64,000 nt of DNA from NCBI RefSeq assembly GCF_026616195.1, contig NZ_JANHDH010000001.1, positions 682,001-746,000 of the forward strand, in the 5' to 3' direction. The position numbers were made by a program, and so were the translations under genes. The stretch is from Haloarchaeobius amylolyticus (GTDB lineage: Archaea; Halobacteriota; Halobacteria; Halobacteriales; Natrialbaceae). Shown piece after piece: positions 1 through 64,000 of this stretch. Within the stretch, counting starts at the first letter, position 1; every line of letters begins with the position of its first letter. Under the pieces are notes generated by a model. The model ran no database searches and was not told where the DNA came from. It was given only the letters and a program-made list of their open reading frames with translations.

Positions 1-142
1 CCATCACCCGGTCGTCGGTGACACCGTCGGCGACCACCCGCAACGGACTCCGACCCTGACAGTCCGCCCGTCCGATTCCTCCCTCCTCGACGCATTTCTT
101 CGAGACACCGGCGCCGGAGAGCGACGCGTCTCGCGACCCACG

Positions 143-168
143 TTTAAGCGACCAGCCCACGAAGGAGG
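143..168 (+). promoter_or_regulatory. Promoter and Shine-Dalgarno of the VOC gene
   Basis: A TATA-like TTTAAG at 143-148 is followed by AAGGAGGGG at about 161-169, just before the ATG at 172. The purine run matches the anti-Shine-Dalgarno end of archaeal 16S rRNA and supports the chosen start. Bases 1-142 hold no convincing gene. Confidence 0.5.
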
Positions 169-171
169 GGT

Positions 172-858
172 ATGCTCTCGACCCTCCGCTGGCTGGCGCT
201 CGAAGTGAAGTACCTCGGCTCGGCGATGGACTTCTACGGCGAGACGCTCGGCATGACCGAGCGCCGCCGGAGCGAGTCCGAGGTCGCGTACGCGGCCGGG
301 GAGACCGACCTCGTGTTGCGCCGCCCGGCCGCGGTCCCCCGCGGCGGCGTCCACACCCACTACGCGTTCTCCATCCCGGCCACCGAGTACGACGACTGGT
401 GGGACCGACTCGCCCGCGAGCACGACCTCGACGAGCACGTCTTCGGGGAGTCGCGGTCGCTCTACCTGTACGACCCGGACGGGAACTGCGTCGAGCTGGG
501 CCAGAGCGACGTGGCGGGCCCCGGCATCGACGGCGTCTTCGAGGTCGTCCTCGAGGTCGCCGACCTCGACCGCGCCGAGGCGTTCTACCGGGACCTCGGC
601 TTCGGGGTCGTCGACCGGGGCGAGGACCGCACCCGGGTCCGCCTGCAGGGCCCGATGGCGCTGGAGCTGTGGGAGCCACATCTCGGCCTCGCGGACGCCC
701 GCGGCGGCCTGCACGTCGACCTCGGCTTCGCGGGCGACCCCGACGTCGTGGTCGACGCGGTCGGGGACGCCGCCTGCGAGGTCGACCGACTCGACGACGA
801 CCGGGTGCGAATCCTCGACCCCGACGGGCACTACCTGACGGTCAGGGACGAGGCGTAG
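172..858 (+). CDS. VOC (glyoxalase/bleomycin-resistance/dioxygenase) superfamily protein, two tandem domains
   Basis: The 228-aa protein contains two vicinal-oxygen-chelate modules, about residues 3-112 and 121-226. Each ends in the typical strand with DPDG (DPDGNCVEL in the first, DPDGHYL in the second). The first module keeps the C-terminal Glu that usually binds metal (CVELGQ); the second ends in LTVRD and lacks it, so only one metal site may be complete. The family includes glyoxalase I, extradiol dioxygenases and antibiotic-binding proteins. Nothing nearby identifies the substrate. It is a single-gene unit with its own promoter and ribosome-binding site. Confidence 0.8.
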   Translation: MLSTLRWLALEVKYLGSAMDFYGETLGMTERRRSESEVAYAAGETDLVLRRPAAVPRGGVHTHYAFSIPATEYDDWWDRLAREHDLDEHVFGESRSLYLYDPDGNCVELGQSDVAGPGIDGVFEVVLEVADLDRAEAFYRDLGFGVVDRGEDRTRVRLQGPMALELWEPHLGLADARGGLHVDLGFAGDPDVVVDAVGDAACEVDRLDDDRVRILDPDGHYLTVRDEA

Positions 859-891
859 GTCGGGTCACGGCGGGAAAGAAAGGGTCGCGTC

Positions 892-1191
892 TCAGAGCCG
901 GCCCGTGTCGATCTCGATGCCCGGCGGGGAGACGATGAGGAACCCGCGGAAGTGCACGAGTTCCCCGCCCGACTTCTTCACGTCGCGTGCGAAGCCGGCC
1001 GCGAGTTCGTTCACGTCGCCCTCGATGTGCAACACGAGGATGCGGCCGTTCATCACCGTCTCTATCCACTCTGCCGGCGGGGTGGACCCGTCGAGGATGC
1101 CCAGTTCGACGCCCCCGACGAGGTCGCCGTCCTCGTCGTCCTCGTCGAGGTGGTCCTCGACGGCCCGCAGGTCCAGGTCGAAGTCGCCCAT
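892..1191 (-). CDS. DUF5779-type conserved haloarchaeal protein
   Basis: This is a 99-aa acidic protein starting MGDFDLDLRAVEDHLDED with no membrane segment. It resembles the small haloarchaeal family I know as DUF5779; that assignment is from memory. The central part (WIETVMNGRILVLHIEGD) looks like alternating strands and helices, and a hydrophobic strand near the end (FRGFLIVSPPG) suggests a compact fold. Function is unknown. It is transcribed away from the nos operon and its 5' end faces nosL. Confidence 0.65.
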   Translation of the reverse strand: MGDFDLDLRAVEDHLDEDDEDGDLVGGVELGILDGSTPPAEWIETVMNGRILVLHIEGDVNELAAGFARDVKKSGGELVHFRGFLIVSPPGIEIDTGRL

Positions 1192-1253
1192 GGGCGTCTA
1201 CTCGGGGTGCGGTGAGAAAAATCCTCGGCTCCGGGAGCGAACTCCCTGCAGGA

Positions 1254-1309
1254 GCAGTGATACCCAGAAACTGGGAACGGGAGGCAGTGATATTGTGCTT
1301 GCCGCACAA
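1254..1309 (+). promoter_or_regulatory. Candidate operator region upstream of nosL
   Basis: Between the divergent 99-aa gene and nosL lie two identical copies of GCAGTGATA (1254-1262 and 1284-1292) exactly 30 bp apart. There are also two perfect palindromes: CCCAG-AAA-CTGGG at 1263-1275 and TTGTGC-TTGCC-GCACAA at 1293-1309. The 6-5-6 palindrome has the geometry of a dimeric helix-turn-helix regulator site. Which regulator binds is not known. Confidence 0.5.
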
Positions 1310-1346
1310 CATTCTAGTGAGCGACGGCCGCTCGGAGTGTCCCCAC

Positions 1347-1967
1347 ATGTGCCAACACGACGGAGGTCACCACTGCCAGCACCACGAACAGCAGCGCCAG
1401 TCCAGCGCCGGCCCCACTCGCCGGGCCGTCCTCGCCACAGGGGCCGCGGTCGCGGCGACCGGCATCGCCGGCTGTCTCGGCGGGTCGGGCGACGGCGAGA
1501 CCCCGGCCGCGGTCGCCATCGGCGACCAGGACGCCTGTGACGTCTGCGGGATGGTCATCTCGAAGCACCCCGGCCCGAACGGACAGGTGTTCTGGAAGGG
1601 CGAGGACCCGGAGGGCCACGATTCGCCCTTCCGCTTCGATTCCCTGAAGCAGTGCCTGTTCCCGCACCGCTTCGAGAAGACCGACCTCGACTGGGCGGCC
1701 GCGGCGACCTACGTCACTGACTACTCGGCGGTCGAGTACACGGTCTCCCAATCCGAGGGGTCGCCCTACATCAGCTCGCACACCGAGCCCGGGTCGTTCG
1801 GGGCGGCCGAGGACATGTACTACGTCGTCGAGAGCGACGTGCAGGGGGCGATGGGCCCCGACTTCGTCCCGTTCTCGGACCAGGACGACGCGGACGCCTT
1901 CGCCGACGAGTACGGTGGCTCCGTCGTCGCGTTCGACGACATCTCGCCCGCGCTGGTCGGGAAGTGA
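1347..1967 (+). CDS. nosL: NosL family copper-binding lipoprotein
   Basis: NosL is an accessory copper chaperone that supplies Cu(I) to nitrous oxide reductase in denitrifiers. The 206-aa protein has a twin-arginine signal (TRRAVLATG, residues 24-32) and a lipobox ending at Cys43 (GIAGC), so it should be exported and lipid-anchored. The family copper motif CDVCGM is at residues 64-69. The start at 1347 is the first ATG giving a normal signal peptide; the open frame upstream is only read-through. The N-tail before the signal is unusually rich in His and Cys (residues 2-13). The stop is 3 nt from nosD, so the two are an operon. Confidence 0.9.
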   Translation: MCQHDGGHHCQHHEQQRQSSAGPTRRAVLATGAAVAATGIAGCLGGSGDGETPAAVAIGDQDACDVCGMVISKHPGPNGQVFWKGEDPEGHDSPFRFDSLKQCLFPHRFEKTDLDWAAAATYVTDYSAVEYTVSQSEGSPYISSHTEPGSFGAAEDMYYVVESDVQGAMGPDFVPFSDQDDADAFADEYGGSVVAFDDISPALVGK

Positions 1968-1970
1968 GCG

Positions 1971-3920
1971 ATGGAGTCGCGATACGTCCTCGCGGTGCTC
2001 GCCGGGGTGTTGCTCGTGAGTAGCACCGTCTTCGTCGTGGACGTGTCGCCGAGCGAGGGCGCCGCGGTCGTCGACTTCGACGACACCATCACAATGTCGG
2101 ACATGACCGAGGCCGAACTGCGGACCGCCCGCGACCGCGGCCTCTCGGTCCCGCAGGCGGAGGTGTTCTACTCGCGGTACCGCTACGTCGTCGGCCACCA
2201 GGGCATCGCGTCGCTGGTCACCGAACTCGACCGCGACGGCCGCGAGCGCCAGTTCGGCACCCCGCTCAGCATCTACGTGACCGACTACTCGCCCGCCGAA
2301 CTGACCCTGACCGAGGAGGGCTACGTCCGGGTCGAGCGGGGGGTCACCCGCTGGGTCGCCGTCGAGGAGGCCCACTTCGTGGTGAACTCCTCGGCGAGAC
2401 GGCCCGGCGGCGCGGCCATCCTGCCGTTCTCGCAGGCCGACGACGCCCGCGCCGTCGCCGACGACTACGGCGGGCGCGTCGTCGACTGGGAGACTCTGCG
2501 CCAGCACGACTTCGGCGCCTCGCGGCTCTCGATGGCGGCCGCCGAGGAGCGCATCGCGACCCGGACCGCCTGGGCCGACGCGGCCGCCGCCGACGCCCGG
2601 CAACTGACCGACCGGCCCGTCTCGGTCGTGGTCGGGCAGGACGCGCCGACACTCGATGCCGCCATCGCGCAGGCCCCGCCGAACACCACGATCCAGGTGC
2701 CCGCCGGCGAGTTCACCGACGTGAACCTCACCGTCCGCAAGCCGGTGACCATCGCCGGCGCGGGCGCGAACGAGACGTGGCTCGTCGGCACCGGGAACGG
2801 GAGCGTCCTCCGGGTCTTCGACCACCGGGTGGCCGTCACGGGGCTCTCCATCCGCGGCATCGGCGAGGCCCAGGCCGCCCCGAACGTCTCGGTCGACACC
2901 GACCGCTGGGACGCCCAGGTCCTGCGCGCCTACGGCTACGCCGCCTCCGGTATCGAGTTCGACCACGCCCCCGGTTCCTACGTCGCGGACGTCTACATCG
3001 ACACGCCGACCAACGGCGTGACGGTGCGCTACAGCGACGGGACCGTCATCGAGCGCGTCCGCGTCGACGGCGAGAGCCCCTGGCGCGAGGGCTTCATGAG
3101 CACCATCACGGTCCACTCGCGCATGCTCGTCCAGGACTCCACGTTCGTCGGCGGGCGCGACGGCGTCTACATGCACCGCGGGGACGGGACCGTCGTCAGG
3201 GACAACCACTTCCAGAACCTGCGCTTCGGAGTCCACGAGATGTACAGCTCCGGGACGCTGGTGGCGAACAACACGGCGACCGAGACCAACATCGGCATCG
3301 TCGTCATGACCGCCCCCGAGGACAACGTCGTCGCGTCCAACCACGTCACGAACTCGACCACCGGGCTGGACGTGGCTGGAAGAGCCTCCTACGTCGTCGA
3401 GAACACCGTCGTCGGGAACGACCGCGGCCTCGACGTGGGCTCGTACCGGTCGTACTTCGCCCGGAACGTCGTGGTCGGCAACGACATCGGCATCACCGCC
3501 TCGACGCTCATCCCGACGAACACCGTGGTCGACAACGACGTGGTGGCGAACGACCGGTACGTCCTCGCCTCGCTGGGCCCAGTCCGCGTCTGGACCGACG
3601 CGGGTGCCGGGAACTACTGGGCGGGCGCCCCCGGCGTCGACCGCGACGGCGACGGCTTCATCGACCGGGCGTTCCACCCGACCGGACCGGTCGACCGCCA
3701 CGCCGCGGACAGCCCGGACGTCCACGTCCTCGCCAACTCGCCCGCCGTGGACCTCCTGCGCTCCCAGCAGGGGTCGGTCCCCGGCCTCCGGGCGAGTGGC
3801 GTCGTCGACGAGGCCCCCCGGGCCAGCCCCGTCAGGCCGGACGCGGTCGCCGACGCCCTCGACTGGGTGCAGGCCCGGGCGAACCGGACCACGGCTAGCA
3901 CGACGGAGGTGACCGCATGA
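1971..3920 (+). CDS. nosD: NosD periplasmic copper-processing protein with N-terminal NosL-like domain
   Basis: NosD is a right-handed parallel beta-helix protein that, with NosF and NosY, helps assemble the copper centres of nitrous oxide reductase outside the membrane. The 649-aa protein has an N-terminal signal or anchor (residues 5-22). A roughly 140-residue region follows (about 35-180) that resembles NosL: YVTDYS and the later LPFSQADDARAVADDYGG correspond to YVTDYS and VPFSDQDDADAFADEYGG of nosL next door. From about residue 210 to 560 there are beta-helix repeats with many GIGI/GLDVG-like turns and Asn ladders. The NosL-like part lacks the CxxCGM copper motif. Its stop overlaps the nosF start by 4 bp. 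Confidence 0.88.
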   Translation: MESRYVLAVLAGVLLVSSTVFVVDVSPSEGAAVVDFDDTITMSDMTEAELRTARDRGLSVPQAEVFYSRYRYVVGHQGIASLVTELDRDGRERQFGTPLSIYVTDYSPAELTLTEEGYVRVERGVTRWVAVEEAHFVVNSSARRPGGAAILPFSQADDARAVADDYGGRVVDWETLRQHDFGASRLSMAAAEERIATRTAWADAAAADARQLTDRPVSVVVGQDAPTLDAAIAQAPPNTTIQVPAGEFTDVNLTVRKPVTIAGAGANETWLVGTGNGSVLRVFDHRVAVTGLSIRGIGEAQAAPNVSVDTDRWDAQVLRAYGYAASGIEFDHAPGSYVADVYIDTPTNGVTVRYSDGTVIERVRVDGESPWREGFMSTITVHSRMLVQDSTFVGGRDGVYMHRGDGTVVRDNHFQNLRFGVHEMYSSGTLVANNTATETNIGIVVMTAPEDNVVASNHVTNSTTGLDVAGRASYVVENTVVGNDRGLDVGSYRSYFARNVVVGNDIGITASTLIPTNTVVDNDVVANDRYVLASLGPVRVWTDAGAGNYWAGAPGVDRDGDGFIDRAFHPTGPVDRHAADSPDVHVLANSPAVDLLRSQQGSVPGLRASGVVDEAPRASPVRPDAVADALDWVQARANRTTASTTEVTA

Positions 3921-4801
3921 GCGACGCAAGCGAACAGCCGGGCGCGGCGGACGAATCGCACACCGAGCAACCCACAGAACAGCCCACTGAACAGCCCAGC
4001 GACCAGTCCGAATCGGTAGAAACAGCGACCGCCGCGACGACCGGCCAGCCAGTCGCCAGCGCCACCGACCTCGGCGTCTCCTTCGGGGACGTGACGGTGT
4101 TCGACGACGTGTCGTTCGCGGTCCCGAAGGGGGCCGTGACCGCCCTCGTGGGCCCGAACGGCTCCGGGAAGTCGACGCTCGTCCACGTCGTGGCGGGGCT
4201 GCTGTCGCCCACCACCGGGACCGTCACCGTGGCGGCCGGCGGCTCCCGGCCGGTCGGGTTCTGCCCGCAGGAGCCGACGTTCCGCCCGGGATTCACCGTC
4301 GAGGAGACGCTGTCGTTCTACGCCGACCTGCTCGATGCCGAGGTCTCGGTTACCGAGACGCTCGAACTGGTCGGGCTCGACGGGGTCGCCGACCGCCGCG
4401 TCTCGGCGCTCTCGGGCGGCATGAAGCGCCTGCTCGGCCTCGGGCAGGCGGTCCTCGGCGACCCGCCCCTGCTGGTGCTCGACGAGCCGGCCAGCGGGCT
4501 CGACCCGGCGATGCGGGCGCACATCTTCGAGACCATCGGCGCCATCGCCGACCGGGGCACGGCGGTCCTGCTGGCGACGCACCACCTCGTCGGCGCGGAG
4601 ACCGCCGACCAGTTGCTCGTCCTCGACCGCGGCGGCATCGTCGCGTCGGGGTCGCCCGAGGCGGTGCTCGAGGACACGGAGACGGAGTCGCTTGAGGCCG
4701 CGTTCCGCGCCCTCGTCGGCGACGAGTTGACCGTCCGCTCGGGGGCGGAATCTGAGCCAGACCGACAGGCCGAGGACGAGGAGACGGAGGGTGACCGATG
4801 A
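3917..4801 (+). CDS. nosF: NosF ABC transporter ATP-binding protein
   Basis: This is the cytoplasmic ATPase of the NosDFY copper-site maturation transporter. The 294-aa protein has Walker A GPNGSGKS at residues 79-86, signature LSGGM, Walker B LLVLDEP and the switch His in ATHHL. Before the ABC domain is an acidic, low-complexity extension of about 45 residues with EQPT repeats, typical of halophile surface acidification rather than a known domain. It overlaps both nosD and nosY by ATGA, indicating [13 protein letters not shown] coupling. Confidence 0.9.
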   Translation: MSDASEQPGAADESHTEQPTEQPTEQPSDQSESVETATAATTGQPVASATDLGVSFGDVTVFDDVSFAVPKGAVTALVGPNGSGKSTLVHVVAGLLSPTTGTVTVAAGGSRPVGFCPQEPTFRPGFTVEETLSFYADLLDAEVSVTETLELVGLDGVADRRVSALSGGMKRLLGLGQAVLGDPPLLVLDEPASGLDPAMRAHIFETIGAIADRGTAVLLATHHLVGAETADQLLVLDRGGIVASGSPEAVLEDTETESLEAAFRALVGDELTVRSGAESEPDRQAEDEETEGDR

Positions 4802-5736
4802 CGACGGCACGCGACCGCCTGCTGGCCGTCGTCGACCGCGAGCTCACGACCGTCGTGCGGACGCCGGTCTACGTCGCGGTGGCGCTCGGGTTCGCGGTCA
4901 TCCTGCTCGGGCTGACGCTCGCCAGCGGGACGACCGGCTACGTGCCCGTGACCGTCGACCTGCTCACGCCGGTCGAGGTGCTGGTGCCCCTGCTGGCGGT
5001 CGCGTTCGGCTACCGCGCCATCCAGGCCGACGCCGCCGGCAAGGAGCTGGCCGTCCTGCGGACCTACCCCCTCCCGCGGTGGGCGTACGTCCTCGGGGTG
5101 TACCTCGGCCGCGCGACCGTCGTCCTCTCGGTCGTGTTCGTCACGCTCCTGCTGGCCGGGATACTGACCGCCCTGCTCGCGCCCGGCGGGAACCCGGCCA
5201 TCGCGACCCACGGCGGCGAGGGCTCGTTCACGGCCTACCTCCGGTTCGTGCTGCTGGCGACGCTGTACGCCGGAGTCGTCCTGGCCGCGGTCGTCGCCGT
5301 CTCGACGGTGGCCGCGACCGGCCGGAGCGCCATCGCCGCCGCGGTCGGCCTCGTCGTCCTGCTGGTCGTCGGGCTCGACCTCGGGCTGGTCGGGGCGCTC
5401 TCGGCCGGCGTCGTCGGGCCGGGTGGCCTGCGCTACCTGCTCGCGCTGAGCCCGGCGAGTGCCTTCCGCGGGCTCGTGCTGGCGCTCTCGGTCCAGACGG
5501 TCGAAGCCGCGACGGTCCCGGCGAGCGCGATACTGGCGAACGTCGTCGGGCTGGCGCTGTGGCTCGGCGGGTCGCTGGCGCTGGCGACGCGGACGGTCTG
5601 GGCGCTCCCCGACGACGACCACTGGGAGGTGGTCGACGCGGGTGCAGACCTCGGCGAGGCGACCGCCGAGGGCGCCGCGGCTGGCGACGGGTCGGACGGT
5701 GAAGAGAACGCGGGTGCCGGAACGGCCGGCGACTAG
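4798..5736 (+). CDS. nosY: NosY-type ABC transporter permease
   Basis: The 312-aa integral membrane protein has about six hydrophobic segments, the first at about residues 22-42, and a hydrophilic acidic tail after about residue 275. ABC-2 type permeases of this form pair with NosF and NosD. The gene order L-D-F-Y with 3-nt spacing or 4-bp overlaps is the main evidence for function. No nosZ is found within the window on either side, so the catalytic enzyme is either upstream of base 1, elsewhere, or missing. Confidence 0.87.
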   Translation: MTTARDRLLAVVDRELTTVVRTPVYVAVALGFAVILLGLTLASGTTGYVPVTVDLLTPVEVLVPLLAVAFGYRAIQADAAGKELAVLRTYPLPRWAYVLGVYLGRATVVLSVVFVTLLLAGILTALLAPGGNPAIATHGGEGSFTAYLRFVLLATLYAGVVLAAVVAVSTVAATGRSAIAAAVGLVVLLVVGLDLGLVGALSAGVVGPGGLRYLLALSPASAFRGLVLALSVQTVEAATVPASAILANVVGLALWLGGSLALATRTVWALPDDDHWEVVDAGADLGEATAEGAAAGDGSDGEENAGAGTAGD

Positions 5737-5742
5737 CCGCAG

Positions 5743-6198
5743 TCAGTCCTGCCTGTACTCCTTCCGGAAGCCACGGAACTCGGTGCGGTGGGCCTCCTCG
5801 TCGGCGAGGAGCGACACCGCGATGTCCTCGGTCACGGGGTCGTTGGCCGCCTCGGCCGCGTCGATGAGGGCGCGGTAGGTCTCGATGGCGTCCTCCTCGG
5901 CGTCGATGACGCCCTCGATGACCGAGAGCACGTCCGTCGTGTCCTCGGGGGGCTGGAGGGTCTCCTGCCGGGCCTCGAACTCCATGGAGCCAGGCGGTGC
6001 CTCGTCGAGTTGCTTCAGTCGGTTGCCGAGCTGGCGCGCGTGTGTCAGCTCCTCCTGGATGTCCTGGTCCAGACTCTCTTTGATCTCCTCTGCGCGCACG
6101 CCATCGAGGACGATGGCGTTCGTCATGTAGTTCATCACCGTCTCGATCTCGTCGCTGTACGCCTTCTTCAGGAGGTCGACGACCTGCTGGTCTGTCAT
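5743..6198 (-). CDS. Ferritin-like di-iron domain protein
   Basis: The 151-aa protein is a four-helix bundle of the ferritin/bacterioferritin/rubrerythrin superfamily. Candidate di-iron ligands are Glu in SDEIETVMNY (about residue 17), ExxH in EELTHARQL (Glu50, His53), Glu in DAEEDAIETYR (about residue 100) and ExxH in DEEAHRTEF (about residue 133). The start at 6198 (MTDQQVV) is preferred over one nine codons upstream because it begins at the first helix. It converges with nosY, 6 bp from its end. It may store iron or detoxify peroxide; which cannot be told from sequence. Confidence 0.8.
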   Translation of the reverse strand: MTDQQVVDLLKKAYSDEIETVMNYMTNAIVLDGVRAEEIKESLDQDIQEELTHARQLGNRLKQLDEAPPGSMEFEARQETLQPPEDTTDVLSVIEGVIDAEEDAIETYRALIDAAEAANDPVTEDIAVSLLADEEAHRTEFRGFRKEYRQD

Positions 6199-6538
6199 AC
6201 GTGAATCTTCTCTCGGGAACGACATAACGATGGGGCCAAAGGCAAGCTAGGCGCGGTACACCGCCGGCGCGACCGACGGTCGGTCCGCCATCACGCCCCT
6301 GACGGACGTCGAACCGACCCGCCACCACGACGTGGAGTGCGCGCGAGCCACACACCCCGTCGCACCGACCCCGAACTGGCACGACCTGCAGCCCCGCCCC
6401 GCATTCGTATCAGGATGTGGACAAGCAGACTCGTAGGAATATAAGGAATATGTATCAGACTGTAGTCGCCGCCCTCGTGCGATTCTGTGATTCATGACGG
6501 TCGTTCGCCACGTTCCGCCGCGCGCCAGCGACCTGTCA
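6199..6538. other. Intergenic region upstream of leuA
   Basis: About 340 bases without a supported gene. The first part carries the promoter of the ferritin-like gene. An AT-rich patch at about 6438-6455 (GAATATAAGGAATATG) stands out in this GC-rich genome and could be a second upstream promoter. A 19-codon ORF at 6494-6553 (MTVVRHV...) runs into the leuA TATA box; I see no support that it is [10 protein letters not shown]. Confidence 0.4.
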
Positions 6539-6557
6539 CACCACCAAGTTTAAATAT
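6539..6557 (+). promoter_or_regulatory. leuA promoter: CACCACCAAG box plus TATA
   Basis: CACCACCAAG at 6539-6548 is followed at once by the TATA box TTTAAATAT (6549-6557). The ATG of a 25-codon ORF lies 30 nt after the TATA centre, so transcription would begin at about that ATG. The same 10-bp box at the same distance occurs before the ilvB leader (7839-7848), suggesting shared control. Confidence 0.7.
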
Positions 6558-6568
6558 GGGTTCGGGCT

Positions 6569-7813
6569 TTGGGTGAGATACAATGTCGCACCACGACACC
6601 CGCTCTGACACCAGTCAGGGCGATCGAGTTCTTCCAGGGCACACTGAACGCCACAACTGAATTCGACACCGCACGCGTATTCGACACCACACTGCGGGAC
6701 GGCGAGCAGTCCCCACGGACGTCTTTCTCCTACGAAGACAAACGGGACATAGCGGCTGTGCTGGACGAGATGGGCACCCACGTCATCGAGGCCGGGTTCC
6801 CCGTCAACTCCGACGCCGAGTTCGAGGCCGTCTCGGACATCGCCAAGTACACAGATGCGACGACCTGCGGGCTGGCCCGGGTCGTCGACAAGGACATCGA
6901 GGCCGCGATCGACTCCGGCGTCGAGATGATTCACGTCTTCGTGAGCACCTCCGACGTCCAGATCGAGGACTCGATGCACGCCACCCGCGAACAGGTGAAA
7001 CAGCGAGCCATCGAATCGGTCCGCCGCGTCAAGGAGGCCGGCGTCGAGTGTATGTTCTCGCCCATGGACGCCACCCGGACCGACGAGGACTTCCTCATCG
7101 AGATGGTCGAGGCCGTCACCGAGGCCGGAACCGACTGGATCAACGTCCCGGACACCTGCGGGGTCGCGACCCCGCGGCGGTTCTACGACATGATCGAGAC
7201 CATCAACGAGCACACCACGGCTCGCATCGACGTGCACACGCACGACGACTTCGGGCTGGCGACCGCCAACGCCCTGTCCGGCATCGAGGCCGGCGCCCAC
7301 CAGGCGCAGGTCTCGGTGAACGGCATCGGCGAGCGCGCCGGCAACGCGGCCTACGAGGAGTTCGTCATGGCCGTCGAGTCGGTGTACCAGGCCGACACGG
7401 GCATCGACACGACCCGCATCACGGAGCTGAGCAAACTGGTCGAGGCGCGCTCGGACATGCCGGTCCCGGCGAACAAGCCGGTCGTCGGCGACAACGCCTT
7501 CAGCCACGAGTCCGGTATCCACGCCGCCGGGGTCATCGAGAACTCCGACACGTTCGAACCGGGCGTCATGACGCCGGAGATGGTCGGTGCCAGCCGCGAG
7601 CTGGTGCTGGGCAAGCACACCGGCGTCCACGCCGTCCGCCAGCACCTGGTCGAGGCCGGGTTCGACCCGACCGAGTCCCAGGTACGCGCGGTCACGCGCA
7701 AGGTCAAGGACCACGGCGCGGAGAAGGAGCGCGTCACCGCGAGCACGCTCTTCGAGTTCGCTCGCGACATCGGTATCCCCACCGAGGAGGAGACCGAAGA
7801 GGTGAGGGCCTGA
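6569..7813 (+). CDS. leuA: 2-isopropylmalate synthase / citramalate synthase family (LeuA)
   Basis: The enzyme condenses acetyl-CoA with 2-oxoisovalerate (leucine pathway) or with pyruvate (citramalate, isoleucine pathway); position next to ilv and leu genes does not separate the two. The catalytic region DTTLRDGEQSP and metal-binding HTHDDFGLATAN are intact. The frame gives at most 414 residues, about 100 short of classical LeuA, so the C-terminal leucine-feedback domain is absent. The 5' end is odd. In this frame there is no ATG or GTG before about codon 68; only TTG at 6569 or CTG at 6605 or 6644 could start. The expected start, at the TATA distance, is ATG 6583, one frame off. The start coordinate is therefore uncertain; recognisable homology begins at about RAIEFFQGTL (6617). 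Confidence 0.85.
   Translation: MGEIQCRTTTPALTPVRAIEFFQGTLNATTEFDTARVFDTTLRDGEQSPRTSFSYEDKRDIAAVLDEMGTHVIEAGFPVNSDAEFEAVSDIAKYTDATTCGLARVVDKDIEAAIDSGVEMIHVFVSTSDVQIEDSMHATREQVKQRAIESVRRVKEAGVECMFSPMDATRTDEDFLIEMVEAVTEAGTDWINVPDTCGVATPRRFYDMIETINEHTTARIDVHTHDDFGLATANALSGIEAGAHQAQVSVNGIGERAGNAAYEEFVMAVESVYQADTGIDTTRITELSKLVEARSDMPVPANKPVVGDNAFSHESGIHAAGVIENSDTFEPGVMTPEMVGASRELVLGKHTGVHAVRQHLVEAGFDPTESQVRAVTRKVKDHGAEKERVTASTLFEFARDIGIPTEEETEEVRA
6583..6660 (+). CDS. 25-codon leader ORF overlapping the start of leuA
   Basis: The ATG at 6583 lies 30 nt from the centre of the TATA box, where a leaderless haloarchaeal transcript should begin. The ORF (MSHHDTRSDT..., stop TGA 6658-6660) is in a different frame from leuA and overlaps it. 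A +1 shift near 6613 would join it to VRAIEFFQGTL of LeuA. It may therefore be a true upstream ORF, the real N-terminus of LeuA with an assembly error, or a frameshift site. Its peptide is not rich in branched-chain residues. Confidence 0.4.
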   Translation: MSHHDTRSDTSQGDRVLPGHTERHN

Positions 7814-7838
7814 TGGGCCATCCCCGCAAGGTCTGCCC

Positions 7839-7857
7839 CACCACCAAGGTTTATATG
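7839..7857 (+). promoter_or_regulatory. ilvB operon promoter: CACCACCAAG box plus TATA
   Basis: CACCACCAAG (7839-7848) precedes TTTATATG (7850-7857), and an ATG follows at 7883. Box-to-ATG and TATA-to-ATG distances equal those at leuA. The start of transcription should be at about 7880, so the first codon on the mRNA would be that of the leader ORF and the 5' region up to ilvB would be about 245 nt. Confidence 0.72.
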
Positions 7858-7882
7858 AACCGGGGGTCGTACACAGTCGGTA

Positions 7883-7969
7883 ATGAGACAGTCACCAGCT
7901 GCAGACGGGGCACGCCTCGCCAGCAGCGGTGCTGTCGTACGGACGCTGTCGATTGTAGGGGCCGTCTAG
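7883..7969 (+). CDS. ilv leader peptide (28 codons, rich in Val/Ile/Leu)
   Basis: The ORF starts at the predicted transcription start and ends in TAG at 7967-7969. The C-terminal part, SGAVVRTLSIVGAV, has two Val, then Leu, Ile, Val and Val within the last eleven codons. Some codons there (ATT, GTA twice) are rarely used in this GC-rich genome, which mostly uses ATC and GTC. This is what a ribosome-stalling sensor of charged branched-chain tRNAs would look like. No database family is known to me. The call rests on position, composition and the overlapping hairpin; [11 protein letters not shown] is not proven. Confidence 0.55.
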   Translation: MRQSPAADGARLASSGAVVRTLSIVGAV

Positions 7970-7977
7970 CCCCTACA
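7954..7977 (+). promoter_or_regulatory. Attenuator-like hairpin over the ilv leader stop codon
   Basis: TGTAGGGGC (7954-7962) and GCCCCTACA (7969-7977) form a perfect 9-bp stem with a 6-nt loop; the leader stop codon TAG starts in the loop. A ribosome reaching the stop would melt the stem, while one stalled at the upstream Val/Ile codons would leave or rearrange it. An earlier GGGGC at 7907-7911 could pair with the same GCCCC as an alternative. No clean T-run follows (CCACCCTCTCC), so it is not a classic archaeal terminator. Confidence 0.55.
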
Positions 7978-8043
7978 CCACCCTCTCCTGACCCGGTTTC
8001 CGCATCGTTCCATCAGTCACAGCCGACAGCACGTACGTCAGCA

Positions 8044-8130
8044 ATGTCCCAGTACACATCCGACACCCCGCATCGCTCCCGACCGACACCAGCCGCGTTC
8101 GACGCGACAGCCACAGGACCGAAAGCATGA
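8044..8130 (+). CDS. Second small ORF coupled to ilvB
   Basis: A 28-codon ORF (MSQYTSDTPHRS...) ends in TGA at 8128-8130, overlapping the ilvB ATG at 8127 as ATGA. The same ATGA overlap links ilvB-ilvN and ilvN-ilvC, so [11 protein letters not shown] of this ORF could deliver ribosomes to ilvB. The peptide is hydrophilic with no recognised domain. It could also be an artefact of a stop-poor GC-rich frame, since the frame is open far upstream. Confidence 0.35.
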   Translation: MSQYTSDTPHRSRPTPAAFDATATGPKA

Positions 8131-9899
8131 GTGAACGCGCGAGCACGACTCCGAGCAGCACAGCGACCGGTGAATCGTCCGGCGCGGAGACAGACACCGA
8201 CGCCGAACCGACCGTCCCGAAGACCGGCGCGACCGCCGTCATCGAGTCGCTGGAGGCCGCCGGCGTGGAGTTCGCCTTCGGCGTCCAGGGCGGGGCCATC
8301 ATGCCCGTCTACGACGCCCTGTACCACTCCGACATCTACCACGTCACGATGGCGCACGAGCAGGGTGCCTCCCACGCGGCGGACGCCTACGGCATCGTCG
8401 CCGGCGAACCCGGCGTCTGCATGGCCACGTCCGGCCCCGGCGCGACCAACCTCGTGACCGGCATCGCGGACGCCTCGATGGACTCGGACCCGATGATCGC
8501 CCTGACCGGGCAGGTCCCGACCGAGTTCGTCGGCAACGACGCCTTCCAGGAGACGGACACGACCGGCGTCACCGCGCCCATCACGAAGACGAACTACTTC
8601 GCGAGCCACCCCGACACGGTCGGCACGACCGTCTCGGAGGCGTTCGCGCTGGCGCGCGAGGGCCGTCCCGGCCCGACGCTGGTCGACCTGCCGAAGGACA
8701 TCACGCAGGCCGACTCGAACGCCGACGCCGGCCCGCCGCAGCTGCCGGACACGTACCAGGTGACCGAGAGCGCGGCACCCGACGCGGTCGAGGCGGCCGC
8801 CGACGCCATCCAGTCCGCGAACAAGCCGCTGCTGTTGTTCGGCGGCGGCGTCATCAAGGGCGACGCCAGCGAGGAGGCACGACAGTTCGCGACGACCTAC
8901 GACATCCCGGTCGTCACGACGATGCCCGCGCTGGGCTCGTTCCCCGAGGACCACGAGCTGTCCCTCGAGATGGCCGGCATGCACGGCACCGGTTACGCCA
9001 ACATGGCCATCACGATGACGGACTGCCTCGTCGCGGTCGGCTGCCGGTTCGACGACCGGCTGACCGGCGGCATCGAGACGTTCGCGCCCGACGCGGAGGT
9101 CGTCCACATCGACATCGACCCCGCCGAGATCAGCAAGAACGTCGAGGCCGACTACCCGCTCGTCGGTGACGCGGCCACCGTCCTCGACCAGCTGGACGAG
9201 GCCATCGAGGCGGCGCCCCAGACGAAGAAGTGGCGCGCGACCTGCCAGCAGTGGAAGTCCGAGTACCCGATGGACTACCACGCCCCCGAGGACGAACCCC
9301 TCCGACCCGAGTTCGTGGTCGAGGCGTTCGACGAGGCGACCGCGGACGACGCCATCGTCACGACCGGCGTCGGCCAGCACCAGATGTGGGCCGCCCAGTA
9401 CTGGACGTACAAGACGCCCCGGACCTGGGTCTCCAGCCACGGCCTGGGCACGATGGGCTACGGGCTGCCCGCCGCCATCGGCGCGAAGGTCGCGGCCCCC
9501 GACCAGGAGGTCGTCTGCTTCGAGGGCGACGGCTCGTTCCTGATGACGATGCAGGAACTCTCCGTGGCGGTCCGCGAGAACCTCGACATCACCGTCGCGG
9601 TGCTGAACAACGAGCACATCGGGATGGTCCGCCAGTGGCAGGACGCCTTCTTCGGCGGCCGCCGCATGGCCTCGGAGTACCCCTGGGTGCCCGCCTTCGA
9701 CAAGCTCGCCGAGGCGTTCGGCGCGAAGGGCATCGCGGTCGAGGACTACGACGAGGTCGCCGACGCGGTCGACGAGGCCCTGAACTACGACGGGCCCGCC
9801 GTCGTCGACTTCCACGTCGACCCCGAGGCGAACGTCTACCCGATGGTTCCGAGTGGCGGCGACAACGGTCAGTTCGCGCTGACGGAGGGCCACCTATGA
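8127..9899 (+). CDS. ilvB: Acetolactate synthase large subunit
   Basis: This thiamine-diphosphate enzyme makes 2-acetolactate (valine/leucine) or 2-aceto-2-hydroxybutyrate (isoleucine). The 590-aa protein has the catalytic Glu in [15 protein letters not shown], the central FAD-fold domain and the ThDP/Mg motif GDGSFLMT with NN about 30 residues later (VLNNEH). The first 30 residues form a hydrophilic Ser/Thr/Glu extension before the fold ([15 protein letters not shown]). It is the first large gene of ilvB-ilvN-ilvC and overlaps ilvN by ATGA. It is preceded by a long leader with attenuation-like features. Confidence 0.93.
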
Positions 9900-10495
9900 G
9901 CGGCGGCCTGCAGGGCCCCGCGCCCGAGGAACGCGCCCGCCCCGAGGGCCGGCGCAACAAGCAGGGCATCCGCATCGACCCCGAGGTCGAGGCGGAACAC
10001 GAGCCCCGCCGGGCCATCATCTCGGTGCTGGTCGAACACGAGCCGGGCGTCCTCTCGGACGTCTCCGGCCTGTTCAGCCGCCGGCAGTTCAACATCGAGA
10101 GCCTGACCGTCGGGCCGACCGAGGACGACTCGAGGGCCCGCATCACGGTCGTCACCGAGGAGCCCGACCCCGGCATCGACCAGATAGAGAAGCAACTCCG
10201 GAAACTGGTGCCGGTCATCTCGGTCAACGAGCTGCCCGACGACGCCATCAACCGCGAGCTGGCGCTCATCAAGGTCGACGCCGACCACCCGGACCAGGTC
10301 TCGGCCGTCGCCGACATGTACGACGCGAAGACGGTCGACGCCTGCCAGGAGACGGTCACCGTCGAGATAACCGGGAGCCGACAGAAGATCGAGTCCGCCA
10401 TCGAGACGTTCGAACGCTTCGGCGTTCGCGAGATCACCCGCACCGGTACCGCCGCACTGGCGCGAGCCACCACCGACACCGCACAACGACAATGA
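9896..10495 (+). CDS. ilvN: Acetolactate synthase regulatory small subunit
   Basis: The 199-aa protein has the N-terminal ACT domain (about residues 37-112: [22 protein letters not shown]) that senses valine in this family, and the C-terminal small-subunit domain with LALIKVDAD. The N-terminal 35 residues are an extra charged extension. The start is fixed by the ATGA overlap with ilvB. The end overlaps ilvC by ATGA. Confidence 0.92.
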
Positions 10496-11535
10496 CAGAC
10501 GAGTTCACCACAGACGTCTACTACGACGACGACGCCGACGCAACGTACATCGAAGACAAGACGGTAGCCGTCCTCGGCTACGGCAGCCAGGGCCACGCCC
10601 ACGCCCAGAACCTCGACGAGAGCGGGGTCGACGTGGTCGTCGGCCTGCGCGAGGACTCCTCCTCGCGCGCCGCCGCGGAAGCCGACGGGCTGGCCGTCGC
10701 CACGCCGCGCGAGGCCGCCGAACAGGCCGAGGTCGTGGTCGTGCTGGTGCCGGACACGGTCCAGCCGGCCGTCTTCGAGGAGATCGAGCCCGCGCTGGAC
10801 GCCGGTGACACGCTCCAGTTCGCCCACGGCTTCAACATCCACTACAACCAGATCCAGCCGCCCGAGGACGTCGACGTGACGATGGTGGCCCCGAAGTCGC
10901 CGGGCCACATCGTCCGGCGAACCTACGAGAACGGCGAGGGCGTCCCCGGCCTGGTCGCGGTCTACCAGAACACGACCGGCGAGGCGAAGTCCGAGGCACT
11001 GGCGTACGCCCAGGCCATCGGCTGTACCCGCGCCGGCGTCATCGAGACGACGTTCCAGGAGGAGACCGAGACCGACCTGTTCGGCGAGCAGGCCGTCCTC
11101 TGTGGCGGCGTCACTTCGCTGGTCAAGCAGGGCTACGAGACGCTGGTCGACGCCGGCTACAGCCCGGAGATGGCCTACTTCGAGTGCCTGAACGAGCTGA
11201 AGCTCATCGTCGACCTGATGTACGAGGACGGGCTCGGCGGCATGTGGCACTCCGTCTCGGACACGGCCGAGTACGGCGGCCTGACCCGCGGCGACCGCAT
11301 CGTCGACGAGCACGCCCGCGAGAGGATGGAGGAGGTCCTCGAGGAGGTCCAGAACGGCGAGTTCGCCCGCCAGTGGATCACCGAGAACCAGGCGGGCCGC
11401 CCGAGCTACACCCAGCTCAAGGAGGCCGAGGAGAACCACGACATCGAGGCCGTCGGCGAGGAGCTGCGCAGCCTCTTCGCGTGGGAGGCACAGGAAGACG
11501 AACAGCCCGAGGAACCACCCGCAGCAGACGACTGA
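10492..11535 (+). CDS. ilvC: Ketol-acid reductoisomerase
   Basis: IlvC isomerises and reduces acetohydroxy acids to dihydroxy acids in valine, leucine and isoleucine synthesis. The 347-aa class I enzyme shows the Rossmann motif GYGSQGHA at about residues 30-37 and the knotted helical C-domain with metal ligands ([14 protein letters not shown] and later [15 protein letters not shown]). The last 20 residues are acidic and variable. It is coupled to ilvN by ATGA and followed 4 nt later by an 88-aa gene. Confidence 0.94.
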
Positions 11536-11539
11536 GACA

Positions 11540-11806
11540 ATGAGCAAGAACAACGAAACGATGCGAGAGGTCAGCCACACCAACCCCTACACCGGCGAGA
11601 GCATGGGCTCCGTGTTCGAACACGGTGTCACCATCGTCGCCGACGGCGGCCGCGACCCCGAGCGCGAGGACGTCGAGGACGAGGACGAGTTGACCGGAAC
11701 CGAGATGAAAGACGTCGACCACACCCCGCCCCACGACGACGGCGAAGGCACCGACCGGACCTTCGCCCGTGGGGGCGAGCGCGTAGGCGAGGAGACAGAG
11801 GAGTAA
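11540..11806 (+). CDS. Small acidic protein between ilvC and leuC
   Basis: The 88-aa protein is very acidic in its second half and has no recognised domain or membrane segment. Its only structured-looking part is near the N-terminus ([25 protein letters not shown]). It is spaced 4 nt from ilvC and 1 nt from leuC, so it is an integral part of the operon. I recall similar unnamed genes at this place in other haloarchaea, but cannot verify that here. Function unknown. Confidence 0.75.
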
Positions 11807-11807
11807 G

Positions 11808-13235
11808 ATGTCCGAGGGCACGCTCTACGACAAGGTGTGGGACCGGCACAAGGTGACGACGCTGCCGACCGGACAGGACCAGCTGTTCGTCGGCCTCCAC
11901 CTCATCCACGAGGTCACCAGCCCGCAGGCGTTCGGGATGCTCAGAGAGCGGGACATGGAGGTCGCCTACCCGGACCTCACGCACGCGACCGTCGACCACA
12001 TCGTCCCGACGGCCGACCAGTCCCGCCCGTACGAGGAGGACGCGGCCGAGGAGATGATGGCCGAACTGGAGGAGAACGTGCGCGAGGCCGGCATCGACTT
12101 CTCCGACCCGACCACCGGCGACCAGGGCATCGTCCACGTCATCGGGCCGGAGCAGGGGCTCACCCAGCCCGGCATGACCATCGTCTGTGGCGACTCCCAC
12201 ACGTCGACCCACGGCGCCTTCGGCGCGCTGGCGTTCGGTATCGGGACGAGCCAGATCCGCGACGTGCTCGCGACGGGCACGGTCGCGATGGAGAAGCAGA
12301 AGGTGAGAAAGATCGAGGTCACGGGCGAACTGGCAGACGGCGTCGAGGCGAAAGACGTCATCCTCGAGATCATCCGCCGGCTCGGCACCGACGGCGGCGT
12401 CGGCTACGTCTACGAGTACGCCGGCGAGGCCATCGAGGACCTCGACATGGAGGGACGGATGTCCATCTGCAACATGTCCATCGAGGGCGGTGCCCGCGCG
12501 GGCTACGTCAACCCCGACGAGACCACCTACGAGTGGCTGGAGGGCCGCGACGAGGTGCCCGAGGGCGACGCCTTCGAGGAGCGCAAGGCGTACTGGGAGT
12601 CCATCCGCAGCGACGAGGACGCCGAGTACGACGACGTGGTCACCATCGACGGCTCCGAGCTGGAGCCGGTCGTCACCTGGGGGACCACCCCCGGGCAGGG
12701 CGTCGGCGTCACCGAGCCCATCCCGGAACCCGAGGAACTGCCCGCGGACAAGCAGGACACCGCTCGGCGCGCCCAGGAGCACATGCGCGTCGAACCCGGC
12801 GACACGATGGAGGGCTACCCCATCGACGTGGCCTTCCTCGGCTCCTGTACGAACGCCCGCCTGCCGGACCTGCGCCGCGCCGCGAGCATCGTCAAGGGCA
12901 AGCAGGTCCACGAGGACGTCCGCGCACTGGTCGTCCCCGGCAGCCAGCGCGTCCAGGAGGCCGCCGAGCAGGAGGGCCTGAAGGAGGTCTTCGAGAACGC
13001 CGGCTTCGACTGGCGCAACGCCGGCTGTTCGATGTGCCTCGGCATGAACGAGGACACCCTCGAGGGCGACGAGGCGTGTGCCTCCTCGTCGAACCGGAAC
13101 TTCGTCGGCCGCCAGGGGTCGAAGGACGGCCGCACCGTCCTGATGAACCCGCGGATGGTCGCCGCCGCGGCCATCAACGGCGAAGTGACCGACGTTCGCA
13201 CCGTCGAGGAGACGGAGGTGGTCACGAATGAGTGA
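11808..13235 (+). CDS. leuC: 3-isopropylmalate dehydratase large subunit
   Basis: LeuC with LeuD interconverts 2- and 3-isopropylmalate through an aconitase-type 4Fe-4S cluster. The 475-aa protein has the family motifs [14 protein letters not shown] and cluster cysteines in GSCTNAR and [10 protein letters not shown]. Its start at 11808 follows the 88-aa gene by 1 nt. The last 8 bp overlap leuD. Confidence 0.94.
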
Positions 13236-13854
13236 CGACGGCCCCGCCGAGACGGTCGAACACGTCTCCGGGACGGGTATCCCGGTCCGTGGCAACGACA
13301 TCGACACGGACCAGATCATCCCGGCGCGCTTCATGAAGGTCGTCACCTTCGACGGCCTCGGGCAGTTCTCGTTCTTCGACCAGCGCTTCGACGACGAGGA
13401 CAACCCGAAGGAGCACCCCTTCAACGAGGAGAAGTTCGAGGGCGCGAACGTCCTCGTGGTCAACTCCAACTTCGGCTGTGGCTCCTCGCGCGAGCACGCC
13501 CCGCAGGCGCTCATGCGCTGGGGTATCGACGCGCTCGTCGGCGAGTCCTTCGCGGAGATCTTCGCGGGCAACTGCCTCGCGCTCGGTATCCCGACGGTCA
13601 CGGCCGACACCGAGACGGTCGAGGCCATCCAGGACTGGGTGGACGAGCACCCCGACGAGGACATCGACGTGGACGTGGCGAACGAGACGGTCACCTACGG
13701 CGATACCACCGTGGACGTGACCGTCGACGACGCCCAGCGAAAGGCGCTCGTCGAGGGCGTCTGGGACACCACGGCGCTGATGAAGGCGAACGCGCAGGCG
13801 GTCTCCGAGACGGCGGAGAGTCTGCCGTACGTCGAGGACGGCAAGCGGGTCTGA
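13228..13854 (+). CDS. leuD: 3-isopropylmalate dehydratase small subunit
   Basis: The 208-aa partner of LeuC carries the swivel domain. Signature motifs are [14 protein letters not shown] near the N-terminus and [15 protein letters not shown] at about residues 82-96, which line the substrate site. The final 50 residues are hydrophilic. It ends the ilv-leu operon; a T-rich patch follows the stop (GTTTTCACTGTCTGTTT), which may act in termination. Confidence 0.93.
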
Positions 13855-13988
13855 ACTCGTTTTCACTGTCTGTTTCGACGGACGTCCCCGGTGTGGCGAT
13901 TCAGTCACGTCAGGGAACACCCGGTAGAAATCGACCGGAGATACCGGACGAACAGCTATCTCGTCGGGGGTCGACTAGAGATATCGAG

Positions 13989-14447
13989 ATGTTGTTGGCG
14001 GAAACGACGAGGATTCACGCGTCCCCGGGCGACGTCTACCGATTCTTCGAACGGATGGACGCGAACTACGAGCGGTGGCATCCCGACCACGTCGAGTTCA
14101 GGTGGGTCGATGGCGACGGGCTGGAACCGGGAACGGAAGCGTACTTCGAGGAGCGCATCGCCGGGAAGACCCAGCAGAAAACCGTGCGATTCGTCGAGGT
14201 CGACCCGGACCGATACATCGAGTTCAAGCCGACCTCGCTGCTCGTCGGGCTCCTCATGCCGTCGATCAGTTTCACCTTCGACCCGCAGGAGGACGGCTGT
14301 GAAGTCACGCAACGAATCAAGGTCCGGACCGGGCCGATCGGTGCGCGCCTCAACCGGCGCGAGTTCGACGCCGTCAGGACGCACATGAGAGAGGAGGGGG
14401 AGAACCTGAAGGCGATACTCGAGTCCGACAGCGTCGACACATCCTGA
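13989..14447 (+). CDS. SRPBCC (START/Bet v1-like) family protein
   Basis: The 152-aa protein begins MLLAETTRIHASPGDVYRFF, the usual first strand and helix of a polyketide-cyclase/START-type hydrophobic pocket. The frame is open 96 nt further upstream, but the fold starts here, so this ATG is chosen. A hydrophobic stretch LLVGLLMPSISFTF lies in the middle of the sheet. Likely a ligand-binding or aromatase-like protein; substrate unknown. Not part of leucine synthesis by any visible feature. Confidence 0.7.
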   Translation: MLLAETTRIHASPGDVYRFFERMDANYERWHPDHVEFRWVDGDGLEPGTEAYFEERIAGKTQQKTVRFVEVDPDRYIEFKPTSLLVGLLMPSISFTFDPQEDGCEVTQRIKVRTGPIGARLNRREFDAVRTHMREEGENLKAILESDSVDTS

Positions 14448-14492
14448 CCGGCGCCGGACCTACCTGTTCTCGCGGTTCACCCGCGGCCTCTG

Positions 14493-15740
14493 TCACCCAT
14501 CGCGAGTGCCTCGGGCAGAGCCGAGCCCCTTCTCGAGGAACTCCAGCACCCGCGGCCACGAATCCTCGCTGGCGCGAGCCGTGGCCTTCGCGACCTCGGC
14601 AGGACCAACACCCGAGAGTGGCTGATAGGGGGTCCCGATGTAATGGCCGACGCCGTCGTAGGTCAGGTGCTCGTAAGGGTGTGCGAAGTCGTGGCGGTCG
14701 AGGCGGTCGATGGCCAGCTCGGCGAGGTAGCGCGACTGCCAGACCTCGTCGTCGCCACCGGAGAGCAGGAGTATCGGCCCGTCCGTGTTCTCGACCCGCG
14801 AGACGGCGCGCTCGATTTCACCGTCGTCGAGGCCCTGCTCGATGCTCGCGCCGGGCGTCGGTTCCGCGACGATGTGAGGGACTGGGTCGCCGCCGTCGGT
14901 CCACGCCGGTTCGCCACAGGGCGTGTCCCACGCGAGGGCGCTCCCGGCGTAGGAGACGACGACGCCGACCCAGTCGCGGCGGGACCCGAGCAGGAGGGCG
15001 AGTTCGGCACCGCGGGAGACGCCGAAGGCCCCGACGCGCTCGGCGTCGATTCCCGGTTGCTCGCGGAGCCAGTCCCGGGCCGAATCGAAGTACTCCAGTG
15101 GGACGTTCCGGTGTTCGCCGGGGATGGGGTCGCCCTCGCCGAAGTAGTCGATGGCGAGCGTGGCGTAACCCTGGTCGGCGAGGAGTTTCGCCCGGCGGGT
15201 GCCGAGGCGGCCGGCCGAGCCGTGGAGGTCCAGAATCGCGGGGTGTGGACCGTCTCCCGGCGGCTCGAACAGCGTGCCGACGACGTCCTCGCGGTCGACG
15301 GGCCGGCTGGTGATGCCGGGGTCGTAGAGGACGCGGGTGGTGGACCGGGTCGCTTCCCCGGTGTCGGTCGTCGCTCGCAACTCGACCTCGACGGTCGGGG
15401 TTGCACCGAGTGCGGGGTAGGCCTCGTCCGCGTCGTTGTCCATCGCCCAGAGCCAGCCCATGGGCTCGCAGCCGTCGTAGCTGCCGGTCTCGGGGGCCTG
15501 CTGGGACAGGTCGACCGCACCCTCGGCGTCGGCCCGGAGGGTCAGTTCCGAGTACCATTCCACGCCGTCGTCGTCGGTCAGGGAGGCGATGAACTCGACT
15601 GACTCGCCGGGGATGAGGCCGGTCAGTCGGATGGAGATCTGCTCGTCGGTATGGCTGGTCTCGGGGGCGTGGATGGCGAGGGCTTGCTGGTCACTTGCGG
15701 CGTCGGTGCTCGGGTCGTGCTGTGGCGGTTTCTCCGTCAT
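14493..15740 (-). CDS. Acyl-CoA thioesterase / BAAT family alpha/beta hydrolase
   Basis: The 415-aa protein has the N-terminal beta-sandwich of the acyl-CoA thioester hydrolase/bile-acid acyltransferase family (about residues 35-160) followed by an alpha/beta hydrolase (about 165-405). The nucleophile elbow is GVSRGAE with Ser, the version typical of thioesterases rather than Cys of acyltransferases. The acid and base are probably Asp in SGGDDEVW and His in GVGHYIG. It is third in a minus-strand set with a methyltransferase and a Nudix-like gene, each preceded by the motif ACCGCCCGC. Confidence 0.82.
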   Translation of the reverse strand: MTEKPPQHDPSTDAASDQQALAIHAPETSHTDEQISIRLTGLIPGESVEFIASLTDDDGVEWYSELTLRADAEGAVDLSQQAPETGSYDGCEPMGWLWAMDNDADEAYPALGATPTVEVELRATTDTGEATRSTTRVLYDPGITSRPVDREDVVGTLFEPPGDGPHPAILDLHGSAGRLGTRRAKLLADQGYATLAIDYFGEGDPIPGEHRNVPLEYFDSARDWLREQPGIDAERVGAFGVSRGAELALLLGSRRDWVGVVVSYAGSALAWDTPCGEPAWTDGGDPVPHIVAEPTPGASIEQGLDDGEIERAVSRVENTDGPILLLSGGDDEVWQSRYLAELAIDRLDRHDFAHPYEHLTYDGVGHYIGTPYQPLSGVGPAEVAKATARASEDSWPRVLEFLEKGLGSARGTRDG

Positions 15741-15762
15741 GGATGGGGTGGTGCGGTCGGTC

Positions 15763-15771
15763 GCGGGCGGT
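15763..15771 (-). promoter_or_regulatory. ACCGCCCGC element before the BAAT-family gene
   Basis: ACCGCCCGC on the minus strand, with its last base 23 nt from the A of the ATG at 15740. The same nine bases occur at 16515-16523 and 17156-17164 before the two genes upstream, at 22 and 23 nt. Confidence 0.4.
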
Positions 15772-15785
15772 GCAGTCGGGTCGAT

Positions 15786-16493
15786 TCACTTCGGCAGCCA
15801 GACCGAGGGCACGTGGTCCCACGCCCAGCGCTGCTCGGGCTTCTCCGTGACCTCCCAGAAACTGCGCGGCCAGGTGCCGAGGGCGTCGTGAATCTGCCGG
15901 TAGGAGAGCGTGCTCTCCTCGCGCATGACGAGGCCGAAGCGCTCGCGGTGAGCGTCGGGGTCGAACTCGTGGTCCAGGTCGTCGGGGTCGGCCGCCTGCA
16001 GCCGGCGATGGTGGGCCGCGGCGCGGCTGTTCATGTAGCCCAGCACGAGGTGGCCGCCGGGCGCGACCGCGTCGTAGAGGGCCTGGAGTGCCTGTTCGGA
16101 CTCTGGGACGTAACAGAGCGTCCCGTAGCAGACCACGAGGTCGAACCCGGTGTCGGGGTCGAAGTCGGGGAGGACGGCCTGCTCGAATCGCGCGTTCTCG
16201 AGTTGCTCCTCGCGGGCGCGAGTCCGGTTCTCGGCCAGTATCGACTCGGCGGCGTCGTAGCCGAGGACGGTCGTCTCGGGGTGGCGCTCCGCGAGGTCGA
16301 AGGTGAGGACGCCGGGGCCACAGCCCACGTCGGCGACCGTGTCGGGGACGCCCTTCGCGGCGACGAAGTCGGCCAGTAGCTCGCGCATGTGGTGGGCGCT
16401 CGGGGTCGCACTCTCGCGGGCCTCGTCGTCGGCGTCGGTCCAGTACCGGTTCCAGTCGATGGTGTCGGGGTGGGTCTGGTCTGTCGCTGTCAT
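15786..16493 (-). CDS. Class I SAM-dependent methyltransferase
   Basis: The 235-aa protein has the SAM-binding motif I VADVGCGPGVLTFDLAE, an acidic loop after strand 2 (LGYDAAES) and LVVCYGTLCYVPE as motif III/IV. The C-terminal third is enriched in His and Asp and may bind substrate. ATG 16493 is chosen because it gives a start just before the fold and the same spacing to the upstream motif as its two neighbours. Substrate unknown. Confidence 0.82.
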   Translation of the reverse strand: MTATDQTHPDTIDWNRYWTDADDEARESATPSAHHMRELLADFVAAKGVPDTVADVGCGPGVLTFDLAERHPETTVLGYDAAESILAENRTRAREEQLENARFEQAVLPDFDPDTGFDLVVCYGTLCYVPESEQALQALYDAVAPGGHLVLGYMNSRAAAHHRRLQAADPDDLDHEFDPDAHRERFGLVMREESTLSYRQIHDALGTWPRSFWEVTEKPEQRWAWDHVPSVWLPK

Positions 16494-16514
16494 GGTGGTG
16501 GGTGGGGACGGTGT

Positions 16515-16523
16515 GCGGGCGGT
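16515..16523 (-). promoter_or_regulatory. ACCGCCCGC element before the methyltransferase gene
   Basis: Second copy of the element, 22 nt from the ATG at 16493. It lies inside a CACC-rich intergenic stretch of 64 bases. Confidence 0.4.
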
Positions 16524-16557
16524 TCGGCCCTGCTGGTGTGGGTGGGGTCGGTGGTGC

Positions 16558-17133
16558 TCACTCGAGGAACAGCGCGGCGTCGGCCTCAACCATCCCGGAC
16601 TCGTCGCCGGGAATCGACGCGAACCAGTCGACGGTGAAGTCACCGGGGTCGACGTCGTCGTTCTCGATGGCGTCGGGGTTCAGGCTGGGTTCGGGGCGGT
16701 CTTCGGGTCCCGCCGCGGGGACGGCGCGGAACACGACGTGGGTCGTGGACTCGAAGACCTCGTCGGAGCCCTCGATGTGGTGGTCGACCCGGCGAATCCG
16801 CTCGGTGCCGGCGAACTCGACCGCGAGGCCGACCAGGTGGTCGATCTCCGCGAGTGCGGGCGGGAGCCACGCCTCGTCGCCTTCGACCTTCACGTTGGGC
16901 ATGAGGGGTTTACCGGAGGGCTCGTGGACCATGAGCAGGAGTCGGCCCTGCTCGTCGGTGATACCGGCGATGGCACGGCCGGCGTATTCGGCCTCGCAGT
17001 GGCTCTCGCTCTCGTGGTCGTTGGGCGTCTCGCGGTAGTCGGCGTCGACCTCGTCGGCGAGGGACTGCAGGTCGGAGAACTGCTCGAAGGTGGGCGGTAC
17101 GTCGGTCGCGGGTGGTGTGGCGTGGTCGGACAT
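16558..17133 (-). CDS. Nudix-fold-like protein lacking the Nudix box
   Basis: The 191-aa acidic protein has a central region (GRAIAGITDEQGRLLLMVHE, then WLPPALAEIDHLVGLAVEFAG, then STTHVVFRAVPA) whose order of strands and helix resembles Nudix hydrolases. The GX5EX7REUXEEXGU catalytic box is not present, so it is probably not an active pyrophosphohydrolase. The open frame extends 42 nt upstream; ATG 17133 is chosen from the shared spacing to the ACCGCCCGC motif. First gene of the three-gene minus-strand group. Fold assignment is tentative. Confidence 0.55.
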   Translation of the reverse strand: MSDHATPPATDVPPTFEQFSDLQSLADEVDADYRETPNDHESESHCEAEYAGRAIAGITDEQGRLLLMVHEPSGKPLMPNVKVEGDEAWLPPALAEIDHLVGLAVEFAGTERIRRVDHHIEGSDEVFESTTHVVFRAVPAAGPEDRPEPSLNPDAIENDDVDPGDFTVDWFASIPGDESGMVEADAALFLE

Positions 17134-17155
17134 GTGTGCAGTGTGTCGCTGGTTC

Positions 17156-17164
17156 GCGGGCGGT
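17156..17164 (-). promoter_or_regulatory. ACCGCCCGC element before the Nudix-like gene
   Basis: Third copy, 23 nt from the ATG at 17133. Flanks agree with the BAAT-gene copy on both sides (GCACCGCCCGCG versus GCACCGCCCGCG). Confidence 0.4.
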
Positions 17165-17593
17165 GCTCCCGTCATCGCCGGAGCGTCGAGTGGCCGTCTG
17201 CTGTGACGACCCGGTTCTCTCGACCGGGGTGGACCGGAGGGCGTGCGTCAGCTGGGGACCTGGAACCGGCGGAGATGTCTCTCATGTGTCCTGTCGATTG
17301 TCGGAGTGGCGGCGGCTCGTCGGGAGTGGTGCTGTCGTCGTCGCGTGCGTCACCGGCCGTGATGCGGCCGAACACCGGAGGCTCGTGCTCCGGAGAAGTA
17401 GCTACTGGAGACTGATACAAGAAACTGGCGATTTAATTTCGCACTGTCTCTGCATTTAATAATTCGATGCCCGGGGACAAAAGTCTTGGGGTGAGACCGG
17501 GCGAAGAGCGCCCGCGTCGGCCGCACCGACAGCCCCGGAGAACATCTGCCGATACCGAATACCTTTCCCCCCGGCCTACCGTCTTCGCGTCCA
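17165..17593. other. Divergent intergenic region between the Nudix-like gene and leuB
   Basis: About 430 bases. AT-rich stretches at 17431-17440 (GATTTAATTT) and 17453-17465 (CATTTAATAATTC) are probable promoters, most likely for the minus-strand group. An 82-codon minus-strand ORF (17172-17420) opens with TTG, overlaps the next frame by ATGA and has no domain; I do not call it a gene. The leuB promoter is probably near 17555-17570 (CCGAATACCTTT). Confidence 0.45.
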
Positions 17594-18571
17594 ATGAGCG
17601 AACACATCGCCGTCATCCCCGGCGACGGTATCGGGCAGGAGGTCGTCCCGGCCGCCGTCGAGGTGCTGGACGCGGTCGGCAACTTCGAGTTCGAGTACGG
17701 TGAGGCAGGCGACGCGACGAAGGCAGAGACGGGCGAGGCACTCCCCCCGGAGACCAGAGAGCTCGCGGCGCGTGCCGACGCGACGCTGTTCGGCGCGGCC
17801 GGCGAGACCGCGGCCGACGTCATCCTCCCGCTGCGGGACATCGTGGACTCCTTCGTGAACGTGCGCCCGGCGCGTGCGTACCCGGGCGTGGACGCGCTGC
17901 GCCCCGAGACCGACCTCGTCTTCCTCCGCGAGAACACCGAGGGCGTCTACTCCGGCCACGAGGACCGCCTCTCCGAGGACCTCTCGACGCTGACCCGCGT
18001 CGTCACCTCGTCGGCGTCGGCCCAGCTCGCCGAGTACGCCTGCGAGTACGTCGACGAGCGCGGCCTCGACGGCTTCCACGTCGCCCACAAGGCGAACGTG
18101 ATGCGCGAGACCGACGGGCGCTTCCGGGACACCGTCGTCGACGTGGCCGAGGCCAACGACGTCGAGACCGAGGAGGTCTTGATGGACGCCTTCGCGACCC
18201 ACGTCTGTCTCGACCCGACGCAGTTCGACGTGGTCGTCTGCCCGAACCTCGCAGGCGACGTGCTCTCCGACCTCGCGGCCGGCCTCGTGGGCGGCCTCGG
18301 CCTGCTCCCGAGCGCGAACATCGGCCCGGAGAACGCCCTGTTCGAGCCGGTCCACGGGACCGCCCCCGACATCGCGGGCGAGGGCGTCGCCAACCCCGGC
18401 GCGACCGTCCTCTCGGCGGCGATGCTGCTGGAGTACCTCGGCTACGACGAGGAGGGCCAGCGCGTCCGCGACGCGGTCGAGGAGACCCTCGCGGAGGGTC
18501 CGAACACCCCCGACCTCGGCGGCGACGCGACCACCGAGGAGGTCACCGCGGCCATCGTCGACCGGCTCTGA
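17594..18571 (+). CDS. leuB: 3-isopropylmalate dehydrogenase
   Basis: LeuB oxidises and decarboxylates 3-isopropylmalate to the 2-keto precursor of leucine. The 325-aa protein has the N-terminal [11 protein letters not shown], the substrate/metal motif [12 protein letters not shown] and the NAD-site region [18 protein letters not shown]. Homology to isocitrate and homoisocitrate dehydrogenases exists, but length and context support LeuB. It is 3.7 kb from leuD and has its own upstream region. Confidence 0.9.
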
Positions 18572-18636
18572 GCCGGCGCTGTGGGGACCGGCCTCGAAAC
18601 CGGTACCACTTTCAATCACTGTTCTGACACCGAGGT

Positions 18637-19239
18637 ATGGACGAGGTCTCCCGCACCGAATCCGTCTACGAAGGCGAGAGCGACGCGTTCGTCGAGAAGT
18701 ACCAGACCGAATCCGTCGCCGACCTGTACGGCGAGCGGTTCTTCGACGCCCTCTCCGGACCGTGCGTGCTGGACGTGGGCTGTGGCCCCGGTGCCGACAC
18801 CGCGGTCTTCTCGGACCGCGGCCTCGACGTGGTCGGGTTCGACCGCACGGGGTCCTTCCTGCAGGCGGCCCGCGAGGCCGTGCCCGAGGGTCGGTACGTC
18901 CGCGGCGATATGCGCGACCTGCCGTTCGCGTCGGGACACTTCGACGGGCTCTGGGCGTCTGCCTCCCTCCTGCACGTCCCCCGCGAGGCCGTCCCGGCGA
19001 CCATCCGCGAGTTCCGCCGCGTCCTCGCCGACGACGGCGTGGCGCTGGTGACGCTCAAGCGCGGCACCGAGAGCGGCTACGCCGAGGACGGGCGCTACTT
19101 CGAGCGCTACACCGTCGAAGAAGTCCGGACCCTGTTCGCCGAGAACGGCTTCGACGCGGTCGCGGTCGAGGCCAAGCCGGACTGGCTGCAGGTGCTCGCC
19201 GGCGAGACGGGCGCGGCCCCGGGGTCGGACGCCCGGTGA
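18637..19239 (+). CDS. Class I SAM-dependent methyltransferase
   Basis: The 200-aa protein has motif I VLDVGCGPGADTAVF (about residues 45-59), motif II VVGFDRTGSF and the post-motif LPFASGHFDGLWASASLLHVP typical of UbiE/COQ5-like small-molecule methyltransferases. It follows leuB by 65 nt, so it may share transcripts, but no link to leucine synthesis is visible. Substrate unknown. Confidence 0.83.
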   Translation: MDEVSRTESVYEGESDAFVEKYQTESVADLYGERFFDALSGPCVLDVGCGPGADTAVFSDRGLDVVGFDRTGSFLQAAREAVPEGRYVRGDMRDLPFASGHFDGLWASASLLHVPREAVPATIREFRRVLADDGVALVTLKRGTESGYAEDGRYFERYTVEEVRTLFAENGFDAVAVEAKPDWLQVLAGETGAAPGSDAR

Positions 19240-19281
19240 GTGCTCCGGGACGGGGCGAGTCACCAGCGGACCGGGATGAGA

Positions 19282-19287
19282 TTTAAT
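19282..19287 (+). promoter_or_regulatory. TATA box of the 47-aa gene
   Basis: TTTAAT at 19282-19287 lies 29 nt (centre) before the ATG at 19314, the spacing of a leaderless haloarchaeal promoter. Confidence 0.5.
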
Positions 19288-19313
19288 CGGCTCGCGGTCG
19301 TATCTCTACCCGT

Positions 19314-19457
19314 ATGCCGACCATCGAGATCAGCGAGAGGACGCAGGAACGACTCGACGCCCTCCGCGAGGAGGACGAGACAGACGACGAACTCATCACC
19401 GAACTCATCAACATCTACGAGGCGAGCGAGCGGACCCTGTTCCACGCAGGGGACTGA
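19314..19457 (+). CDS. Small antitoxin-like protein (DUF7557-like)
   Basis: The 47-aa protein starts MPTIEISERTQERLDALREE, like the strand-helix start of ribbon-helix-helix/VapB-type antitoxins, followed by a second helix (DELITELINIYEASE). Similar haloarchaeal proteins are, as I recall, grouped as DUF7557. No toxin gene lies beside it: the next gene is convergent and of another family. It has its own leaderless promoter. Confidence 0.65.
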   Translation: MPTIEISERTQERLDALREEDETDDELITELINIYEASERTLFHAGD

Positions 19458-19459
19458 TT

Positions 19460-19927
19460 CTACTCGGACTTCGCGGCGCGGGCGCAGACGGACTCCCAGC
19501 GCCCCTTGGACTCGAGGTGTGCCTGCAGGGTCTCGGCGTACTCTGTCGCCAGCCTGCTCGCCGCCTCGGACCGTTCCGCCTCGCGTTTCTCGTCGCTGCC
19601 ACCCATCCCGAGGGCGTTCTTCACGGAGTCGAACAGGCCACCACCACCGCCGCCGCCGCCACCACCACCAGCACCGCCGGGTGCGCCACCCATGCCCTGC
19701 ATCTGCTGGGAGATGCGCTCTAACTCGGGGATGACGGCCGAGAGCTTCTCGTCGTTGGCGACGATGCGTGCCTGCTCCGGGTTCTCCGGGTTCTCGATCT
19801 CGAACTCGATGGCGCTCATGATGAGGTCCCACTCCTGGTTCGTGAACTCGGAGTCGAGGACCTCCTGCGTGAACTCCTTGTCGACGGTCATCCGGTCGCC
19901 TACGATGGTGTCCTGCCAGTTTGCCAT
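19460..19927 (-). CDS. DUF5799-type conserved haloarchaeal protein
   Basis: The 155-aa protein starts MANWQDTIVGDRMTVDKEF and has two helical segments (about residues 1-70 and 105-155) joined by a glycine-rich linker with an uninterrupted run of Gly residues (about residues 80-97). The C-terminal helix contains YAETLQAHLESKGRWESVC. I recall this architecture in haloarchaeal DUF5799; function unknown. ATG 19927 is preferred to an upstream start because the conserved part begins there. Confidence 0.68.
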   Translation of the reverse strand: MANWQDTIVGDRMTVDKEFTQEVLDSEFTNQEWDLIMSAIEFEIENPENPEQARIVANDEKLSAVIPELERISQQMQGMGGAPGGAGGGGGGGGGGGLFDSVKNALGMGGSDEKREAERSEAASRLATEYAETLQAHLESKGRWESVCARAAKSE

Positions 19928-20092
19928 GGCCGGTAGTTCGGGAAGGGTACGTATCAGAATTGTGTCTCGGGCAGGGTGTCGACCCCACAGTATTTTCACT
20001 TCGAATACATAAGTTTTCGGCCGTTTGACAGGCCGTGAGAATCAGGCAATACTTACGTCTGTCATCCATCGCGATTGCGAGATGGTCCCCTC

Positions 20093-20944
20093 ATGGACGA
20101 AGACAAGTACCCTCCCGAGACCGATAGACGACGGTTCGTCAAGGGCGTCGTCGGTGGCTCCTCGATGGCCGCCATCACGACGGCCGGCGCGGCCGCGGTG
20201 AACACCAGCACGACCGACGTGGGCAAGGGCGGCGGGTCCGTGACCTACCGTGCCATCCGGAACACCGCCGGGCCTGCCCCCCGCGGCCTCCCCCAGATAC
20301 CCCTCGAGACGGACGACGAGGGCTACATCAAGGGCGTCTGGCCCGAGGCCGAGACCAGAACGCTCGAGGACGGCACCGAGATAACGGTCGCCGAGACGGA
20401 CATCGCCGGTGTCACCTACTCCTCGCGGTGGTTCCAGTACTGCGGTGTCCAGACGTACCGCAACATCCGGCCGGACGCCGACCACGACAACTACATCCGG
20501 TACGACCCCGCGACGACCTACGGCTGGCAGCGCGAATCCGTCGAGGGCGGCGCGAAGGTCCACCCCGAGGACTTCGAACCCTACGAGGACTGGACGAACG
20601 ACATCGGCGACCCCGGCTACGGGAAGCCCGCGACCTGCAACTGGCGCTCGCAGGCGGACTCGGTCCCCTCCGAGGAGACGCTCCCCGTCCAGGTCATCCG
20701 GAGTCCGCGCATCGAGGCGGCCGCCGAGGAGGACGAGTGGCTGGCGGCCTCGACCGTGAAGGGCTGTATCGCCTACCTGAACAAGTGTACCCACTTCTGT
20801 TGCATCCCCGGGTTCAAGGACAGCGGCGACGCGCCGAAGTTCGGTGCCGCGAACAAGAGCTACTGTGGCTGCCACCAGTCGGTGTACGATCCCTTCGAGG
20901 TCGTCGAGAAGACGTACATCGCGTTACCGCGGCCGGACGAGTGA
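20093..20944 (+). CDS. Rieske 2Fe-2S protein with Tat signal
   Basis: The 283-aa protein has a twin-arginine signal or anchor (TDRRRFVKGVVGGSSMAAI, about residues 10-28). The C-terminal 2Fe-2S site has box 1 CTHFCC (first Cys and His as ligands) and box 2 CGCHQS. A large insert of about 130 residues separates the signal from the cluster domain and is rich in Trp and Tyr. Such proteins are the electron-transfer subunit of cytochrome bc-type complexes in haloarchaea. No cytochrome b gene is adjacent, so the partner is not shown here. Start at 20093 places the twin arginine at the usual distance. Confidence 0.85.
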   Translation: MDEDKYPPETDRRRFVKGVVGGSSMAAITTAGAAAVNTSTTDVGKGGGSVTYRAIRNTAGPAPRGLPQIPLETDDEGYIKGVWPEAETRTLEDGTEITVAETDIAGVTYSSRWFQYCGVQTYRNIRPDADHDNYIRYDPATTYGWQRESVEGGAKVHPEDFEPYEDWTNDIGDPGYGKPATCNWRSQADSVPSEETLPVQVIRSPRIEAAAEEDEWLAASTVKGCIAYLNKCTHFCCIPGFKDSGDAPKFGAANKSYCGCHQSVYDPFEVVEKTYIALPRPDE

Positions 20945-20986
20945 GACGGGGTCGGGGGTAGTCACCCCCCAGACCCGCCACTTACC

Positions 20987-21379
20987 TCAGAACGCGCCGT
21001 CTTCGAGTTCGACCGTCGCGTGCAGGCTCTCCTTGAGCGCGTCGTGGACCTTGCAGAGGGCCTCGGCGCGCTCGACGACGGCGTCGGCCTTGTCGCCGAC
21101 CTCGTTCTCGACCTTCACGTCGAAGGTGATGGCGTCGAGTTTGTCGTCCTCGTTGAGGTCGCCCGTGGTGTGGATCTCGACGCGCCCGAGCTCGCCGGCC
21201 TGTCGCTGCTCGGCGGCGACGCGGAGCGCGGGGACGAAACACGCCGCGTAGGAGGCCAGCAGGCTCTCCAGTGTGTCCGGCGCGTCCTCACCGGTGGCGT
21301 CGATGGTCGTCTCGAAATCGCGGATCTCGTTCGTGGCGCTGAACCCCTCCTCGGAGATGGTGCGGACTTCCTTGGACAT
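20987..21379 (-). CDS. OsmC family peroxiredoxin-like protein
   Basis: The 130-aa protein is an OsmC/Ohr-fold protein that reduces organic hydroperoxides with two cysteines. The two are in SYAACFVPAL (about residue 47) and AEALCKVHDAL (about residue 108), at the expected places. Convergent with the Rieske gene. Some OsmC relatives are not peroxidases, so activity is probable rather than sure. Confidence 0.82.
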   Translation of the reverse strand: MSKEVRTISEEGFSATNEIRDFETTIDATGEDAPDTLESLLASYAACFVPALRVAAEQRQAGELGRVEIHTTGDLNEDDKLDAITFDVKVENEVGDKADAVVERAEALCKVHDALKESLHATVELEDGAF

Positions 21380-21608
21380 TGCACTCCATACGTCTCACGG
21401 AACCGAGGTAAGCCTTGGCTTCGCGGTGGTCGCTGTCCGGTGTCTCCGACACCTCCTGGCGCGCGGTGCGCAGACCAAGAACCGCCAGACTTCGGCCGAT
21501 TCTGGCACTGCCCTGGGACGAAATTGGGTCTAACCTGTGGTCGACTTTCCTGTAATCTCGGCGAACGCTCTTTAGCAGGTCCGGGCTCTGTCAGGCCGAG
21601 GTTCAGAC

Positions 21609-22670
21609 ATGAAGAGACGAACGCTGACCGCGGTCGGGTTCGCCGCCCTGCTCCTCACGTCGAGTGTCTTCGGCGTGGTCGGGGCGACGCCCGACGAGAC
21701 GACGACCGCACCCGAACCGACCGGCGACTGGAGCGCCGAACTGGCGTGGTACCTCGGCCTGTTCGACCTGAGCGACGACCAGGTCGACGCCATCGTGGCC
21801 GAGGCCGAGCGAATGCAGGCAGACGGTGCGAGCGCCGCCGAGATACGCCGCGAGGTCGTGGACTCGCTGCGCCAGTACGGCGTCGACGAGCGCGACATCC
21901 GCGAGAAGTCCCAGCTCCGCGTCCTCTACAGGCTGCAGGGACACTACGACCTGACCGACGCCCAGCTCGACGAACTGACGACGATGGTCGTGACCATGTA
22001 CGACGAGGGCGAGGCCATCCCCGAGATCAAGCACGCCGTCGTCCGGCAACTGCAGGACTACGGCGTCGACACGACCGCCCTCGAGGACCGCCTCTGGCAG
22101 GCCCGGTACGAGCACCTGCTGGCGCGGTTCGACCTGAGCGAGTCCGAGGCTCGGCTCGTCGTCGCCGAGGCCCGCGCGCTGTTCGAGAAGGGCGCGACCT
22201 GGGACGACATCCAGGACTCGGTCCGGGCGAACCTCCGCGAGTTCGACGCCCAGCGCGTCGACCGTACCGACTGGCGCCAGAAGCTCCACCACGTGAAGCA
22301 GGTCCACGACCTCGCCCACCGGTACGGACTCAGCGGCGAGGAGGTCCGTGACGTGGTCACCACCGCCCGCGACCTCCGCGAGAACGGTGCGGACCGGGCA
22401 GAGGTCAGGCAGGCCGTCCGCGAGACGGTGAGACAGTACACCACCGACGACCGCAAGAGGGCGGCCGTGAAGCGGGTCGCACACCACCTGCACGACGAGT
22501 CCGACCTGACCCGCGAGGAGATACGGACGGCCCTCACCGAGGCCCGTGACCTCCGAAACGACGGCGCCTCGTGGGCCGAGGTCCGCGAGTACATCAGGGA
22601 ACGTGCCGAGGAACTGTCCGACGAGGAGTCTGCTGGCGAGGCAAGCGCGCGCCCCGTCGCCCCCGCCTGA
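21609..22670 (+). CDS. Secreted protein of five helical repeats
   Basis: I do not recognise a family. The 353-aa protein has a Sec-type signal (about residues 1-25, AALLLTSSVFGVVGA). Five units of about 60-70 residues follow, each starting with DLSD/DLTD/DLSE/GLSG/DLTR and containing a pattern like AxxxxxDGAxxAEIRxxVxxxLRxY. Units begin near residues 54, 116, 177, 237 and 297. All are predicted helical, with no cysteines or transmembrane segment after the signal. It could be a cell-surface adhesin, scaffold or ligand-binding protein. No operon partner. Confidence 0.7.
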   Translation: MKRRTLTAVGFAALLLTSSVFGVVGATPDETTTAPEPTGDWSAELAWYLGLFDLSDDQVDAIVAEAERMQADGASAAEIRREVVDSLRQYGVDERDIREKSQLRVLYRLQGHYDLTDAQLDELTTMVVTMYDEGEAIPEIKHAVVRQLQDYGVDTTALEDRLWQARYEHLLARFDLSESEARLVVAEARALFEKGATWDDIQDSVRANLREFDAQRVDRTDWRQKLHHVKQVHDLAHRYGLSGEEVRDVVTTARDLRENGADRAEVRQAVRETVRQYTTDDRKRAAVKRVAHHLHDESDLTREEIRTALTEARDLRNDGASWAEVREYIRERAEELSDEESAGEASARPVAPA

Positions 22671-22783
22671 CGCTACCGTGACGGCCCTCCACCGCCCCCG
22701 ACCCGACAGCCGGGCCCCGGTACCGACCCGCCAGCGACCCCCGTGACTTATTACCGTTTTCGCGGTACAGGAGACAGACATCG

Positions 22784-23077
22784 ATGCGAAAGGTGCTCTG
22801 GTGGCTCATCGGCGGTGCGCGCGGGGGGCGGAACCGCCTGCGCATCGTCTACGCACTCGACCAGAGACCGATGAACACCAACCAGCTCTCGAAGGCGCTC
22901 GACCTCGACTACAAGACGGTCCAGCACCACCTCGAGCTACTGACCGAGAACAACGTACTGATGACCATGGGCGACGACTACGGCAAGACCTACTTTCTGA
23001 CCGACCAGATGGAAGCGAACATGGACGTCCTCGACGAGATCGCCGACCAGGCGGACCTGGGTGATGTGGATGTCTGA
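22784..23077 (+). CDS. Winged-helix (ArsR-like) regulator
   Basis: The 97-aa protein has a helix-turn-helix of the ArsR/MarR type: helices RLRIVYALDQRP and NTNQLSKALDLDYKTVQHHLELL, and a wing near TMGDDYGKTYFLT. Its 3' end overlaps the next membrane-protein gene by 17 bp from the GTG start, so the two are [12 protein letters not shown]. A second pair of the same design lies at 27.7-28.4 kb. Confidence 0.8.
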   Translation: MRKVLWWLIGGARGGRNRLRIVYALDQRPMNTNQLSKALDLDYKTVQHHLELLTENNVLMTMGDDYGKTYFLTDQMEANMDVLDEIADQADLGDVDV

Positions 23078-23492
23078 GTCGCGCGCGGGCCGGCGGACGC
23101 TGACGGTCGCGGTCGTCGCCTTCGTCATCGCCGTCATCTCGACGCTGGTGTTCGTCCGGGTCGTCCGGCGGCTCCCGCTCGGGTCGAACCCCGAGATCGC
23201 CCTCCAGTTGCTCGTGAAGACGTTCGTCTCGACGTTCACGGTCGTCCTGCTCGTCGCCCTGACCGCCAACTACCTGACGGTGTACCGGGAGCTGCCGAAC
23301 CGCTTCACGCTGAGTCTCATCATCTTCTGTCTCTCACTGCTGCTGTACGCCATCACGTCGGTCCCGCTGGTCGCAATCGTCTTCGGCGGCTTCCGGCAGG
23401 GGCTGGCCGCGAGCATCGGCCCCTTCGCGTTCATCCCCGACGTGTTCGCCAGTATCGCGGTGTTGATACTGCTCCACCAGAGCTACGAGTAG
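23061..23492 (+). CDS. Four-helix membrane protein paired with a winged-helix regulator
   Basis: The 143-aa protein has four hydrophobic segments (about residues 12-32, 52-72, 82-105 and 118-140). It starts at GTG 23061, with ATG 23064 and ATG 23070 as alternatives; the last gives MSESRAG and the shortest overlap with the regulator. It is similar in design to haloarchaeal DUF7521 proteins. It may be a membrane sensor or co-regulator for the HTH protein; this is inference from pairing. Confidence 0.65.
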   Translation: MMWMSESRAGRRTLTVAVVAFVIAVISTLVFVRVVRRLPLGSNPEIALQLLVKTFVSTFTVVLLVALTANYLTVYRELPNRFTLSLIIFCLSLLLYAITSVPLVAIVFGGFRQGLAASIGPFAFIPDVFASIAVLILLHQSYE

Positions 23493-23540
23493 CGGCGAGA
23501 CCCCCGGCAACCGCGGTGTGCAACACACCTAGCCGGAAGC

Positions 23541-23547
23541 ATTAATC
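23541..23547 (+). promoter_or_regulatory. TATA box of the histidine kinase gene
   Basis: ATTAATC at 23541-23547 is centred 30 nt before the ATG at 23574. Confidence 0.5.
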
Positions 23548-23573
23548 ACACGACGATTCAACTGACTGATGAG

Positions 23574-24599
23574 ATGGGAGAGTCAGAGGCGACGTCCTCG
23601 GCGGTGGTCCTCCAGACGCTGGTCGAGAACCTGCCCTACGGCGTCCTCGTCGAGGACGAATCGCGCACCGTCGTGGTCGCCAACCAGGCCCTCTGTGAGG
23701 TCCTCGACATCGACCAGCCACCGGACGAACTCGTCGGCCGTGACTGCGCCCGGGCGGCCCGGGACGCCGCCGATACCTTCGCCGACGACGAGCCGTTCCT
23801 GTCCCGCCTCGACGACGTACTGGAGCGTCGCGAGCCGGTCCACGGCGAGGCGCTCGAACTCGACGACGGCCGCATCGTCGAGCGGACCTACGTCCCCTAC
23901 GAACTCCCCGACGGCGAGGCGAACCTGTGGCTCTACCGCGACGTGACCGACCAGCGGACCCGCGAGCGCGAACTCGAACGCAAGAACGAGCGCCTCGAAC
24001 AGTTCGCGTCGGTCCTCTCCCACGACATCCGGAACCCCCTGAGCGTCGCCACCGCGAGCATCGAGATGGCCGCGGAGGAGCACGACAGCGAGCACCTCAC
24101 GGTGGCGGCAGAGAGCCTCGACCGGATCGACTCGCTGACGAGCCAGCTCCTCACGCTCGCGCGCGACGGTCGCCGCAGTGAGGAGATGGCCCCGGTCCCG
24201 CTTTCCCACGTGGTCGACGAGGCGTGGCGGAACGTCGAGACGGCGGAGGCGACACTCGTCAACGACGCCGAGGGTCGGGTCGAAGCGGACTGGGGTCGGC
24301 TCGCCCAGTTCTTCGAGAACCTGCTCAACAACGCCATCGAGCACGGGGGCGCCGACGTGAGGGTCCAGGTCGCGTCGACCACCGACGGCTTCACCGTCAC
24401 CGACGACGGGGCCGGCCTCGACGACGCGGAGACAGACCGGCTGTTCGAGACCGGCTACTCGACGAAGGAGGGCGGGACGGGCCTCGGACTGAGCATCGTC
24501 GAGGACATCGCGACCGCGCATGGGTGGGACATCGCGGTCGAGTCACCGTCGGATGCGGGACTCTCTATCGAGGTGACCGGTGTGACCTATCTCGCGTGA
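23574..24599 (+). CDS. PAS-domain sensor histidine kinase
   Basis: The 341-aa soluble kinase has a PAS domain (about residues 12-120), a short coiled coil (RERELERKNERLEQF), the phospho-acceptor H-box SHDIRNPL (His about residue 149) and an ATPase domain with N-box NLLNNAIEHG, G1 DDGAGLDD and G2 GGTGLGLSI. No membrane segment and no response regulator next door, common for haloarchaeal orphan kinases. The PAS ligand is unknown. Confidence 0.9.
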   Translation: MGESEATSSAVVLQTLVENLPYGVLVEDESRTVVVANQALCEVLDIDQPPDELVGRDCARAARDAADTFADDEPFLSRLDDVLERREPVHGEALELDDGRIVERTYVPYELPDGEANLWLYRDVTDQRTRERELERKNERLEQFASVLSHDIRNPLSVATASIEMAAEEHDSEHLTVAAESLDRIDSLTSQLLTLARDGRRSEEMAPVPLSHVVDEAWRNVETAEATLVNDAEGRVEADWGRLAQFFENLLNNAIEHGGADVRVQVASTTDGFTVTDDGAGLDDAETDRLFETGYSTKEGGTGLGLSIVEDIATAHGWDIAVESPSDAGLSIEVTGVTYLA

Positions 24600-24675
24600 G
24601 GGACGAATCGGTCGGTGAACCGGGAAAGAAGCGATGTGGTCGCGTCGACCGGGTGTTCGGCGGGGCGACCGCCGA

Positions 24676-25413
24676 TCAGTCCAGCGGGCTCCCGGGCAGT
24701 TCCCAGGACTCGTCGCCCTCGAGGACGACGACCTCGGCGTCGCTGCCGGTCGCCTTGACCTCCTTCACGAAGTCCTGCGGGTCCTGCTCGATGGGCGGGA
24801 ACGTGTCGTAGTGCATCGGGAACGCGTAGTCCACGTCGAGCCAGTCGACCGCGATGGCGGCCTGCCACGGGCCCATGGTGAAGTGGTCGCCGATGGGCAC
24901 GGCCGCGGCGTCGGGCTGGAGGTGCGGGCCGATGACGTCGCGCATCTCCGTCATCAGCGAGGTGTCGCCCGCGTGGTAGAAGGTCTGGGAGTCCTCGTCC
25001 GCGACCTGCGTGGGCTTGGTGTCGGAGATGATGAACCCGGCCGGCATCCCGCCGGAGGTGCCGTAGCTGGTGTCCATCCCGTTGGTGTGGTCGGCACGGT
25101 GCATCGTGATGTAGGCGTCACCGCACTCGACGGTGCCGCCGAGGTTCATGCCCATGCCGCCGACGGCCTCGTACTCGCCGAACTCGTCGCGGCAGTACTC
25201 GACGACCTCCGGCGTGGCGACCAGCTTCGTCCCCTCGTAGCGGTCCACGTCGCCGATGTGGTCGGCGTGGCCGTGCGTGAGCAGGAGGTAGTCGGGGTCG
25301 AGCTCCTCGGGGTCCGTCGACGTCTTCGGGTTCTCGAAGAACGGGTCGATGAGCAGCTCTGTGTCGCCGACCGTCACGAGCCACGTCGAGTGGCCGTACC
25401 AGGTAAGTTGCAT
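24676..25413 (-). CDS. UPF0173 metal-dependent hydrolase (metallo-beta-lactamase fold)
   Basis: The 245-aa protein starts [13 protein letters not shown] and has the metal motif [11 protein letters not shown] (HxHxDH), a second His in MHRADH and Asp in FYHAGDTSL; a final His is in [10 protein letters not shown]. Family members are widespread and poorly characterised. Divergent from the next gene. Confidence 0.88.
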
Positions 25414-25515
25414 GGCGTCTGGTACTACTCCCGAAATGAACTTAAAACTGCACGCGACGGCAGTCCACGACGGTCGTCCGGCGGGTTATTTGTCCCACAA
25501 GGCGTAGCCCGCGGC

Positions 25516-27150
<1,635 letters not shown>

Positions 27151-27271
27151 CTTCCGCCTTGCACCTATGTGAAGGCCCCGAACCACCCGGTGTGGGATAC
27201 GCGTGCCGGCGGACAGTACCCAGCTGTCGTGCCGGCGGTCCGTCAGTCGGTCTGTCGGTTCTGGCGCCGCC

Positions 27272-27472
27272 TCAGGCGTTGTTCATCCGCTGGCTGGAGC
27301 GCTCGCCGCAGGTCTGGCACTCCTTGACGCGGTACGGCTCCCGGGAGAACTGCGCGTTCTCCTGCTTGGAACTCTCGGTGATGATCTGGACGGAGACCTT
27401 GTGCAGCGTCTCCGTGCCACAGCAGTCGCAGCGTTCGGTCAGCCCATTGAATGAGTCGTCAGTCGTTGCCAT
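27272..27472 (-). CDS. Small zinc beta-ribbon protein (DUF7835-like)
   Basis: The 66-aa protein has four Cys as two CxxC-type knuckles: CDCCG (about residues 15-19) and CQTCG (about residues 52-56), typical of a zinc ribbon. The region between is beta-rich (HKVSVQIITESS). It resembles small haloarchaeal zinc ribbons; I recall the name DUF7835 but cannot check it. Could bind nucleic acid or protein. Confidence 0.7.
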   Translation of the reverse strand: MATTDDSFNGLTERCDCCGTETLHKVSVQIITESSKQENAQFSREPYRVKECQTCGERSSQRMNNA

Positions 27473-27713
27473 ACATGGAGATTAGCCTCTACTGTTATAA
27501 TGCCCGATTAGCGTTTTCAGGCTGAGAAATAACCTTGTGGTACCACTTAGTAGCGGCCTGGGAACGCACCAGGTAGGCCACGTTCCAGCACTTGTTCGCA
27601 CTGGCGAGGCTACTTAAAAATAGTGGCCGATGCGACCACCATCCCGTTCCCATCCTGCGTATTTCGGGGATTCCACCGGAGCCCAAAACCTTATAGTCCG
27701 GAACCGGCGACGT

Positions 27714-28067
27714 ATGTCCGTGGACGACGAGCGGCCAATCGAGGAGATTCTGGACACCATCGGCGACGAGCACGCGCGCGAAGTGCTCGCCGCGGTCAGC
27801 GAGGAGCCTCGCTCGGCCAAGCAGGTCGCCGAGTTCTGTGACCTCTCCCTCCCAACGGTGTACCGACGAATCGAGATGCTCAAAGAACACGACCTCGTCA
27901 CCTCGGAGACGCTCGTCGCGAAGGACGGGAACCACTACGACGCCATCAAGTCCAACTTCGACGCGACCGTCATCCGGCTCAAGGAGGACGAGTACGACAT
28001 CCGTATCTACCGCAAGGAGAACCTCCCGGACCGGTTCTCCAGCCTCTGGGACGAGCTCGGTCGCTGA
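27714..28067 (+). CDS. Winged-helix transcriptional regulator (ArsR-like)
   Basis: The 117-aa protein (MSVDDERPIEEILDTIGDEHAREVL) has the helix-turn-helix AKQVAEFCDLSLPTVYRRIEMLKEHDLV and a wing. The open frame extends 84 nt upstream, but ATG 27714 begins at the conserved part. TTATAG at 27691-27696 and TTAAAAATAG near 27613 are candidate promoters. The next gene starts 55 nt downstream and encodes a membrane protein, making a pair like that at 22.8-23.5 kb. Confidence 0.82.
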   Translation: MSVDDERPIEEILDTIGDEHAREVLAAVSEEPRSAKQVAEFCDLSLPTVYRRIEMLKEHDLVTSETLVAKDGNHYDAIKSNFDATVIRLKEDEYDIRIYRKENLPDRFSSLWDELGR

Positions 28068-28121
28068 CCGGGCCCCCGGCGGTGCAGTTATATCCCCGGA
28101 CACAGTAGCAGGTGAGCAACC

Positions 28122-28403
28122 GTGGTCGAGTTGATCGAAATCGCCGGGATGGTGCTGATGCTGATGCGACTGATCCTGTTCGCGCTCGCGCTCGGACTCA
28201 CCTTCATCAGTTTTCAGGCGTACAACCAGAAGGGCGGTAAACGGCTCGAATCGGCGTTCATCGGCTTCGCCTTCATCAGCATGGGCGTCGCCCTGACGAA
28301 CATCAGCATGCAGATAACCAAGGGCGTCGTCTACTTCAACATCGCCGAGACGGTGCCGTTCATCGTCGGGTTCAGCATGCTGTATCTCTCCCTGTACCGC
28401 TGA
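28122..28403 (+). CDS. DUF7521-like small membrane protein
   Basis: The 93-aa protein has three hydrophobic segments (about residues 5-30, 45-65 and 72-92) and a GTG start at 28122. It follows a winged-helix regulator, as in the other pair. The DUF name is from memory. Function unknown; may modulate the regulator at the membrane. Confidence 0.65.
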   Translation: MVELIEIAGMVLMLMRLILFALALGLTFISFQAYNQKGGKRLESAFIGFAFISMGVALTNISMQITKGVVYFNIAETVPFIVGFSMLYLSLYR

Positions 28404-28450
28404 GCGAGTTTCGACAACAGTTTTAGGCCGGGTCCATTCTACTCCGGCAA

Positions 28451-30649
28451 ATGGGTAACTGTATCATCTGTGGTGCCTCGGTCGACGGGCACATCTGCAA
28501 GAGTCACGAAGAGGACGTCGTCTTCGTCTTCGAGGGCAACTCCCCGAACCAACTGACCCCCGGACGCTACTACGAGGGAAGCGTCGACGGCTTCGCCGAG
28601 TTCGGCGTCTTCGTCGACATCGGGACGTCCGTCACCGGGCTCCTGCACCGGAGCGAGCTGGACCGACGCCTGGACAGCCTCGACTGGCAGTCCGGCGACA
28701 CCGTCTACGTGCAGGTCACCGACGTGCGCGACAACGGCAACATCGACCTCGGCTGGTCCATCCGCCAGGACGAGGCCGAGTTCCGCGGCAAGCTCATCGA
28801 CAACCCGAGCGGTGACAAACTGCCCGAGGAGGAGGAGAAGCAGGAGGTCGCCGCGACGACCGAGGGGACCCAGCAGGCCACCACGCAGGTCCGCACCCCC
28901 GACGGCAGCGACGCGACCCCGAGCAGCGACAAGACCGAAGAACCCGGTGAGGCGCCCGACGAGGGAAACGCTGACTCGGCCTCGGACGCGTCCGGGGCCG
29001 ACGACGAGCAGGACGGAACCGATGAGTCCGCGCAGGCGGAGTCCGCACAGGCGGAGTCCGCACAGGACGAGTCCGCCGCCGACGAACCCGCAACCGCCGA
29101 CGAGAGCGACGCCGCGCCCGAGCCGAGCGACGACGAACCGCTCGCCCGGACCCAGATCGACGGTCTGACCGAGCAGGTCGGCCAGGTCGTCAGCATCGAG
29201 GGCGAGGTCATCAGCGTCCGGCAGACGTCCGGCCCGACCGTCTTCGAACTGCGCGACGAGAGCGGCGTCATCGAGTGCGCCGCGTTCGAGGAGGCCGGCG
29301 TGCGCGCCTACCCCGACGTCAGCGTCGACGACGTCGTCCGTCTCGAGGGCGAGGTCGAGCGCCGCCACGACAACATCCAGGTCGAGACGGAGTCCCTGAC
29401 CATCCTCGAGGGCGAGGAGGCAGCCGCCGTCGACGAGCGCATGCAGGCCGCCATCGACGACGAGGCCGACCCCGGCAGCATCGACCTGCTCGCCGACCAC
29501 GACGCCGTCGCGGCCGTCACCGACGAGATCCGCGAGGTCGCGACCGCCATCCGCCGCGCCGTCATCGAGTCCCGCCCGGTCGTCGTGCGCCACCGCGCCA
29601 CGGCCGAGGGCTACGTCGCCGGCGCCGCCATCGAGCGCGCCGTGCTCCCGCTCGTCCGCGAGGAGCACGCCCGCGACGACGCCGTCTACCACTTCTTCGA
29701 GCGCCGCCCGCTCGACGAGCCGGTGTACGACATGGACGCCGCGACGAACGACGTGACGGACATGCTCGACGCGCGCGAGCGCCACGGCGAGCAGCTCCCG
29801 CTCGTCGTCCTCGCCGACCTCGGCAGCACGCTGGAGTCCCGCGAGAGCTACGACCTGCTCGACGTCTACGACGCCGACCGTGTCGTCGTCGACGCGGGCC
29901 ACCCTGACGAGGAGATCGTCGACTCGGTCGCCGGCATCGTCAACCCGCACCTCGCCGGGTCGGGCGACGACGTGACGAGCGCGACCCTCGCCGCGAACGT
30001 CGCGGCCCACGTCAACGAGGACGTGCGCGAGGACCTGCGTCACCTCCCCGCCGTCAGTTTCTGGGCGGACGCGCCGTCGGCCTACACCGACCTCGCCAGC
30101 GAGGCCGGCTACGACGCCGACGAGACCCGCGAACTCCGCGAGGCCATCGCGCTGGAGGCGTACTACCAGTCCTACAAGGACAAGCGCGAACTCATCACGG
30201 ACCTGCTGTTCAACGAGAGCGACGGGCTCGCCGGCCACGTCAGCGAGCAGTTCCGCATCAAGCTCGAGCGCGAACTCGAGACGGCCCGGCGCAACGTCTC
30301 GACGCGCACCGCGAAGGGCATCGAGTTCGCCGTGCTCGACGCCGACGCGTTCACGCACCGCTTCGACTTCCCGCCGACGGAACTCCTGCTCGAGGCGCTC
30401 CACCGCGAGCAGGCCGCAGAGACCGACGAGACGCTCGTCACGCTCGCACTTGGTGACGACGACCTCTACCTCCGCAGCACGGACCACGTCGACATGCGTG
30501 GCGTCGCCGACGAGGTCGCGGAGGTCGTTCCCGAGTCCGGCCTGAGCGTCGTCGGTGGCCGCGACGGCCACCTCGAGTACCTCTCCGGCGAGCGCGAAGA
30601 CGTGCTCAACGCGACGGTCTCGGCCATCGCGAAGTCGTTCAAGCCGTAG
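28451..30649 (+). CDS. Archaeal RecJ-like DHH protein with zinc finger and S1 domain (COG1107 type)
   Basis: The 732-aa protein starts with a CxxC/CxxxH knuckle (CIICG and ICKSH), then an S1 RNA-binding domain (about residues 35-115: YYEGSVDGFAEFGVFVDIG), an acidic linker with ESAQA repeats (about 118-235), an OB-fold (about 240-325) and a DHH-phosphoesterase-like region (about 355-720). The catalytic motifs look degraded: the DxDxDG-type motif appears as RHRATAEGY and the DHH triplet as DAGHPDE. The family is annotated as RecJ-like exonuclease, and archaeal relatives join the replication complex as Cdc45/RecJ-like parts. Here a structural or binding role is more likely than nuclease activity. 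Confidence 0.8.
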   Translation: MGNCIICGASVDGHICKSHEEDVVFVFEGNSPNQLTPGRYYEGSVDGFAEFGVFVDIGTSVTGLLHRSELDRRLDSLDWQSGDTVYVQVTDVRDNGNIDLGWSIRQDEAEFRGKLIDNPSGDKLPEEEEKQEVAATTEGTQQATTQVRTPDGSDATPSSDKTEEPGEAPDEGNADSASDASGADDEQDGTDESAQAESAQAESAQDESAADEPATADESDAAPEPSDDEPLARTQIDGLTEQVGQVVSIEGEVISVRQTSGPTVFELRDESGVIECAAFEEAGVRAYPDVSVDDVVRLEGEVERRHDNIQVETESLTILEGEEAAAVDERMQAAIDDEADPGSIDLLADHDAVAAVTDEIREVATAIRRAVIESRPVVVRHRATAEGYVAGAAIERAVLPLVREEHARDDAVYHFFERRPLDEPVYDMDAATNDVTDMLDARERHGEQLPLVVLADLGSTLESRESYDLLDVYDADRVVVDAGHPDEEIVDSVAGIVNPHLAGSGDDVTSATLAANVAAHVNEDVREDLRHLPAVSFWADAPSAYTDLASEAGYDADETRELREAIALEAYYQSYKDKRELITDLLFNESDGLAGHVSEQFRIKLERELETARRNVSTRTAKGIEFAVLDADAFTHRFDFPPTELLLEALHREQAAETDETLVTLALGDDDLYLRSTDHVDMRGVADEVAEVVPESGLSVVGGRDGHLEYLSGEREDVLNATVSAIAKSFKP

Positions 30650-30670
30650 AACAGGGCGTTCGCGCCGTTC

Positions 30671-33484
30671 TCAGTCCTCTCGTCGTCGCTCAGACGCAGA
30701 GCCGTCGGTCCGCGACGCCGCCGTGTCCGACGCCGCCGGCCCGCTTCCGGACTCGGGAGTCTCCGACTCGAACGCGGGCCGCACCCGCTCCAGTTTCGGG
30801 AACTCCTCGGTCGGTATCCTGTCGAGCACCTCGACCGTCCCGTGGGTGCCATCGACCCGGATGCGCTGGCCGGTCTGGATGCGGGCCGTCGCCGCCGGGA
30901 CCGAGACGACCGCCGGGATGCCGTACTCGCGGGCCACCAGCGAACCGTGGGTCATGCGACCGCCGACCTCGGTGACGAGGCCGGCCGCGTTCAGGAACAG
31001 GGGCGTCATGCCGGGGTCGCAGAACTCCGTGACGAGGATCTCGCCGCGGGCCAGCGTCTCTGTGGTCGGGTCGCGGACGACTCTGGCGAAGCCCTCGACC
31101 ACGCCCCGAGAGACGGGTGTGCCTTCCAGCGCGTCGTCCTCGGCGATGCGTGGCTCGCCCAGGGCCTCGCCCTCGCTGGTGACGACCCGTGGGGCGTGCA
31201 TGGCCGCATGGTGGGCGAACAGGGCCTTGCGCCGCCGGAGGTCGGGCGCGATGGGTTCCCCGGCGAGTGCGGCCTGCAGTTCGTCGAGGTGGAGGTACCA
31301 GACGTCCCCGGTGTCGACGAGTACGTCCGCGGCTTCGAGCGTCTCCCCGGCGGCGACCAGCTGCTCCCGGACCGCGGCCAGCAGGCGCGCGATGCCGTAC
31401 TTCGGGTGCTCGCGGAGGGCGAGGTAGCCGCGGTAGACCGCGACCAGTCGGCGGACCGCGGCGGCCCTGGCCTGCCCGCGGGGACCACGTCCTGCCTGCT
31501 CGGCTGCGGCGACCTCCAGCCGGGTCGCCGCCGCTTCGGCCTCCTCGACCAGGTCGGCGAAGTGCGCCCGGTGGAGCCCCGTCTCGCCTCCGAGCAACGC
31601 TCCCCGGACGGTCTGGAGCACCTGCGAGGGGTCCTCGCGCCAGCGGGGCCGCGAGAGGTCTATCTCGGTCGGCCCGCGGAAACCGTACTCGTCGAGGAAC
31701 GACTGGAGCGCCGCGTCGAAGGCGGCCCCGCCCTCGGTTCGGGCGACGGTCTCGCGGTCCTGCCCGGCCTCGATGGCGCGTGCGACCGCCGGGAGCGACC
31801 GCGCGAGGTCCGCGAGGTCGCCGAGTGCGAGCGTCATGTCGGTGACCACGTCGCCGGCCAGCCCGCGTCCGAGCGCGTCGATGTCGGCCTCGTGGCCGGG
31901 GCAGAGCCGCCGGAGCGCGGCGCCCGCGACGAACGTCGCGTAGAACGGGAAGAACCGTCCCATCACGCCGAAGACCGACCCCGTGAGTTCGTCGAGGGCG
32001 GTCTTGACGCGCTCCTCGACGGTCTGCTCGCGCCGGATTCGCGTGACCGCGTCCGCGGCGAACTCGTCGTACCACTCGCGCTGGCGGGCCGCAGCAGCGT
32101 CGGGTCTCCCGAGCACGAGCGCGCCGAGGGCACTGCCGGTGATGCGAGAGAGCAGGGGCGCGACGCGTGTCGCCGTCCCGAGGTTCCGGCCCACGGTTCG
32201 GACCAGCCCGGCCTCGTCGGGCCAGGGGTCGCGCTCGGAGACGAAGGCGTCGATGGCGACGGCCGCGGGTTCGTCGACGCTCGCCATGGCTGCCAGGTAC
32301 CGCCCGCGGAGCCGCGGGTTCCGGACGAAGGGGGTCACGTCCTGGTAGAGTCGCCCGCCGGCGGTCGCGACCTCGCGTTCGCCCCCGAGGCCGAACCGGC
32401 GCATGGATTCCGTGAGGAGGTCGCGCCAGACGTCCACGACGAGGGGCGGCATCGCCGCCGACATCGCCTCCTTGTGGTTCCAGCTGTAGTAGACGTGCAG
32501 GGCGTCGTCTTCCGGTGCGGGTTCCGGGACCGGAAACAGGGTCGTGATGGGGCGCGCCTGGAGGAGCAGGAACCTGTCGTCGTCGCGGCACCACTCCACG
32601 TCCATCGGTGCCCCGAACAGGTCGTGGGCCTGGTTCCCGATGTCGACGAGCCCGCGGACCTCGGCGTCGGTGAGGACGCGCTGGCGGCGCTTCTTCGCCG
32701 AGACCTGCGTCGTCTCGGTCCCGCCGCCGGGCGTGGCGTGGACGGCCTCGCGCTTCTCGCCGACGGTGTACTCGAGGACCTCGCCGGTGCTCGCGTCGGC
32801 GTGGACGGTGTCCGCGGTGACGCGGCCGCCGACCTGTGACTCCCCGAGGCCGTAGCCCGCGTCGATGGTGACCCGGGTGCGGTTGCCCGACACCGGGTCA
32901 GCCGTGAACAGGATGCCCGACGCCTCGGGGTAGACCATGCGCTGGACGACGACGGCGCAGCCGACCGCCTCGTGCGGGATACCGTTTCGCTGGCGGTAGA
33001 CGATGGCCCGGTCGGTGAACGCGCTGGCCATGCACTCGACGACCGTCCCGCAGACCGCGTTGGGCCCGACGACGTTCAGGATGGTGTCGTGCTGGCCGGC
33101 GAAGGAGGCGTGTGGCAGGTCCTCGGCGGTCGCGCTCGACCGGATGGCGTAGGCGTCGTCGATGCCCAGGATGCCGAGTTCGGCGGTTATCTCCTGCCTG
33201 ATGGCGGCTGGCAGGCGTTGCGCCCGGATGGCCTCGCGGGTGCGCCGACCGGCCTCCTTGATGCCCTCGGTGTCGGCGGGGTCGAGGTCGGCCAGTGCGG
33301 CGATGCGGGCCTGCACCGTCGGGTCGGCGACCACCTCGCAGTAGACCGCGGTCGTGACGCAGAACCCCGCCGGGACCGGCAGGTCCACGGCCACGAGTCT
33401 CGCCAGGTTCGCGCCCTTGCCCCCGGTCCACTTCGGGTCGGTCGCGAGCGGTTCGGCTAACGGAACGACTGTCGGTACTCCCAC
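30671..33484 (-). CDS. PEP-synthase-like phosphotransferase resembling rifampicin phosphotransferase
   Basis: The 937-aa protein has an N-terminal pyruvate-phosphate-dikinase ATP-grasp domain (about residues 1-315: KWTGGKGANLARL, AIRSSATAEDLPHASFAGQ, ILFTADPVSGN). A middle region starts with HVYYSWNHKEAMSAAMPPLV, and a C-terminal phosphohistidine swivel domain has His in GGRMTHGSLVAREYGIPAV. PEP synthases have TCHAA at this place; MTHGS and the middle region are closer to what I know of rifampicin phosphotransferases. A true PEP synthase also needs the C-terminal PEP-binding barrel, which is absent. Start is GTG at 33484, preceded by GGGGGGAG. Substrate not known. Confidence 0.72.
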   Translation of the reverse strand: MGVPTVVPLAEPLATDPKWTGGKGANLARLVAVDLPVPAGFCVTTAVYCEVVADPTVQARIAALADLDPADTEGIKEAGRRTREAIRAQRLPAAIRQEITAELGILGIDDAYAIRSSATAEDLPHASFAGQHDTILNVVGPNAVCGTVVECMASAFTDRAIVYRQRNGIPHEAVGCAVVVQRMVYPEASGILFTADPVSGNRTRVTIDAGYGLGESQVGGRVTADTVHADASTGEVLEYTVGEKREAVHATPGGGTETTQVSAKKRRQRVLTDAEVRGLVDIGNQAHDLFGAPMDVEWCRDDDRFLLLQARPITTLFPVPEPAPEDDALHVYYSWNHKEAMSAAMPPLVVDVWRDLLTESMRRFGLGGEREVATAGGRLYQDVTPFVRNPRLRGRYLAAMASVDEPAAVAIDAFVSERDPWPDEAGLVRTVGRNLGTATRVAPLLSRITGSALGALVLGRPDAAAARQREWYDEFAADAVTRIRREQTVEERVKTALDELTGSVFGVMGRFFPFYATFVAGAALRRLCPGHEADIDALGRGLAGDVVTDMTLALGDLADLARSLPAVARAIEAGQDRETVARTEGGAAFDAALQSFLDEYGFRGPTEIDLSRPRWREDPSQVLQTVRGALLGGETGLHRAHFADLVEEAEAAATRLEVAAAEQAGRGPRGQARAAAVRRLVAVYRGYLALREHPKYGIARLLAAVREQLVAAGETLEAADVLVDTGDVWYLHLDELQAALAGEPIAPDLRRRKALFAHHAAMHAPRVVTSEGEALGEPRIAEDDALEGTPVSRGVVEGFARVVRDPTTETLARGEILVTEFCDPGMTPLFLNAAGLVTEVGGRMTHGSLVAREYGIPAVVSVPAATARIQTGQRIRVDGTHGTVEVLDRIPTEEFPKLERVRPAFESETPESGSGPAASDTAASRTDGSASERRRED

Positions 33485-33636
33485 TTGTGCTCCCCCCAGA
33501 GTGGGCAGTGTACGGGCCGAGGCGATATGACGGTTCCGCGATTCGATATATATAGGAGGGCGTGGGGCGCCGTGCGACCAGCGCTAGCGACGCGGTCCCG
33601 ACACCCTTTTTGCTGTCACACGGCCATGCCATAGCA

Positions 33637-35289
33637 ATGAGTACCGAGACGGACCCGACCGAGTCCGACGCGTTCGCGGCCGTCTGCGAGGACCTCGTCG
33701 AGCAGATCCTCGCGGGCGACCTCGAACGCGACGACGTGGAGTCGGCCAAGCTCGAGGCCTGTTCGCGACACTCCGCGCCGAAGGTCCCCAAGAACTCGGA
33801 GATTCTCGACCACGCGCCCCAGGAGCGCCGCGAGGAGCTGGAGTCCGTCCTCATGCGCAAGCCCGTCCGGACCGCCTCCGGCGTCTCTCCGGTGGCCATC
33901 ATGACCTCGCCGCACATGTGCCCGCACGGGAAGTGCCTCTACTGCCCGGGCGGCCCGGCCAGCGAGTTCTCCAGTTCGCAGTCCTACACCGGCCACGAGC
34001 CCGCGGCGGCCCGCGGCGTCCAGAACGACTACGACCCGTACGGGCAGGTCACCCTGCGGCTCGAACAGCTCCGGGAGATCGGCCACCCCGTCGACAAGGT
34101 CGAACTCATCCTGATGGGCGGGACGATGACCGCCCGGAGCCACGACTACCAGGAGTGGTTCGTCAAGCGCGCGCTGGAGGCGATGAACGACTACGACGTG
34201 GACAAGCAGCCCGAACCCGCCGAGGGCGAGAGCTTCGCGCAAGCGCCCGACGAGTACGACTTCGAGTACCTGGAGGACGTCATCGCGGAGAACGAGACCG
34301 CCGACGTCCGCAACATCGGGACCACCTTCGAGACCAAGCCCGACTGGTGCGACCCCGAGCAGATAGACCGGATGCTCGACCTCGGCGGCACGAAGGTCGA
34401 GGTCGGCGTCCAGACAACCTACGAGCGCATCAACCGCGAGATGCACCGCGGCCACGGCGCCCAGGCCAGCATCGAGGCCAACCAGCGCCTCCGTGACTCG
34501 GCGTTCAAGGTCGGCTTCCACATGATGCCCGGCCAGCCCGGCATGTCCAGGGAGATGTGCCTGGAGGACTTCCGCCGGCTGTTCGAGGACGAGAAGTGGC
34601 GGCCAGATTATCTCAAAATCTACCCGACGCTGGTCGTCCGCGGCACCCTCGTCTACGACTCCTGGCACCAGGGCGAGTACGAACCCCTGGACAACGAGAC
34701 GGCCGCCGAACTCGTCGCCGAGATCAAATCGATGATCCCGAAGTACACCCGGCTCCAGCGCGTCCAGCGCGACATCCCCGCGGACTTCATCGACGCCGGC
34801 GTCTGGAAGTCCAACCTCCGCCAGCTCGCCCGCAAGAAGATGGAGGACCACGGCTGGACCTGTGACTGCATCCGCTGTCGCGAGGTCGGCATGAACGACG
34901 AGGTGCCCGACGAGGTCGAACTCGACGTGATGACCTACGAGGCCGCCGGCGGCACCGAGCACTTCATCAGCTACGAGGACCCCGAGAAGGACCTCCTCGT
35001 CGGCTTCTGTCGCCTGCGCTTCCCTGGCGACCCCGTGCGACGGGAACTCCAGAACGCCGCGCTCGTCCGCGAACTCCACGTCTACGGCCCGATGGTCGAG
35101 GTCGGCCAGCAGAGCCACGACTGGCAGCACAAGGGCTACGGCCAGAAGCTACTCGCGAAGGCCGAGGAACTGGCGGCCGACGCCGGCTACGACAAGGTCA
35201 GCGTCATCTCCGGTATCGGTGCCCGGGAGTACTACCGGAACAAGCTCGGGTACCACCAGGATGGGCCGTACGTGAGCAAGCGGTTGTAG
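33637..35289 (+). CDS. elp3: Elp3, tRNA U34 carboxymethyl-modifying radical SAM/acetyltransferase
   Basis: Archaeal Elp3 adds carboxymethyl groups to the wobble uridine of tRNAs using acetyl-CoA and S-adenosylmethionine. The 550-aa protein has the radical-SAM cysteines in CPHGKCLYCPGG (CX4CX2C), a central radical-SAM barrel with LILMGGTMTARS, and a C-terminal GNAT domain (LHVYGPMVEVGQ and HKGYGQKLL). The frame is open 75 nt further upstream, but MSTETDPTESDAF at 33637 fits the family start. Confidence 0.93.
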   Translation: MSTETDPTESDAFAAVCEDLVEQILAGDLERDDVESAKLEACSRHSAPKVPKNSEILDHAPQERREELESVLMRKPVRTASGVSPVAIMTSPHMCPHGKCLYCPGGPASEFSSSQSYTGHEPAAARGVQNDYDPYGQVTLRLEQLREIGHPVDKVELILMGGTMTARSHDYQEWFVKRALEAMNDYDVDKQPEPAEGESFAQAPDEYDFEYLEDVIAENETADVRNIGTTFETKPDWCDPEQIDRMLDLGGTKVEVGVQTTYERINREMHRGHGAQASIEANQRLRDSAFKVGFHMMPGQPGMSREMCLEDFRRLFEDEKWRPDYLKIYPTLVVRGTLVYDSWHQGEYEPLDNETAAELVAEIKSMIPKYTRLQRVQRDIPADFIDAGVWKSNLRQLARKKMEDHGWTCDCIRCREVGMNDEVPDEVELDVMTYEAAGGTEHFISYEDPEKDLLVGFCRLRFPGDPVRRELQNAALVRELHVYGPMVEVGQQSHDWQHKGYGQKLLAKAEELAADAGYDKVSVISGIGAREYYRNKLGYHQDGPYVSKRL

Positions 35290-35441
35290 ACGCGGGTGCG
35301 GACCGACTCGACCCGACTCTTCTTGTACCAGCAGGCGGCCACCATCGGCGTGTTCTGACCAGCCAGCACGCGAGGCCCAGCGGTTGCACGGGCCAGCCTC
35401 GCGTGTTTCCTCCCGCAGCGTCCGTCTGTTCGCCACGCGAT

Positions 35442-35687
35442 TCACGGCCGCGATTCGTCGAAGAAGTCGGTCAACTCGTCCCAGAGCACGAGCACGACAC
35501 CGAGGCCGAACGTGCCGAGACAGACCTGCAGGACGGCCGCGTTCGCGCCCTTGCCGACGATACCGAGGTAGATGGCGTAGCTGACGAGCGCGACCACGAC
35601 GAGTGCCATCGTCGCCCCACCGACGAGCCGAGCCGGGAGGGGAATCATCGACGCGCCGTCGGGGGCGGAGGGCGGGCCTGCGGCCAT
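35442..35687 (-). CDS. Two-helix small membrane protein
   Basis: The 81-aa protein has two hydrophobic helices (about residues 17-40 and 48-68) and an acidic C-terminus (DELTDFFDESRP). ATG 35687 is chosen; a shorter start at 35648 gives MIPLPARLVGG. Divergent from rqcH. No recognised family; similar small proteins of unknown role are common in haloarchaea. Confidence 0.55.
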   Translation of the reverse strand: MAAGPPSAPDGASMIPLPARLVGGATMALVVVALVSYAIYLGIVGKGANAAVLQVCLGTFGLGVVLVLWDELTDFFDESRP

Positions 35688-35778
35688 GTTGTCGGGACGA
35701 CTCGAACGAGCGACATAACCGTTCTGCCCGGCGGTCCTGAACGACAGGCCCTTACCCTCCCCACGTAAAAACCCGCGC

Positions 35779-37905
35779 ATGGAACCCAAGCGAGAGTTGA
35801 CGAGCGTCGACCTCGCCGCCCTCGTCTCCGAGCTGAACGCCTACCGGGGCGCGAAGCTCGACAAGGCGTATCTCTACGGCGACGACATGCTCCGCCTGAA
35901 GATGCGCGACTTCGAGCGCGGCCGGGTCGAGTTGCTCCTGGAGGTGGGCGACACGAAACGCGCCCACGTCGCCGCGCCGAGTCACGTCCCCGACGCGCCC
36001 GGGCGGCCGCCGAACTTCGCGATGATGTTGCGCAACCGCCTCTCCGGCGCTGACTTCGAGGGCGTCGAGCAGTTCGAGTTCGACCGCATCCTCGAGTTCT
36101 CGTTCTCCCGCGAGGACAAGGACACGAAGATCATCGTCGAGCTGTTCGGCCACGGGAACGTCGCGGTCTGCGACGAGAACTACGAGGTCGTCGACTGCCT
36201 CGACACCGTCCGCCTCAAGTCGCGAACCGTCGCGCCGGGTTCGCTGTACGAGTTCCCGGAGTCGCGACTGAACCCGCTGACGGTGGACTACGACGCCTTC
36301 GTCGCGAAGATGAACGAGTCCGACACCGACGTGGTCCGGACGCTCGCCACCCAGCTCAACTGGGGCGGGCTCTGGGGCGAAGAGCTCTGCCAGCGCGCCG
36401 GCGTCGAGAAGGCGATGGATATCGCCGAGGCGGGCGAGGCCGAGTACGAGGCGATATACGACGCGGTCCAGCGCCTCGCGCAGTCGCTCTCGTCGGCCGA
36501 CCTCGACCCCCGCATCTACTACGAGGAACCCGAGGACGACGAGGGCAGCCGCCGCGTCCTCGACGTGACGCCGGTCCCGCTGGAGGAGCGCGAGACGCTC
36601 GCCAGCGACGTCTACGACACGTTCAACGGCGCCTGTGACGACTACTTCTACGAGCTCGAGGTCGAGGACGAGGAGGAGTCCGGCGGCAAAAGCGGGTCGA
36701 ACCGGCCGGACTTCGCCGAGCAGATCGCCAAGCACGAGCGCATCATCGAGCAGCAGGAGGGCGCCATCGAGGGCTTCGAGCAGCAGGCCGAGGCCGAGCG
36801 CGAGAAGGCCGAACTGCTGTACAGCCACTACGGACTGGTCGACGAGGTCTGTTCGACCATCCGGGCCGCCCGCGAGGAGGAGGTCCCGTGGGACGACATC
36901 GCCGCGAAGTTCGACCAGGGGGCCGAGCAGGGCATCCCCGAGGCCGAGGCCGTCGTCTCGGTCGACGGAGCGGAACGGACCGTCACGCTCGACCTCGACG
37001 GGACCGACGTCACCGTGGACGTGTTCGAGGGCGTCGAGAAGAACGCGGACCGGCTCTACACCGAGGCCAAGCGCGTCGAGGAGAAGAAAGAGGGCGCGCT
37101 GGCGGCCATCGAGGACACCCGCGAGGAACTCGCGGACATCAAGGAGCGCCGCGACCAGTGGGACGCCCGCGAGGAGGAAGACGACGACGCGGGCGACGAG
37201 GAGGACGCCGAGACCGACTGGCTCGCTCTGCAGTCGGTGCCCATCCGGACCGACGAGAAGTGGTTCGAGCGCTTCCGCTGGTTCCACACCAGCGACGGTT
37301 TCCTCGTCATCGGCGGGCGGAACGCCGACCAGAACGAGGAACTGGTCAAGAAGTACCTCGACAAGGGCGACAAGGTGTTCCACACGCAGGCCCACGGCGC
37401 GCCCGTCACCGTCCTGAAGGCGACCGACCCGAGCGAGCCGTCACGGGACGTCGACTTCCCCGAGTCGAGCATCGAGGAGGCCGCCCAGTTCGCGGTGACG
37501 TACTCCTCGGTCTGGAAGGACGGCGTCTTCGCCGCCGACGTGTACGCGGTCGACGGCGACCAGGTGACCAAGACGCCCGAGAGCGGCGAGTACCTCGAGA
37601 AGGGGTCGTTCGCCATCCGGCGCGACCGAACCTACCACAACGACACCGCGGTCGGCTGTGCGGTCGGCATCCAGTGCGAGCCCCTGACCCGGGTCATCGG
37701 CGGGCCGCCCTCGGCCATCGAGGACCGGACCGAGGTCAGTGCGCGGGTCGAACCCGGCCGGTTCGCACAGGGCGACGTGGCAAAGCGCATCTACCGGGGG
37801 TTCCGCGAGGCGTTCACGGACACGTCGTTCGTCAGGAAGGTGGCCAGCCCGGACAAGATACAGCACTTCCTCCCGCCGGGCGGGAGCCGCATCCTCGAGG
37901 AGTAG
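35779..37905 (+). CDS. rqcH: RqcH/NEMF/Rqc2 family ribosome quality-control protein
   Basis: The 708-aa protein has the NFACT N-terminal domain (MEPKRELTSVDLAALVSELN...) with the Asp-Arg pair in FDRILEF (residues 102-103) that matches the DR motif bacterial RqcH and yeast Rqc2 need for tailing. Helix-hairpin and long coiled-coil regions follow (about 300-370 and 425-475), then an NFACT-R domain (WFERFRWFHTSDGFLVIGG). Family members bind stalled large subunits and recruit tRNA to add C-terminal Ala-like tails. Pelota, which splits stalled ribosomes, is 1.4 kb downstream. Confidence 0.9.
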   Translation: MEPKRELTSVDLAALVSELNAYRGAKLDKAYLYGDDMLRLKMRDFERGRVELLLEVGDTKRAHVAAPSHVPDAPGRPPNFAMMLRNRLSGADFEGVEQFEFDRILEFSFSREDKDTKIIVELFGHGNVAVCDENYEVVDCLDTVRLKSRTVAPGSLYEFPESRLNPLTVDYDAFVAKMNESDTDVVRTLATQLNWGGLWGEELCQRAGVEKAMDIAEAGEAEYEAIYDAVQRLAQSLSSADLDPRIYYEEPEDDEGSRRVLDVTPVPLEERETLASDVYDTFNGACDDYFYELEVEDEEESGGKSGSNRPDFAEQIAKHERIIEQQEGAIEGFEQQAEAEREKAELLYSHYGLVDEVCSTIRAAREEEVPWDDIAAKFDQGAEQGIPEAEAVVSVDGAERTVTLDLDGTDVTVDVFEGVEKNADRLYTEAKRVEEKKEGALAAIEDTREELADIKERRDQWDAREEEDDDAGDEEDAETDWLALQSVPIRTDEKWFERFRWFHTSDGFLVIGGRNADQNEELVKKYLDKGDKVFHTQAHGAPVTVLKATDPSEPSRDVDFPESSIEEAAQFAVTYSSVWKDGVFAADVYAVDGDQVTKTPESGEYLEKGSFAIRRDRTYHNDTAVGCAVGIQCEPLTRVIGGPPSAIEDRTEVSARVEPGRFAQGDVAKRIYRGFREAFTDTSFVRKVASPDKIQHFLPPGGSRILEE

Positions 37906-37947
37906 GGGCGTCGCGAAAACAGGTCGCGTCGGTCGCGTCGCTCGGTC

Positions 37948-38394
37948 TCAGGCGATGCTGTCGGCGATGCCGGCGACGACCGGGACCCGGACCGTCTCGC
38001 CCTGGTACGTCTTGTAAAGCATGTAGAGCCAGAGCGCGAACGCCCCGAACCCTGCCACGAGGCCGACCAGCGAGAGCACCAGCGAGATGAGTCCGCCGAG
38101 GAGCCCACCGATGACGATACCGAGGACGATGTTCACCATCGCCAGTGCGAACGACGCCGCGAAGATGGCGATGGAGAGGACGATGGACTGGGCGGCGTGG
38201 AACCGCACGAACTGGTTCTCGGATTCGAGGACGAACACGATGGCGCCGGAGACGACGCCGAAGACGTAGGCGAGCGCGCCGGCGACGTTCTCGTCCACGC
38301 CGAGGCTCGTCTTCTCGCTGGTCGATGTCGCGGTCGGCTCGCTGGTCGAATCTGCAGTGCTGATGGGGTCTGCCGTGAGGTCGTCGGTTGCCAT
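37948..38394 (-). CDS. DUF4870 membrane protein
   Basis: The 148-aa protein has a polar Ser/Thr-rich N-tail (about 1-35) and three or four hydrophobic segments. FHAAQSIVLSIAIF and the C-terminal LWLYMLYKTYQGE are typical of DUF4870 (a TMEM-like family). Convergent with rqcH. Function unknown. Confidence 0.78.
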   Translation of the reverse strand: MATDDLTADPISTADSTSEPTATSTSEKTSLGVDENVAGALAYVFGVVSGAIVFVLESENQFVRFHAAQSIVLSIAIFAASFALAMVNIVLGIVIGGLLGGLISLVLSLVGLVAGFGAFALWLYMLYKTYQGETVRVPVVAGIADSIA

Positions 38395-38559
38395 GTGGTC
38401 CTATCACAATGTCACACGATAAACCTATGCACCCGTTGTGGGTTTCTCGAACGGTCTAACGACCGGTTCGGGGCAGCGTCGAGAACCAGCAGGCACTTGC
38501 GACTCCGGGTGCGACCGCGAACCATGACCGGCCCGACCCGTCGCCGAGGTGACTGCTGA

Positions 38560-39270
38560 GTGCTCGTCGACGCGTTTCGTTACCCCTTCCGTGGCGACGA
38601 CGCCCGGACCGTCTGGGCCGCACTCGCTGGCTTCGGCCTCGCGGCCGCCCTCCTCGCCCGGTTCGCGGTCGGCCTGTACCCGACCGTCGTCGCGCTGGTG
38701 CCGGCCCTGCTCGCCGTCGTTCCCGTCCTGCTCTGGGCCGGGTACTGCCACGCCGTGGTCGCCACGACCATCGCGGGCGACGCCGACCCGCCCAGCCTCG
38801 GCTCGATGCGGGAACTGGGGAGCGACGGTGCCCGGACCGCTGTCCTGACCGTCGCCAGCCTCTCGATTCCGACCGTCGTCCTGCTCGTGACGGTCCAGGG
38901 CGTCGGCTCGCTGTCCCCGAGCGAGGTCTCGGGGGGCGGCGGCGCCCTGTTCGTGCTCGGCGGCACCGTCACGGTCTGTCTCGCCCTCGCCATCGTCTAC
39001 CTGTTTCCCGGCGCGCTGGCGGTCCTCGCGACCGATGGCTCCCTCGCCGAGGCACTCGACCCCCGCGGTCGCCTCCACGTCTACCGCCACAGCGCCTACT
39101 TCCTGACGTGGACCGTCGCGTTCGTCGTCGGTGGCATCGGCGCGACCCTCTTCGGCGTCGTGCTCGCCAACCGGGGCGCACTCGGCCTGTTCGCCCTCGT
39201 CGTCTCGGTGTACACCAGCCTGGTCGCCGCCCGGCTGACGGGCGCTGGCTACCGGCGCGTCGTCGGGTAG
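38560..39270 (+). CDS. DUF4013-type membrane protein
   Basis: The 236-aa protein has about six hydrophobic segments and a GTG start at 38560 (MLVDAFRYPFRGDDARTVW). The N-terminal AFRYPF and the C-terminal YRHSAYFLTW resemble haloarchaeal DUF4013 proteins. It ends 54 nt before pelota and is on the same strand. Function unknown. Confidence 0.72.
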   Translation: MLVDAFRYPFRGDDARTVWAALAGFGLAAALLARFAVGLYPTVVALVPALLAVVPVLLWAGYCHAVVATTIAGDADPPSLGSMRELGSDGARTAVLTVASLSIPTVVLLVTVQGVGSLSPSEVSGGGGALFVLGGTVTVCLALAIVYLFPGALAVLATDGSLAEALDPRGRLHVYRHSAYFLTWTVAFVVGGIGATLFGVVLANRGALGLFALVVSVYTSLVAARLTGAGYRRVVG

Positions 39271-39324
39271 CCACGCTGCGGGAGAAAGGAAAGGATTGTA
39301 CGACCGGCGGCCGGAATCGCCCAC

Positions 39325-40392
39325 ATGCAGATCAAGGAGCGGGTGCAGGTCGACGGGCGCTCGGAACGCATCACGCTCGTCCCCGAGACCATCGACGACC
39401 TGTGGCACCTCCAGTACGTCCTCGAACCCGGCGACCTCGTCGCCGGCGACACCACGCGCCGCATCCAGCGCGACGACGAGCAGTTGCGCGACACCGGCGG
39501 CGAGCGCGAGCACATGCACGTGACCATCGGTGTCGAGGAGGTGGAGTTCCACAAGTTCGCGAACCGCCTGCGGGTGTCGGGGACCATCGAACGCTGTTCC
39601 CGCGAGGACCAGCTCGGCCTCCACCACACGCTCAACGTCGAGGAGCACGACGAGATCGAGGTCGAGAAGGTGTGGAAGCCAGACCAGCTCGACCGGCTCT
39701 CGGAGGCCGAGGAGTCCGCGGACAACCCGGACGTGGCCATCGCGACCGTCGAGGAGGGCGAGGCGCACATCCACACCGTCGCCCAGTACGGCACCGAGGA
39801 CCGCGGGAGCTTCACGGGCACGACGGGCAAGGGCGAGTACGCCCGGGGTCGCTCGGAGCTGTTCGCGGAACTGGCGCAGGCGCTGGCCCGGATGGACGTC
39901 GACGCGGTCATCCTCGCCGGTCCCGGCTTCACCAAGCAGGACGCGTTCAAGTACATCGAGCAGAACCACCCCGAGGTCGCCGAGAAGACGACCATCGTCG
40001 ACACCGCCTCGGTGGGCGACCGGGGCGTCCACGAGGTGCTCAAGCGCGGCGCGGTCGAGGACGTCCAGCGCGAGACCCGCATCGCCGAGGAGGCCGAGTA
40101 CATCGACGAGCTGACCGCCCGCATCGCGACCGGCCACGAGGCCGCCTACGGCCCGGACATGGTCGCGAAGGCCGCCGACTACGGCGCCATCGACCGACTG
40201 CTCGTCCTCGACGAGAAACTGCGCGAGGAGCGCGGGCCCGACGGCGAGTGGGACCTCGACGTGAACGAGCTCATCACGAACGTCGAGCGCAAGGGCGGCG
40301 AGATAACCGTCTTCTCCAGCGAGTTCCCGCCGGGCCAGCAGCTGAAGAACCTCGGCGGCATCGCGGCGCTGTTGCGGTACCGGCTCGATTGA
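39325..40392 (+). CDS. pelA: Pelota (archaeal mRNA surveillance and ribosome rescue factor)
   Basis: The 355-aa aPelota is an eRF1 paralogue that, with archaeal ABCE1 and an EF-1alpha-like GTPase, splits ribosomes stalled on damaged mRNAs. The N-terminal Pelota domain (about residues 1-130) has [18 protein letters not shown]. Middle and C-terminal eRF1-like domains follow; the release-factor GGQ motif is absent, as in all Pelota proteins. Length is typical. Confidence 0.94.
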
Positions 40393-40491
40393 CCCGCCGG
40401 CACCCCACCCATTCGTCCGGGGACCTGTCCTGTTTTCGATACGAAGGAATAGCAAACGAATTGGTGGTCCGCTCCCGAGGGACAGCCACCG

Positions 40492-41535
40492 ATGAGTTCC
40501 GACGATTTCGACATCGACCTCGGTGGTGGCAGTGGGAGTAGCGATAGCGGTGGTGGTGGCGGCCGACGCGGCCTCGTGGTCGCCGCCGCCGGCCTGACCC
40601 TCCTCGTGCTCGTCGTGGTCCTCGTGGCGTTCGTCTTCGGCGGCATCGTTACCGTCGACGAGGGGACCCGTGCGGTACACACGAGCCAGGGCAAGGTCGT
40701 CGGCGTCTACGGCCCCGGCTGGCACGTGAAGCTACCCGTCATCGACGGGGCGCACCACTTCGACGTGCGGACCCAGGAGTACACGATGAGTTCGTCCTCC
40801 GGCGAGGGCGTGAAGTCGAACCGCGACGACTCCATCACGGCGCTCTCCTCGGAGGGGATGGAACTCGACATCGACGTGACGGTGCGGTACCACGTCGTCC
40901 CGAACGAGGTCGACGCCATCTACTCGACCGTCGGCACCTCGAACGAGGAGATCAACCGGAAGATCGTCCGGCCGACCGCGCGCTCTGCGGTCCGGAGCTG
41001 TGCCGCCGAGTACGAGGGTCTGCAGATCTACTCGACCGACCGCGACAGGTTCCGCACCTGCATCAACTCCCAGCTGAGCGCCGAGTTCGAGGCCAACGGC
41101 GTCGCACTGGAGACCGTCCAGATACGCAACGTCCAGCTGCCGCCGAAGGTCGTCGAGGCCATCAACGAGAAGCAGGCGACCGAGAAGCGACTGGAGAAGA
41201 AGGAGACGGAGATCGAGATCGAGAAGAAGGAGAAAGAGCGCGCCGTCATCGAGGCGGAGGCAGAGGCCGAACAGATCCGCATCAAGGGCGAGGCGCTGCG
41301 CGACAACCCGGAGATCCTCCAGCTCCGGTACATCGACGCCATCCGCTCGAACCCGAACACGGTCTACATCCCCTCGGACTCGGGCCTGACGCTGACCCGC
41401 GAGGTGGATTCGCCGAACGGGAACGCGAACGCGACGAACAACTCCTCGCGCGTCGTCGCGGGCCCGGCCGCGGCTGTCGACCCGTCGCTGTTCGCCGCGG
41501 TGGGAGTCGACCCGCCGCGTGTCGCCCCGGTCTGA
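40492..41535 (+). CDS. SPFH (prohibitin/stomatin-like) domain membrane protein
   Basis: The 347-aa protein has a Gly/Ser-rich acidic N-tail (residues 1-25), one transmembrane helix (about 28-52) and an SPFH domain (about 53-240: VDEGTRAVHTSQGKVVG and WHVKLPVIDG). A charged coiled coil (EKRLEKKETEIEIEKKEKER) and a C-terminal disordered tail follow. SPFH proteins form membrane-associated rings or rafts and often regulate proteases; partner unknown here. Confidence 0.86.
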   Translation: MSSDDFDIDLGGGSGSSDSGGGGGRRGLVVAAAGLTLLVLVVVLVAFVFGGIVTVDEGTRAVHTSQGKVVGVYGPGWHVKLPVIDGAHHFDVRTQEYTMSSSSGEGVKSNRDDSITALSSEGMELDIDVTVRYHVVPNEVDAIYSTVGTSNEEINRKIVRPTARSAVRSCAAEYEGLQIYSTDRDRFRTCINSQLSAEFEANGVALETVQIRNVQLPPKVVEAINEKQATEKRLEKKETEIEIEKKEKERAVIEAEAEAEQIRIKGEALRDNPEILQLRYIDAIRSNPNTVYIPSDSGLTLTREVDSPNGNANATNNSSRVVAGPAAAVDPSLFAAVGVDPPRVAPV

Positions 41536-41812
41536 GCCGCTCGCACACCGGACCCTATTCTCGTTGGGTATAGCTCCAATACCCAGCAGCCGATACGTAC
41601 TGATGCGGTCGTCGTACAGGCTCGACACCATCCCACCACCGTGCCACCGGAGTCACAGGCCCCCACGCCGTCCGGCTCCCCGCTTCGGACGCCCTCCCAT
41701 CCCTCACCCCACCCTTTCCCCCACCCACCCCCTTCCTGACAGTGCCTACCGACATAGCGACAGCTGACGGGTCGCTGTCGGGACATGCGAGAAATCGAAG
41801 AGAGTGGTGCCG
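41536..41812. other. Convergent intergenic region with a C-rich tract
   Basis: About 277 bases between the ends of two convergent genes. Positions 41668-41740 are an extreme pyrimidine/C-rich stretch with runs of CCC and CCACC on the + strand. It has no ORF of note, and promoters are not expected here. Confidence 0.4.
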
Positions 41813-42595
41813 CTACTCGACCGGACCGCCGGCCGACTTCGCCAGCTGGATGAGCATCTTCGCGAAGTTCGTCTCCTCGCTCCAGAAGGCCGTCTCCTGG
41901 TCGATGCCGGGCAGTTCCTGCCCGTTCCCGAGGACGCTCATCAGCAGCGCGTCGTCGTCGACGAACACCCCACGGCAGGGGCCACCCTCGCCGGGGTCGA
42001 CGTCGTGGGGGTTCTCGGGTTCGTCGGTCCGGATGCCCGCCTCGTCGGCGAACAGGTCGCGGACGGCGGGGTCCTCGCTCAGCACGGCCGTGTCGACGCC
42101 GCGGTCGGCGCACGCCCGCAGGGCCTCGACGATGGAGTCCGAGACGAGGTCCGGGGAGGCGACGGCGTAGGCGACCGAGTCGTCGGCGCGCCGGATGAGG
42201 TCGGCGGCGCGGTCGGAGATGCGCTCGCGGCCGCGGATGGTCCAGATGGCCTCCTGTTCCTCCTGGTCGTCGCCGTACTGTTCTCGCACCGTCTCGACGT
42301 AGTCGAACGCCTGGTCGGACTCGCGCTCGAAGCGCTCGCGCAGCATCGACCGCGCCTCGTCGGTGCTGACGGGGCGGTACTGCATCGGGCTGGACTGCTG
42401 GACCTCGATGAGGCCGCGGTCCTCCAGTCCCTCCGTCACGCTGTACACCTGTGAACGCGGCACGTCGGCGACCCGGGAGACCTCGCGGGCGGTCCCGGTG
42501 CCGAGCTTCTGCAGGGCGATGAACACCTTGGCCTCGTAGCTGGTGAGGCCGAGGCGTTCCAGCGACTCGATGGCGTCGTCTTCCTCGACACTCAT
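41813..42595 (-). CDS. TrmB family transcriptional regulator
   Basis: The 260-aa protein has an N-terminal winged-helix domain (about residues 8-80: LGLTSYEAKVFIAL and TAREVSRVADVPRSQVYSV) and a C-terminal TrmB-type ligand-binding domain related to phospholipase-D folds. TrmB proteins sense sugars or other metabolites. Its start overlaps the 3' end of the RND exporter by 4 bp, so it is the downstream gene of that operon and probably regulates it. Confidence 0.87.
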   Translation of the reverse strand: MSVEEDDAIESLERLGLTSYEAKVFIALQKLGTGTAREVSRVADVPRSQVYSVTEGLEDRGLIEVQQSSPMQYRPVSTDEARSMLRERFERESDQAFDYVETVREQYGDDQEEQEAIWTIRGRERISDRAADLIRRADDSVAYAVASPDLVSDSIVEALRACADRGVDTAVLSEDPAVRDLFADEAGIRTDEPENPHDVDPGEGGPCRGVFVDDDALLMSVLGNGQELPGIDQETAFWSEETNFAKMLIQLAKSAGGPVE

Positions 42596-45500
42596 CCCTG
42601 GAAGTCCGCACCCCCGTCCTGCCCGGTTGTCGCCTCGGCGCCGGCGTCGTCCTCGCCGTCGAGCCAGCGCTCGTAGAGGACCTCGAGTTCGTCACGGGTC
42701 AACTTGCCCTCGCGGGCCTTCTGGCTGGCCTCGTCGAGGGTCGTCTTGGTGAGCGGCGTCTCGAGCGTCTCGCGGAGGAACGGCGTCATCACCGTCAGCT
42801 CCGCGGGCCCCTCGATGGTGCCGTCACCGGCCGCGGTGCGCAGCGTGGACTCGAACTCGAGTCGCTCACCCGCCTTCGCGTCCTCGGGGACGTTTGCGAA
42901 GTACGCCAGCGAGAGGTCGGTCGGCTCGTCGAGCTCCCACAGGACGTACAGCCGGCGCCCGACCATCGAGTAGGAGGTCGGCCGGGGCGAGAGTTCGGAG
43001 ACCTCGCCCCCGGTGCCGGGCACCCGTTCCGCGAGCATGACGCGGCCCTCGGCGTCCGGGATGGCCAGCGACGCGGTGAACTCGCTGCCGGGCGTCGGCG
43101 TCTCGTCCGCGACGGTCCGCGTCCCGCGCAGGATCGGCGTGGTCGCCGGGACGGCCCCGGCCGGAGCACTCTCGTCCTCGTCGCCGGTCGCGGGCTGGTC
43201 CGCGGCCGCGAGCGAGGTCCATTCGCCGTCGTCGGACGCCGCGCTGTCCGCTTCCTCGTCGGCCTGCTCGGTGTCGACCGCCCCGCCGTTCGGGCTCGTG
43301 GTGGCTGCCTGGGCCGGGACGTCCGTCTCGGTCTTACCCGTCTCGGCCGGCACCGGCGCGGCCTCGGGCTCCTCCTCTATCTGGACCATGTCGTCGGTCT
43401 CGCCGACGTAGCGGTGCCAGACCACGAGGAGGCTCGGCAGCACCAGCACGCTCGCGAGGAACGCGTAGATGATGGTGAGTGCCGTGATGATGCCGAACTG
43501 CTGGAGTGCCGGGAAGATGGCGACGCTCAGCACGCCGAAGCCACCGACCGTGGTGGCCGCGGAGCCGAGCAGTGCACCACCGGTCCCGGTGATGGTCTTG
43601 TCCATCGCCTCCCACTTCGTGTCGCGGCGGCCCAACTCGAGGTTGAACCGCTCGGAGACGTGGATGCTGTAGGCGACCCCGAGCCCGACGGTCAGGCTCG
43701 TGATCATCCCCGTCAGCACGTTGAACGGCATGTCGATGAGGTACATCGTCCCCAGGATCCACGCCACCGAGAGGGCGACGGGGAGCAGGGTGACGATGCC
43801 CAGCGTCGCGCTGCCCTCCGTGATGCGGTAGGCGAGCATCAGGAAGAGGAACACCGCGACGAGCGTGATGACGAGGCTCTGGATGACCGTGTCGAGCAGG
43901 TCGTTCTGGACGACCTCGTTCACCACGGGCGAGCCGGTCGCGATGACCAGCCCGTCGGCGAGCCCGGCGCCGCTCTCGACGCTGTCCGCGATGGCGCGCA
44001 TCTCCTTGGTCGTCTCCGAGGTGGACGCGCCGCCCTTCACGGGCACGACGAGGCGGACGGCCTCGTAGGAGCCGCCGTCGGTCCGGTGGATGACGCCGGC
44101 GGCCTGGTCGGGTGCGACCTCGAACAGCTGGTCGTAGACCCCGGTGACGTTCTGGTCGGGCGCGCCGTCACCGTCGGTGTCCGAGGCGGTGAACGTCCGG
44201 TTGAAGCTCTCGTTCTCGGCCGCGACCTGGGCCATGACGGTCAGGGGCGACCGCGTGTTGACCTCGCCACTGGCACCGGCGAAGGGCGTGTCGTACGCCC
44301 CGTCGTCGATGCGACGGTTCGCGTCGGCCAACGCTTGCAACGTCTTCGGGTCCGTCGGGCCACCCTTTATCAGCACCTGCGCGTTCGAGTCCTCGCGCTG
44401 GAAGTTGTCGTTGACGTAGTCGAGGTTCTGCTTGGCGCTGTACTCGCCCGGCTTCAGCGGCTCGGGCAGTTCGTACATGATCTCCGGCGGTTCGCCGGCG
44501 ATGAAGTCCTCCTGTGCGAAGGAGGTCGACACCTGGCTGCCACCGTAGGCGCCGGCCGCGGAGAGGGTGAGCGCGACGAGGATGACCACGACCGGGGCCT
44601 TCTTCGCCAGCACGGAACCGACCTTCAGGACCTGACTGAACCGGCCGCCGCCGGTCCCGAATGCCCGCTTCTTGCGGTCGAAGCCCCAGCCCTCGAGCAG
44701 GCTGTCGGCCTCGACCTTCAGCGCGGGGATGAACGCCCCGAAGATGGCCAGCGCCGCGACGATACCCCACGAGGAGACGATACCGAAGTCCGCGATGGGC
44801 CCGAGCGGGCTGGTCAGGTTCGAGAGGAACCCGATGACCGTCGTCGCCGTCACCCAGACGAGGGCGATGCCGACGCCGGCGAGCGCGTACTGCATGGAGC
44901 CGCGCACGTCGCTCGGGGTGTTCTCGTCCAGACGCTCCTCACGGTGGCGCATGAAGATGTGGATGGCGTAGTCGATGGACAGCCCGATGAGCAACACCGG
45001 GACCGCGATCATGATCTGGTTGAACGCGATGTCGAGGTAGCCCATCATCCCGAACGTCCACATGAGCACCGCGAAGATGCCGACGAGGCCGAGGACGATG
45101 TCGAGCAGGTCGCGATACGCGACGACGAGCGTGACGATGACGAACAGCAGCGCGAACGGCCCGACGATGGCCAGCGAGTCCGACAGCGACTGGTCGATCT
45201 CCTGGGAGATGACGCCGAAGCCGAAGACGATGTACTCGTCGCCGTTGTCCTGCGAGGTCGCCTCGGCGACGTCCTGCATCTCCAGCTGGGTGTCGATGGT
45301 CGCGTCGGCGACCGAGCCGCCACCCTGGATGTCGCTGCTGGACTGGCTGACCTGCTGGATGATCATCATCCGGGCGTCCGCGGTGGTCGAGCCCGGCTCG
45401 TAGTTCTTCTCCATCAGCTGGAGCGCGCGGCCCGCGAACGGCGACCCGCCGTTCTCGCCGTCACTCTCGGCGAGCACGATGCCGAGCACGTCGTCGACCT

Positions 45501-46467
45501 CCGACTCGTTCATCGACTCGAGCTGGTCGATCTGCTCGGACAGCGACGGGGAGCCGGACGCCTGGAGTGCCTGCTGGTCCGCCTGCAGTTCCTTGAAGGC
45601 CTCCTGGAGTTCCTGGCCCTCCTGTTTCAGCTGGTCGGCCTGCTGCTGGAGTTCCTGCCCGCGCTGCTGGAGTTCCTGGCTGCGCTCTTGCAGGGCCTGG
45701 AACTCGGCCCTGAGGACGCCCTGGGTCCCGAGGGTGTACGCCTCCTCGACCTCGGACTGGCTCTGGGCGTTCCGCAGGTCCTCGGCGGCCTGCTCGAACG
45801 TCCGGTACTGCGTCTCGTTCAGCGTGACCGACGTGTTCGCCGTCACCTGCTCGAACTGCGTCCGGACGTCGGCGTCCGGGTTCTGGCGCAACTCGGTGAG
45901 TTCGGCCCGCAGCAGCTCTGCGGTCTGGTTGAGCGTCTGGCTGCGCTGTTCGACCTGTGCCCGGTCCTGCTCGAACTGGGCGAAGGACTCGTTCAGCTGT
46001 TCCTGTTGCTGCTGGAGTTGCTCCTGGCGCTGCTGGAGTTCGGCCGCACGAGCCTGCAGCTCGCCCGCCTGCTCCTGCGTGATGGCGGTGATGGCGACGA
46101 TGTTCGAGACGCCGACGATGGCGTTGTCCTCGATGAACGTCTCGTTGATGGTCTGGTTCGACCGCAGCTCCTGCTGGTACTGCAGCGACCGGAGGAGCGA
46201 GTCCTTCGTCAGGACGTTCCCGTCCTGCTGCTGGTTCCTGACGATGACCTGCGTTATCTGTGTGTCCTGGTCGCCCGCGGTGAAGTTCTGGCTGATGTAG
46301 TCCGACGCCTTCGCCTCGGGGGAGTCGCTCTCGAACTGGTCGAGCGAGGAGGAGCTCTCGACGCCGCCTGCCCCCGCGCCGATGGCGACGGTGAGGACGA
46401 GCATGACCACGATGACGATGCGACTGTGCGACGTGATACCGTCTGTGAGCCGGTCGAACGCCTTCAT
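42592..46467 (-). CDS. RND/MMPL superfamily exporter with extracytoplasmic coiled coil
   Basis: The 1291-aa protein has an N-terminal transmembrane helix (about residues 14-34), a large outside domain (about 35-430), a block of about five helices (about 430-600), a second outside domain (about 660-880), a second block of helices (about 880-1030) and a long C-terminal domain with an acidic linker. The first outside domain has a Gln/Glu-rich coiled coil (about 125-330) with QQRQEQLQQQQEQL and LQQRGQELQQQADQL. RND pumps use the proton or sodium gradient to export lipids, drugs or other molecules. Coupled to a TrmB regulator by ATGA overlap. Confidence 0.88.
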   Translation of the reverse strand: MKAFDRLTDGITSHSRIVIVVMLVLTVAIGAGAGGVESSSSLDQFESDSPEAKASDYISQNFTAGDQDTQITQVIVRNQQQDGNVLTKDSLLRSLQYQQELRSNQTINETFIEDNAIVGVSNIVAITAITQEQAGELQARAAELQQRQEQLQQQQEQLNESFAQFEQDRAQVEQRSQTLNQTAELLRAELTELRQNPDADVRTQFEQVTANTSVTLNETQYRTFEQAAEDLRNAQSQSEVEEAYTLGTQGVLRAEFQALQERSQELQQRGQELQQQADQLKQEGQELQEAFKELQADQQALQASGSPSLSEQIDQLESMNESEVDDVLGIVLAESDGENGGSPFAGRALQLMEKNYEPGSTTADARMMIIQQVSQSSSDIQGGGSVADATIDTQLEMQDVAEATSQDNGDEYIVFGFGVISQEIDQSLSDSLAIVGPFALLFVIVTLVVAYRDLLDIVLGLVGIFAVLMWTFGMMGYLDIAFNQIMIAVPVLLIGLSIDYAIHIFMRHREERLDENTPSDVRGSMQYALAGVGIALVWVTATTVIGFLSNLTSPLGPIADFGIVSSWGIVAALAIFGAFIPALKVEADSLLEGWGFDRKKRAFGTGGGRFSQVLKVGSVLAKKAPVVVILVALTLSAAGAYGGSQVSTSFAQEDFIAGEPPEIMYELPEPLKPGEYSAKQNLDYVNDNFQREDSNAQVLIKGGPTDPKTLQALADANRRIDDGAYDTPFAGASGEVNTRSPLTVMAQVAAENESFNRTFTASDTDGDGAPDQNVTGVYDQLFEVAPDQAAGVIHRTDGGSYEAVRLVVPVKGGASTSETTKEMRAIADSVESGAGLADGLVIATGSPVVNEVVQNDLLDTVIQSLVITLVAVFLFLMLAYRITEGSATLGIVTLLPVALSVAWILGTMYLIDMPFNVLTGMITSLTVGLGVAYSIHVSERFNLELGRRDTKWEAMDKTITGTGGALLGSAATTVGGFGVLSVAIFPALQQFGIITALTIIYAFLASVLVLPSLLVVWHRYVGETDDMVQIEEEPEAAPVPAETGKTETDVPAQAATTSPNGGAVDTEQADEEADSAASDDGEWTSLAAADQPATGDEDESAPAGAVPATTPILRGTRTVADETPTPGSEFTASLAIPDAEGRVMLAERVPGTGGEVSELSPRPTSYSMVGRRLYVLWELDEPTDLSLAYFANVPEDAKAGERLEFESTLRTAAGDGTIEGPAELTVMTPFLRETLETPLTKTTLDEASQKAREGKLTRDELEVLYERWLDGEDDAGAEATTGQDGGADFQG

Positions 46468-46509
46468 GCGGGACTCACCCGTCTGGCGTCGGCGGCTCTG
46501 CTGTGTTGA

Positions 46510-46556
46510 CTACTCATACGACAGTTGTGTTGTTATGAAGCTACTAACAGCAGTTG
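46510..46556 (-). promoter_or_regulatory. Direct repeats in the RND operon promoter
   Basis: CTACTCATACGACAGTTG (46510-46527) and CTACTAACAGCAGTTG (46541-46556) share CTACT...CAGTTG and begin exactly 31 bp apart (three helical turns). They flank a TATA-like TTCATAAC (minus strand, 46532-46539), about 65 nt upstream of the ATG. The TACT-N-AGTT half-sites resemble my recollection of TrmB-family operators, so self-control by the operon's TrmB protein is plausible. Confidence 0.5.
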
Positions 46557-46616
46557 CATCATAAACCCACTGCTATCGGCGAACTGAATAAATAGAATTG
46601 AACGGGTAATCGGTTG

Positions 46617-47351
46617 CTACTCGATGGTCAGCGACAGCATGTCGTCGGCGATGCGTACGTCGCCGTCGTACGATTCCGCGATGGAGTCGAGCATGTCGCC
46701 GTGCTCGCCGTGGGTGTGCGGGTAGAGGTGGGTGAGGTAGACGCGCCCGATGTCGCGCCCGGCGAGCGCCTCGCCGAGTGTCGCGGGCGTCGGGTGGTTC
46801 GACACGTCGATGCCGTCCGGGAACGAGCAGTCGTGAGCCAGCACCGCGGCCTCGTCGGCGAACTCGGTCAGGTCGCGGAACGCCTCGCTGTCGCCAGAGA
46901 AGACGAACCGGTCGTCGAAGCGATACGCCAGGCAGGGCATCGAGTGGCGCGTCTCGAAGGCCCGCACGTCGAAGCCGGCCACGGAGAAGGGTTCGTCGGC
47001 ACCGACCTCGCGCACCGTCAGGTCGACGCGGCCCTGCAGGTAGTCGTGGACGTCGAGCAGGCCGTCCACGAGGTCTTCGGTGCCCGCAGGCCCGACGACC
47101 TCCAGCGTCTCCTCCCCAGCCAGCCAGCGCGCCTTCAGCAGCGCCATGAGGTCGGAGACGTGGTCGAGGTGGTGGTGCGTGAGCAGGACCGTCTCGACGC
47201 CCTCGTAGCCGCGGTTCGTGCGCGCGAGGCGGTGCAGGACGCCGCTCCCGCAGTCGACCAGCAGGGGCTCGTCGTCTTCGAGCAGGATACCGGTCTGGAC
47301 CCGGTCGCCGGTGGGCATCGCGCTCCCGGTTCCGAGGAAGGTGACTCGCAT
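46617..47351 (-). CDS. RNase Z-like metallo-beta-lactamase hydrolase
   Basis: The 244-aa protein starts MRVTFLGTGSAMP and carries THHHLDHVSDLMAL (HxHxDH) plus His in VYLTHLYPHTH and Asp in FSGDSEAFRD. The start at 47351 (rather than 21 nt upstream) gives the family MRVTFLGTG start. Members include tRNase Z and arylsulfatase-like phosphodiesterases. The long exosite arm of tRNase Z is not evident, so it is probably not the tRNA-processing enzyme. Confidence 0.86.
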   Translation of the reverse strand: MRVTFLGTGSAMPTGDRVQTGILLEDDEPLLVDCGSGVLHRLARTNRGYEGVETVLLTHHHLDHVSDLMALLKARWLAGEETLEVVGPAGTEDLVDGLLDVHDYLQGRVDLTVREVGADEPFSVAGFDVRAFETRHSMPCLAYRFDDRFVFSGDSEAFRDLTEFADEAAVLAHDCSFPDGIDVSNHPTPATLGEALAGRDIGRVYLTHLYPHTHGEHGDMLDSIAESYDGDVRIADDMLSLTIE

Positions 47352-47425
47352 GTGCGAGTGCCCACGGGCCACGGGGAAAGCCCTGACGCTCCCCGGGGGC
47401 CCGACCGCGCCGAACCGAGCCGACC

Positions 47426-48256
47426 CTACTGCTCTTCGGCGATGCGCTCGGCCTGGTCGGCGACGCCCGCGACCCGGTCCCGGAGCGGTTCGGGGGCGAC
47501 CCCGCCGTGGGCCGCCGCGACGTCGACCGCGTCGAGGATGACCGCGAGCGTGGCACGCAGGTCCTCACAGCCCGCGATGGTCGCCAGCAGGTCGTCGAGT
47601 TCCTCGCCCGCGGCGAGACAGTCGTCGAGGGCGTCGACCCGGGCCGCCCGCCGGAACTGTGCGCCCAGCGCGGCCACGTAGGCCGGCAACAGCCTGTCCA
47701 CGTCGAGGTCGAGGTCGACCGGGAGCGACCCGCGGTGGGCTACCCGTCCCAGCGCGAGTGCGGCGTCCTCGCGCAGGAAGTCGTCGTCGCTGTCGAGCAG
47801 TGGCACCAGGTCGTCGGCGACCCGGGCGACCGCCCCGGTGTCGACCCGGGCGACGTGCGCCAGCGCGGTCGTGGCCCGGCGCTGGCTCGGCAGGTCGGGC
47901 GCGTTCGCCACCGTCACGCCGAGGTCGTCGACCGCACAGGCGGCCGCGCCGGGGTCGTGTTCGGCGAGCCGGGCCAGCACGAGGGTCGCCTGCTGCCGGA
48001 CGTTGGTCGCGCCCGCGGCGGCGTAGGGCGCCACGTCGGCGACGGTGTGGAGCGCCGCGTCCGGTTCCTCCGAAGCGAGCGACGCGACACCGCGCAGCAC
48101 CGCGACTGCCCGCCGCGAATCCGTCGCCATCGCCTCGACGCAGGCCTCCCACTCGTCGACGATGGCGTCCCGCGGTACGCGGGTGGTCTCGCCCGCGAGG
48201 GCGCTCCACTCCGGACTCGGCGACCGCTCGCCGTGGTCGCCCTTCTCCCCTCCCAT
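47426..48256 (-). CDS. HEAT-repeat protein
   Basis: The 276-aa protein has several HEAT-type helical pairs, seen in VRQQATLVLARLAEHD, SQRRATTALAHVARVD and LREDAALALGRVAHRG. No catalytic residues. HEAT repeats act as protein-binding scaffolds. ATG 48256 is chosen as the first start giving a plausible N-terminus; the open frame upstream is read-through. Confidence 0.7.
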   Translation of the reverse strand: MGGEKGDHGERSPSPEWSALAGETTRVPRDAIVDEWEACVEAMATDSRRAVAVLRGVASLASEEPDAALHTVADVAPYAAAGATNVRQQATLVLARLAEHDPGAAACAVDDLGVTVANAPDLPSQRRATTALAHVARVDTGAVARVADDLVPLLDSDDDFLREDAALALGRVAHRGSLPVDLDLDVDRLLPAYVAALGAQFRRAARVDALDDCLAAGEELDDLLATIAGCEDLRATLAVILDAVDVAAAHGGVAPEPLRDRVAGVADQAERIAEEQ

Positions 48257-48350
48257 GGTCGATATGACGAGTTCCGTAGACAAAGCGGTTCGCTTACCCC
48301 GTGGTCCGCGAGGCAAAGGCACTTGACCGCGCAACCCCGAGACCCCGCCA

Positions 48351-51113
48351 ATGGACGGGAGAGCGTTGCTCGCCGAGACCGAGGGCTTCGAGGGCGACCC
48401 GGAGACGGTCACCCTCGACGACGAGCACGTCCTCGACCTGCTCGACCCCGCGGTCCGCGAGTGGTGGGTCGACCAGTTCGGGGCCTACGCCGCCGAGAAC
48501 GAGGGCTTCTTCACGCCGCCACAGAAGGAGGCCATCCCACTCATCCACGAGGGCGAGAACTCGCTCATCTGCTCGCCGACCGGCTCGGGCAAGACGCTCG
48601 CGAGCTTCACGGCCATCCTGAACGAGCTGTTCGCCCGCGAACGCGAGGCCGACGACGGCCTCGAGAACTCGGTCTACTGCCTCTACGTCTCTCCCCTCAA
48701 GTCGCTCGCCAACGACATCCACCGGAACCTCACCGAACCGCTGGAGGGCATCCGCGACATCGCCACCGACCGCGGCGAACCGGTCGGCGAGGTCCGCCAC
48801 GCCATCCGCCACGGCGACACCGACAGCAACGAGCGCCAGAAGATGCTCGAGGAGACGCCGCACATCCTCAACACGACGCCGGAGACGCTGGCCATCCTGC
48901 TCGACTCGCCGAAGTTCCGCGAGAAGCTCCGGACCATCGAGTACGTCGTCGTCGACGAGATACACTCGCTGGCGGCCTCCAAGCGCGGGACCCACCTCTC
49001 GGTGTCGCTGGAGCGACTGGAGGCGCTGACCCACGAGTCGCCCACCAGAATCGGCTGTTCGGCGACCATCGAACCGCTGGACCAGGTCGCCGAGTTCCTC
49101 GTCGGCCAGGACGACGGCGAGCCACGAGAGTACGAGATCGTCGACACGCGCTTCGCCCGCGAGTTCGACCTCCAGTTGCGCTGTCCGACCGACGACCTCA
49201 TCGACACCCCGGGGGCGGTCGTCACGGAGCGGTTCTACGACCAGCTCCACGAGCTGATACAGGACCACACGAACACGCTGGTCTTCACGAACACGCGCTC
49301 GGGCGCCGAACGCGTGCTCAAGCGGCTCCGCGAGGAGTACGAGGGCTACGACGAGGAGAACTCCGGCTGCCACCACGGGAGCATGTCGAAGGACGTGCGC
49401 GAGGGCATCGAGGCGAAGCTCAAGGCCGGCGACCTCGACGTGGTGACCTCCTCGACCAGTCTCGAACTGGGCATCGACATGCCCCACGTCGACCTCGTGG
49501 TGCAGGTCGGCTCGCCCAAGTCGGTCGCCTCGCTGCTCCAGCGCGTCGGCCGGGCCGGCCACCGGGTCGGCCAGACCGTCACCGGCCGGGTGTTCGCGCT
49601 CGACCGGGACGAACTGGTCGAGTGCGCCGTCATGCTCAAGAAGGCCGCGGAGGGGTTCGTCGACTCGGTCGCCATCCCCGAGCAACCGCAGGACGTGGCC
49701 GCCCAGCACGTCTACGGCATGGCCATCGCGGAGGTCCGCCCCGAGGCCGAGGTGCTCGACATCCTCCGGTCGGCGTGGCCCTACCGCGAGTACACCGACG
49801 ACGACTGGGCGCAACTCGTCCGGTACCTCACCGCGGACTACGAGGGGCTGGAGGACCGCAACGTCTACGCGAAGATCTGGCGCGACGAGAACGACCCGCC
49901 CGACGGCGAGTACCACTACGACGACTTCCCCGTCGGCGAGACGCTGGTCGGGAAACGTGGCCGCCTCGCCCGCGTCATCTACATGACGAACATCGGGACC
50001 ATCCCCGACTCGTTCACCTGCGAGGTGTTCACCCGCGCCGACAACGAGTGGGTCGGCCAGCTCGACGAGAACTACCTCGACACGCTCGAACCCGGCGACG
50101 TGTTCGTGCTGGGCGGGCGCAACTTCGAGTTCAAGTACCGCCGCGGCTCGAAGGTGTACGTCGACCCGACCAGCGCCGCCCCGACCGTCCCCTCGTGGTA
50201 CTCCGAGCGCCTCCCTCTCTCCTACGACCTCGGGAAGGAACTCGCGAGCTTCCAGGGCGACCTGCTGGCGAAACACGAGCGCGGCGGTGCGGCCGCGGTC
50301 CGGCACTGGCTCCGGCAGTTCCCCCTCGACGACAACAGCGTCCGCGCCATCGCCCGGATGTTCGACGAGCAGATCCGATATACGGGCCCGGAGAGCCTGA
50401 GCACCGACGACCGCCTCGCCATCGAGGAGGAGGTCGACCGGCAGGAGTACAAGCGCCAGTACTACGTCCACTCGACCTACGGCCGCCGGTTCAACGACGG
50501 CTTCTCGCGGCTGCTGGCGTACCGCTGTGCCCAGGAGACGAACGCCAACGTCGGCCTGAGCGTCGCCGACAACGGCTTCGTGCTGTCGATGCCCCTGAAC
50601 CGGAAGGTGGACGTGGTCGGCCTCGTCGAGTCGCTGGACGCGACCGCGGTGCGAGACCTCCTGCGCCAGAGCCTCGCGGAGACCGAACTGCTCCAGCGCT
50701 ACTTCCGCATCAACGCGACGCGGTCCCTGATGATACTCAAGCGGTACAAGGGCTACGAGAAGTCCGCGAAGCAACAGCAGGTCTCCAGCGAGATGCTGCT
50801 CGGGTTCGCCGAGGACCTGGAGGACTTCGCGGTCATCGAAGAGACCTACCGCGAGATCCTGGAGGACAAACTCAACGTCGAGGGTATCGAGGAGGTCGTC
50901 CGGGCCATCGAGGCCGACCAGCTGGAGGTGACCCACACCCGGGTCGACTCCCCGACGCCGCGGGCGTTCGGCCTCGCGACGCTGATGGCGAGCGACGTGG
51001 TGCTCGCCGAGGACGAGAGCGCGGCCTTACAGGAGTTCCATCAGCGCGTGCTGGACGAGATCGGCGAGGACTCGATGACTGGCACCGGTGCCATCGCGGG
51101 CGGGGAGGAGTGA
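48351..51113 (+). CDS. Lhr-type superfamily 2 helicase
   Basis: The 920-aa ATP-dependent helicase has Walker A CSPTGSGKT (about residues 77-85), Walker B VVDEIHSL, motif III SATIE and motif VI QRVGRAGHR, then the winged-helix and Lhr core regions. Lhr proteins unwind RNA-DNA hybrids and forks and act in DNA repair. Haloarchaea carry more than one Lhr paralogue, so I do not give a number. Divergent from the HEAT-repeat gene. Confidence 0.92.
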   Translation: MDGRALLAETEGFEGDPETVTLDDEHVLDLLDPAVREWWVDQFGAYAAENEGFFTPPQKEAIPLIHEGENSLICSPTGSGKTLASFTAILNELFAREREADDGLENSVYCLYVSPLKSLANDIHRNLTEPLEGIRDIATDRGEPVGEVRHAIRHGDTDSNERQKMLEETPHILNTTPETLAILLDSPKFREKLRTIEYVVVDEIHSLAASKRGTHLSVSLERLEALTHESPTRIGCSATIEPLDQVAEFLVGQDDGEPREYEIVDTRFAREFDLQLRCPTDDLIDTPGAVVTERFYDQLHELIQDHTNTLVFTNTRSGAERVLKRLREEYEGYDEENSGCHHGSMSKDVREGIEAKLKAGDLDVVTSSTSLELGIDMPHVDLVVQVGSPKSVASLLQRVGRAGHRVGQTVTGRVFALDRDELVECAVMLKKAAEGFVDSVAIPEQPQDVAAQHVYGMAIAEVRPEAEVLDILRSAWPYREYTDDDWAQLVRYLTADYEGLEDRNVYAKIWRDENDPPDGEYHYDDFPVGETLVGKRGRLARVIYMTNIGTIPDSFTCEVFTRADNEWVGQLDENYLDTLEPGDVFVLGGRNFEFKYRRGSKVYVDPTSAAPTVPSWYSERLPLSYDLGKELASFQGDLLAKHERGGAAAVRHWLRQFPLDDNSVRAIARMFDEQIRYTGPESLSTDDRLAIEEEVDRQEYKRQYYVHSTYGRRFNDGFSRLLAYRCAQETNANVGLSVADNGFVLSMPLNRKVDVVGLVESLDATAVRDLLRQSLAETELLQRYFRINATRSLMILKRYKGYEKSAKQQQVSSEMLLGFAEDLEDFAVIEETYREILEDKLNVEGIEEVVRAIEADQLEVTHTRVDSPTPRAFGLATLMASDVVLAEDESAALQEFHQRVLDEIGEDSMTGTGAIAGGEE

Positions 51114-51137
51114 CTGGCGGCCGTCGGTCGCCCCGAC

Positions 51138-51899
51138 TCAGGGAATCGTCTCGAGGTAGCGGTCCGGGTCGTCGTGGAAGCAGTCGCCGACGACGACCGC
51201 GTCCGCGCCGGCGGCGAGTATCTTCTGGGTCTGTGCCTGGCTCTGGATGCCGCCGCCGTAGACGAGGGCGGTCTCGTCGAGGTACCGCGCGGCCGCCTCG
51301 ACGTCCTCCGGGCCGCCGTAGGTGCCCGAGTACTCGATGTAGAAGATGGGGAACTCGTAGAACGACTCGGTCGCCAGCGCGGCGCCGGCGACCTCCTCGG
51401 TGCTGTAGAGGGTGTCGACGCCCGAGACGGTCGCCGCCTTCGAGTCGAGGTTCTGGATGACGTAGCCCTCCGCGAGGACCTTCTCGGCGACGTCCTCGAT
51501 GGCGTCCTGTGCCTTCGACTGGATGAGCCCGCCCACGAGGGGGATGCTCGTCCCGAGCATCTCCTCGGGCTTCTGGCCGATCTGGGTGAAGAACTCGACG
51601 TGCTTGGCGACGAAGTTGTCGCGGTCGCCGTTGTACACCGCCGGGACCGAGAGGTAGTCCGCGGCCTCGACCGTCTCCGAGGAGACGTGGCTCGAACTGT
51701 AGGGCTCCTGGAGGATGGTGAGGTCGGGGTGTGTGTCCCGGATTCGCTCGATGGCGTCGAGCGAGTTCGCCTGTGTGACCCCGTCGGAGCCGCCGACCAT
51801 GACGGCGTCCGTGTGGCCGATGATGTCGAGGTCCGCCGGCAGGGCCTCGGCCGGGTCGACCTTGGTGATGTGGGTGACGTCGCGCCAGTCGATGGACAT
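51138..51899 (-). CDS. Geranylgeranylglyceryl phosphate synthase family protein
   Basis: The 253-aa TIM-barrel protein catalyses in this family the first ether bond of archaeal membrane lipids: sn-glycerol-1-phosphate plus geranylgeranyl diphosphate. The phosphate-binding loops are at VMVGGSDGV, VYGGGIQS and AVVVGDCFHDD; the YIEYSGTYG strand is characteristic. Haloarchaea often have two paralogues, and this sequence alone does not show which one it is. It converges with the Lhr gene. Confidence 0.87.
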   Translation of the reverse strand: MSIDWRDVTHITKVDPAEALPADLDIIGHTDAVMVGGSDGVTQANSLDAIERIRDTHPDLTILQEPYSSSHVSSETVEAADYLSVPAVYNGDRDNFVAKHVEFFTQIGQKPEEMLGTSIPLVGGLIQSKAQDAIEDVAEKVLAEGYVIQNLDSKAATVSGVDTLYSTEEVAGAALATESFYEFPIFYIEYSGTYGGPEDVEAAARYLDETALVYGGGIQSQAQTQKILAAGADAVVVGDCFHDDPDRYLETIP

Positions 51900-52000
51900 G
51901 ATAGTCGCACTTTCACGGTGCGCCTATTGGTTCCTCCGGAATCGAGACGGGGCCACACCCGCCTCGCCTGCCTCCTCCGGGCGCTCAGCCGGGACAGCAC

Positions 52001-52855
52001 CTACATCTGCGTGACGGTGACCTTGAGCACCTCGGCGGTGTCGGGGTACTGGTACATGTCGTCGACCTCGTCGATGCGCCGGACCGGCCCGTCCTCGGCC
52101 GGGCCGGTGTCGGGCCCGGACTGGCGCGGGGCCTGGTCGGGGCCGGCACCGGGCTCCTGGTTCTCCTCCGTGCCCGCGTCCCACAGCAGGAGCCGGTCGG
52201 TCACGTCGCCCGAGATGGGCGTCTCGTCCTCGAACAGCGGGATGCCCGTCGGCTCGAACGCGTAGAACAGGTCGTTCGACTGGACGAACATGGTCGCCAG
52301 CGAGAGGCGCTGGCCGGCGTGGGCCTTCACGTCGAAGGAGTACGTCTCGCCCGGGAAGATCGGCGCCGGACCGTCGGCGCCGTCGGGGGTGGTGAACGTC
52401 CCGGTCTTCGCCACGTGTTCCGCGCCGGCGAGTTCGTCGGCGTAGCCGCCGGGCATCCCGTCCTCGGCGAGGGCTTCGAGGCCCGCGCTCGCGGCCGAGC
52501 CGGGCGAGAACGCCGTCGCCATGTCGTCGTGGATGGCGTAGGCGCCGGGCGAGAGCGGGACCGCGACCTCGTCGCCGTCGCCGGTCGTGATGGTCCCCTT
52601 CTCGGAGACGTTCTCGATGGTGACGGTGAAGGTGACCGACATCATGTCGTCGGTCATCTCGTCGTCCGTCTCGGTCATCCCATCGTCCGTCATACCGTCG
52701 TCGGATTGGGTGGTCATCTCGTCGTCGCCCATCGGGTCCTCCTCGGTCGGGTCACCGCCCGAGTCGCCGCCGAGACAGCCGGCCAGCCCGACCACGGTCG
52801 AGCCGGCAGCGATGGTCAGGAAGCGACGCCGCGTGGAAGTGGGTGCGTCTCGCAT
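52001..52855 (-). CDS. Spondin-domain secreted lipoprotein
   Basis: The 284-aa protein has a twin-arginine signal (TSTRRRFLTIAAG) and lipobox ending in AGC at about residue 26. A Met/Asp/Thr-rich linker follows, then a spondin-like domain (about residues 75-215: SVTFTVTIENVS ... FSPGSAASAGLEALAEDG ... FDVKAHAGQRLSLATMFVQSND). The tail is acidic. Start 52855 puts the twin arginine at the usual distance. Likely surface-anchored; ligand unknown. Confidence 0.82.
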   Translation of the reverse strand: MRDAPTSTRRRFLTIAAGSTVVGLAGCLGGDSGGDPTEEDPMGDDEMTTQSDDGMTDDGMTETDDEMTDDMMSVTFTVTIENVSEKGTITTGDGDEVAVPLSPGAYAIHDDMATAFSPGSAASAGLEALAEDGMPGGYADELAGAEHVAKTGTFTTPDGADGPAPIFPGETYSFDVKAHAGQRLSLATMFVQSNDLFYAFEPTGIPLFEDETPISGDVTDRLLLWDAGTEENQEPGAGPDQAPRQSGPDTGPAEDGPVRRIDEVDDMYQYPDTAEVLKVTVTQM

Positions 52856-53038
52856 GGTTCTCCACCTGAGCGGAGACAGAGCGGGTAAAAGGCGATTTTT
52901 CAAGGTTCGACTCGACTCTCTCCGGAGACGGTCGCGAATCGTTCTAGAATTCGTCCGGGATTCGAGCCGACCAGGTGCTCGGTCACCGACAGGTCGGCCG
53001 CGTCGAGGGTGCGGGGCGCAGGAGAGGTGCCGGGGCGG

Positions 53039-53551
53039 TCAGACCGCGAGTTCGGGGCGCTCGTAGTGGCCCGTCAGCCGGGCCGAGACGAACCCGAGCA
53101 GGTAGCCGTACACCAGGTGGGTCACGATGGAGAACGCGAAGAACACCAGGAGGTCGGTCCCGGTGTACCGCGTCGCGAACGCCGTGACGAACCCGGTCCA
53201 GAGGATGGCCGCGAACACCATCCCCTGCTGCGGGCGGGTCTTCCCGGGCAGGTACGCCCCGAGCGTCACGAACAGCAGCGGCCAGGCGACCGCGCCGGCG
53301 CCGAAGAACAGGACGAACCCGAGTGGAACGTTCGAGCCCCCACCGGCCAGCTCGGCGAGGGTGGCGAAGACGTTCAGGCTCGGTCCGTATATCGCGTTGA
53401 TCACGACCAGTACCAGTGTCATCAGCGCCGTCCCGACGATACCGGCGGCGACGCTCGCCAGCGCGGCACGCAACTCGTCTTCGCGTTCCCGCTCGTCGAC
53501 GGACTCCTCGCCGATGGTCTCGTCCTCGACGTCTGTGTAGGTGCTTCCCAT
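53039..53551 (-). CDS. DUF6789-like four-helix membrane protein
   Basis: The 170-aa protein has an acidic N-tail (about 1-28) and four hydrophobic segments (about 30-50, 70-95, 108-130 and 140-162). I recall similar membrane proteins under DUF6789. Function unknown. Confidence 0.65.
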   Translation of the reverse strand: MGSTYTDVEDETIGEESVDEREREDELRAALASVAAGIVGTALMTLVLVVINAIYGPSLNVFATLAELAGGGSNVPLGFVLFFGAGAVAWPLLFVTLGAYLPGKTRPQQGMVFAAILWTGFVTAFATRYTGTDLLVFFAFSIVTHLVYGYLLGFVSARLTGHYERPELAV

Positions 53552-53604
53552 GTGGTACGATATGGCATGGCAGGATTAAAGAGCCTCGCAACTATCAGAT
53601 TACG

Positions 53605-54456
53605 TCACTTTCTCGTGGTCGCGGGGTCCGGCAGGACCGGGATGGCGGCCCTGACGGTCCGGACAGCCGCCGGCAGCGCGAGTATCACGGCCACCAGCAG
53701 GGCGTCGTGGAGGACGATACCGACCGAGACGGAGTCGAACACGGGCGCGAGGGCACGGATTCCGACAATCGCGACGATGCCGACGACCGCGAGCGTGGCC
53801 GTCTCGGCCCGCGACGCCGGGGGGCCCTCCTCGAGGAGCGCCTGACAGCCGAGCACGCCACCCAGACAGGACCCGAACAGCGTGAGGGCCATCTCGCTCC
53901 CACCGGTGACCAGCAGGGCCGGGACGGCCAGCACGGCCGCGACGGCGTAGCCGACGACGGGACGGTCACGCCAGAGCGTGCGCCCCGCGAGGAGCACGAG
54001 GACCCCGAGTGCGAGCCCGACCAGCACGTCGCCGAGGTAGTGGACGCCGAGGACGACCCGGGAGAACCCGACCGCGAGGCCGACGGCCGCGGCGGCCGCC
54101 GCCCGGGCCCGCGACGCCAGCCAGCCGAACTCGAGGGCCATGCCGCCGTAGACGACCGCGCCGGCCATGGCGTGTCCACTGGGGAAGCCGTACCCGTCGG
54201 TCTCGACGAGCCAGACCGCCTCCGGCGGCCGTGGCATCGCGAAGAAGCCCTTCGTGAGCACCGTCAGCGAGAACGCGACGAAGGCGTACCCGACCAGCTG
54301 TGCGGTCGCCTCCCGGCGGTAGGTCCAGTACACCACCGCCAGCAGGAGCGTCAACACGGCAGGGTCGCCGAGCGAGGTCACACCGGCGTACACGTCCGCG
54401 TACTCGGCGGGGAAGGCCGCCCGTATCGCCTCGCTGGCGTCGACCAGTCGAACCAT
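53605..54456 (-). CDS. PAP2-family membrane phosphatase
   Basis: The 283-aa membrane protein has the three phosphatase motifs: KGFFAMPRPP (motif 1), PSGHAMAG (motif 2) and SRVVLGVHYLGDV (motif 3), within about six to eight helices. It removes phosphate from a lipid such as phosphatidic acid or a polyprenyl diphosphate. ATG 54456 is chosen since it begins just before the first helix. Confidence 0.87.
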   Translation of the reverse strand: MVRLVDASEAIRAAFPAEYADVYAGVTSLGDPAVLTLLLAVVYWTYRREATAQLVGYAFVAFSLTVLTKGFFAMPRPPEAVWLVETDGYGFPSGHAMAGAVVYGGMALEFGWLASRARAAAAAAVGLAVGFSRVVLGVHYLGDVLVGLALGVLVLLAGRTLWRDRPVVGYAVAAVLAVPALLVTGGSEMALTLFGSCLGGVLGCQALLEEGPPASRAETATLAVVGIVAIVGIRALAPVFDSVSVGIVLHDALLVAVILALPAAVRTVRAAIPVLPDPATTRK

Positions 54457-54517
54457 AGCGACCCCTCGCAGCCACATTGTTTCAACCTTTCGTGTATGTA
54501 CGGAAGCAGGTCCGGAC

Positions 54518-55435
54518 TCAGACCTCCTCGATGTCCTGCAGCCCGGTGACCTCGGCGCTGTACTCCCAGAGCCGACGCTGGGCGCCCTCGTCCCTGGCCG
54601 CGGCGGCGGCCCGTCGTGGCTGGCAGTCGTCGAAGTACCGGCCGGTCACGTCGGCGACCTCGGGGGAGGCCGCGAGGTAGACCGGCGTCTCGGCCCCCTC
54701 GCGGACCGACGACACCGGCGAGAACGGGACCGAGGTCAGCACCGACCCGACGAACTGCGCCGGCGCCCGGATGGGCAGGGGGAGGTTGCGCATGAACCCA
54801 GAGGCCGGAATCACCCCCGGATGGAGGCAGTTCGCGGTCACCGCGTCCAGTCGGCGGGCGAGTTCGAACGTGAACATGACGTTCGCCAGTTTCGACCGGG
54901 CGTACGCCGAGAAGGGCGCGTAGCGCTCGACCGACTCGACCGCGTCGAGGTCGAGCGTCCCCGACCGGTGCGCCTCCGAGGAGACCGTCACGACGCGCCC
55001 CGCCGGGGCCGCCCGGAGGGTCGGAATCAGGAGGTTCGTGAGCAGGAACGGCGCGAGGTGGTTCACCGCGAAGGTGTACTCGACGCCGGCCTCGGTGAGC
55101 CGCGGCTCGCGGAAGTAGCCGCCGGCGTTGTTGACCAGCACGTCGAGCCGCCCGGTCGTGGTCTTCACGTCTTCGGCGAGGTCGCGCACGTCGGGGAGGC
55201 TGGCGAAGTCGGCACGGATGAACTCGGCCTCTGCACCGGCCTCGTGTAACGCCTCGACCACCGCGGCCCCCGCCTCCCGGTCCCGGCCGTGGACGAGGAC
55301 CCTGGCGCCGAGGCTCCCGAGCGCGAGTGCGGTCTCTCGCCCGATACCCCCCGTCGACCCGGTCACCAGCACCGTCTTCCCCTGCAGGTCGACGTCCCCG
55401 ACGCCGGCGCCTGCGGCCACCCGGTTCGAAGCCAT
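54518..55435 (-). CDS. Short-chain dehydrogenase/reductase
   Basis: The 305-aa classical SDR has the cofactor motif TGSTGGIGRE, NNAGG, and the catalytic YARSK (Tyr and Lys four residues apart), with Ser in VTVSSEAHRSG. It resembles retinol dehydrogenase/WW-oxidoreductase-like SDRs. The start at 55435 (27 nt inside the longest frame) gives a typical N-terminus. Substrate unknown. Confidence 0.87.
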   Translation of the reverse strand: MASNRVAAGAGVGDVDLQGKTVLVTGSTGGIGRETALALGSLGARVLVHGRDREAGAAVVEALHEAGAEAEFIRADFASLPDVRDLAEDVKTTTGRLDVLVNNAGGYFREPRLTEAGVEYTFAVNHLAPFLLTNLLIPTLRAAPAGRVVTVSSEAHRSGTLDLDAVESVERYAPFSAYARSKLANVMFTFELARRLDAVTANCLHPGVIPASGFMRNLPLPIRAPAQFVGSVLTSVPFSPVSSVREGAETPVYLAASPEVADVTGRYFDDCQPRRAAAAARDEGAQRRLWEYSAEVTGLQDIEEV

Positions 55436-55511
55436 GGGGCCGACTATGCGACTCGGTGACAATACGTCTGTCGCCGCCCGCGGCGGGGCTCGGCCGGTCT
55501 GGAGGGGCCGG

Positions 55512-58169
55512 TCAGCGGTCGGCCCAGTCGACCATCCGGGCGTACACGTCGTCGGTCGCGAGCGTCTCGGTGTCGCCGACGAGGACCAGCGCCCGCTTCG
55601 CCCGGGTCAGCGCGACGTTCATCCGGCGATAGTCCTCGAAGATGGGGCTCTCGAGGTCCCCGGAGGCGACGAACGAGACGACGATGACCTCCTTCGCGGA
55701 GCCCTGGAACCGGTCGACCGTGTCGACCGCGATTCCCGCTGGCACCTGCTTGCCGATCTCGGCGACCTGTGCCCGGAACGGGGCGATGACGCCCACGTCG
55801 TCTGGTTCCAGGCCGGCGTCGAGGTACGCGTCGACGACCTCCCGGACCGTCGCGGCCTCGACCGCGTCGGTGTGGCGGTTCCCGTCGCCCGGCGTGTCGA
55901 CCATGACGACGCCGTCTCGGAGGTGCCCGGGGAGCGCGTCGACCGACACCCCGGACAGGTCGGCGAGCGAGCGACCCGCCACCTCGCCCGTGGCCGGGCG
56001 CAACTGGCCGTCGTAGAACTCCCGCGAGGAGAACGCCTGGATGCGCTGGGACATGCGGTACTGGCGGTCGAGCAGGATGCCAGCGTCGGGATACTCCGTG
56101 ACGAGGCGCTCGAACAGCGACCGGTGCAGGAACTCGTCGTCTGCCCGCACGACGGGCGGGAGCTGCTGGTGGTCGCCGACGAGGACGAACCGCGACGCGA
56201 GGTTCACCGCCGCGAGGGTCCCGGGTTCGGTGAGCTGGCCGGCCTCGTCGACCAGCGCCACGTCGAAGTCCTGCTCGCGCATGACCGTGCCGCCGCAGGT
56301 GGCGGTCGTCGCGGCGACCACCGACGCCGATTCGAGTTCCGCCACGCACTCGTCGGGGTCGCCGGTCTGGTCGAGCCGGAGGTCCAGCATGTCCTCGCGG
56401 ACGCCGGACTCGGTGCCTACGCGACAGATGTCCTCCATCCCCTGGTCGCGCAGTGCTTCGAGCGCGTTGTCGACCGCCCGGTTGGTGAACGCCGAGAGCA
56501 GGACGCGCTCCCCCCGGTCGACCATCGCCCGGATGGCTCGCGCGATGGTGTAGGTCTTCCCGGTGCCCGGCGGGCCGTGGATGAGGGCGCAGTCGCGGGC
56601 CGTGACGGCCTTCCGGACCGCCTCGTCCTGCGCCTCGTTGTTGTCGATGAACACCTCGTCGGTGGTCTCGAACTCCGGCTCCTGGCGGCCGAACAGCACG
56701 TCCTTCCGGCGTTCGTCTCCCTTCAGCAGCGCGTCGTGGACCGCCGTCAACATCCGGCTGATGCCCATCTCGGAGGGGTAGGTGTCGAGCCGGTGGACGT
56801 CGACCGGCTCGTCGGCCGTGAGCAGTATCTCCTCGTCGCCCAACTTCTCGACTCTGGCGAGTTCGGCGTGGCCCCGGATGGGGTCGCCGTCGCTGGCGAG
56901 GACGTAGTCGGCCTCGCGAATCTTCGAGACGGCCGAGGTGGTGCGCTCCGCCCGGAGTTCCCACCGGCCGGCGGGGAGTTCGCGCTTCCCGGCCGGTTCG
57001 AGGTCGACCAGCGCCCGGTCCTCGTCGGCGCGTTCCGCCGCGCTCTGCTTGTACAGTTTGGCGAAGGAGCGGTGGGACTCGCGGCGCTCGGCCTCGATGG
57101 CCCGGTACATCCGGTCGAAGTAGTCACGCTCGTCCTCGGGGATGGCGCGGCCGATCTGCCCGGCCTTCGAGGTCTGGTCCAGCCGCCCCGAGACGACCAT
57201 GCAGGTGTCGCTCTCGAAGCAGCGCTCGCAGTCAGCGTCGGCCTCGTACCCCGTGGGAACCTCGACGCCGTGCTCCAGTGCCGCGAGTTCGTTGCGGGCC
57301 CGGACCACGAACTTGAGCAGGCCACCGCCGATGGAGAAGTCCTTCGCCGGGGAGAAGTCGCCCGTGAACTCGTCGCGGTCGAGCGCTTCGTTCTTCGTGT
57401 AGAGCAGCGTCCCCGTGTCGACCGGGACGCCGCGTTCCTGCAACAGCAGGGCGTAGGCCGCGGCCTGGATCTTGTCGGGGAACCGCGGGTCTGACTTGAG
57501 GTTCTTCCCGGTCTTCAACTCGACCGGCTGCCCCCGCCGGATGGCGTCGGCCCGCCCCTTGATGCCGAACGTCTCGGAGATGAGCAACTGCTCGGAGCGC
57601 CACTCGTCCTCGTCGCTCAGCCGCCCCTGGGCCAGCCAGCCCTCGATGGCGCGGGCGTTCTGTTCGACCTCGCGTTCGACGTCCTCGGCCGACTTCCCGA
57701 GCAGCCCGAGTTCGAGCGCGTTCCCGCGGACCCGGTCCTCGACGGACTCGTCGAGGTCGCGCCCGCGGAGCAGGTCGCCGAACACCTGGTGGACGATGGT
57801 CCCCTTCGTCACCGGGTACGCCAGCGGGACCGGCGAGAGCTTGTTCAGGTAGTACAGCCGCGGGCACTGCACCCACTGGCGGATGTCGGTCACGTTGACG
57901 AGGAAGTCCGGTTCGACGACGACGTAGGAGTCGCCGGTGGTGGAGTACTGGATTTCGCCGCGGTACTCGTCCTGCTCGGGCTCGGTGACGAGCAGTTCCA
58001 TCCCGGGTTCGAGGACCTCGGCGGTCTCGGTCCACCGGCCCCAGAGCGTGACGGTCGTGGGTTCGGCCTCGTGCCGGTCGAGCCCGACCTCCACGAGGTC
58101 GGAGGTCCCGTAACTCGTGTTGACAGTCCGCTCCTCCCCCACGTCCGTGACGACACCTCGCAGAGTCAC
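55512..58169 (-). CDS. Dna2-like nuclease-helicase
   Basis: The 885-aa protein combines an N-terminal OB-like segment, a Cas4/RecB-type nuclease with an iron-sulfur cluster (Cys in QCPRLYYL and in CERCFESDTC; nuclease residues around VELKTGKNLKSD) and a C-terminal superfamily 1 helicase: Walker A GPPGTGKT, Walker B VDEAGQL, VDRFQGSAKE and MNVALTRAK. This is the architecture of eukaryotic/archaeal Dna2, which trims DNA ends and flaps in replication and repair. Confidence 0.88.
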   Translation of the reverse strand: MTLRGVVTDVGEERTVNTSYGTSDLVEVGLDRHEAEPTTVTLWGRWTETAEVLEPGMELLVTEPEQDEYRGEIQYSTTGDSYVVVEPDFLVNVTDIRQWVQCPRLYYLNKLSPVPLAYPVTKGTIVHQVFGDLLRGRDLDESVEDRVRGNALELGLLGKSAEDVEREVEQNARAIEGWLAQGRLSDEDEWRSEQLLISETFGIKGRADAIRRGQPVELKTGKNLKSDPRFPDKIQAAAYALLLQERGVPVDTGTLLYTKNEALDRDEFTGDFSPAKDFSIGGGLLKFVVRARNELAALEHGVEVPTGYEADADCERCFESDTCMVVSGRLDQTSKAGQIGRAIPEDERDYFDRMYRAIEAERRESHRSFAKLYKQSAAERADEDRALVDLEPAGKRELPAGRWELRAERTTSAVSKIREADYVLASDGDPIRGHAELARVEKLGDEEILLTADEPVDVHRLDTYPSEMGISRMLTAVHDALLKGDERRKDVLFGRQEPEFETTDEVFIDNNEAQDEAVRKAVTARDCALIHGPPGTGKTYTIARAIRAMVDRGERVLLSAFTNRAVDNALEALRDQGMEDICRVGTESGVREDMLDLRLDQTGDPDECVAELESASVVAATTATCGGTVMREQDFDVALVDEAGQLTEPGTLAAVNLASRFVLVGDHQQLPPVVRADDEFLHRSLFERLVTEYPDAGILLDRQYRMSQRIQAFSSREFYDGQLRPATGEVAGRSLADLSGVSVDALPGHLRDGVVMVDTPGDGNRHTDAVEAATVREVVDAYLDAGLEPDDVGVIAPFRAQVAEIGKQVPAGIAVDTVDRFQGSAKEVIVVSFVASGDLESPIFEDYRRMNVALTRAKRALVLVGDTETLATDDVYARMVDWADR

Positions 58170-58284
58170 TGTCGGTGTTCCGTCGCGCTCGGCTATAAAC
58201 GCTGGCTCTCTTCGCGGTCGCCGAGGCCCTCAACCGGCCCCCGACAGCGATACGTTCTTTCTTCCGTAGTGAGTACCGGTGGGT

Positions 58285-58836
58285 ATGCGGGTCAGAGACT
58301 GGGACGACATCGTCTCCGACGTGGTCGAGTCGAAGGCAGACCCGGACGACTGGCGTGCGGTCGCCGGCGACCGGGCGAACGGCCTCGGCGAGGACTTCTA
58401 CGTCGGCCACCCGAGCAGTGGCGTCTATCACCTCAAGACCTACGCGAAGAACCCGTTCGAGGTGAAGGGGGTCGGGACCCAGGTCGCGCGCAAGCTCGAC
58501 GACGAGATCGGCTCGTTCTTCCCCGAGCAGGAGGAGGCGAGCCGCTTCGCGGTCCAGTCGCCGCCCGAGGACGAGGACGACGCCGAGGACAAGGCGAAGC
58601 GACTCCAGGCGGTGCTGCAGGCCCACGCCGACGCCCCGACCACGCCGGGGGACCTCTTCGACGACATGATGGACGCGCTGGAGAGTCCCGCGTTCGGGCC
58701 GATGGAGTACGACCAGTACGACCGCCCCGACAGGCTCGACGACCTCTCGACCACGTTCGAGGAGGCCGAGGAGGTCCTGAACGCCGAGCTGGACGACCTC
58801 ATCGAGGACGACGAGGTCGACCGCGGCTTCATGTAG
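58285..58836 (+). CDS. Conserved haloarchaeal protein of unknown function
   Basis: The 183-aa protein starts MRVRDWDDIVSDVV at 58285 (a GTG two codons upstream is possible). A beta-rich N-terminal half includes DFYVGHPSSGVYHLKTYAKNPFEVKGVG; a Glu/Asp-rich helical C-terminal half follows. No named domain known to me. Confidence 0.6.
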   Translation: MRVRDWDDIVSDVVESKADPDDWRAVAGDRANGLGEDFYVGHPSSGVYHLKTYAKNPFEVKGVGTQVARKLDDEIGSFFPEQEEASRFAVQSPPEDEDDAEDKAKRLQAVLQAHADAPTTPGDLFDDMMDALESPAFGPMEYDQYDRPDRLDDLSTTFEEAEEVLNAELDDLIEDDEVDRGFM

Positions 58837-58981
58837 GCAGGCTCCAGCACCCGGCCACTGCTTCTGCGGCTCCGACACTGCTCCGCCAGTCCAGCGTGGT
58901 TCGTCTGGTCGAGACGTCCGATACCCGAACCCGACAGCCGAGTACGCAACCCTGTTTTCGCGGTATTGGAATAACCGCACA

Positions 58982-58990
58982 ATATTAATC
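58982..58990 (+). promoter_or_regulatory. TATA box of the uspA-like gene
   Basis: ATATTAATC at 58982-58990 is centred about 27 nt upstream of the ATG at 59012, consistent with a leaderless mRNA. Confidence 0.55.
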
Positions 58991-59011
58991 GCCGGGGCGT
59001 GTAGTACGAGT

Positions 59012-59869
59012 ATGCGCATCGTATTCGCGACAGACCGTTCGGAGGCGAACGAGGCGGCCATCAGGTCGAGGACGTGCCTGGAGTGCCTGGACAACATCGG
59101 GGTCGACGAGGTCCACCTCGTGACCGTGGTGCCGGACAACGTGTCCAGCGGCCTGCCCGGGATGGACGTGGCGACCGACGCCCGGAAGGCACTCAGGGGA
59201 CAGCGGCAGTTCTTCGAGGACGCCGGGTTCACGGTGGAGACCCACGTCGCCCGCGGGACGCCACATCGGCGCATCAACGGCTTCGCCGACCGGTTGCTGG
59301 CCGACATGATCGTGGTCGGCTCGCGCGGCCAGAGCCCGCTCCAGAACCGGCTCATCGGGAGCACCGCCCGGAACGTGGCCCGGACCGCGGTGAAGCCGCT
59401 CCTCGTCGAGCGCATCGCCCGCGAGGACGGCGACCACGAGGTCGTCAAGGAGCACCTGTTCCAGCACGTGCTCTACCCGACCGACTTCTCCGAGAACGCC
59501 GAGACCGCCTTCGAGTTCATCCCGCGGCTGACCGGCGCGACCCAGCGCGTCGACCTGCTCCACGTCCGGCGGCCGAACCAGCCCGACGAGGAGGGCACCG
59601 AGGCCGAGGCACGGGAGAGGCTCGAATCGATGGCGGCCGAACTCGCGGACCGGATGGGCGTCGAGACCGGCGTCACCGTCCGGACCGGCAACACCGTCGA
59701 GGAGATTCTGGCCGAGGAAGAGCGCGTCGGCGCCACCGTGACCGTCATGGGGTCCCGGGGACAGAGCCGGCTCCGGCGACTCCTGCTCGGGAGCACGTCC
59801 GAGTCCATCGTCGCCCAGGGCAACAACAACGTGTTGCTGGTCCCGCCGGAGTCGGCGACGGGTCGCTGA
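59012..59869 (+). CDS. Universal stress protein, two UspA domains
   Basis: The 285-aa protein has two UspA domains (about residues 1-145 and 148-285). The ATP-binding glycine motif occurs in both (GSRGQSPLQNRLIGSTA and GSRGQSRLRRLLLGST), so both may bind nucleotide. Family members respond to stress in an unspecified way. Confidence 0.86.
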   Translation: MRIVFATDRSEANEAAIRSRTCLECLDNIGVDEVHLVTVVPDNVSSGLPGMDVATDARKALRGQRQFFEDAGFTVETHVARGTPHRRINGFADRLLADMIVVGSRGQSPLQNRLIGSTARNVARTAVKPLLVERIAREDGDHEVVKEHLFQHVLYPTDFSENAETAFEFIPRLTGATQRVDLLHVRRPNQPDEEGTEAEARERLESMAAELADRMGVETGVTVRTGNTVEEILAEEERVGATVTVMGSRGQSRLRRLLLGSTSESIVAQGNNNVLLVPPESATGR

Positions 59870-59952
59870 GGCGGCGACGGCGCGCCGCCGAGCACCCGGC
59901 AACTGTCGGCGGATGGGGTGCTTTCAAGCCACCCCGTCCCCTTCGGACGAAC

Positions 59953-60336
59953 ATGAGCGCCGAGGACACGGTCCGGGACTACTACGAGGCCCTCCGGCGG
60001 GGAGAACCGCTCTACCCCTACTTCCTGGAGGACGAGGCGACCTGGAAGGCCGCCATCAGCACCCAGTACAGCGGCTACGACGCGGTCGCCGAGGCCCTGC
60101 GCAGGCAGACGAAGACGACCGACGAGTGGACCGTCGAGAGCCACGACCTCTCGGTCACCGAACGCGACGACTACGCCGTCTTCCACGACGAGGTCCGCAT
60201 GGCCTGGACCGACACCGAGACGGGCCAGCGCTGGGGCTTCGACTCGCGCTGGAGCGGCACCCTCGAGTGCATCGACGAGGCCGACCAGGAGTGGCAGTTC
60301 GTGAGCATGCACGTCTCCGCCCCGCACGACCTCTGA
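59953..60336 (+). CDS. NTF2-like/SnoaL-family protein
   Basis: The 127-aa protein starts MSAEDTVRDYYEALRRGEP, the usual first helix of NTF2-like folds. FLEDEATWKAAISTQYSGYDAV and HDEVRMAW match the SnoaL_3/DUF4440-like pattern. Likely a small-molecule-binding or enzyme scaffold; substrate unknown. Its TGA lies 1 nt before the next ATG. Confidence 0.72.
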   Translation: MSAEDTVRDYYEALRRGEPLYPYFLEDEATWKAAISTQYSGYDAVAEALRRQTKTTDEWTVESHDLSVTERDDYAVFHDEVRMAWTDTETGQRWGFDSRWSGTLECIDEADQEWQFVSMHVSAPHDL

Positions 60337-60337
60337 C

Positions 60338-60565
60338 ATGGTCGGGCCCTCGATGTCGGATGAAGACCGGCGCATCGGGATGAACAGGCTCCGGTACGGC
60401 TTCATCGCCATGGTCGCCGCCTCCGGTGCGATGGTCGCCCTGCAGGTCGAGGCGACGCTCCTCTACGTCGCCGCCGGCATCGTCGGCGGTGCCGTCGCCG
60501 GCGCGCTGCTGTGGGCGTACCTCGTCTACGCGTTCCGGCAGGGGAGTTCGCGCCGGCGACGATAG
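60338..60565 (+). CDS. Small two-helix membrane protein
   Basis: The 75-aa protein has two hydrophobic helices (about residues 20-38 and 41-62) and a basic C-terminus (RQGSSRRRR). ATG 60338 is directly after the previous stop; ATG 60353 (MSDEDRR) is also possible. Its function is unknown. Confidence 0.6.
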   Translation: MVGPSMSDEDRRIGMNRLRYGFIAMVAASGAMVALQVEATLLYVAAGIVGGAVAGALLWAYLVYAFRQGSSRRRR

Positions 60566-60586
60566 CGGTCGCTCGTCCGTAGCCTG

Positions 60587-60652
60587 GCAGAAAGGCGGAT
60601 TCGAAGCTCGTTCTCAGGGGCAGAAAGGCGGATTCGAAGCTCGTTCTCAGGG
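60587..60652. repeat. 33-bp tandem duplication
   Basis: Two perfect adjacent copies of a 33-bp unit (60587-60619 and 60620-60652), starting GCAGAAAGGCGG and ending GTTCTCAGGG on the + strand. The second copy contains the stop codon and last codon of the minus-strand metalloprotease-like gene; the first therefore duplicates its 3' end. Confidence 0.85.
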
Positions 60653-61612
60653 ATTCACGCGCGCCAGCCACTTGCGGGGCGCGTCGAGTTCCTCGTCGGT
60701 CGGGAGGTTCTCGGGCCCGTCCCAGACGACGCCGGCGGCGGCGATACCGCGCTCTGCCGCGACGTACTCGAAGAAGTCCTTGCCGCGCTCGTACTGCTGG
60801 CGCTTCAGGCCGAGTCCGAGCAGGCGCTTGGCGAGCTTGGTCAGCGGCCCACCACCCTTGCGGCGGGCGTCGACCTTCCGGCGGAGGTCCTCGTACTCGT
60901 CGTCGAACGCGTGGTCCATCAGCAACTCGGCGTAGCCCTCGACGACGGTCATCGCCGCGTTCATCTCGCGGAAGGCCTCGCGGTCGAGGTGGCCGTGCTT
61001 GAGGTCCGCGAGCCCCTCTTCCATGCGGGATTCGAGGTACTCCGAGAGCCACGGGGCGGCCCCGAACTCGGCGGCGTGGGTGACCTCGTGGAAGGCGATC
61101 CAGCGCCGGAAGCGAGGGAAGTCCACGTCCAGTGCGTCTGAGACGCGGACGATGTTCGGGTGCACGAAGTACAGCGCGTGGTCGGCGTCGACCTCCTCGC
61201 CGGCGAGCAGGAGGGGGTCGTACTGCCCGAGGACGTTCCGGGCGAGGAAGCCGAGCATGAACGACATCGTGCCGGTGTTGACGGTGCGGGCGACGCCTGG
61301 GAACATCGACCCCTCCTGTGCTTCGAGGGGTCTGAGGACCCGGCGGAAGGTGCCGATGTTCGCGTCGATCCAGTGATGACGGTGCTGTATCTCGATGGTC
61401 CGCGGGACGTCGAAGTCGATGCCCGCGACCTGTCGAACGCGGTCCCGGGCGTCGCGAACGTCCGTCGCGTACCCGGCTTTCTCGTCCGCGGTGAGGGTCA
61501 CCGAGCCGGGGTCGGTCGCGCCCTTCGCCGCCTCGGCGACCGCGTGCCAGTCGATGACGCCGTCGCCACTGGAGGAAGCGGCGACCGCGCGAACACTACG
61601 AAAGAGACTCAC
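60647..61612 (-). CDS. Zinc-metalloprotease-like protein of the TIGR03624/F420-associated family
   Basis: The 321-aa protein has the zinc motif HEVTHAAEF (HExxH) at about residue 172. A third ligand is probably within the following EYLESRMEEGLAD or a later Glu/His. Such proteins are annotated as zinc-dependent metalloproteases or as associated with coenzyme F420 synthesis; activity is not proven. The start is GTG 61612 (VSLFRSVRAVA); the open frame upstream is read-through. The 3' end is duplicated (60587-60652). Confidence 0.75.
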   Translation of the reverse strand: MSLFRSVRAVAASSSGDGVIDWHAVAEAAKGATDPGSVTLTADEKAGYATDVRDARDRVRQVAGIDFDVPRTIEIQHRHHWIDANIGTFRRVLRPLEAQEGSMFPGVARTVNTGTMSFMLGFLARNVLGQYDPLLLAGEEVDADHALYFVHPNIVRVSDALDVDFPRFRRWIAFHEVTHAAEFGAAPWLSEYLESRMEEGLADLKHGHLDREAFREMNAAMTVVEGYAELLMDHAFDDEYEDLRRKVDARRKGGGPLTKLAKRLLGLGLKRQQYERGKDFFEYVAAERGIAAAGVVWDGPENLPTDEELDAPRKWLARVNP

Positions 61613-61688
61613 GGACCCGAGTTGGGCCCGTGCAGGCAAAACCCTTCTGTCTGTTCTGGGGCCAGAATCGCCGCCGGCCGCCGGTTCC

Positions 61689-62006
61689 TTACTCGTCGGC
61701 CTCCAGGTCGACCATCTCCGGTTCGAACTCCTCGTCGGCGTCGCCCCCGACGAGTTTCCGGACGCCGACGGCGACGAGCACGAGCGCGACGAAGCCGGCG
61801 AGCAGGAGCAGCGGGTTGGGGCCGCCGCTCTCGGCCTCGTCGGCCTCGGCGTCCGATTCGGACCGGGACTCGGCGGCCGCGTCGGCGGCGACCTCGGCGG
61901 TCCCCCCGTCGGTGGCCGCCTCGGCCTCATCGGCGTCGCCGCCGACGACGTTGCTGAAACTGACCTCGTCGTTCAGGTGGATCTCGAGGAGGGTTAACTT
62001 CTCCAT
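61689..62006 (-). CDS. Small single-helix membrane protein
   Basis: The 105-aa protein has a hydrophilic acidic region (about residues 20-62) and one hydrophobic helix (about 64-84), with an acidic tail. The first 20 residues (MEKLTLLEIHLNDEVSFSNV) look folded. Divergent from the M42 peptidase gene. Unknown function. Confidence 0.6.
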   Translation of the reverse strand: MEKLTLLEIHLNDEVSFSNVVGGDADEAEAATDGGTAEVAADAAAESRSESDAEADEAESGGPNPLLLLAGFVALVLVAVGVRKLVGGDADEEFEPEMVDLEADE

Positions 62007-62104
62007 ACCTCTCACTTCTTCGACAATGTCCTTAGTCGTTGTGTTGACTGGCCCGACGGCGCCGCAACCGGGGGGTTGAAACCTCCCCCGTCCAAGGCAC
62101 CGAT

Positions 62105-63169
62105 ATGAACGATTCGCAGTGGGACTTCCTCACGGAACTGCTGGAGACGCCGAGTCCGTCGGGCTACGAGACCCGCGGCCAGCGCGTCTGGGTGGACTAC
62201 GTCGAGGCGTTCGCCGACGAGGTCCGGACCGACGACTACGGGAACGCCATCGCGACCTACGAGGGGAGCGACGACGGGCCGACCATCGCGCTGACCGGCC
62301 ACGCCGACGAGATCGGCTTCATCGTCAACCGTATCGACGACGACGGGTTCCTCCACCTCGGGAGCATCGGCGGGTCGGACCGCACCGTCACGAAGGGCCA
62401 GCACGTCACGGTCCACACCGCCGACGGCCCCGTCTCGGGCGTCATCGCCCAGACGGCCATCCACCTCCGCGACGCCGACGAGGACAAGCTCGACGACATC
62501 TCCGAACAGGCAGTCGACATCGGCGCGGCCGACAGGGAGGAGGCCACCGAGGTCGTCGAGGTCGGCGACCCCATCACGTTCTCCAGCACGGTCGAGGAAC
62601 TCATGGGCACCCGCGTCGCGGCCCGCGGCATGGACAACCGGGTCGGCACGTGGACCGCCGCAGAGGGCCTGCGGCTGGCCGCCGAGGCCGAGGTCGACGC
62701 GACCGTCGTCGCGGTCTCGACCGTCCAGGAGGAGCTGGGCACGCGCGGCGCGAAGATGGTCGGCTTCCAGCTCGACCTCGACGCGGTCCTCGTGGTCGAC
62801 GTGACCCACGTCTCGGACTACCCCGGTGGCCGCCCGGACAAGGCGGGCGACATCGAACTCGGCGCCGGCCCGGTCGTCGGCCGCGGTAGCGCGAACCACC
62901 CCGTGGTCACGCAGGCGGTGCGGAAGGCGGCCGCGGACGCCGACATCGACGTGCAGCTGCAGGCCGCCGGGATGGGGACCGGGACCGACGCCCGCGAGTT
63001 CTTCGTCGCCCGCGGCGGCGTCCCGACGGTCAACATCAGCGTCCCGAACCGCTACATGCACACGCCGGTCGAGGTCATCGACACCGACGACCTGGAGGAG
63101 GTCGCCGAGTTGCTGGCCGCCTTCACCGAGCAGGCGAGCCGGTACGACACGTTCGCGGTCGACGTCTGA
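62105..63169 (+). CDS. M42 family metallopeptidase
   Basis: The 354-aa enzyme is a glutamyl aminopeptidase/TET-type M42 peptidase using two zinc or cobalt ions. Metal-ligand motifs are TGHADEIGF (His, Asp), GMDNRVG (Asp), STVQEELGTRG (Glu pair) and VVDVTHVSDYPG (Asp), with a C-terminal His in RYMHTPVE. Such enzymes form 12-subunit tetrahedra that trim peptides after the proteasome. Confidence 0.93.
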   Translation: MNDSQWDFLTELLETPSPSGYETRGQRVWVDYVEAFADEVRTDDYGNAIATYEGSDDGPTIALTGHADEIGFIVNRIDDDGFLHLGSIGGSDRTVTKGQHVTVHTADGPVSGVIAQTAIHLRDADEDKLDDISEQAVDIGAADREEATEVVEVGDPITFSSTVEELMGTRVAARGMDNRVGTWTAAEGLRLAAEAEVDATVVAVSTVQEELGTRGAKMVGFQLDLDAVLVVDVTHVSDYPGGRPDKAGDIELGAGPVVGRGSANHPVVTQAVRKAAADADIDVQLQAAGMGTGTDAREFFVARGGVPTVNISVPNRYMHTPVEVIDTDDLEEVAELLAAFTEQASRYDTFAVDV

Positions 63170-63213
63170 CCCGCCCCACCGGTGGGATTCCACGGTCGAA
63201 CTAACTCGGTACG

Positions 63214-63219
63214 TTTAAG
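63214..63219 (+). promoter_or_regulatory. TATA box of lsm-rpl37e
   Basis: TTTAAG (63214-63219) within ACGTTTAAGC is centred 28 nt before the ATG at 63244. This is a strong leaderless promoter for the LSm-L37e operon. Confidence 0.6.
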
Positions 63220-63243
63220 CACGCGACGCTAAGCTTTCGAGGT

Positions 63244-63438
63244 ATGAGCGAATCGAGTGGCCGACCGCTCGACGTACTCGAGGCGGCAGTCGGCGAGGAC
63301 GTCACGGTCAAACTCAAGGACGGCGAGTCGTACGAGGGCGAACTCACTGGCTACGACCAGCACATGAACCTCGTGCTCGAACAGGACGACAACACAACCA
63401 TTATACGCGGCGATAACGTCGTCTCGATAAGCCCATGA
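63244..63438 (+). CDS. lsm: LSm/Sm-like RNA-binding protein
   Basis: The 64-aa protein has the Sm1 motif ([23 protein letters not shown]) and Sm2 ([12 protein letters not shown]; the IRG triplet is diagnostic). Archaeal LSm proteins form heptameric rings that bind U-rich RNA. The ATGA overlap with rpl37e is widely conserved in archaea. Confidence 0.95.
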
Positions 63439-63608
63439 CTGGCGCAGGAACACCCTCCCAGGGGAAGAAGAACACCACCACACACGTCAAGTGCCGACGC
63501 TGTGGTGAGAAGTCGTACCACTCGAAGAAGAAGGTCTGCTCGGCGTGCGGATTCGGCAAGTCCGCCAAGCGTCGCGAGTACGCCTGGCAGTCGAAGGCCG
63601 GCGAGTAG
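63435..63608 (+). CDS. rpl37e: 50S ribosomal protein L37e
   Basis: The 57-aa basic zinc protein has CRRCG and CSACG knuckles (two CxxC). It is a ribosomal large-subunit protein of archaea and eukaryotes. It overlaps lsm by 4 bp (ATGA). Confidence 0.95.
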
Positions 63609-63838
63609 ATTCTCTGATTTCTGTCTTCGCGTAGCGCCTCCCGAGCGACAGCCTTCTCCAGTGCGTCGTCGAGTCGGAGTCACCTCCCTGTCCCGCCGAG
63701 AGCCGCTGCCACGTGTGTCCCGCTGCCTGCCGGCCGTGCAGCCATAAATGTGCAAGTATGTGTATATCTCTGGGGTCGAGAGCCGGTAGTAGGGCACAAC
63801 CACGGGGATTTTTACCGTCGGGCACCTGAGCCTCGACC
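63609..63838 (+). promoter_or_regulatory. Intergenic region with the purF promoter
   Basis: A TTTTTACC at 63809-63816 is centred about 27 nt before the purF ATG. Further up, an AT-rich patch at about 63744-63768 (CATAAATGTGCAAGTATGTGTATATC) could be another promoter. I see no gene in these 230 bases. Confidence 0.5.
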
Positions 63839-64000
63839 ATGACACAGGGGCCGGGTGAAGTCGCCCAGATGGAAGGTCCGACAGAGAAGTGCGGCGTGGT
63901 GGGGGTCTCCCTCGCCGACCGCGACGCCGCGCGTCCGCTGTACTACTCGCTGTACGCCCTCCAGCACCGCGGGCAGGAGTCGGCCGGCATCGTCACCCAC
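63839..64000 (+). CDS. purF: Amidophosphoribosyltransferase (purF), 5' part
   Basis: The first 54 residues of PurF, which makes 5-phosphoribosylamine for purine synthesis, are present, and the gene runs off the window. The catalytic Cys of the glutaminase domain is in KCGVVGVSL at residue 18; [12 protein letters not shown] follows. A second ATG ([13 protein letters not shown] at 63869) is possible; in either case the Cys is exposed only after cleavage of a propeptide or the initiator Met region. Confidence 0.9.

Follow-up and report, generated by a model that had tools for sequence, protein, structure and literature searches.

How is an exporter gene of the RND type controlled in a haloarchaeon when the gene for a TrmB-family regulator lies in the same operon, and how do ribosomes reach its start codon? 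This question is raised by a locus of Haloarchaeobius amylolyticus in which the gene for an RND/MMPL protein is followed by trmB with an ATGA overlap (Table 1), an RND-TrmB operon that a preliminary description of this DNA had rightly recognized. All coordinates refer to the window, which is the whole stretch of 64,000 nucleotides that was analysed. The preliminary description attributed control of the operon to a direct repeat, CTACT...CAGTTG, present in two copies around a putative TATA box and recognized by the TrmB protein of the same operon. The analysis presented here points instead to a conserved palindrome and to a short open reading frame (ORF) in front of the exporter gene, and the explanation that we consider probable is an autorepressed operon in which a minicistron, irrespective of its peptide, hands ribosomes on to the exporter gene by termination-reinitiation.

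Table 1. Features of the RND-TrmB locus and their coordinates in the window
Feature	Position	Strand	Remarks
TrmB-family regulator, 260 aa	41813..42595	-	Pfam TrmB 6.7e-22; start overlaps RND stop as ATGA
RND/MMPL (HAE3-like) membrane protein, 1291 aa	42592..46467	-	Pfam MMPL 1.7e-33
Minicistron, 17 codons (MSSQHSRAADARRVSPA)	46464..46517	-	Stop TGA overlaps RND start as ATGA
SD-like GGTGA inside minicistron	46475..46479	-	7 nt before RND start 46467
Repeat unit 1 of the preliminary description, CTACTCATACGACAGTTG	46510..46527	+	Overlaps minicistron start codon; unit not conserved
Predicted operator, 22-bp palindrome TGTTAGTA-N6-TAACAACA	46528..46549	-	Left half 46549-46542, right half 46535-46528; 16/16 consensus positions
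TATA-like sequence between the repeats, TTCATAAC	in 46530-46539	-	Equals operator right half-site
Repeat unit 2 of the preliminary description, CTACTAACAGCAGTTG	46541..46556	+	Overlaps operator left half-site; unit not conserved
Putative TATA box TTTATG	46560..46565	-	Proposed from sequence; relatives have similarly spaced TATA-like words
MBL-fold RNase Z-like hydrolase	46617-47372	-	Next upstream gene of the RND-TrmB operon; ends at 46617

The operon and its orthologs

By domain, the product of the exporter gene is an RND-like membrane protein, which exceeds the cut-off of the MMPL domain in Pfam (116.4 bits vs 20.5). With the NCBIfam HAE3 model TIGR00921 it gives 3.4e-64 and 217.1 bits, which is below the curated cut-off of 351.9, and membership of the HAE3 subfamily is not claimed. 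The TrmB-family regulator is above the curated cut-off of PF01978 (77.6 bits vs 25.6), and its 59.1 bits fall below the cut-off of 500 of the Halobacterial TrmB model, which represents the VNG1451C type (NCBIfam NF047392). Among the 29 orthologous loci L002-L030, 18 have a match to the MBL-fold gene, with partial matches at locus ends counted, so the neighbourhood is partly conserved. Elsewhere in the window (39325-40392, + strand), a 355-aa protein with eRF1 domains 1-3 is encoded, the length of which suggests that it may be Pelota/Dom34 and not a release factor.

Two sets of orthologs were collected. For the first set, the RND and TrmB proteins were searched in 100 genomes, including that of H. 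amylolyticus, and the stretches around the best 80 TrmB matches listed were taken; an upstream RND match was found in 72 of the 80 loci and the RND N-terminus in 71 (L100 is cut by a contig end, and L073 was placed by hand). The named set was obtained by a scan with an alignment of 30 regulators, from which the best 80 of 153 loci were taken; 73 of these had an RND start, and removal of 25 duplicates of the first set left 48 to be added. Together, the two sets comprise 119 distinct upstream regions, in which the RND start codons were picked by homology, without reference to any short ORF.

A conserved palindrome in front of the exporter gene

The predicted operator is a 22-bp palindrome that recurs in nearly all of these upstream regions. 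Within 200 nt, a score of at least 11/16 is reached in 68 of the 71 first-set operons, and 20 of the 71 have the full score of 16; among 355 control sequences of each kind, the same threshold was reached by 6 coding stretches and by 23 resamplings. When both sets are combined and 250 nt are allowed, the operator is found in 113 of the 119 distinct regions, the six without it before RND being L117, L123, L125, L178, L207, and L223; because some of the counted loci had served for the initial visual reading of the consensus, the 48 added regions, 45 of which are positive, provide the fairer figure. A search of the open-licence literature returned, among the matches listed, no publication on this site, an absence that is weak evidence.

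The palindrome is also specific in its distribution. The pattern GTAN6TAACAACA has 86 sites in the 100 genomes, 62 of which, from 57 genomes, are located 5′ of an RND-TrmB operon, on the operon strand, and the remaining 24 do not exceed the 34 matches of the reversed control. In the genome of H. amylolyticus, with three mismatches allowed, there are two matches, namely the perfect site and its shifted match on the other strand, as compared with three for the reversed control. Judging from these counts, the operator appears to be practically confined to the RND-TrmB operon.

Tandem operators are present in 18 of the 68 first-set promoters; their most frequent spacing is 36-38 bp (10 of the 18), and in one case it is 31 bp. 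A TATA-like sequence lies between the tandem operators in the sequences inspected, and the second operator of some relatives is located upstream of TATA. The window promoter has one strong operator, and apart from a shifted match of the same palindrome (11/16 at 46552) its best other score is 9/16; since this is no better than control level, a second weak operator is not claimed. Two RND-TrmB operons, L101 and L113, occur in one genome (G031), and in both a pair of operators is combined with a minicistron of 9 codons. Another arrangement is observed in L127, L141, L215 (Halorussus-type), L134, and L218, which have no minicistron and carry a second operator-like copy about 25-26 bp from the first, near the RND start.

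TrmB as the likely ligand

As the palindrome is dyad-symmetric and local to an operon that encodes a winged-helix regulator, TrmB is its probable binder. The proposal that the TrmB protein of the operon binds in its own promoter is thus likely to hold for the conserved palindrome, and it does not hold for the direct repeats. Palindromes with the same half-site before two solitary trmB genes likewise point to TrmB: the RND-less genes of L220 (Halovenus carboxidivorans) and L224 (a Halobacteriales MAG) have such a palindrome just upstream, with 13 and 14 of 16 positions to a perfect version, respectively. In addition, three operons are led by another gene and carry a palindrome of the same type before that gene (L117, 13/16; L223, 13/16; L207, 12/16); the palindrome before the leading gene of L178 (11/16) is near chance level, and L125 is unexplained. 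As for the protein, all of the 30 regulators carry the identical motif VPRSQVY in the winged helix, and an AlphaFold2 model (mean pLDDT 85.3, pTM 0.58) shows a C-terminal domain in addition to a winged helix and a long helix. By sequence and fold, the regulator matches TrmBL2 and TrmB (E-values down to 1.9e-14, but low TM-scores of 0.36-0.52), as well as PLD-fold proteins.

It is rather unlikely that another regulator, and not the TrmB of the operon, binds the palindrome, or that the palindrome represents a core-promoter element of the gene family, considering its dyad symmetry, its near confinement to the RND-TrmB operon, and the two solitary trmB genes preceded by the same half-site. Such a possibility draws its weight from 12 RND-less trmB relatives without a convincing site in their loci, which comprise all eight of the first set (L088, L092, L094, L116, L142, L143, L144, and L146) and four of the six tested in the named set (L189, L200, L208, and L225). 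These loci have chance-level matches only (10-11/16), and the site is therefore not carried by every trmB of the group.

Promoter layout and the sign of regulation

A TATA box had been proposed between the two direct repeats, and a TATA-like sequence is indeed present there; yet it is the right half-site of the operator, and TTTATG, read from 46565 to 46560, is better placed. TATA-like words are centred 32-34 nt before the short-ORF ATG in 65 of 102 regions and 43-46 nt before it in 17 of 102, the latter being the group of the window, and the operator sits between the TATA-like word and the short ORF. Neither a sigma-70-like promoter nor a terminator was found, and neither is expected in an archaeon. 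Given the published position of the haloarchaeal TATA box at -26/-27 (PMC10817205), the transcription start is predicted near the 3′ edge of the operator, which in the window would be about 19 nt before the minicistron ATG, and strictly leaderless initiation is therefore doubtful in the window, a leaderless transcript being one with 0-5 nt before the start codon (PMC4983044). The spacing of 32-34 nt found in the 65 regions fits a start at, or a few nucleotides before, the ATG, and that of 43-46 nt suggests a leader of approximately 15-20 nt.

Since the operator is located downstream of TATA, and TrmB-family sites downstream of BRE/TATA are reported to repress (PMC4158304), repression is the likely sign of regulation. 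Haloarchaeal TrmB can also activate, and that of Haloarcula hispanica is described as mainly an activator (PMC10817205). Together with the second operators upstream of TATA in some relatives, this would allow TrmB on the palindrome to activate the operon or to play a dual role; nevertheless, such a role is unlikely here, as the conserved copy is the one downstream of TATA, the position of repression in the family (PMC4158304).

A minicistron that ends on the exporter start

Between the operator and the RND start, an ATG is present in 104 of 113 regions, and in 77 it follows the operator by 0-3 nt. In 91 of the 104, the short ORF that begins there stops exactly at ATGA/GTGA (+1); if offsets of -3 to +11 nt from the RND start are admitted, the number rises to 102, only the ORFs of L217 and L226 breaking this rule. 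One feature of termination-reinitiation pairs, a stop that overlaps or nearly touches the downstream start, is thus present in the window, as ATGA, and, with the offsets just given, in 102 of 104 relatives. The 102 ORFs that keep the rule have 9 to 56 codons. In L086, L095, L161, and L194 the minicistron has grown to 41-56 codons, yet its frame is kept, and its end coincides with the RND start or is no more than 4 nt away. By our own count, 25 named genera carry the minicistron frame.

The 91 exact overlaps were compared with two null models of 1000 rounds each: a random frame gave a mean of 24.3 and a maximum of 37, and the true frame with resampled letters gave a mean of 71.8 and a maximum of 82. 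With one common criterion for all genes, a frame of this kind is present at 98 of the 119 RND starts vs 20 of 281 other gene starts; the upstream sequences are related, so minicistron counts such as these are not independent events. At a distance of up to 20 nt from the RND start, 54 of 68 operons have an SD word of at least 5 nt and 12 more have one of 4 nt, with none in the other 2. In Haloferax volcanii, SD sequences are reported not to be used at 5′-UTRs (PMC3986360), and overlapping gene pairs are reported to be coupled, often with the help of SD (PMC6728339); a ribosome-delivering frame at the RND start fits both reports, and it has been proposed in a review that some short upstream ORFs just deliver a ribosome (PMC12548453).

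The same figures bear on the possibility that the short ORF is a by-product and that RND is initiated de novo via SD on an ordinary 5′-UTR. This would be compatible with the nine of 113 operons that lack an ATG between operator and RND start (L127, L130, L134, L141, L145, L147, L215, L218, and L227) and with the SD-like words before the RND start in 66 of 68. On the other hand, the exact overlaps exceed both null maxima, such a frame is far commoner at RND starts than at control starts, and SD initiation at 5′-UTRs is the very mode said not to be used in H. volcanii, which makes a by-product improbable.

The peptide itself is hardly conserved. Over codons 2-10, the 48 and 11 sequences of the two most populated length classes have mean pairwise identities of 0.27-0.35, depending on the codon position, vs 0.27 from composition, and dN/dS is about 0.84 over 44 close pairs. 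The 10 sequences of the 12-codon class resemble one another more than expected by chance (0.39-0.48), perhaps owing to kinship. We reject a conserved leader peptide for the two most populated classes, the sequences of 12 codons being more similar. The structure of the leader RNA is no better than that of shuffles (z 0.30). Although bacterial exporter genes can be under leader-peptide control (PMC7298713), it is in view of the nearly random codons, the dN/dS value, and the unremarkable leader structure very unlikely that the short ORF encodes a sensing leader peptide, with the exporter controlled by ribosomes that stall on it in response to, e.g., an antibiotic; sensing that is independent of the peptide sequence may still take place.

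The CTACT...CAGTTG direct repeats

The repeats from which the preliminary description started do exist, both units being present on the + strand. Their spacing was described as exactly three turns, which is correct for CTACT (46510 and 46541, 31 bp) and incorrect for CAGTTG (46522 and 46551, 29 bp); as the two units are 18 and 16 bp long, three-turn spacing is true for half of the motif only. The pattern CTACTN4-8CAGTTG has two sites in the window vs none in window shuffles, a test chosen after the fact, whereas in the whole genome of H. amylolyticus it has five sites vs seven for the reversed control and is not commoner than expected from that control. When the intergenic stretch with the repeats was resampled 500 times under a first-order Markov model, 29 rounds gave a comparable bipartite repeat. 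Conservation before related exporters had been suggested as a check: the unit occurs twice in the window locus and a single time in L069, the nearest relative, and 69 other operons do not contain it. In view of the genome control, the non-conservation, and the resamplings, we reject the direct repeats as a functional unit, and despite the presence of both units and the 31-bp spacing of CTACT it is extremely improbable that they serve as a pair of sites for cooperative TrmB binding on one face of the DNA. The repeats are mostly coincidence; yet the place was right, for they overlap the conserved control site and the short ORF.

A model of the operon

In the autorepressed operon that we favour, the minicistron, the RND exporter gene, and trmB would form three cistrons under the control of the third. 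A dimer of the TrmB-family protein would occupy the 22-bp palindrome at 46528-46549, between TATA and the transcription start, and block the recruitment of RNA polymerase, and an inducer, perhaps a substrate of the exporter, would free TrmB from the operator. Once the operon is on, the mRNA is expected to have its 5′ end at, or within about 20 nt of, the short ORF. As the minicistron stop overlaps the RND start, ribosomes terminating there are proposed to restart on RND near the SD-like sequence, and a second restart may take place at the ATGA overlap of RND and trmB.

A broader proposal, for which we see the chances as evenly poised, is that a leaderless or nearly leaderless, peptide-independent minicistron serves throughout this haloarchaeal clade as a constant adaptor that connects the promoter with the gene. 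Only its start codon, open frame, internal SD, and ATGA end would be selected, an RND start that is unable to initiate alone would be fed from the 5′ end of the mRNA, and a TrmB-family autorepressor would act just in front. If true, this would be a conserved archaeal case in which the act of translating an upstream ORF (uORF), and not its product, is selected. Because approximately 100 orthologs conserve the coupling frame and not the peptide, the roles of termination-reinitiation and of the internal SD become directly testable in haloarchaea. The analysis also provides a predicted operator, and what may be practically a single-target regulon, for an uncharacterised TrmB subgroup that many Halobacteria have in association with an RND exporter.

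Comparison with known systems

With TrmB and TrmBL1 of Pyrococcus furiosus and TrmB of Halobacterium salinarum (VNG1451C), the system described here shares a winged-helix TrmB-family protein and palindromic sites, and in those organisms sites downstream of BRE/TATA are reported to repress (PMC4158304). The site is different: the published motifs TACTN3AGTA, TATCACN5GTGATA, and TACTN7-8GAGTA (PMC4158304) differ from TGTTAGTA-N6-TAACAACA. The H. salinarum motif TACTN7-8GAGTA is absent from the RND-TrmB promoter and has its sole window site at 1722-1738. That site, TACTCGGCGGTCGAGTA, is a perfect palindromic match, for which the chance mean is 0.09 per window on both strands. The predicted target differs as well, being one RND operon here and sugar metabolism for the P. 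furiosus and H. salinarum members of the family. The best full-length match in sequence and fold is TrmBL2 (PDB 5bpd, 5bqt, and 5box), which likewise has a winged helix plus a C-terminal domain; however, identity is 19-20% and the TM-score 0.36-0.45, and TrmBL2 is a chromatin protein by PDB title, whereas the regulator studied here has a local, practically single-target predicted site.

As regards translation, the minicistrons resemble the uORFs in 5′-UTRs of H. volcanii, which are also short (15-31 aa) and precede genes of normal size (PMC4983044). Unlike the minicistrons, the 16 uORFs of that species lie in leaders of 150-250 nt and were judged to be likely protein genes, and in the available text of that account (PMC4983044) no coupled frame conserved across genera is described and no RND gene is listed. 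The junction itself is like the ATGA termination-reinitiation sites of H. volcanii, in that an ATGA overlap is combined with an internal SD; coupling has been shown for 13 of 14 gene pairs from H. volcanii and E. coli together (PMC6728339). What sets the present case apart from the coupled pairs of H. volcanii is the upstream cistron, a short ORF (9-56 codons) whose peptide is barely conserved and from which coupling to the exporter gene is predicted.
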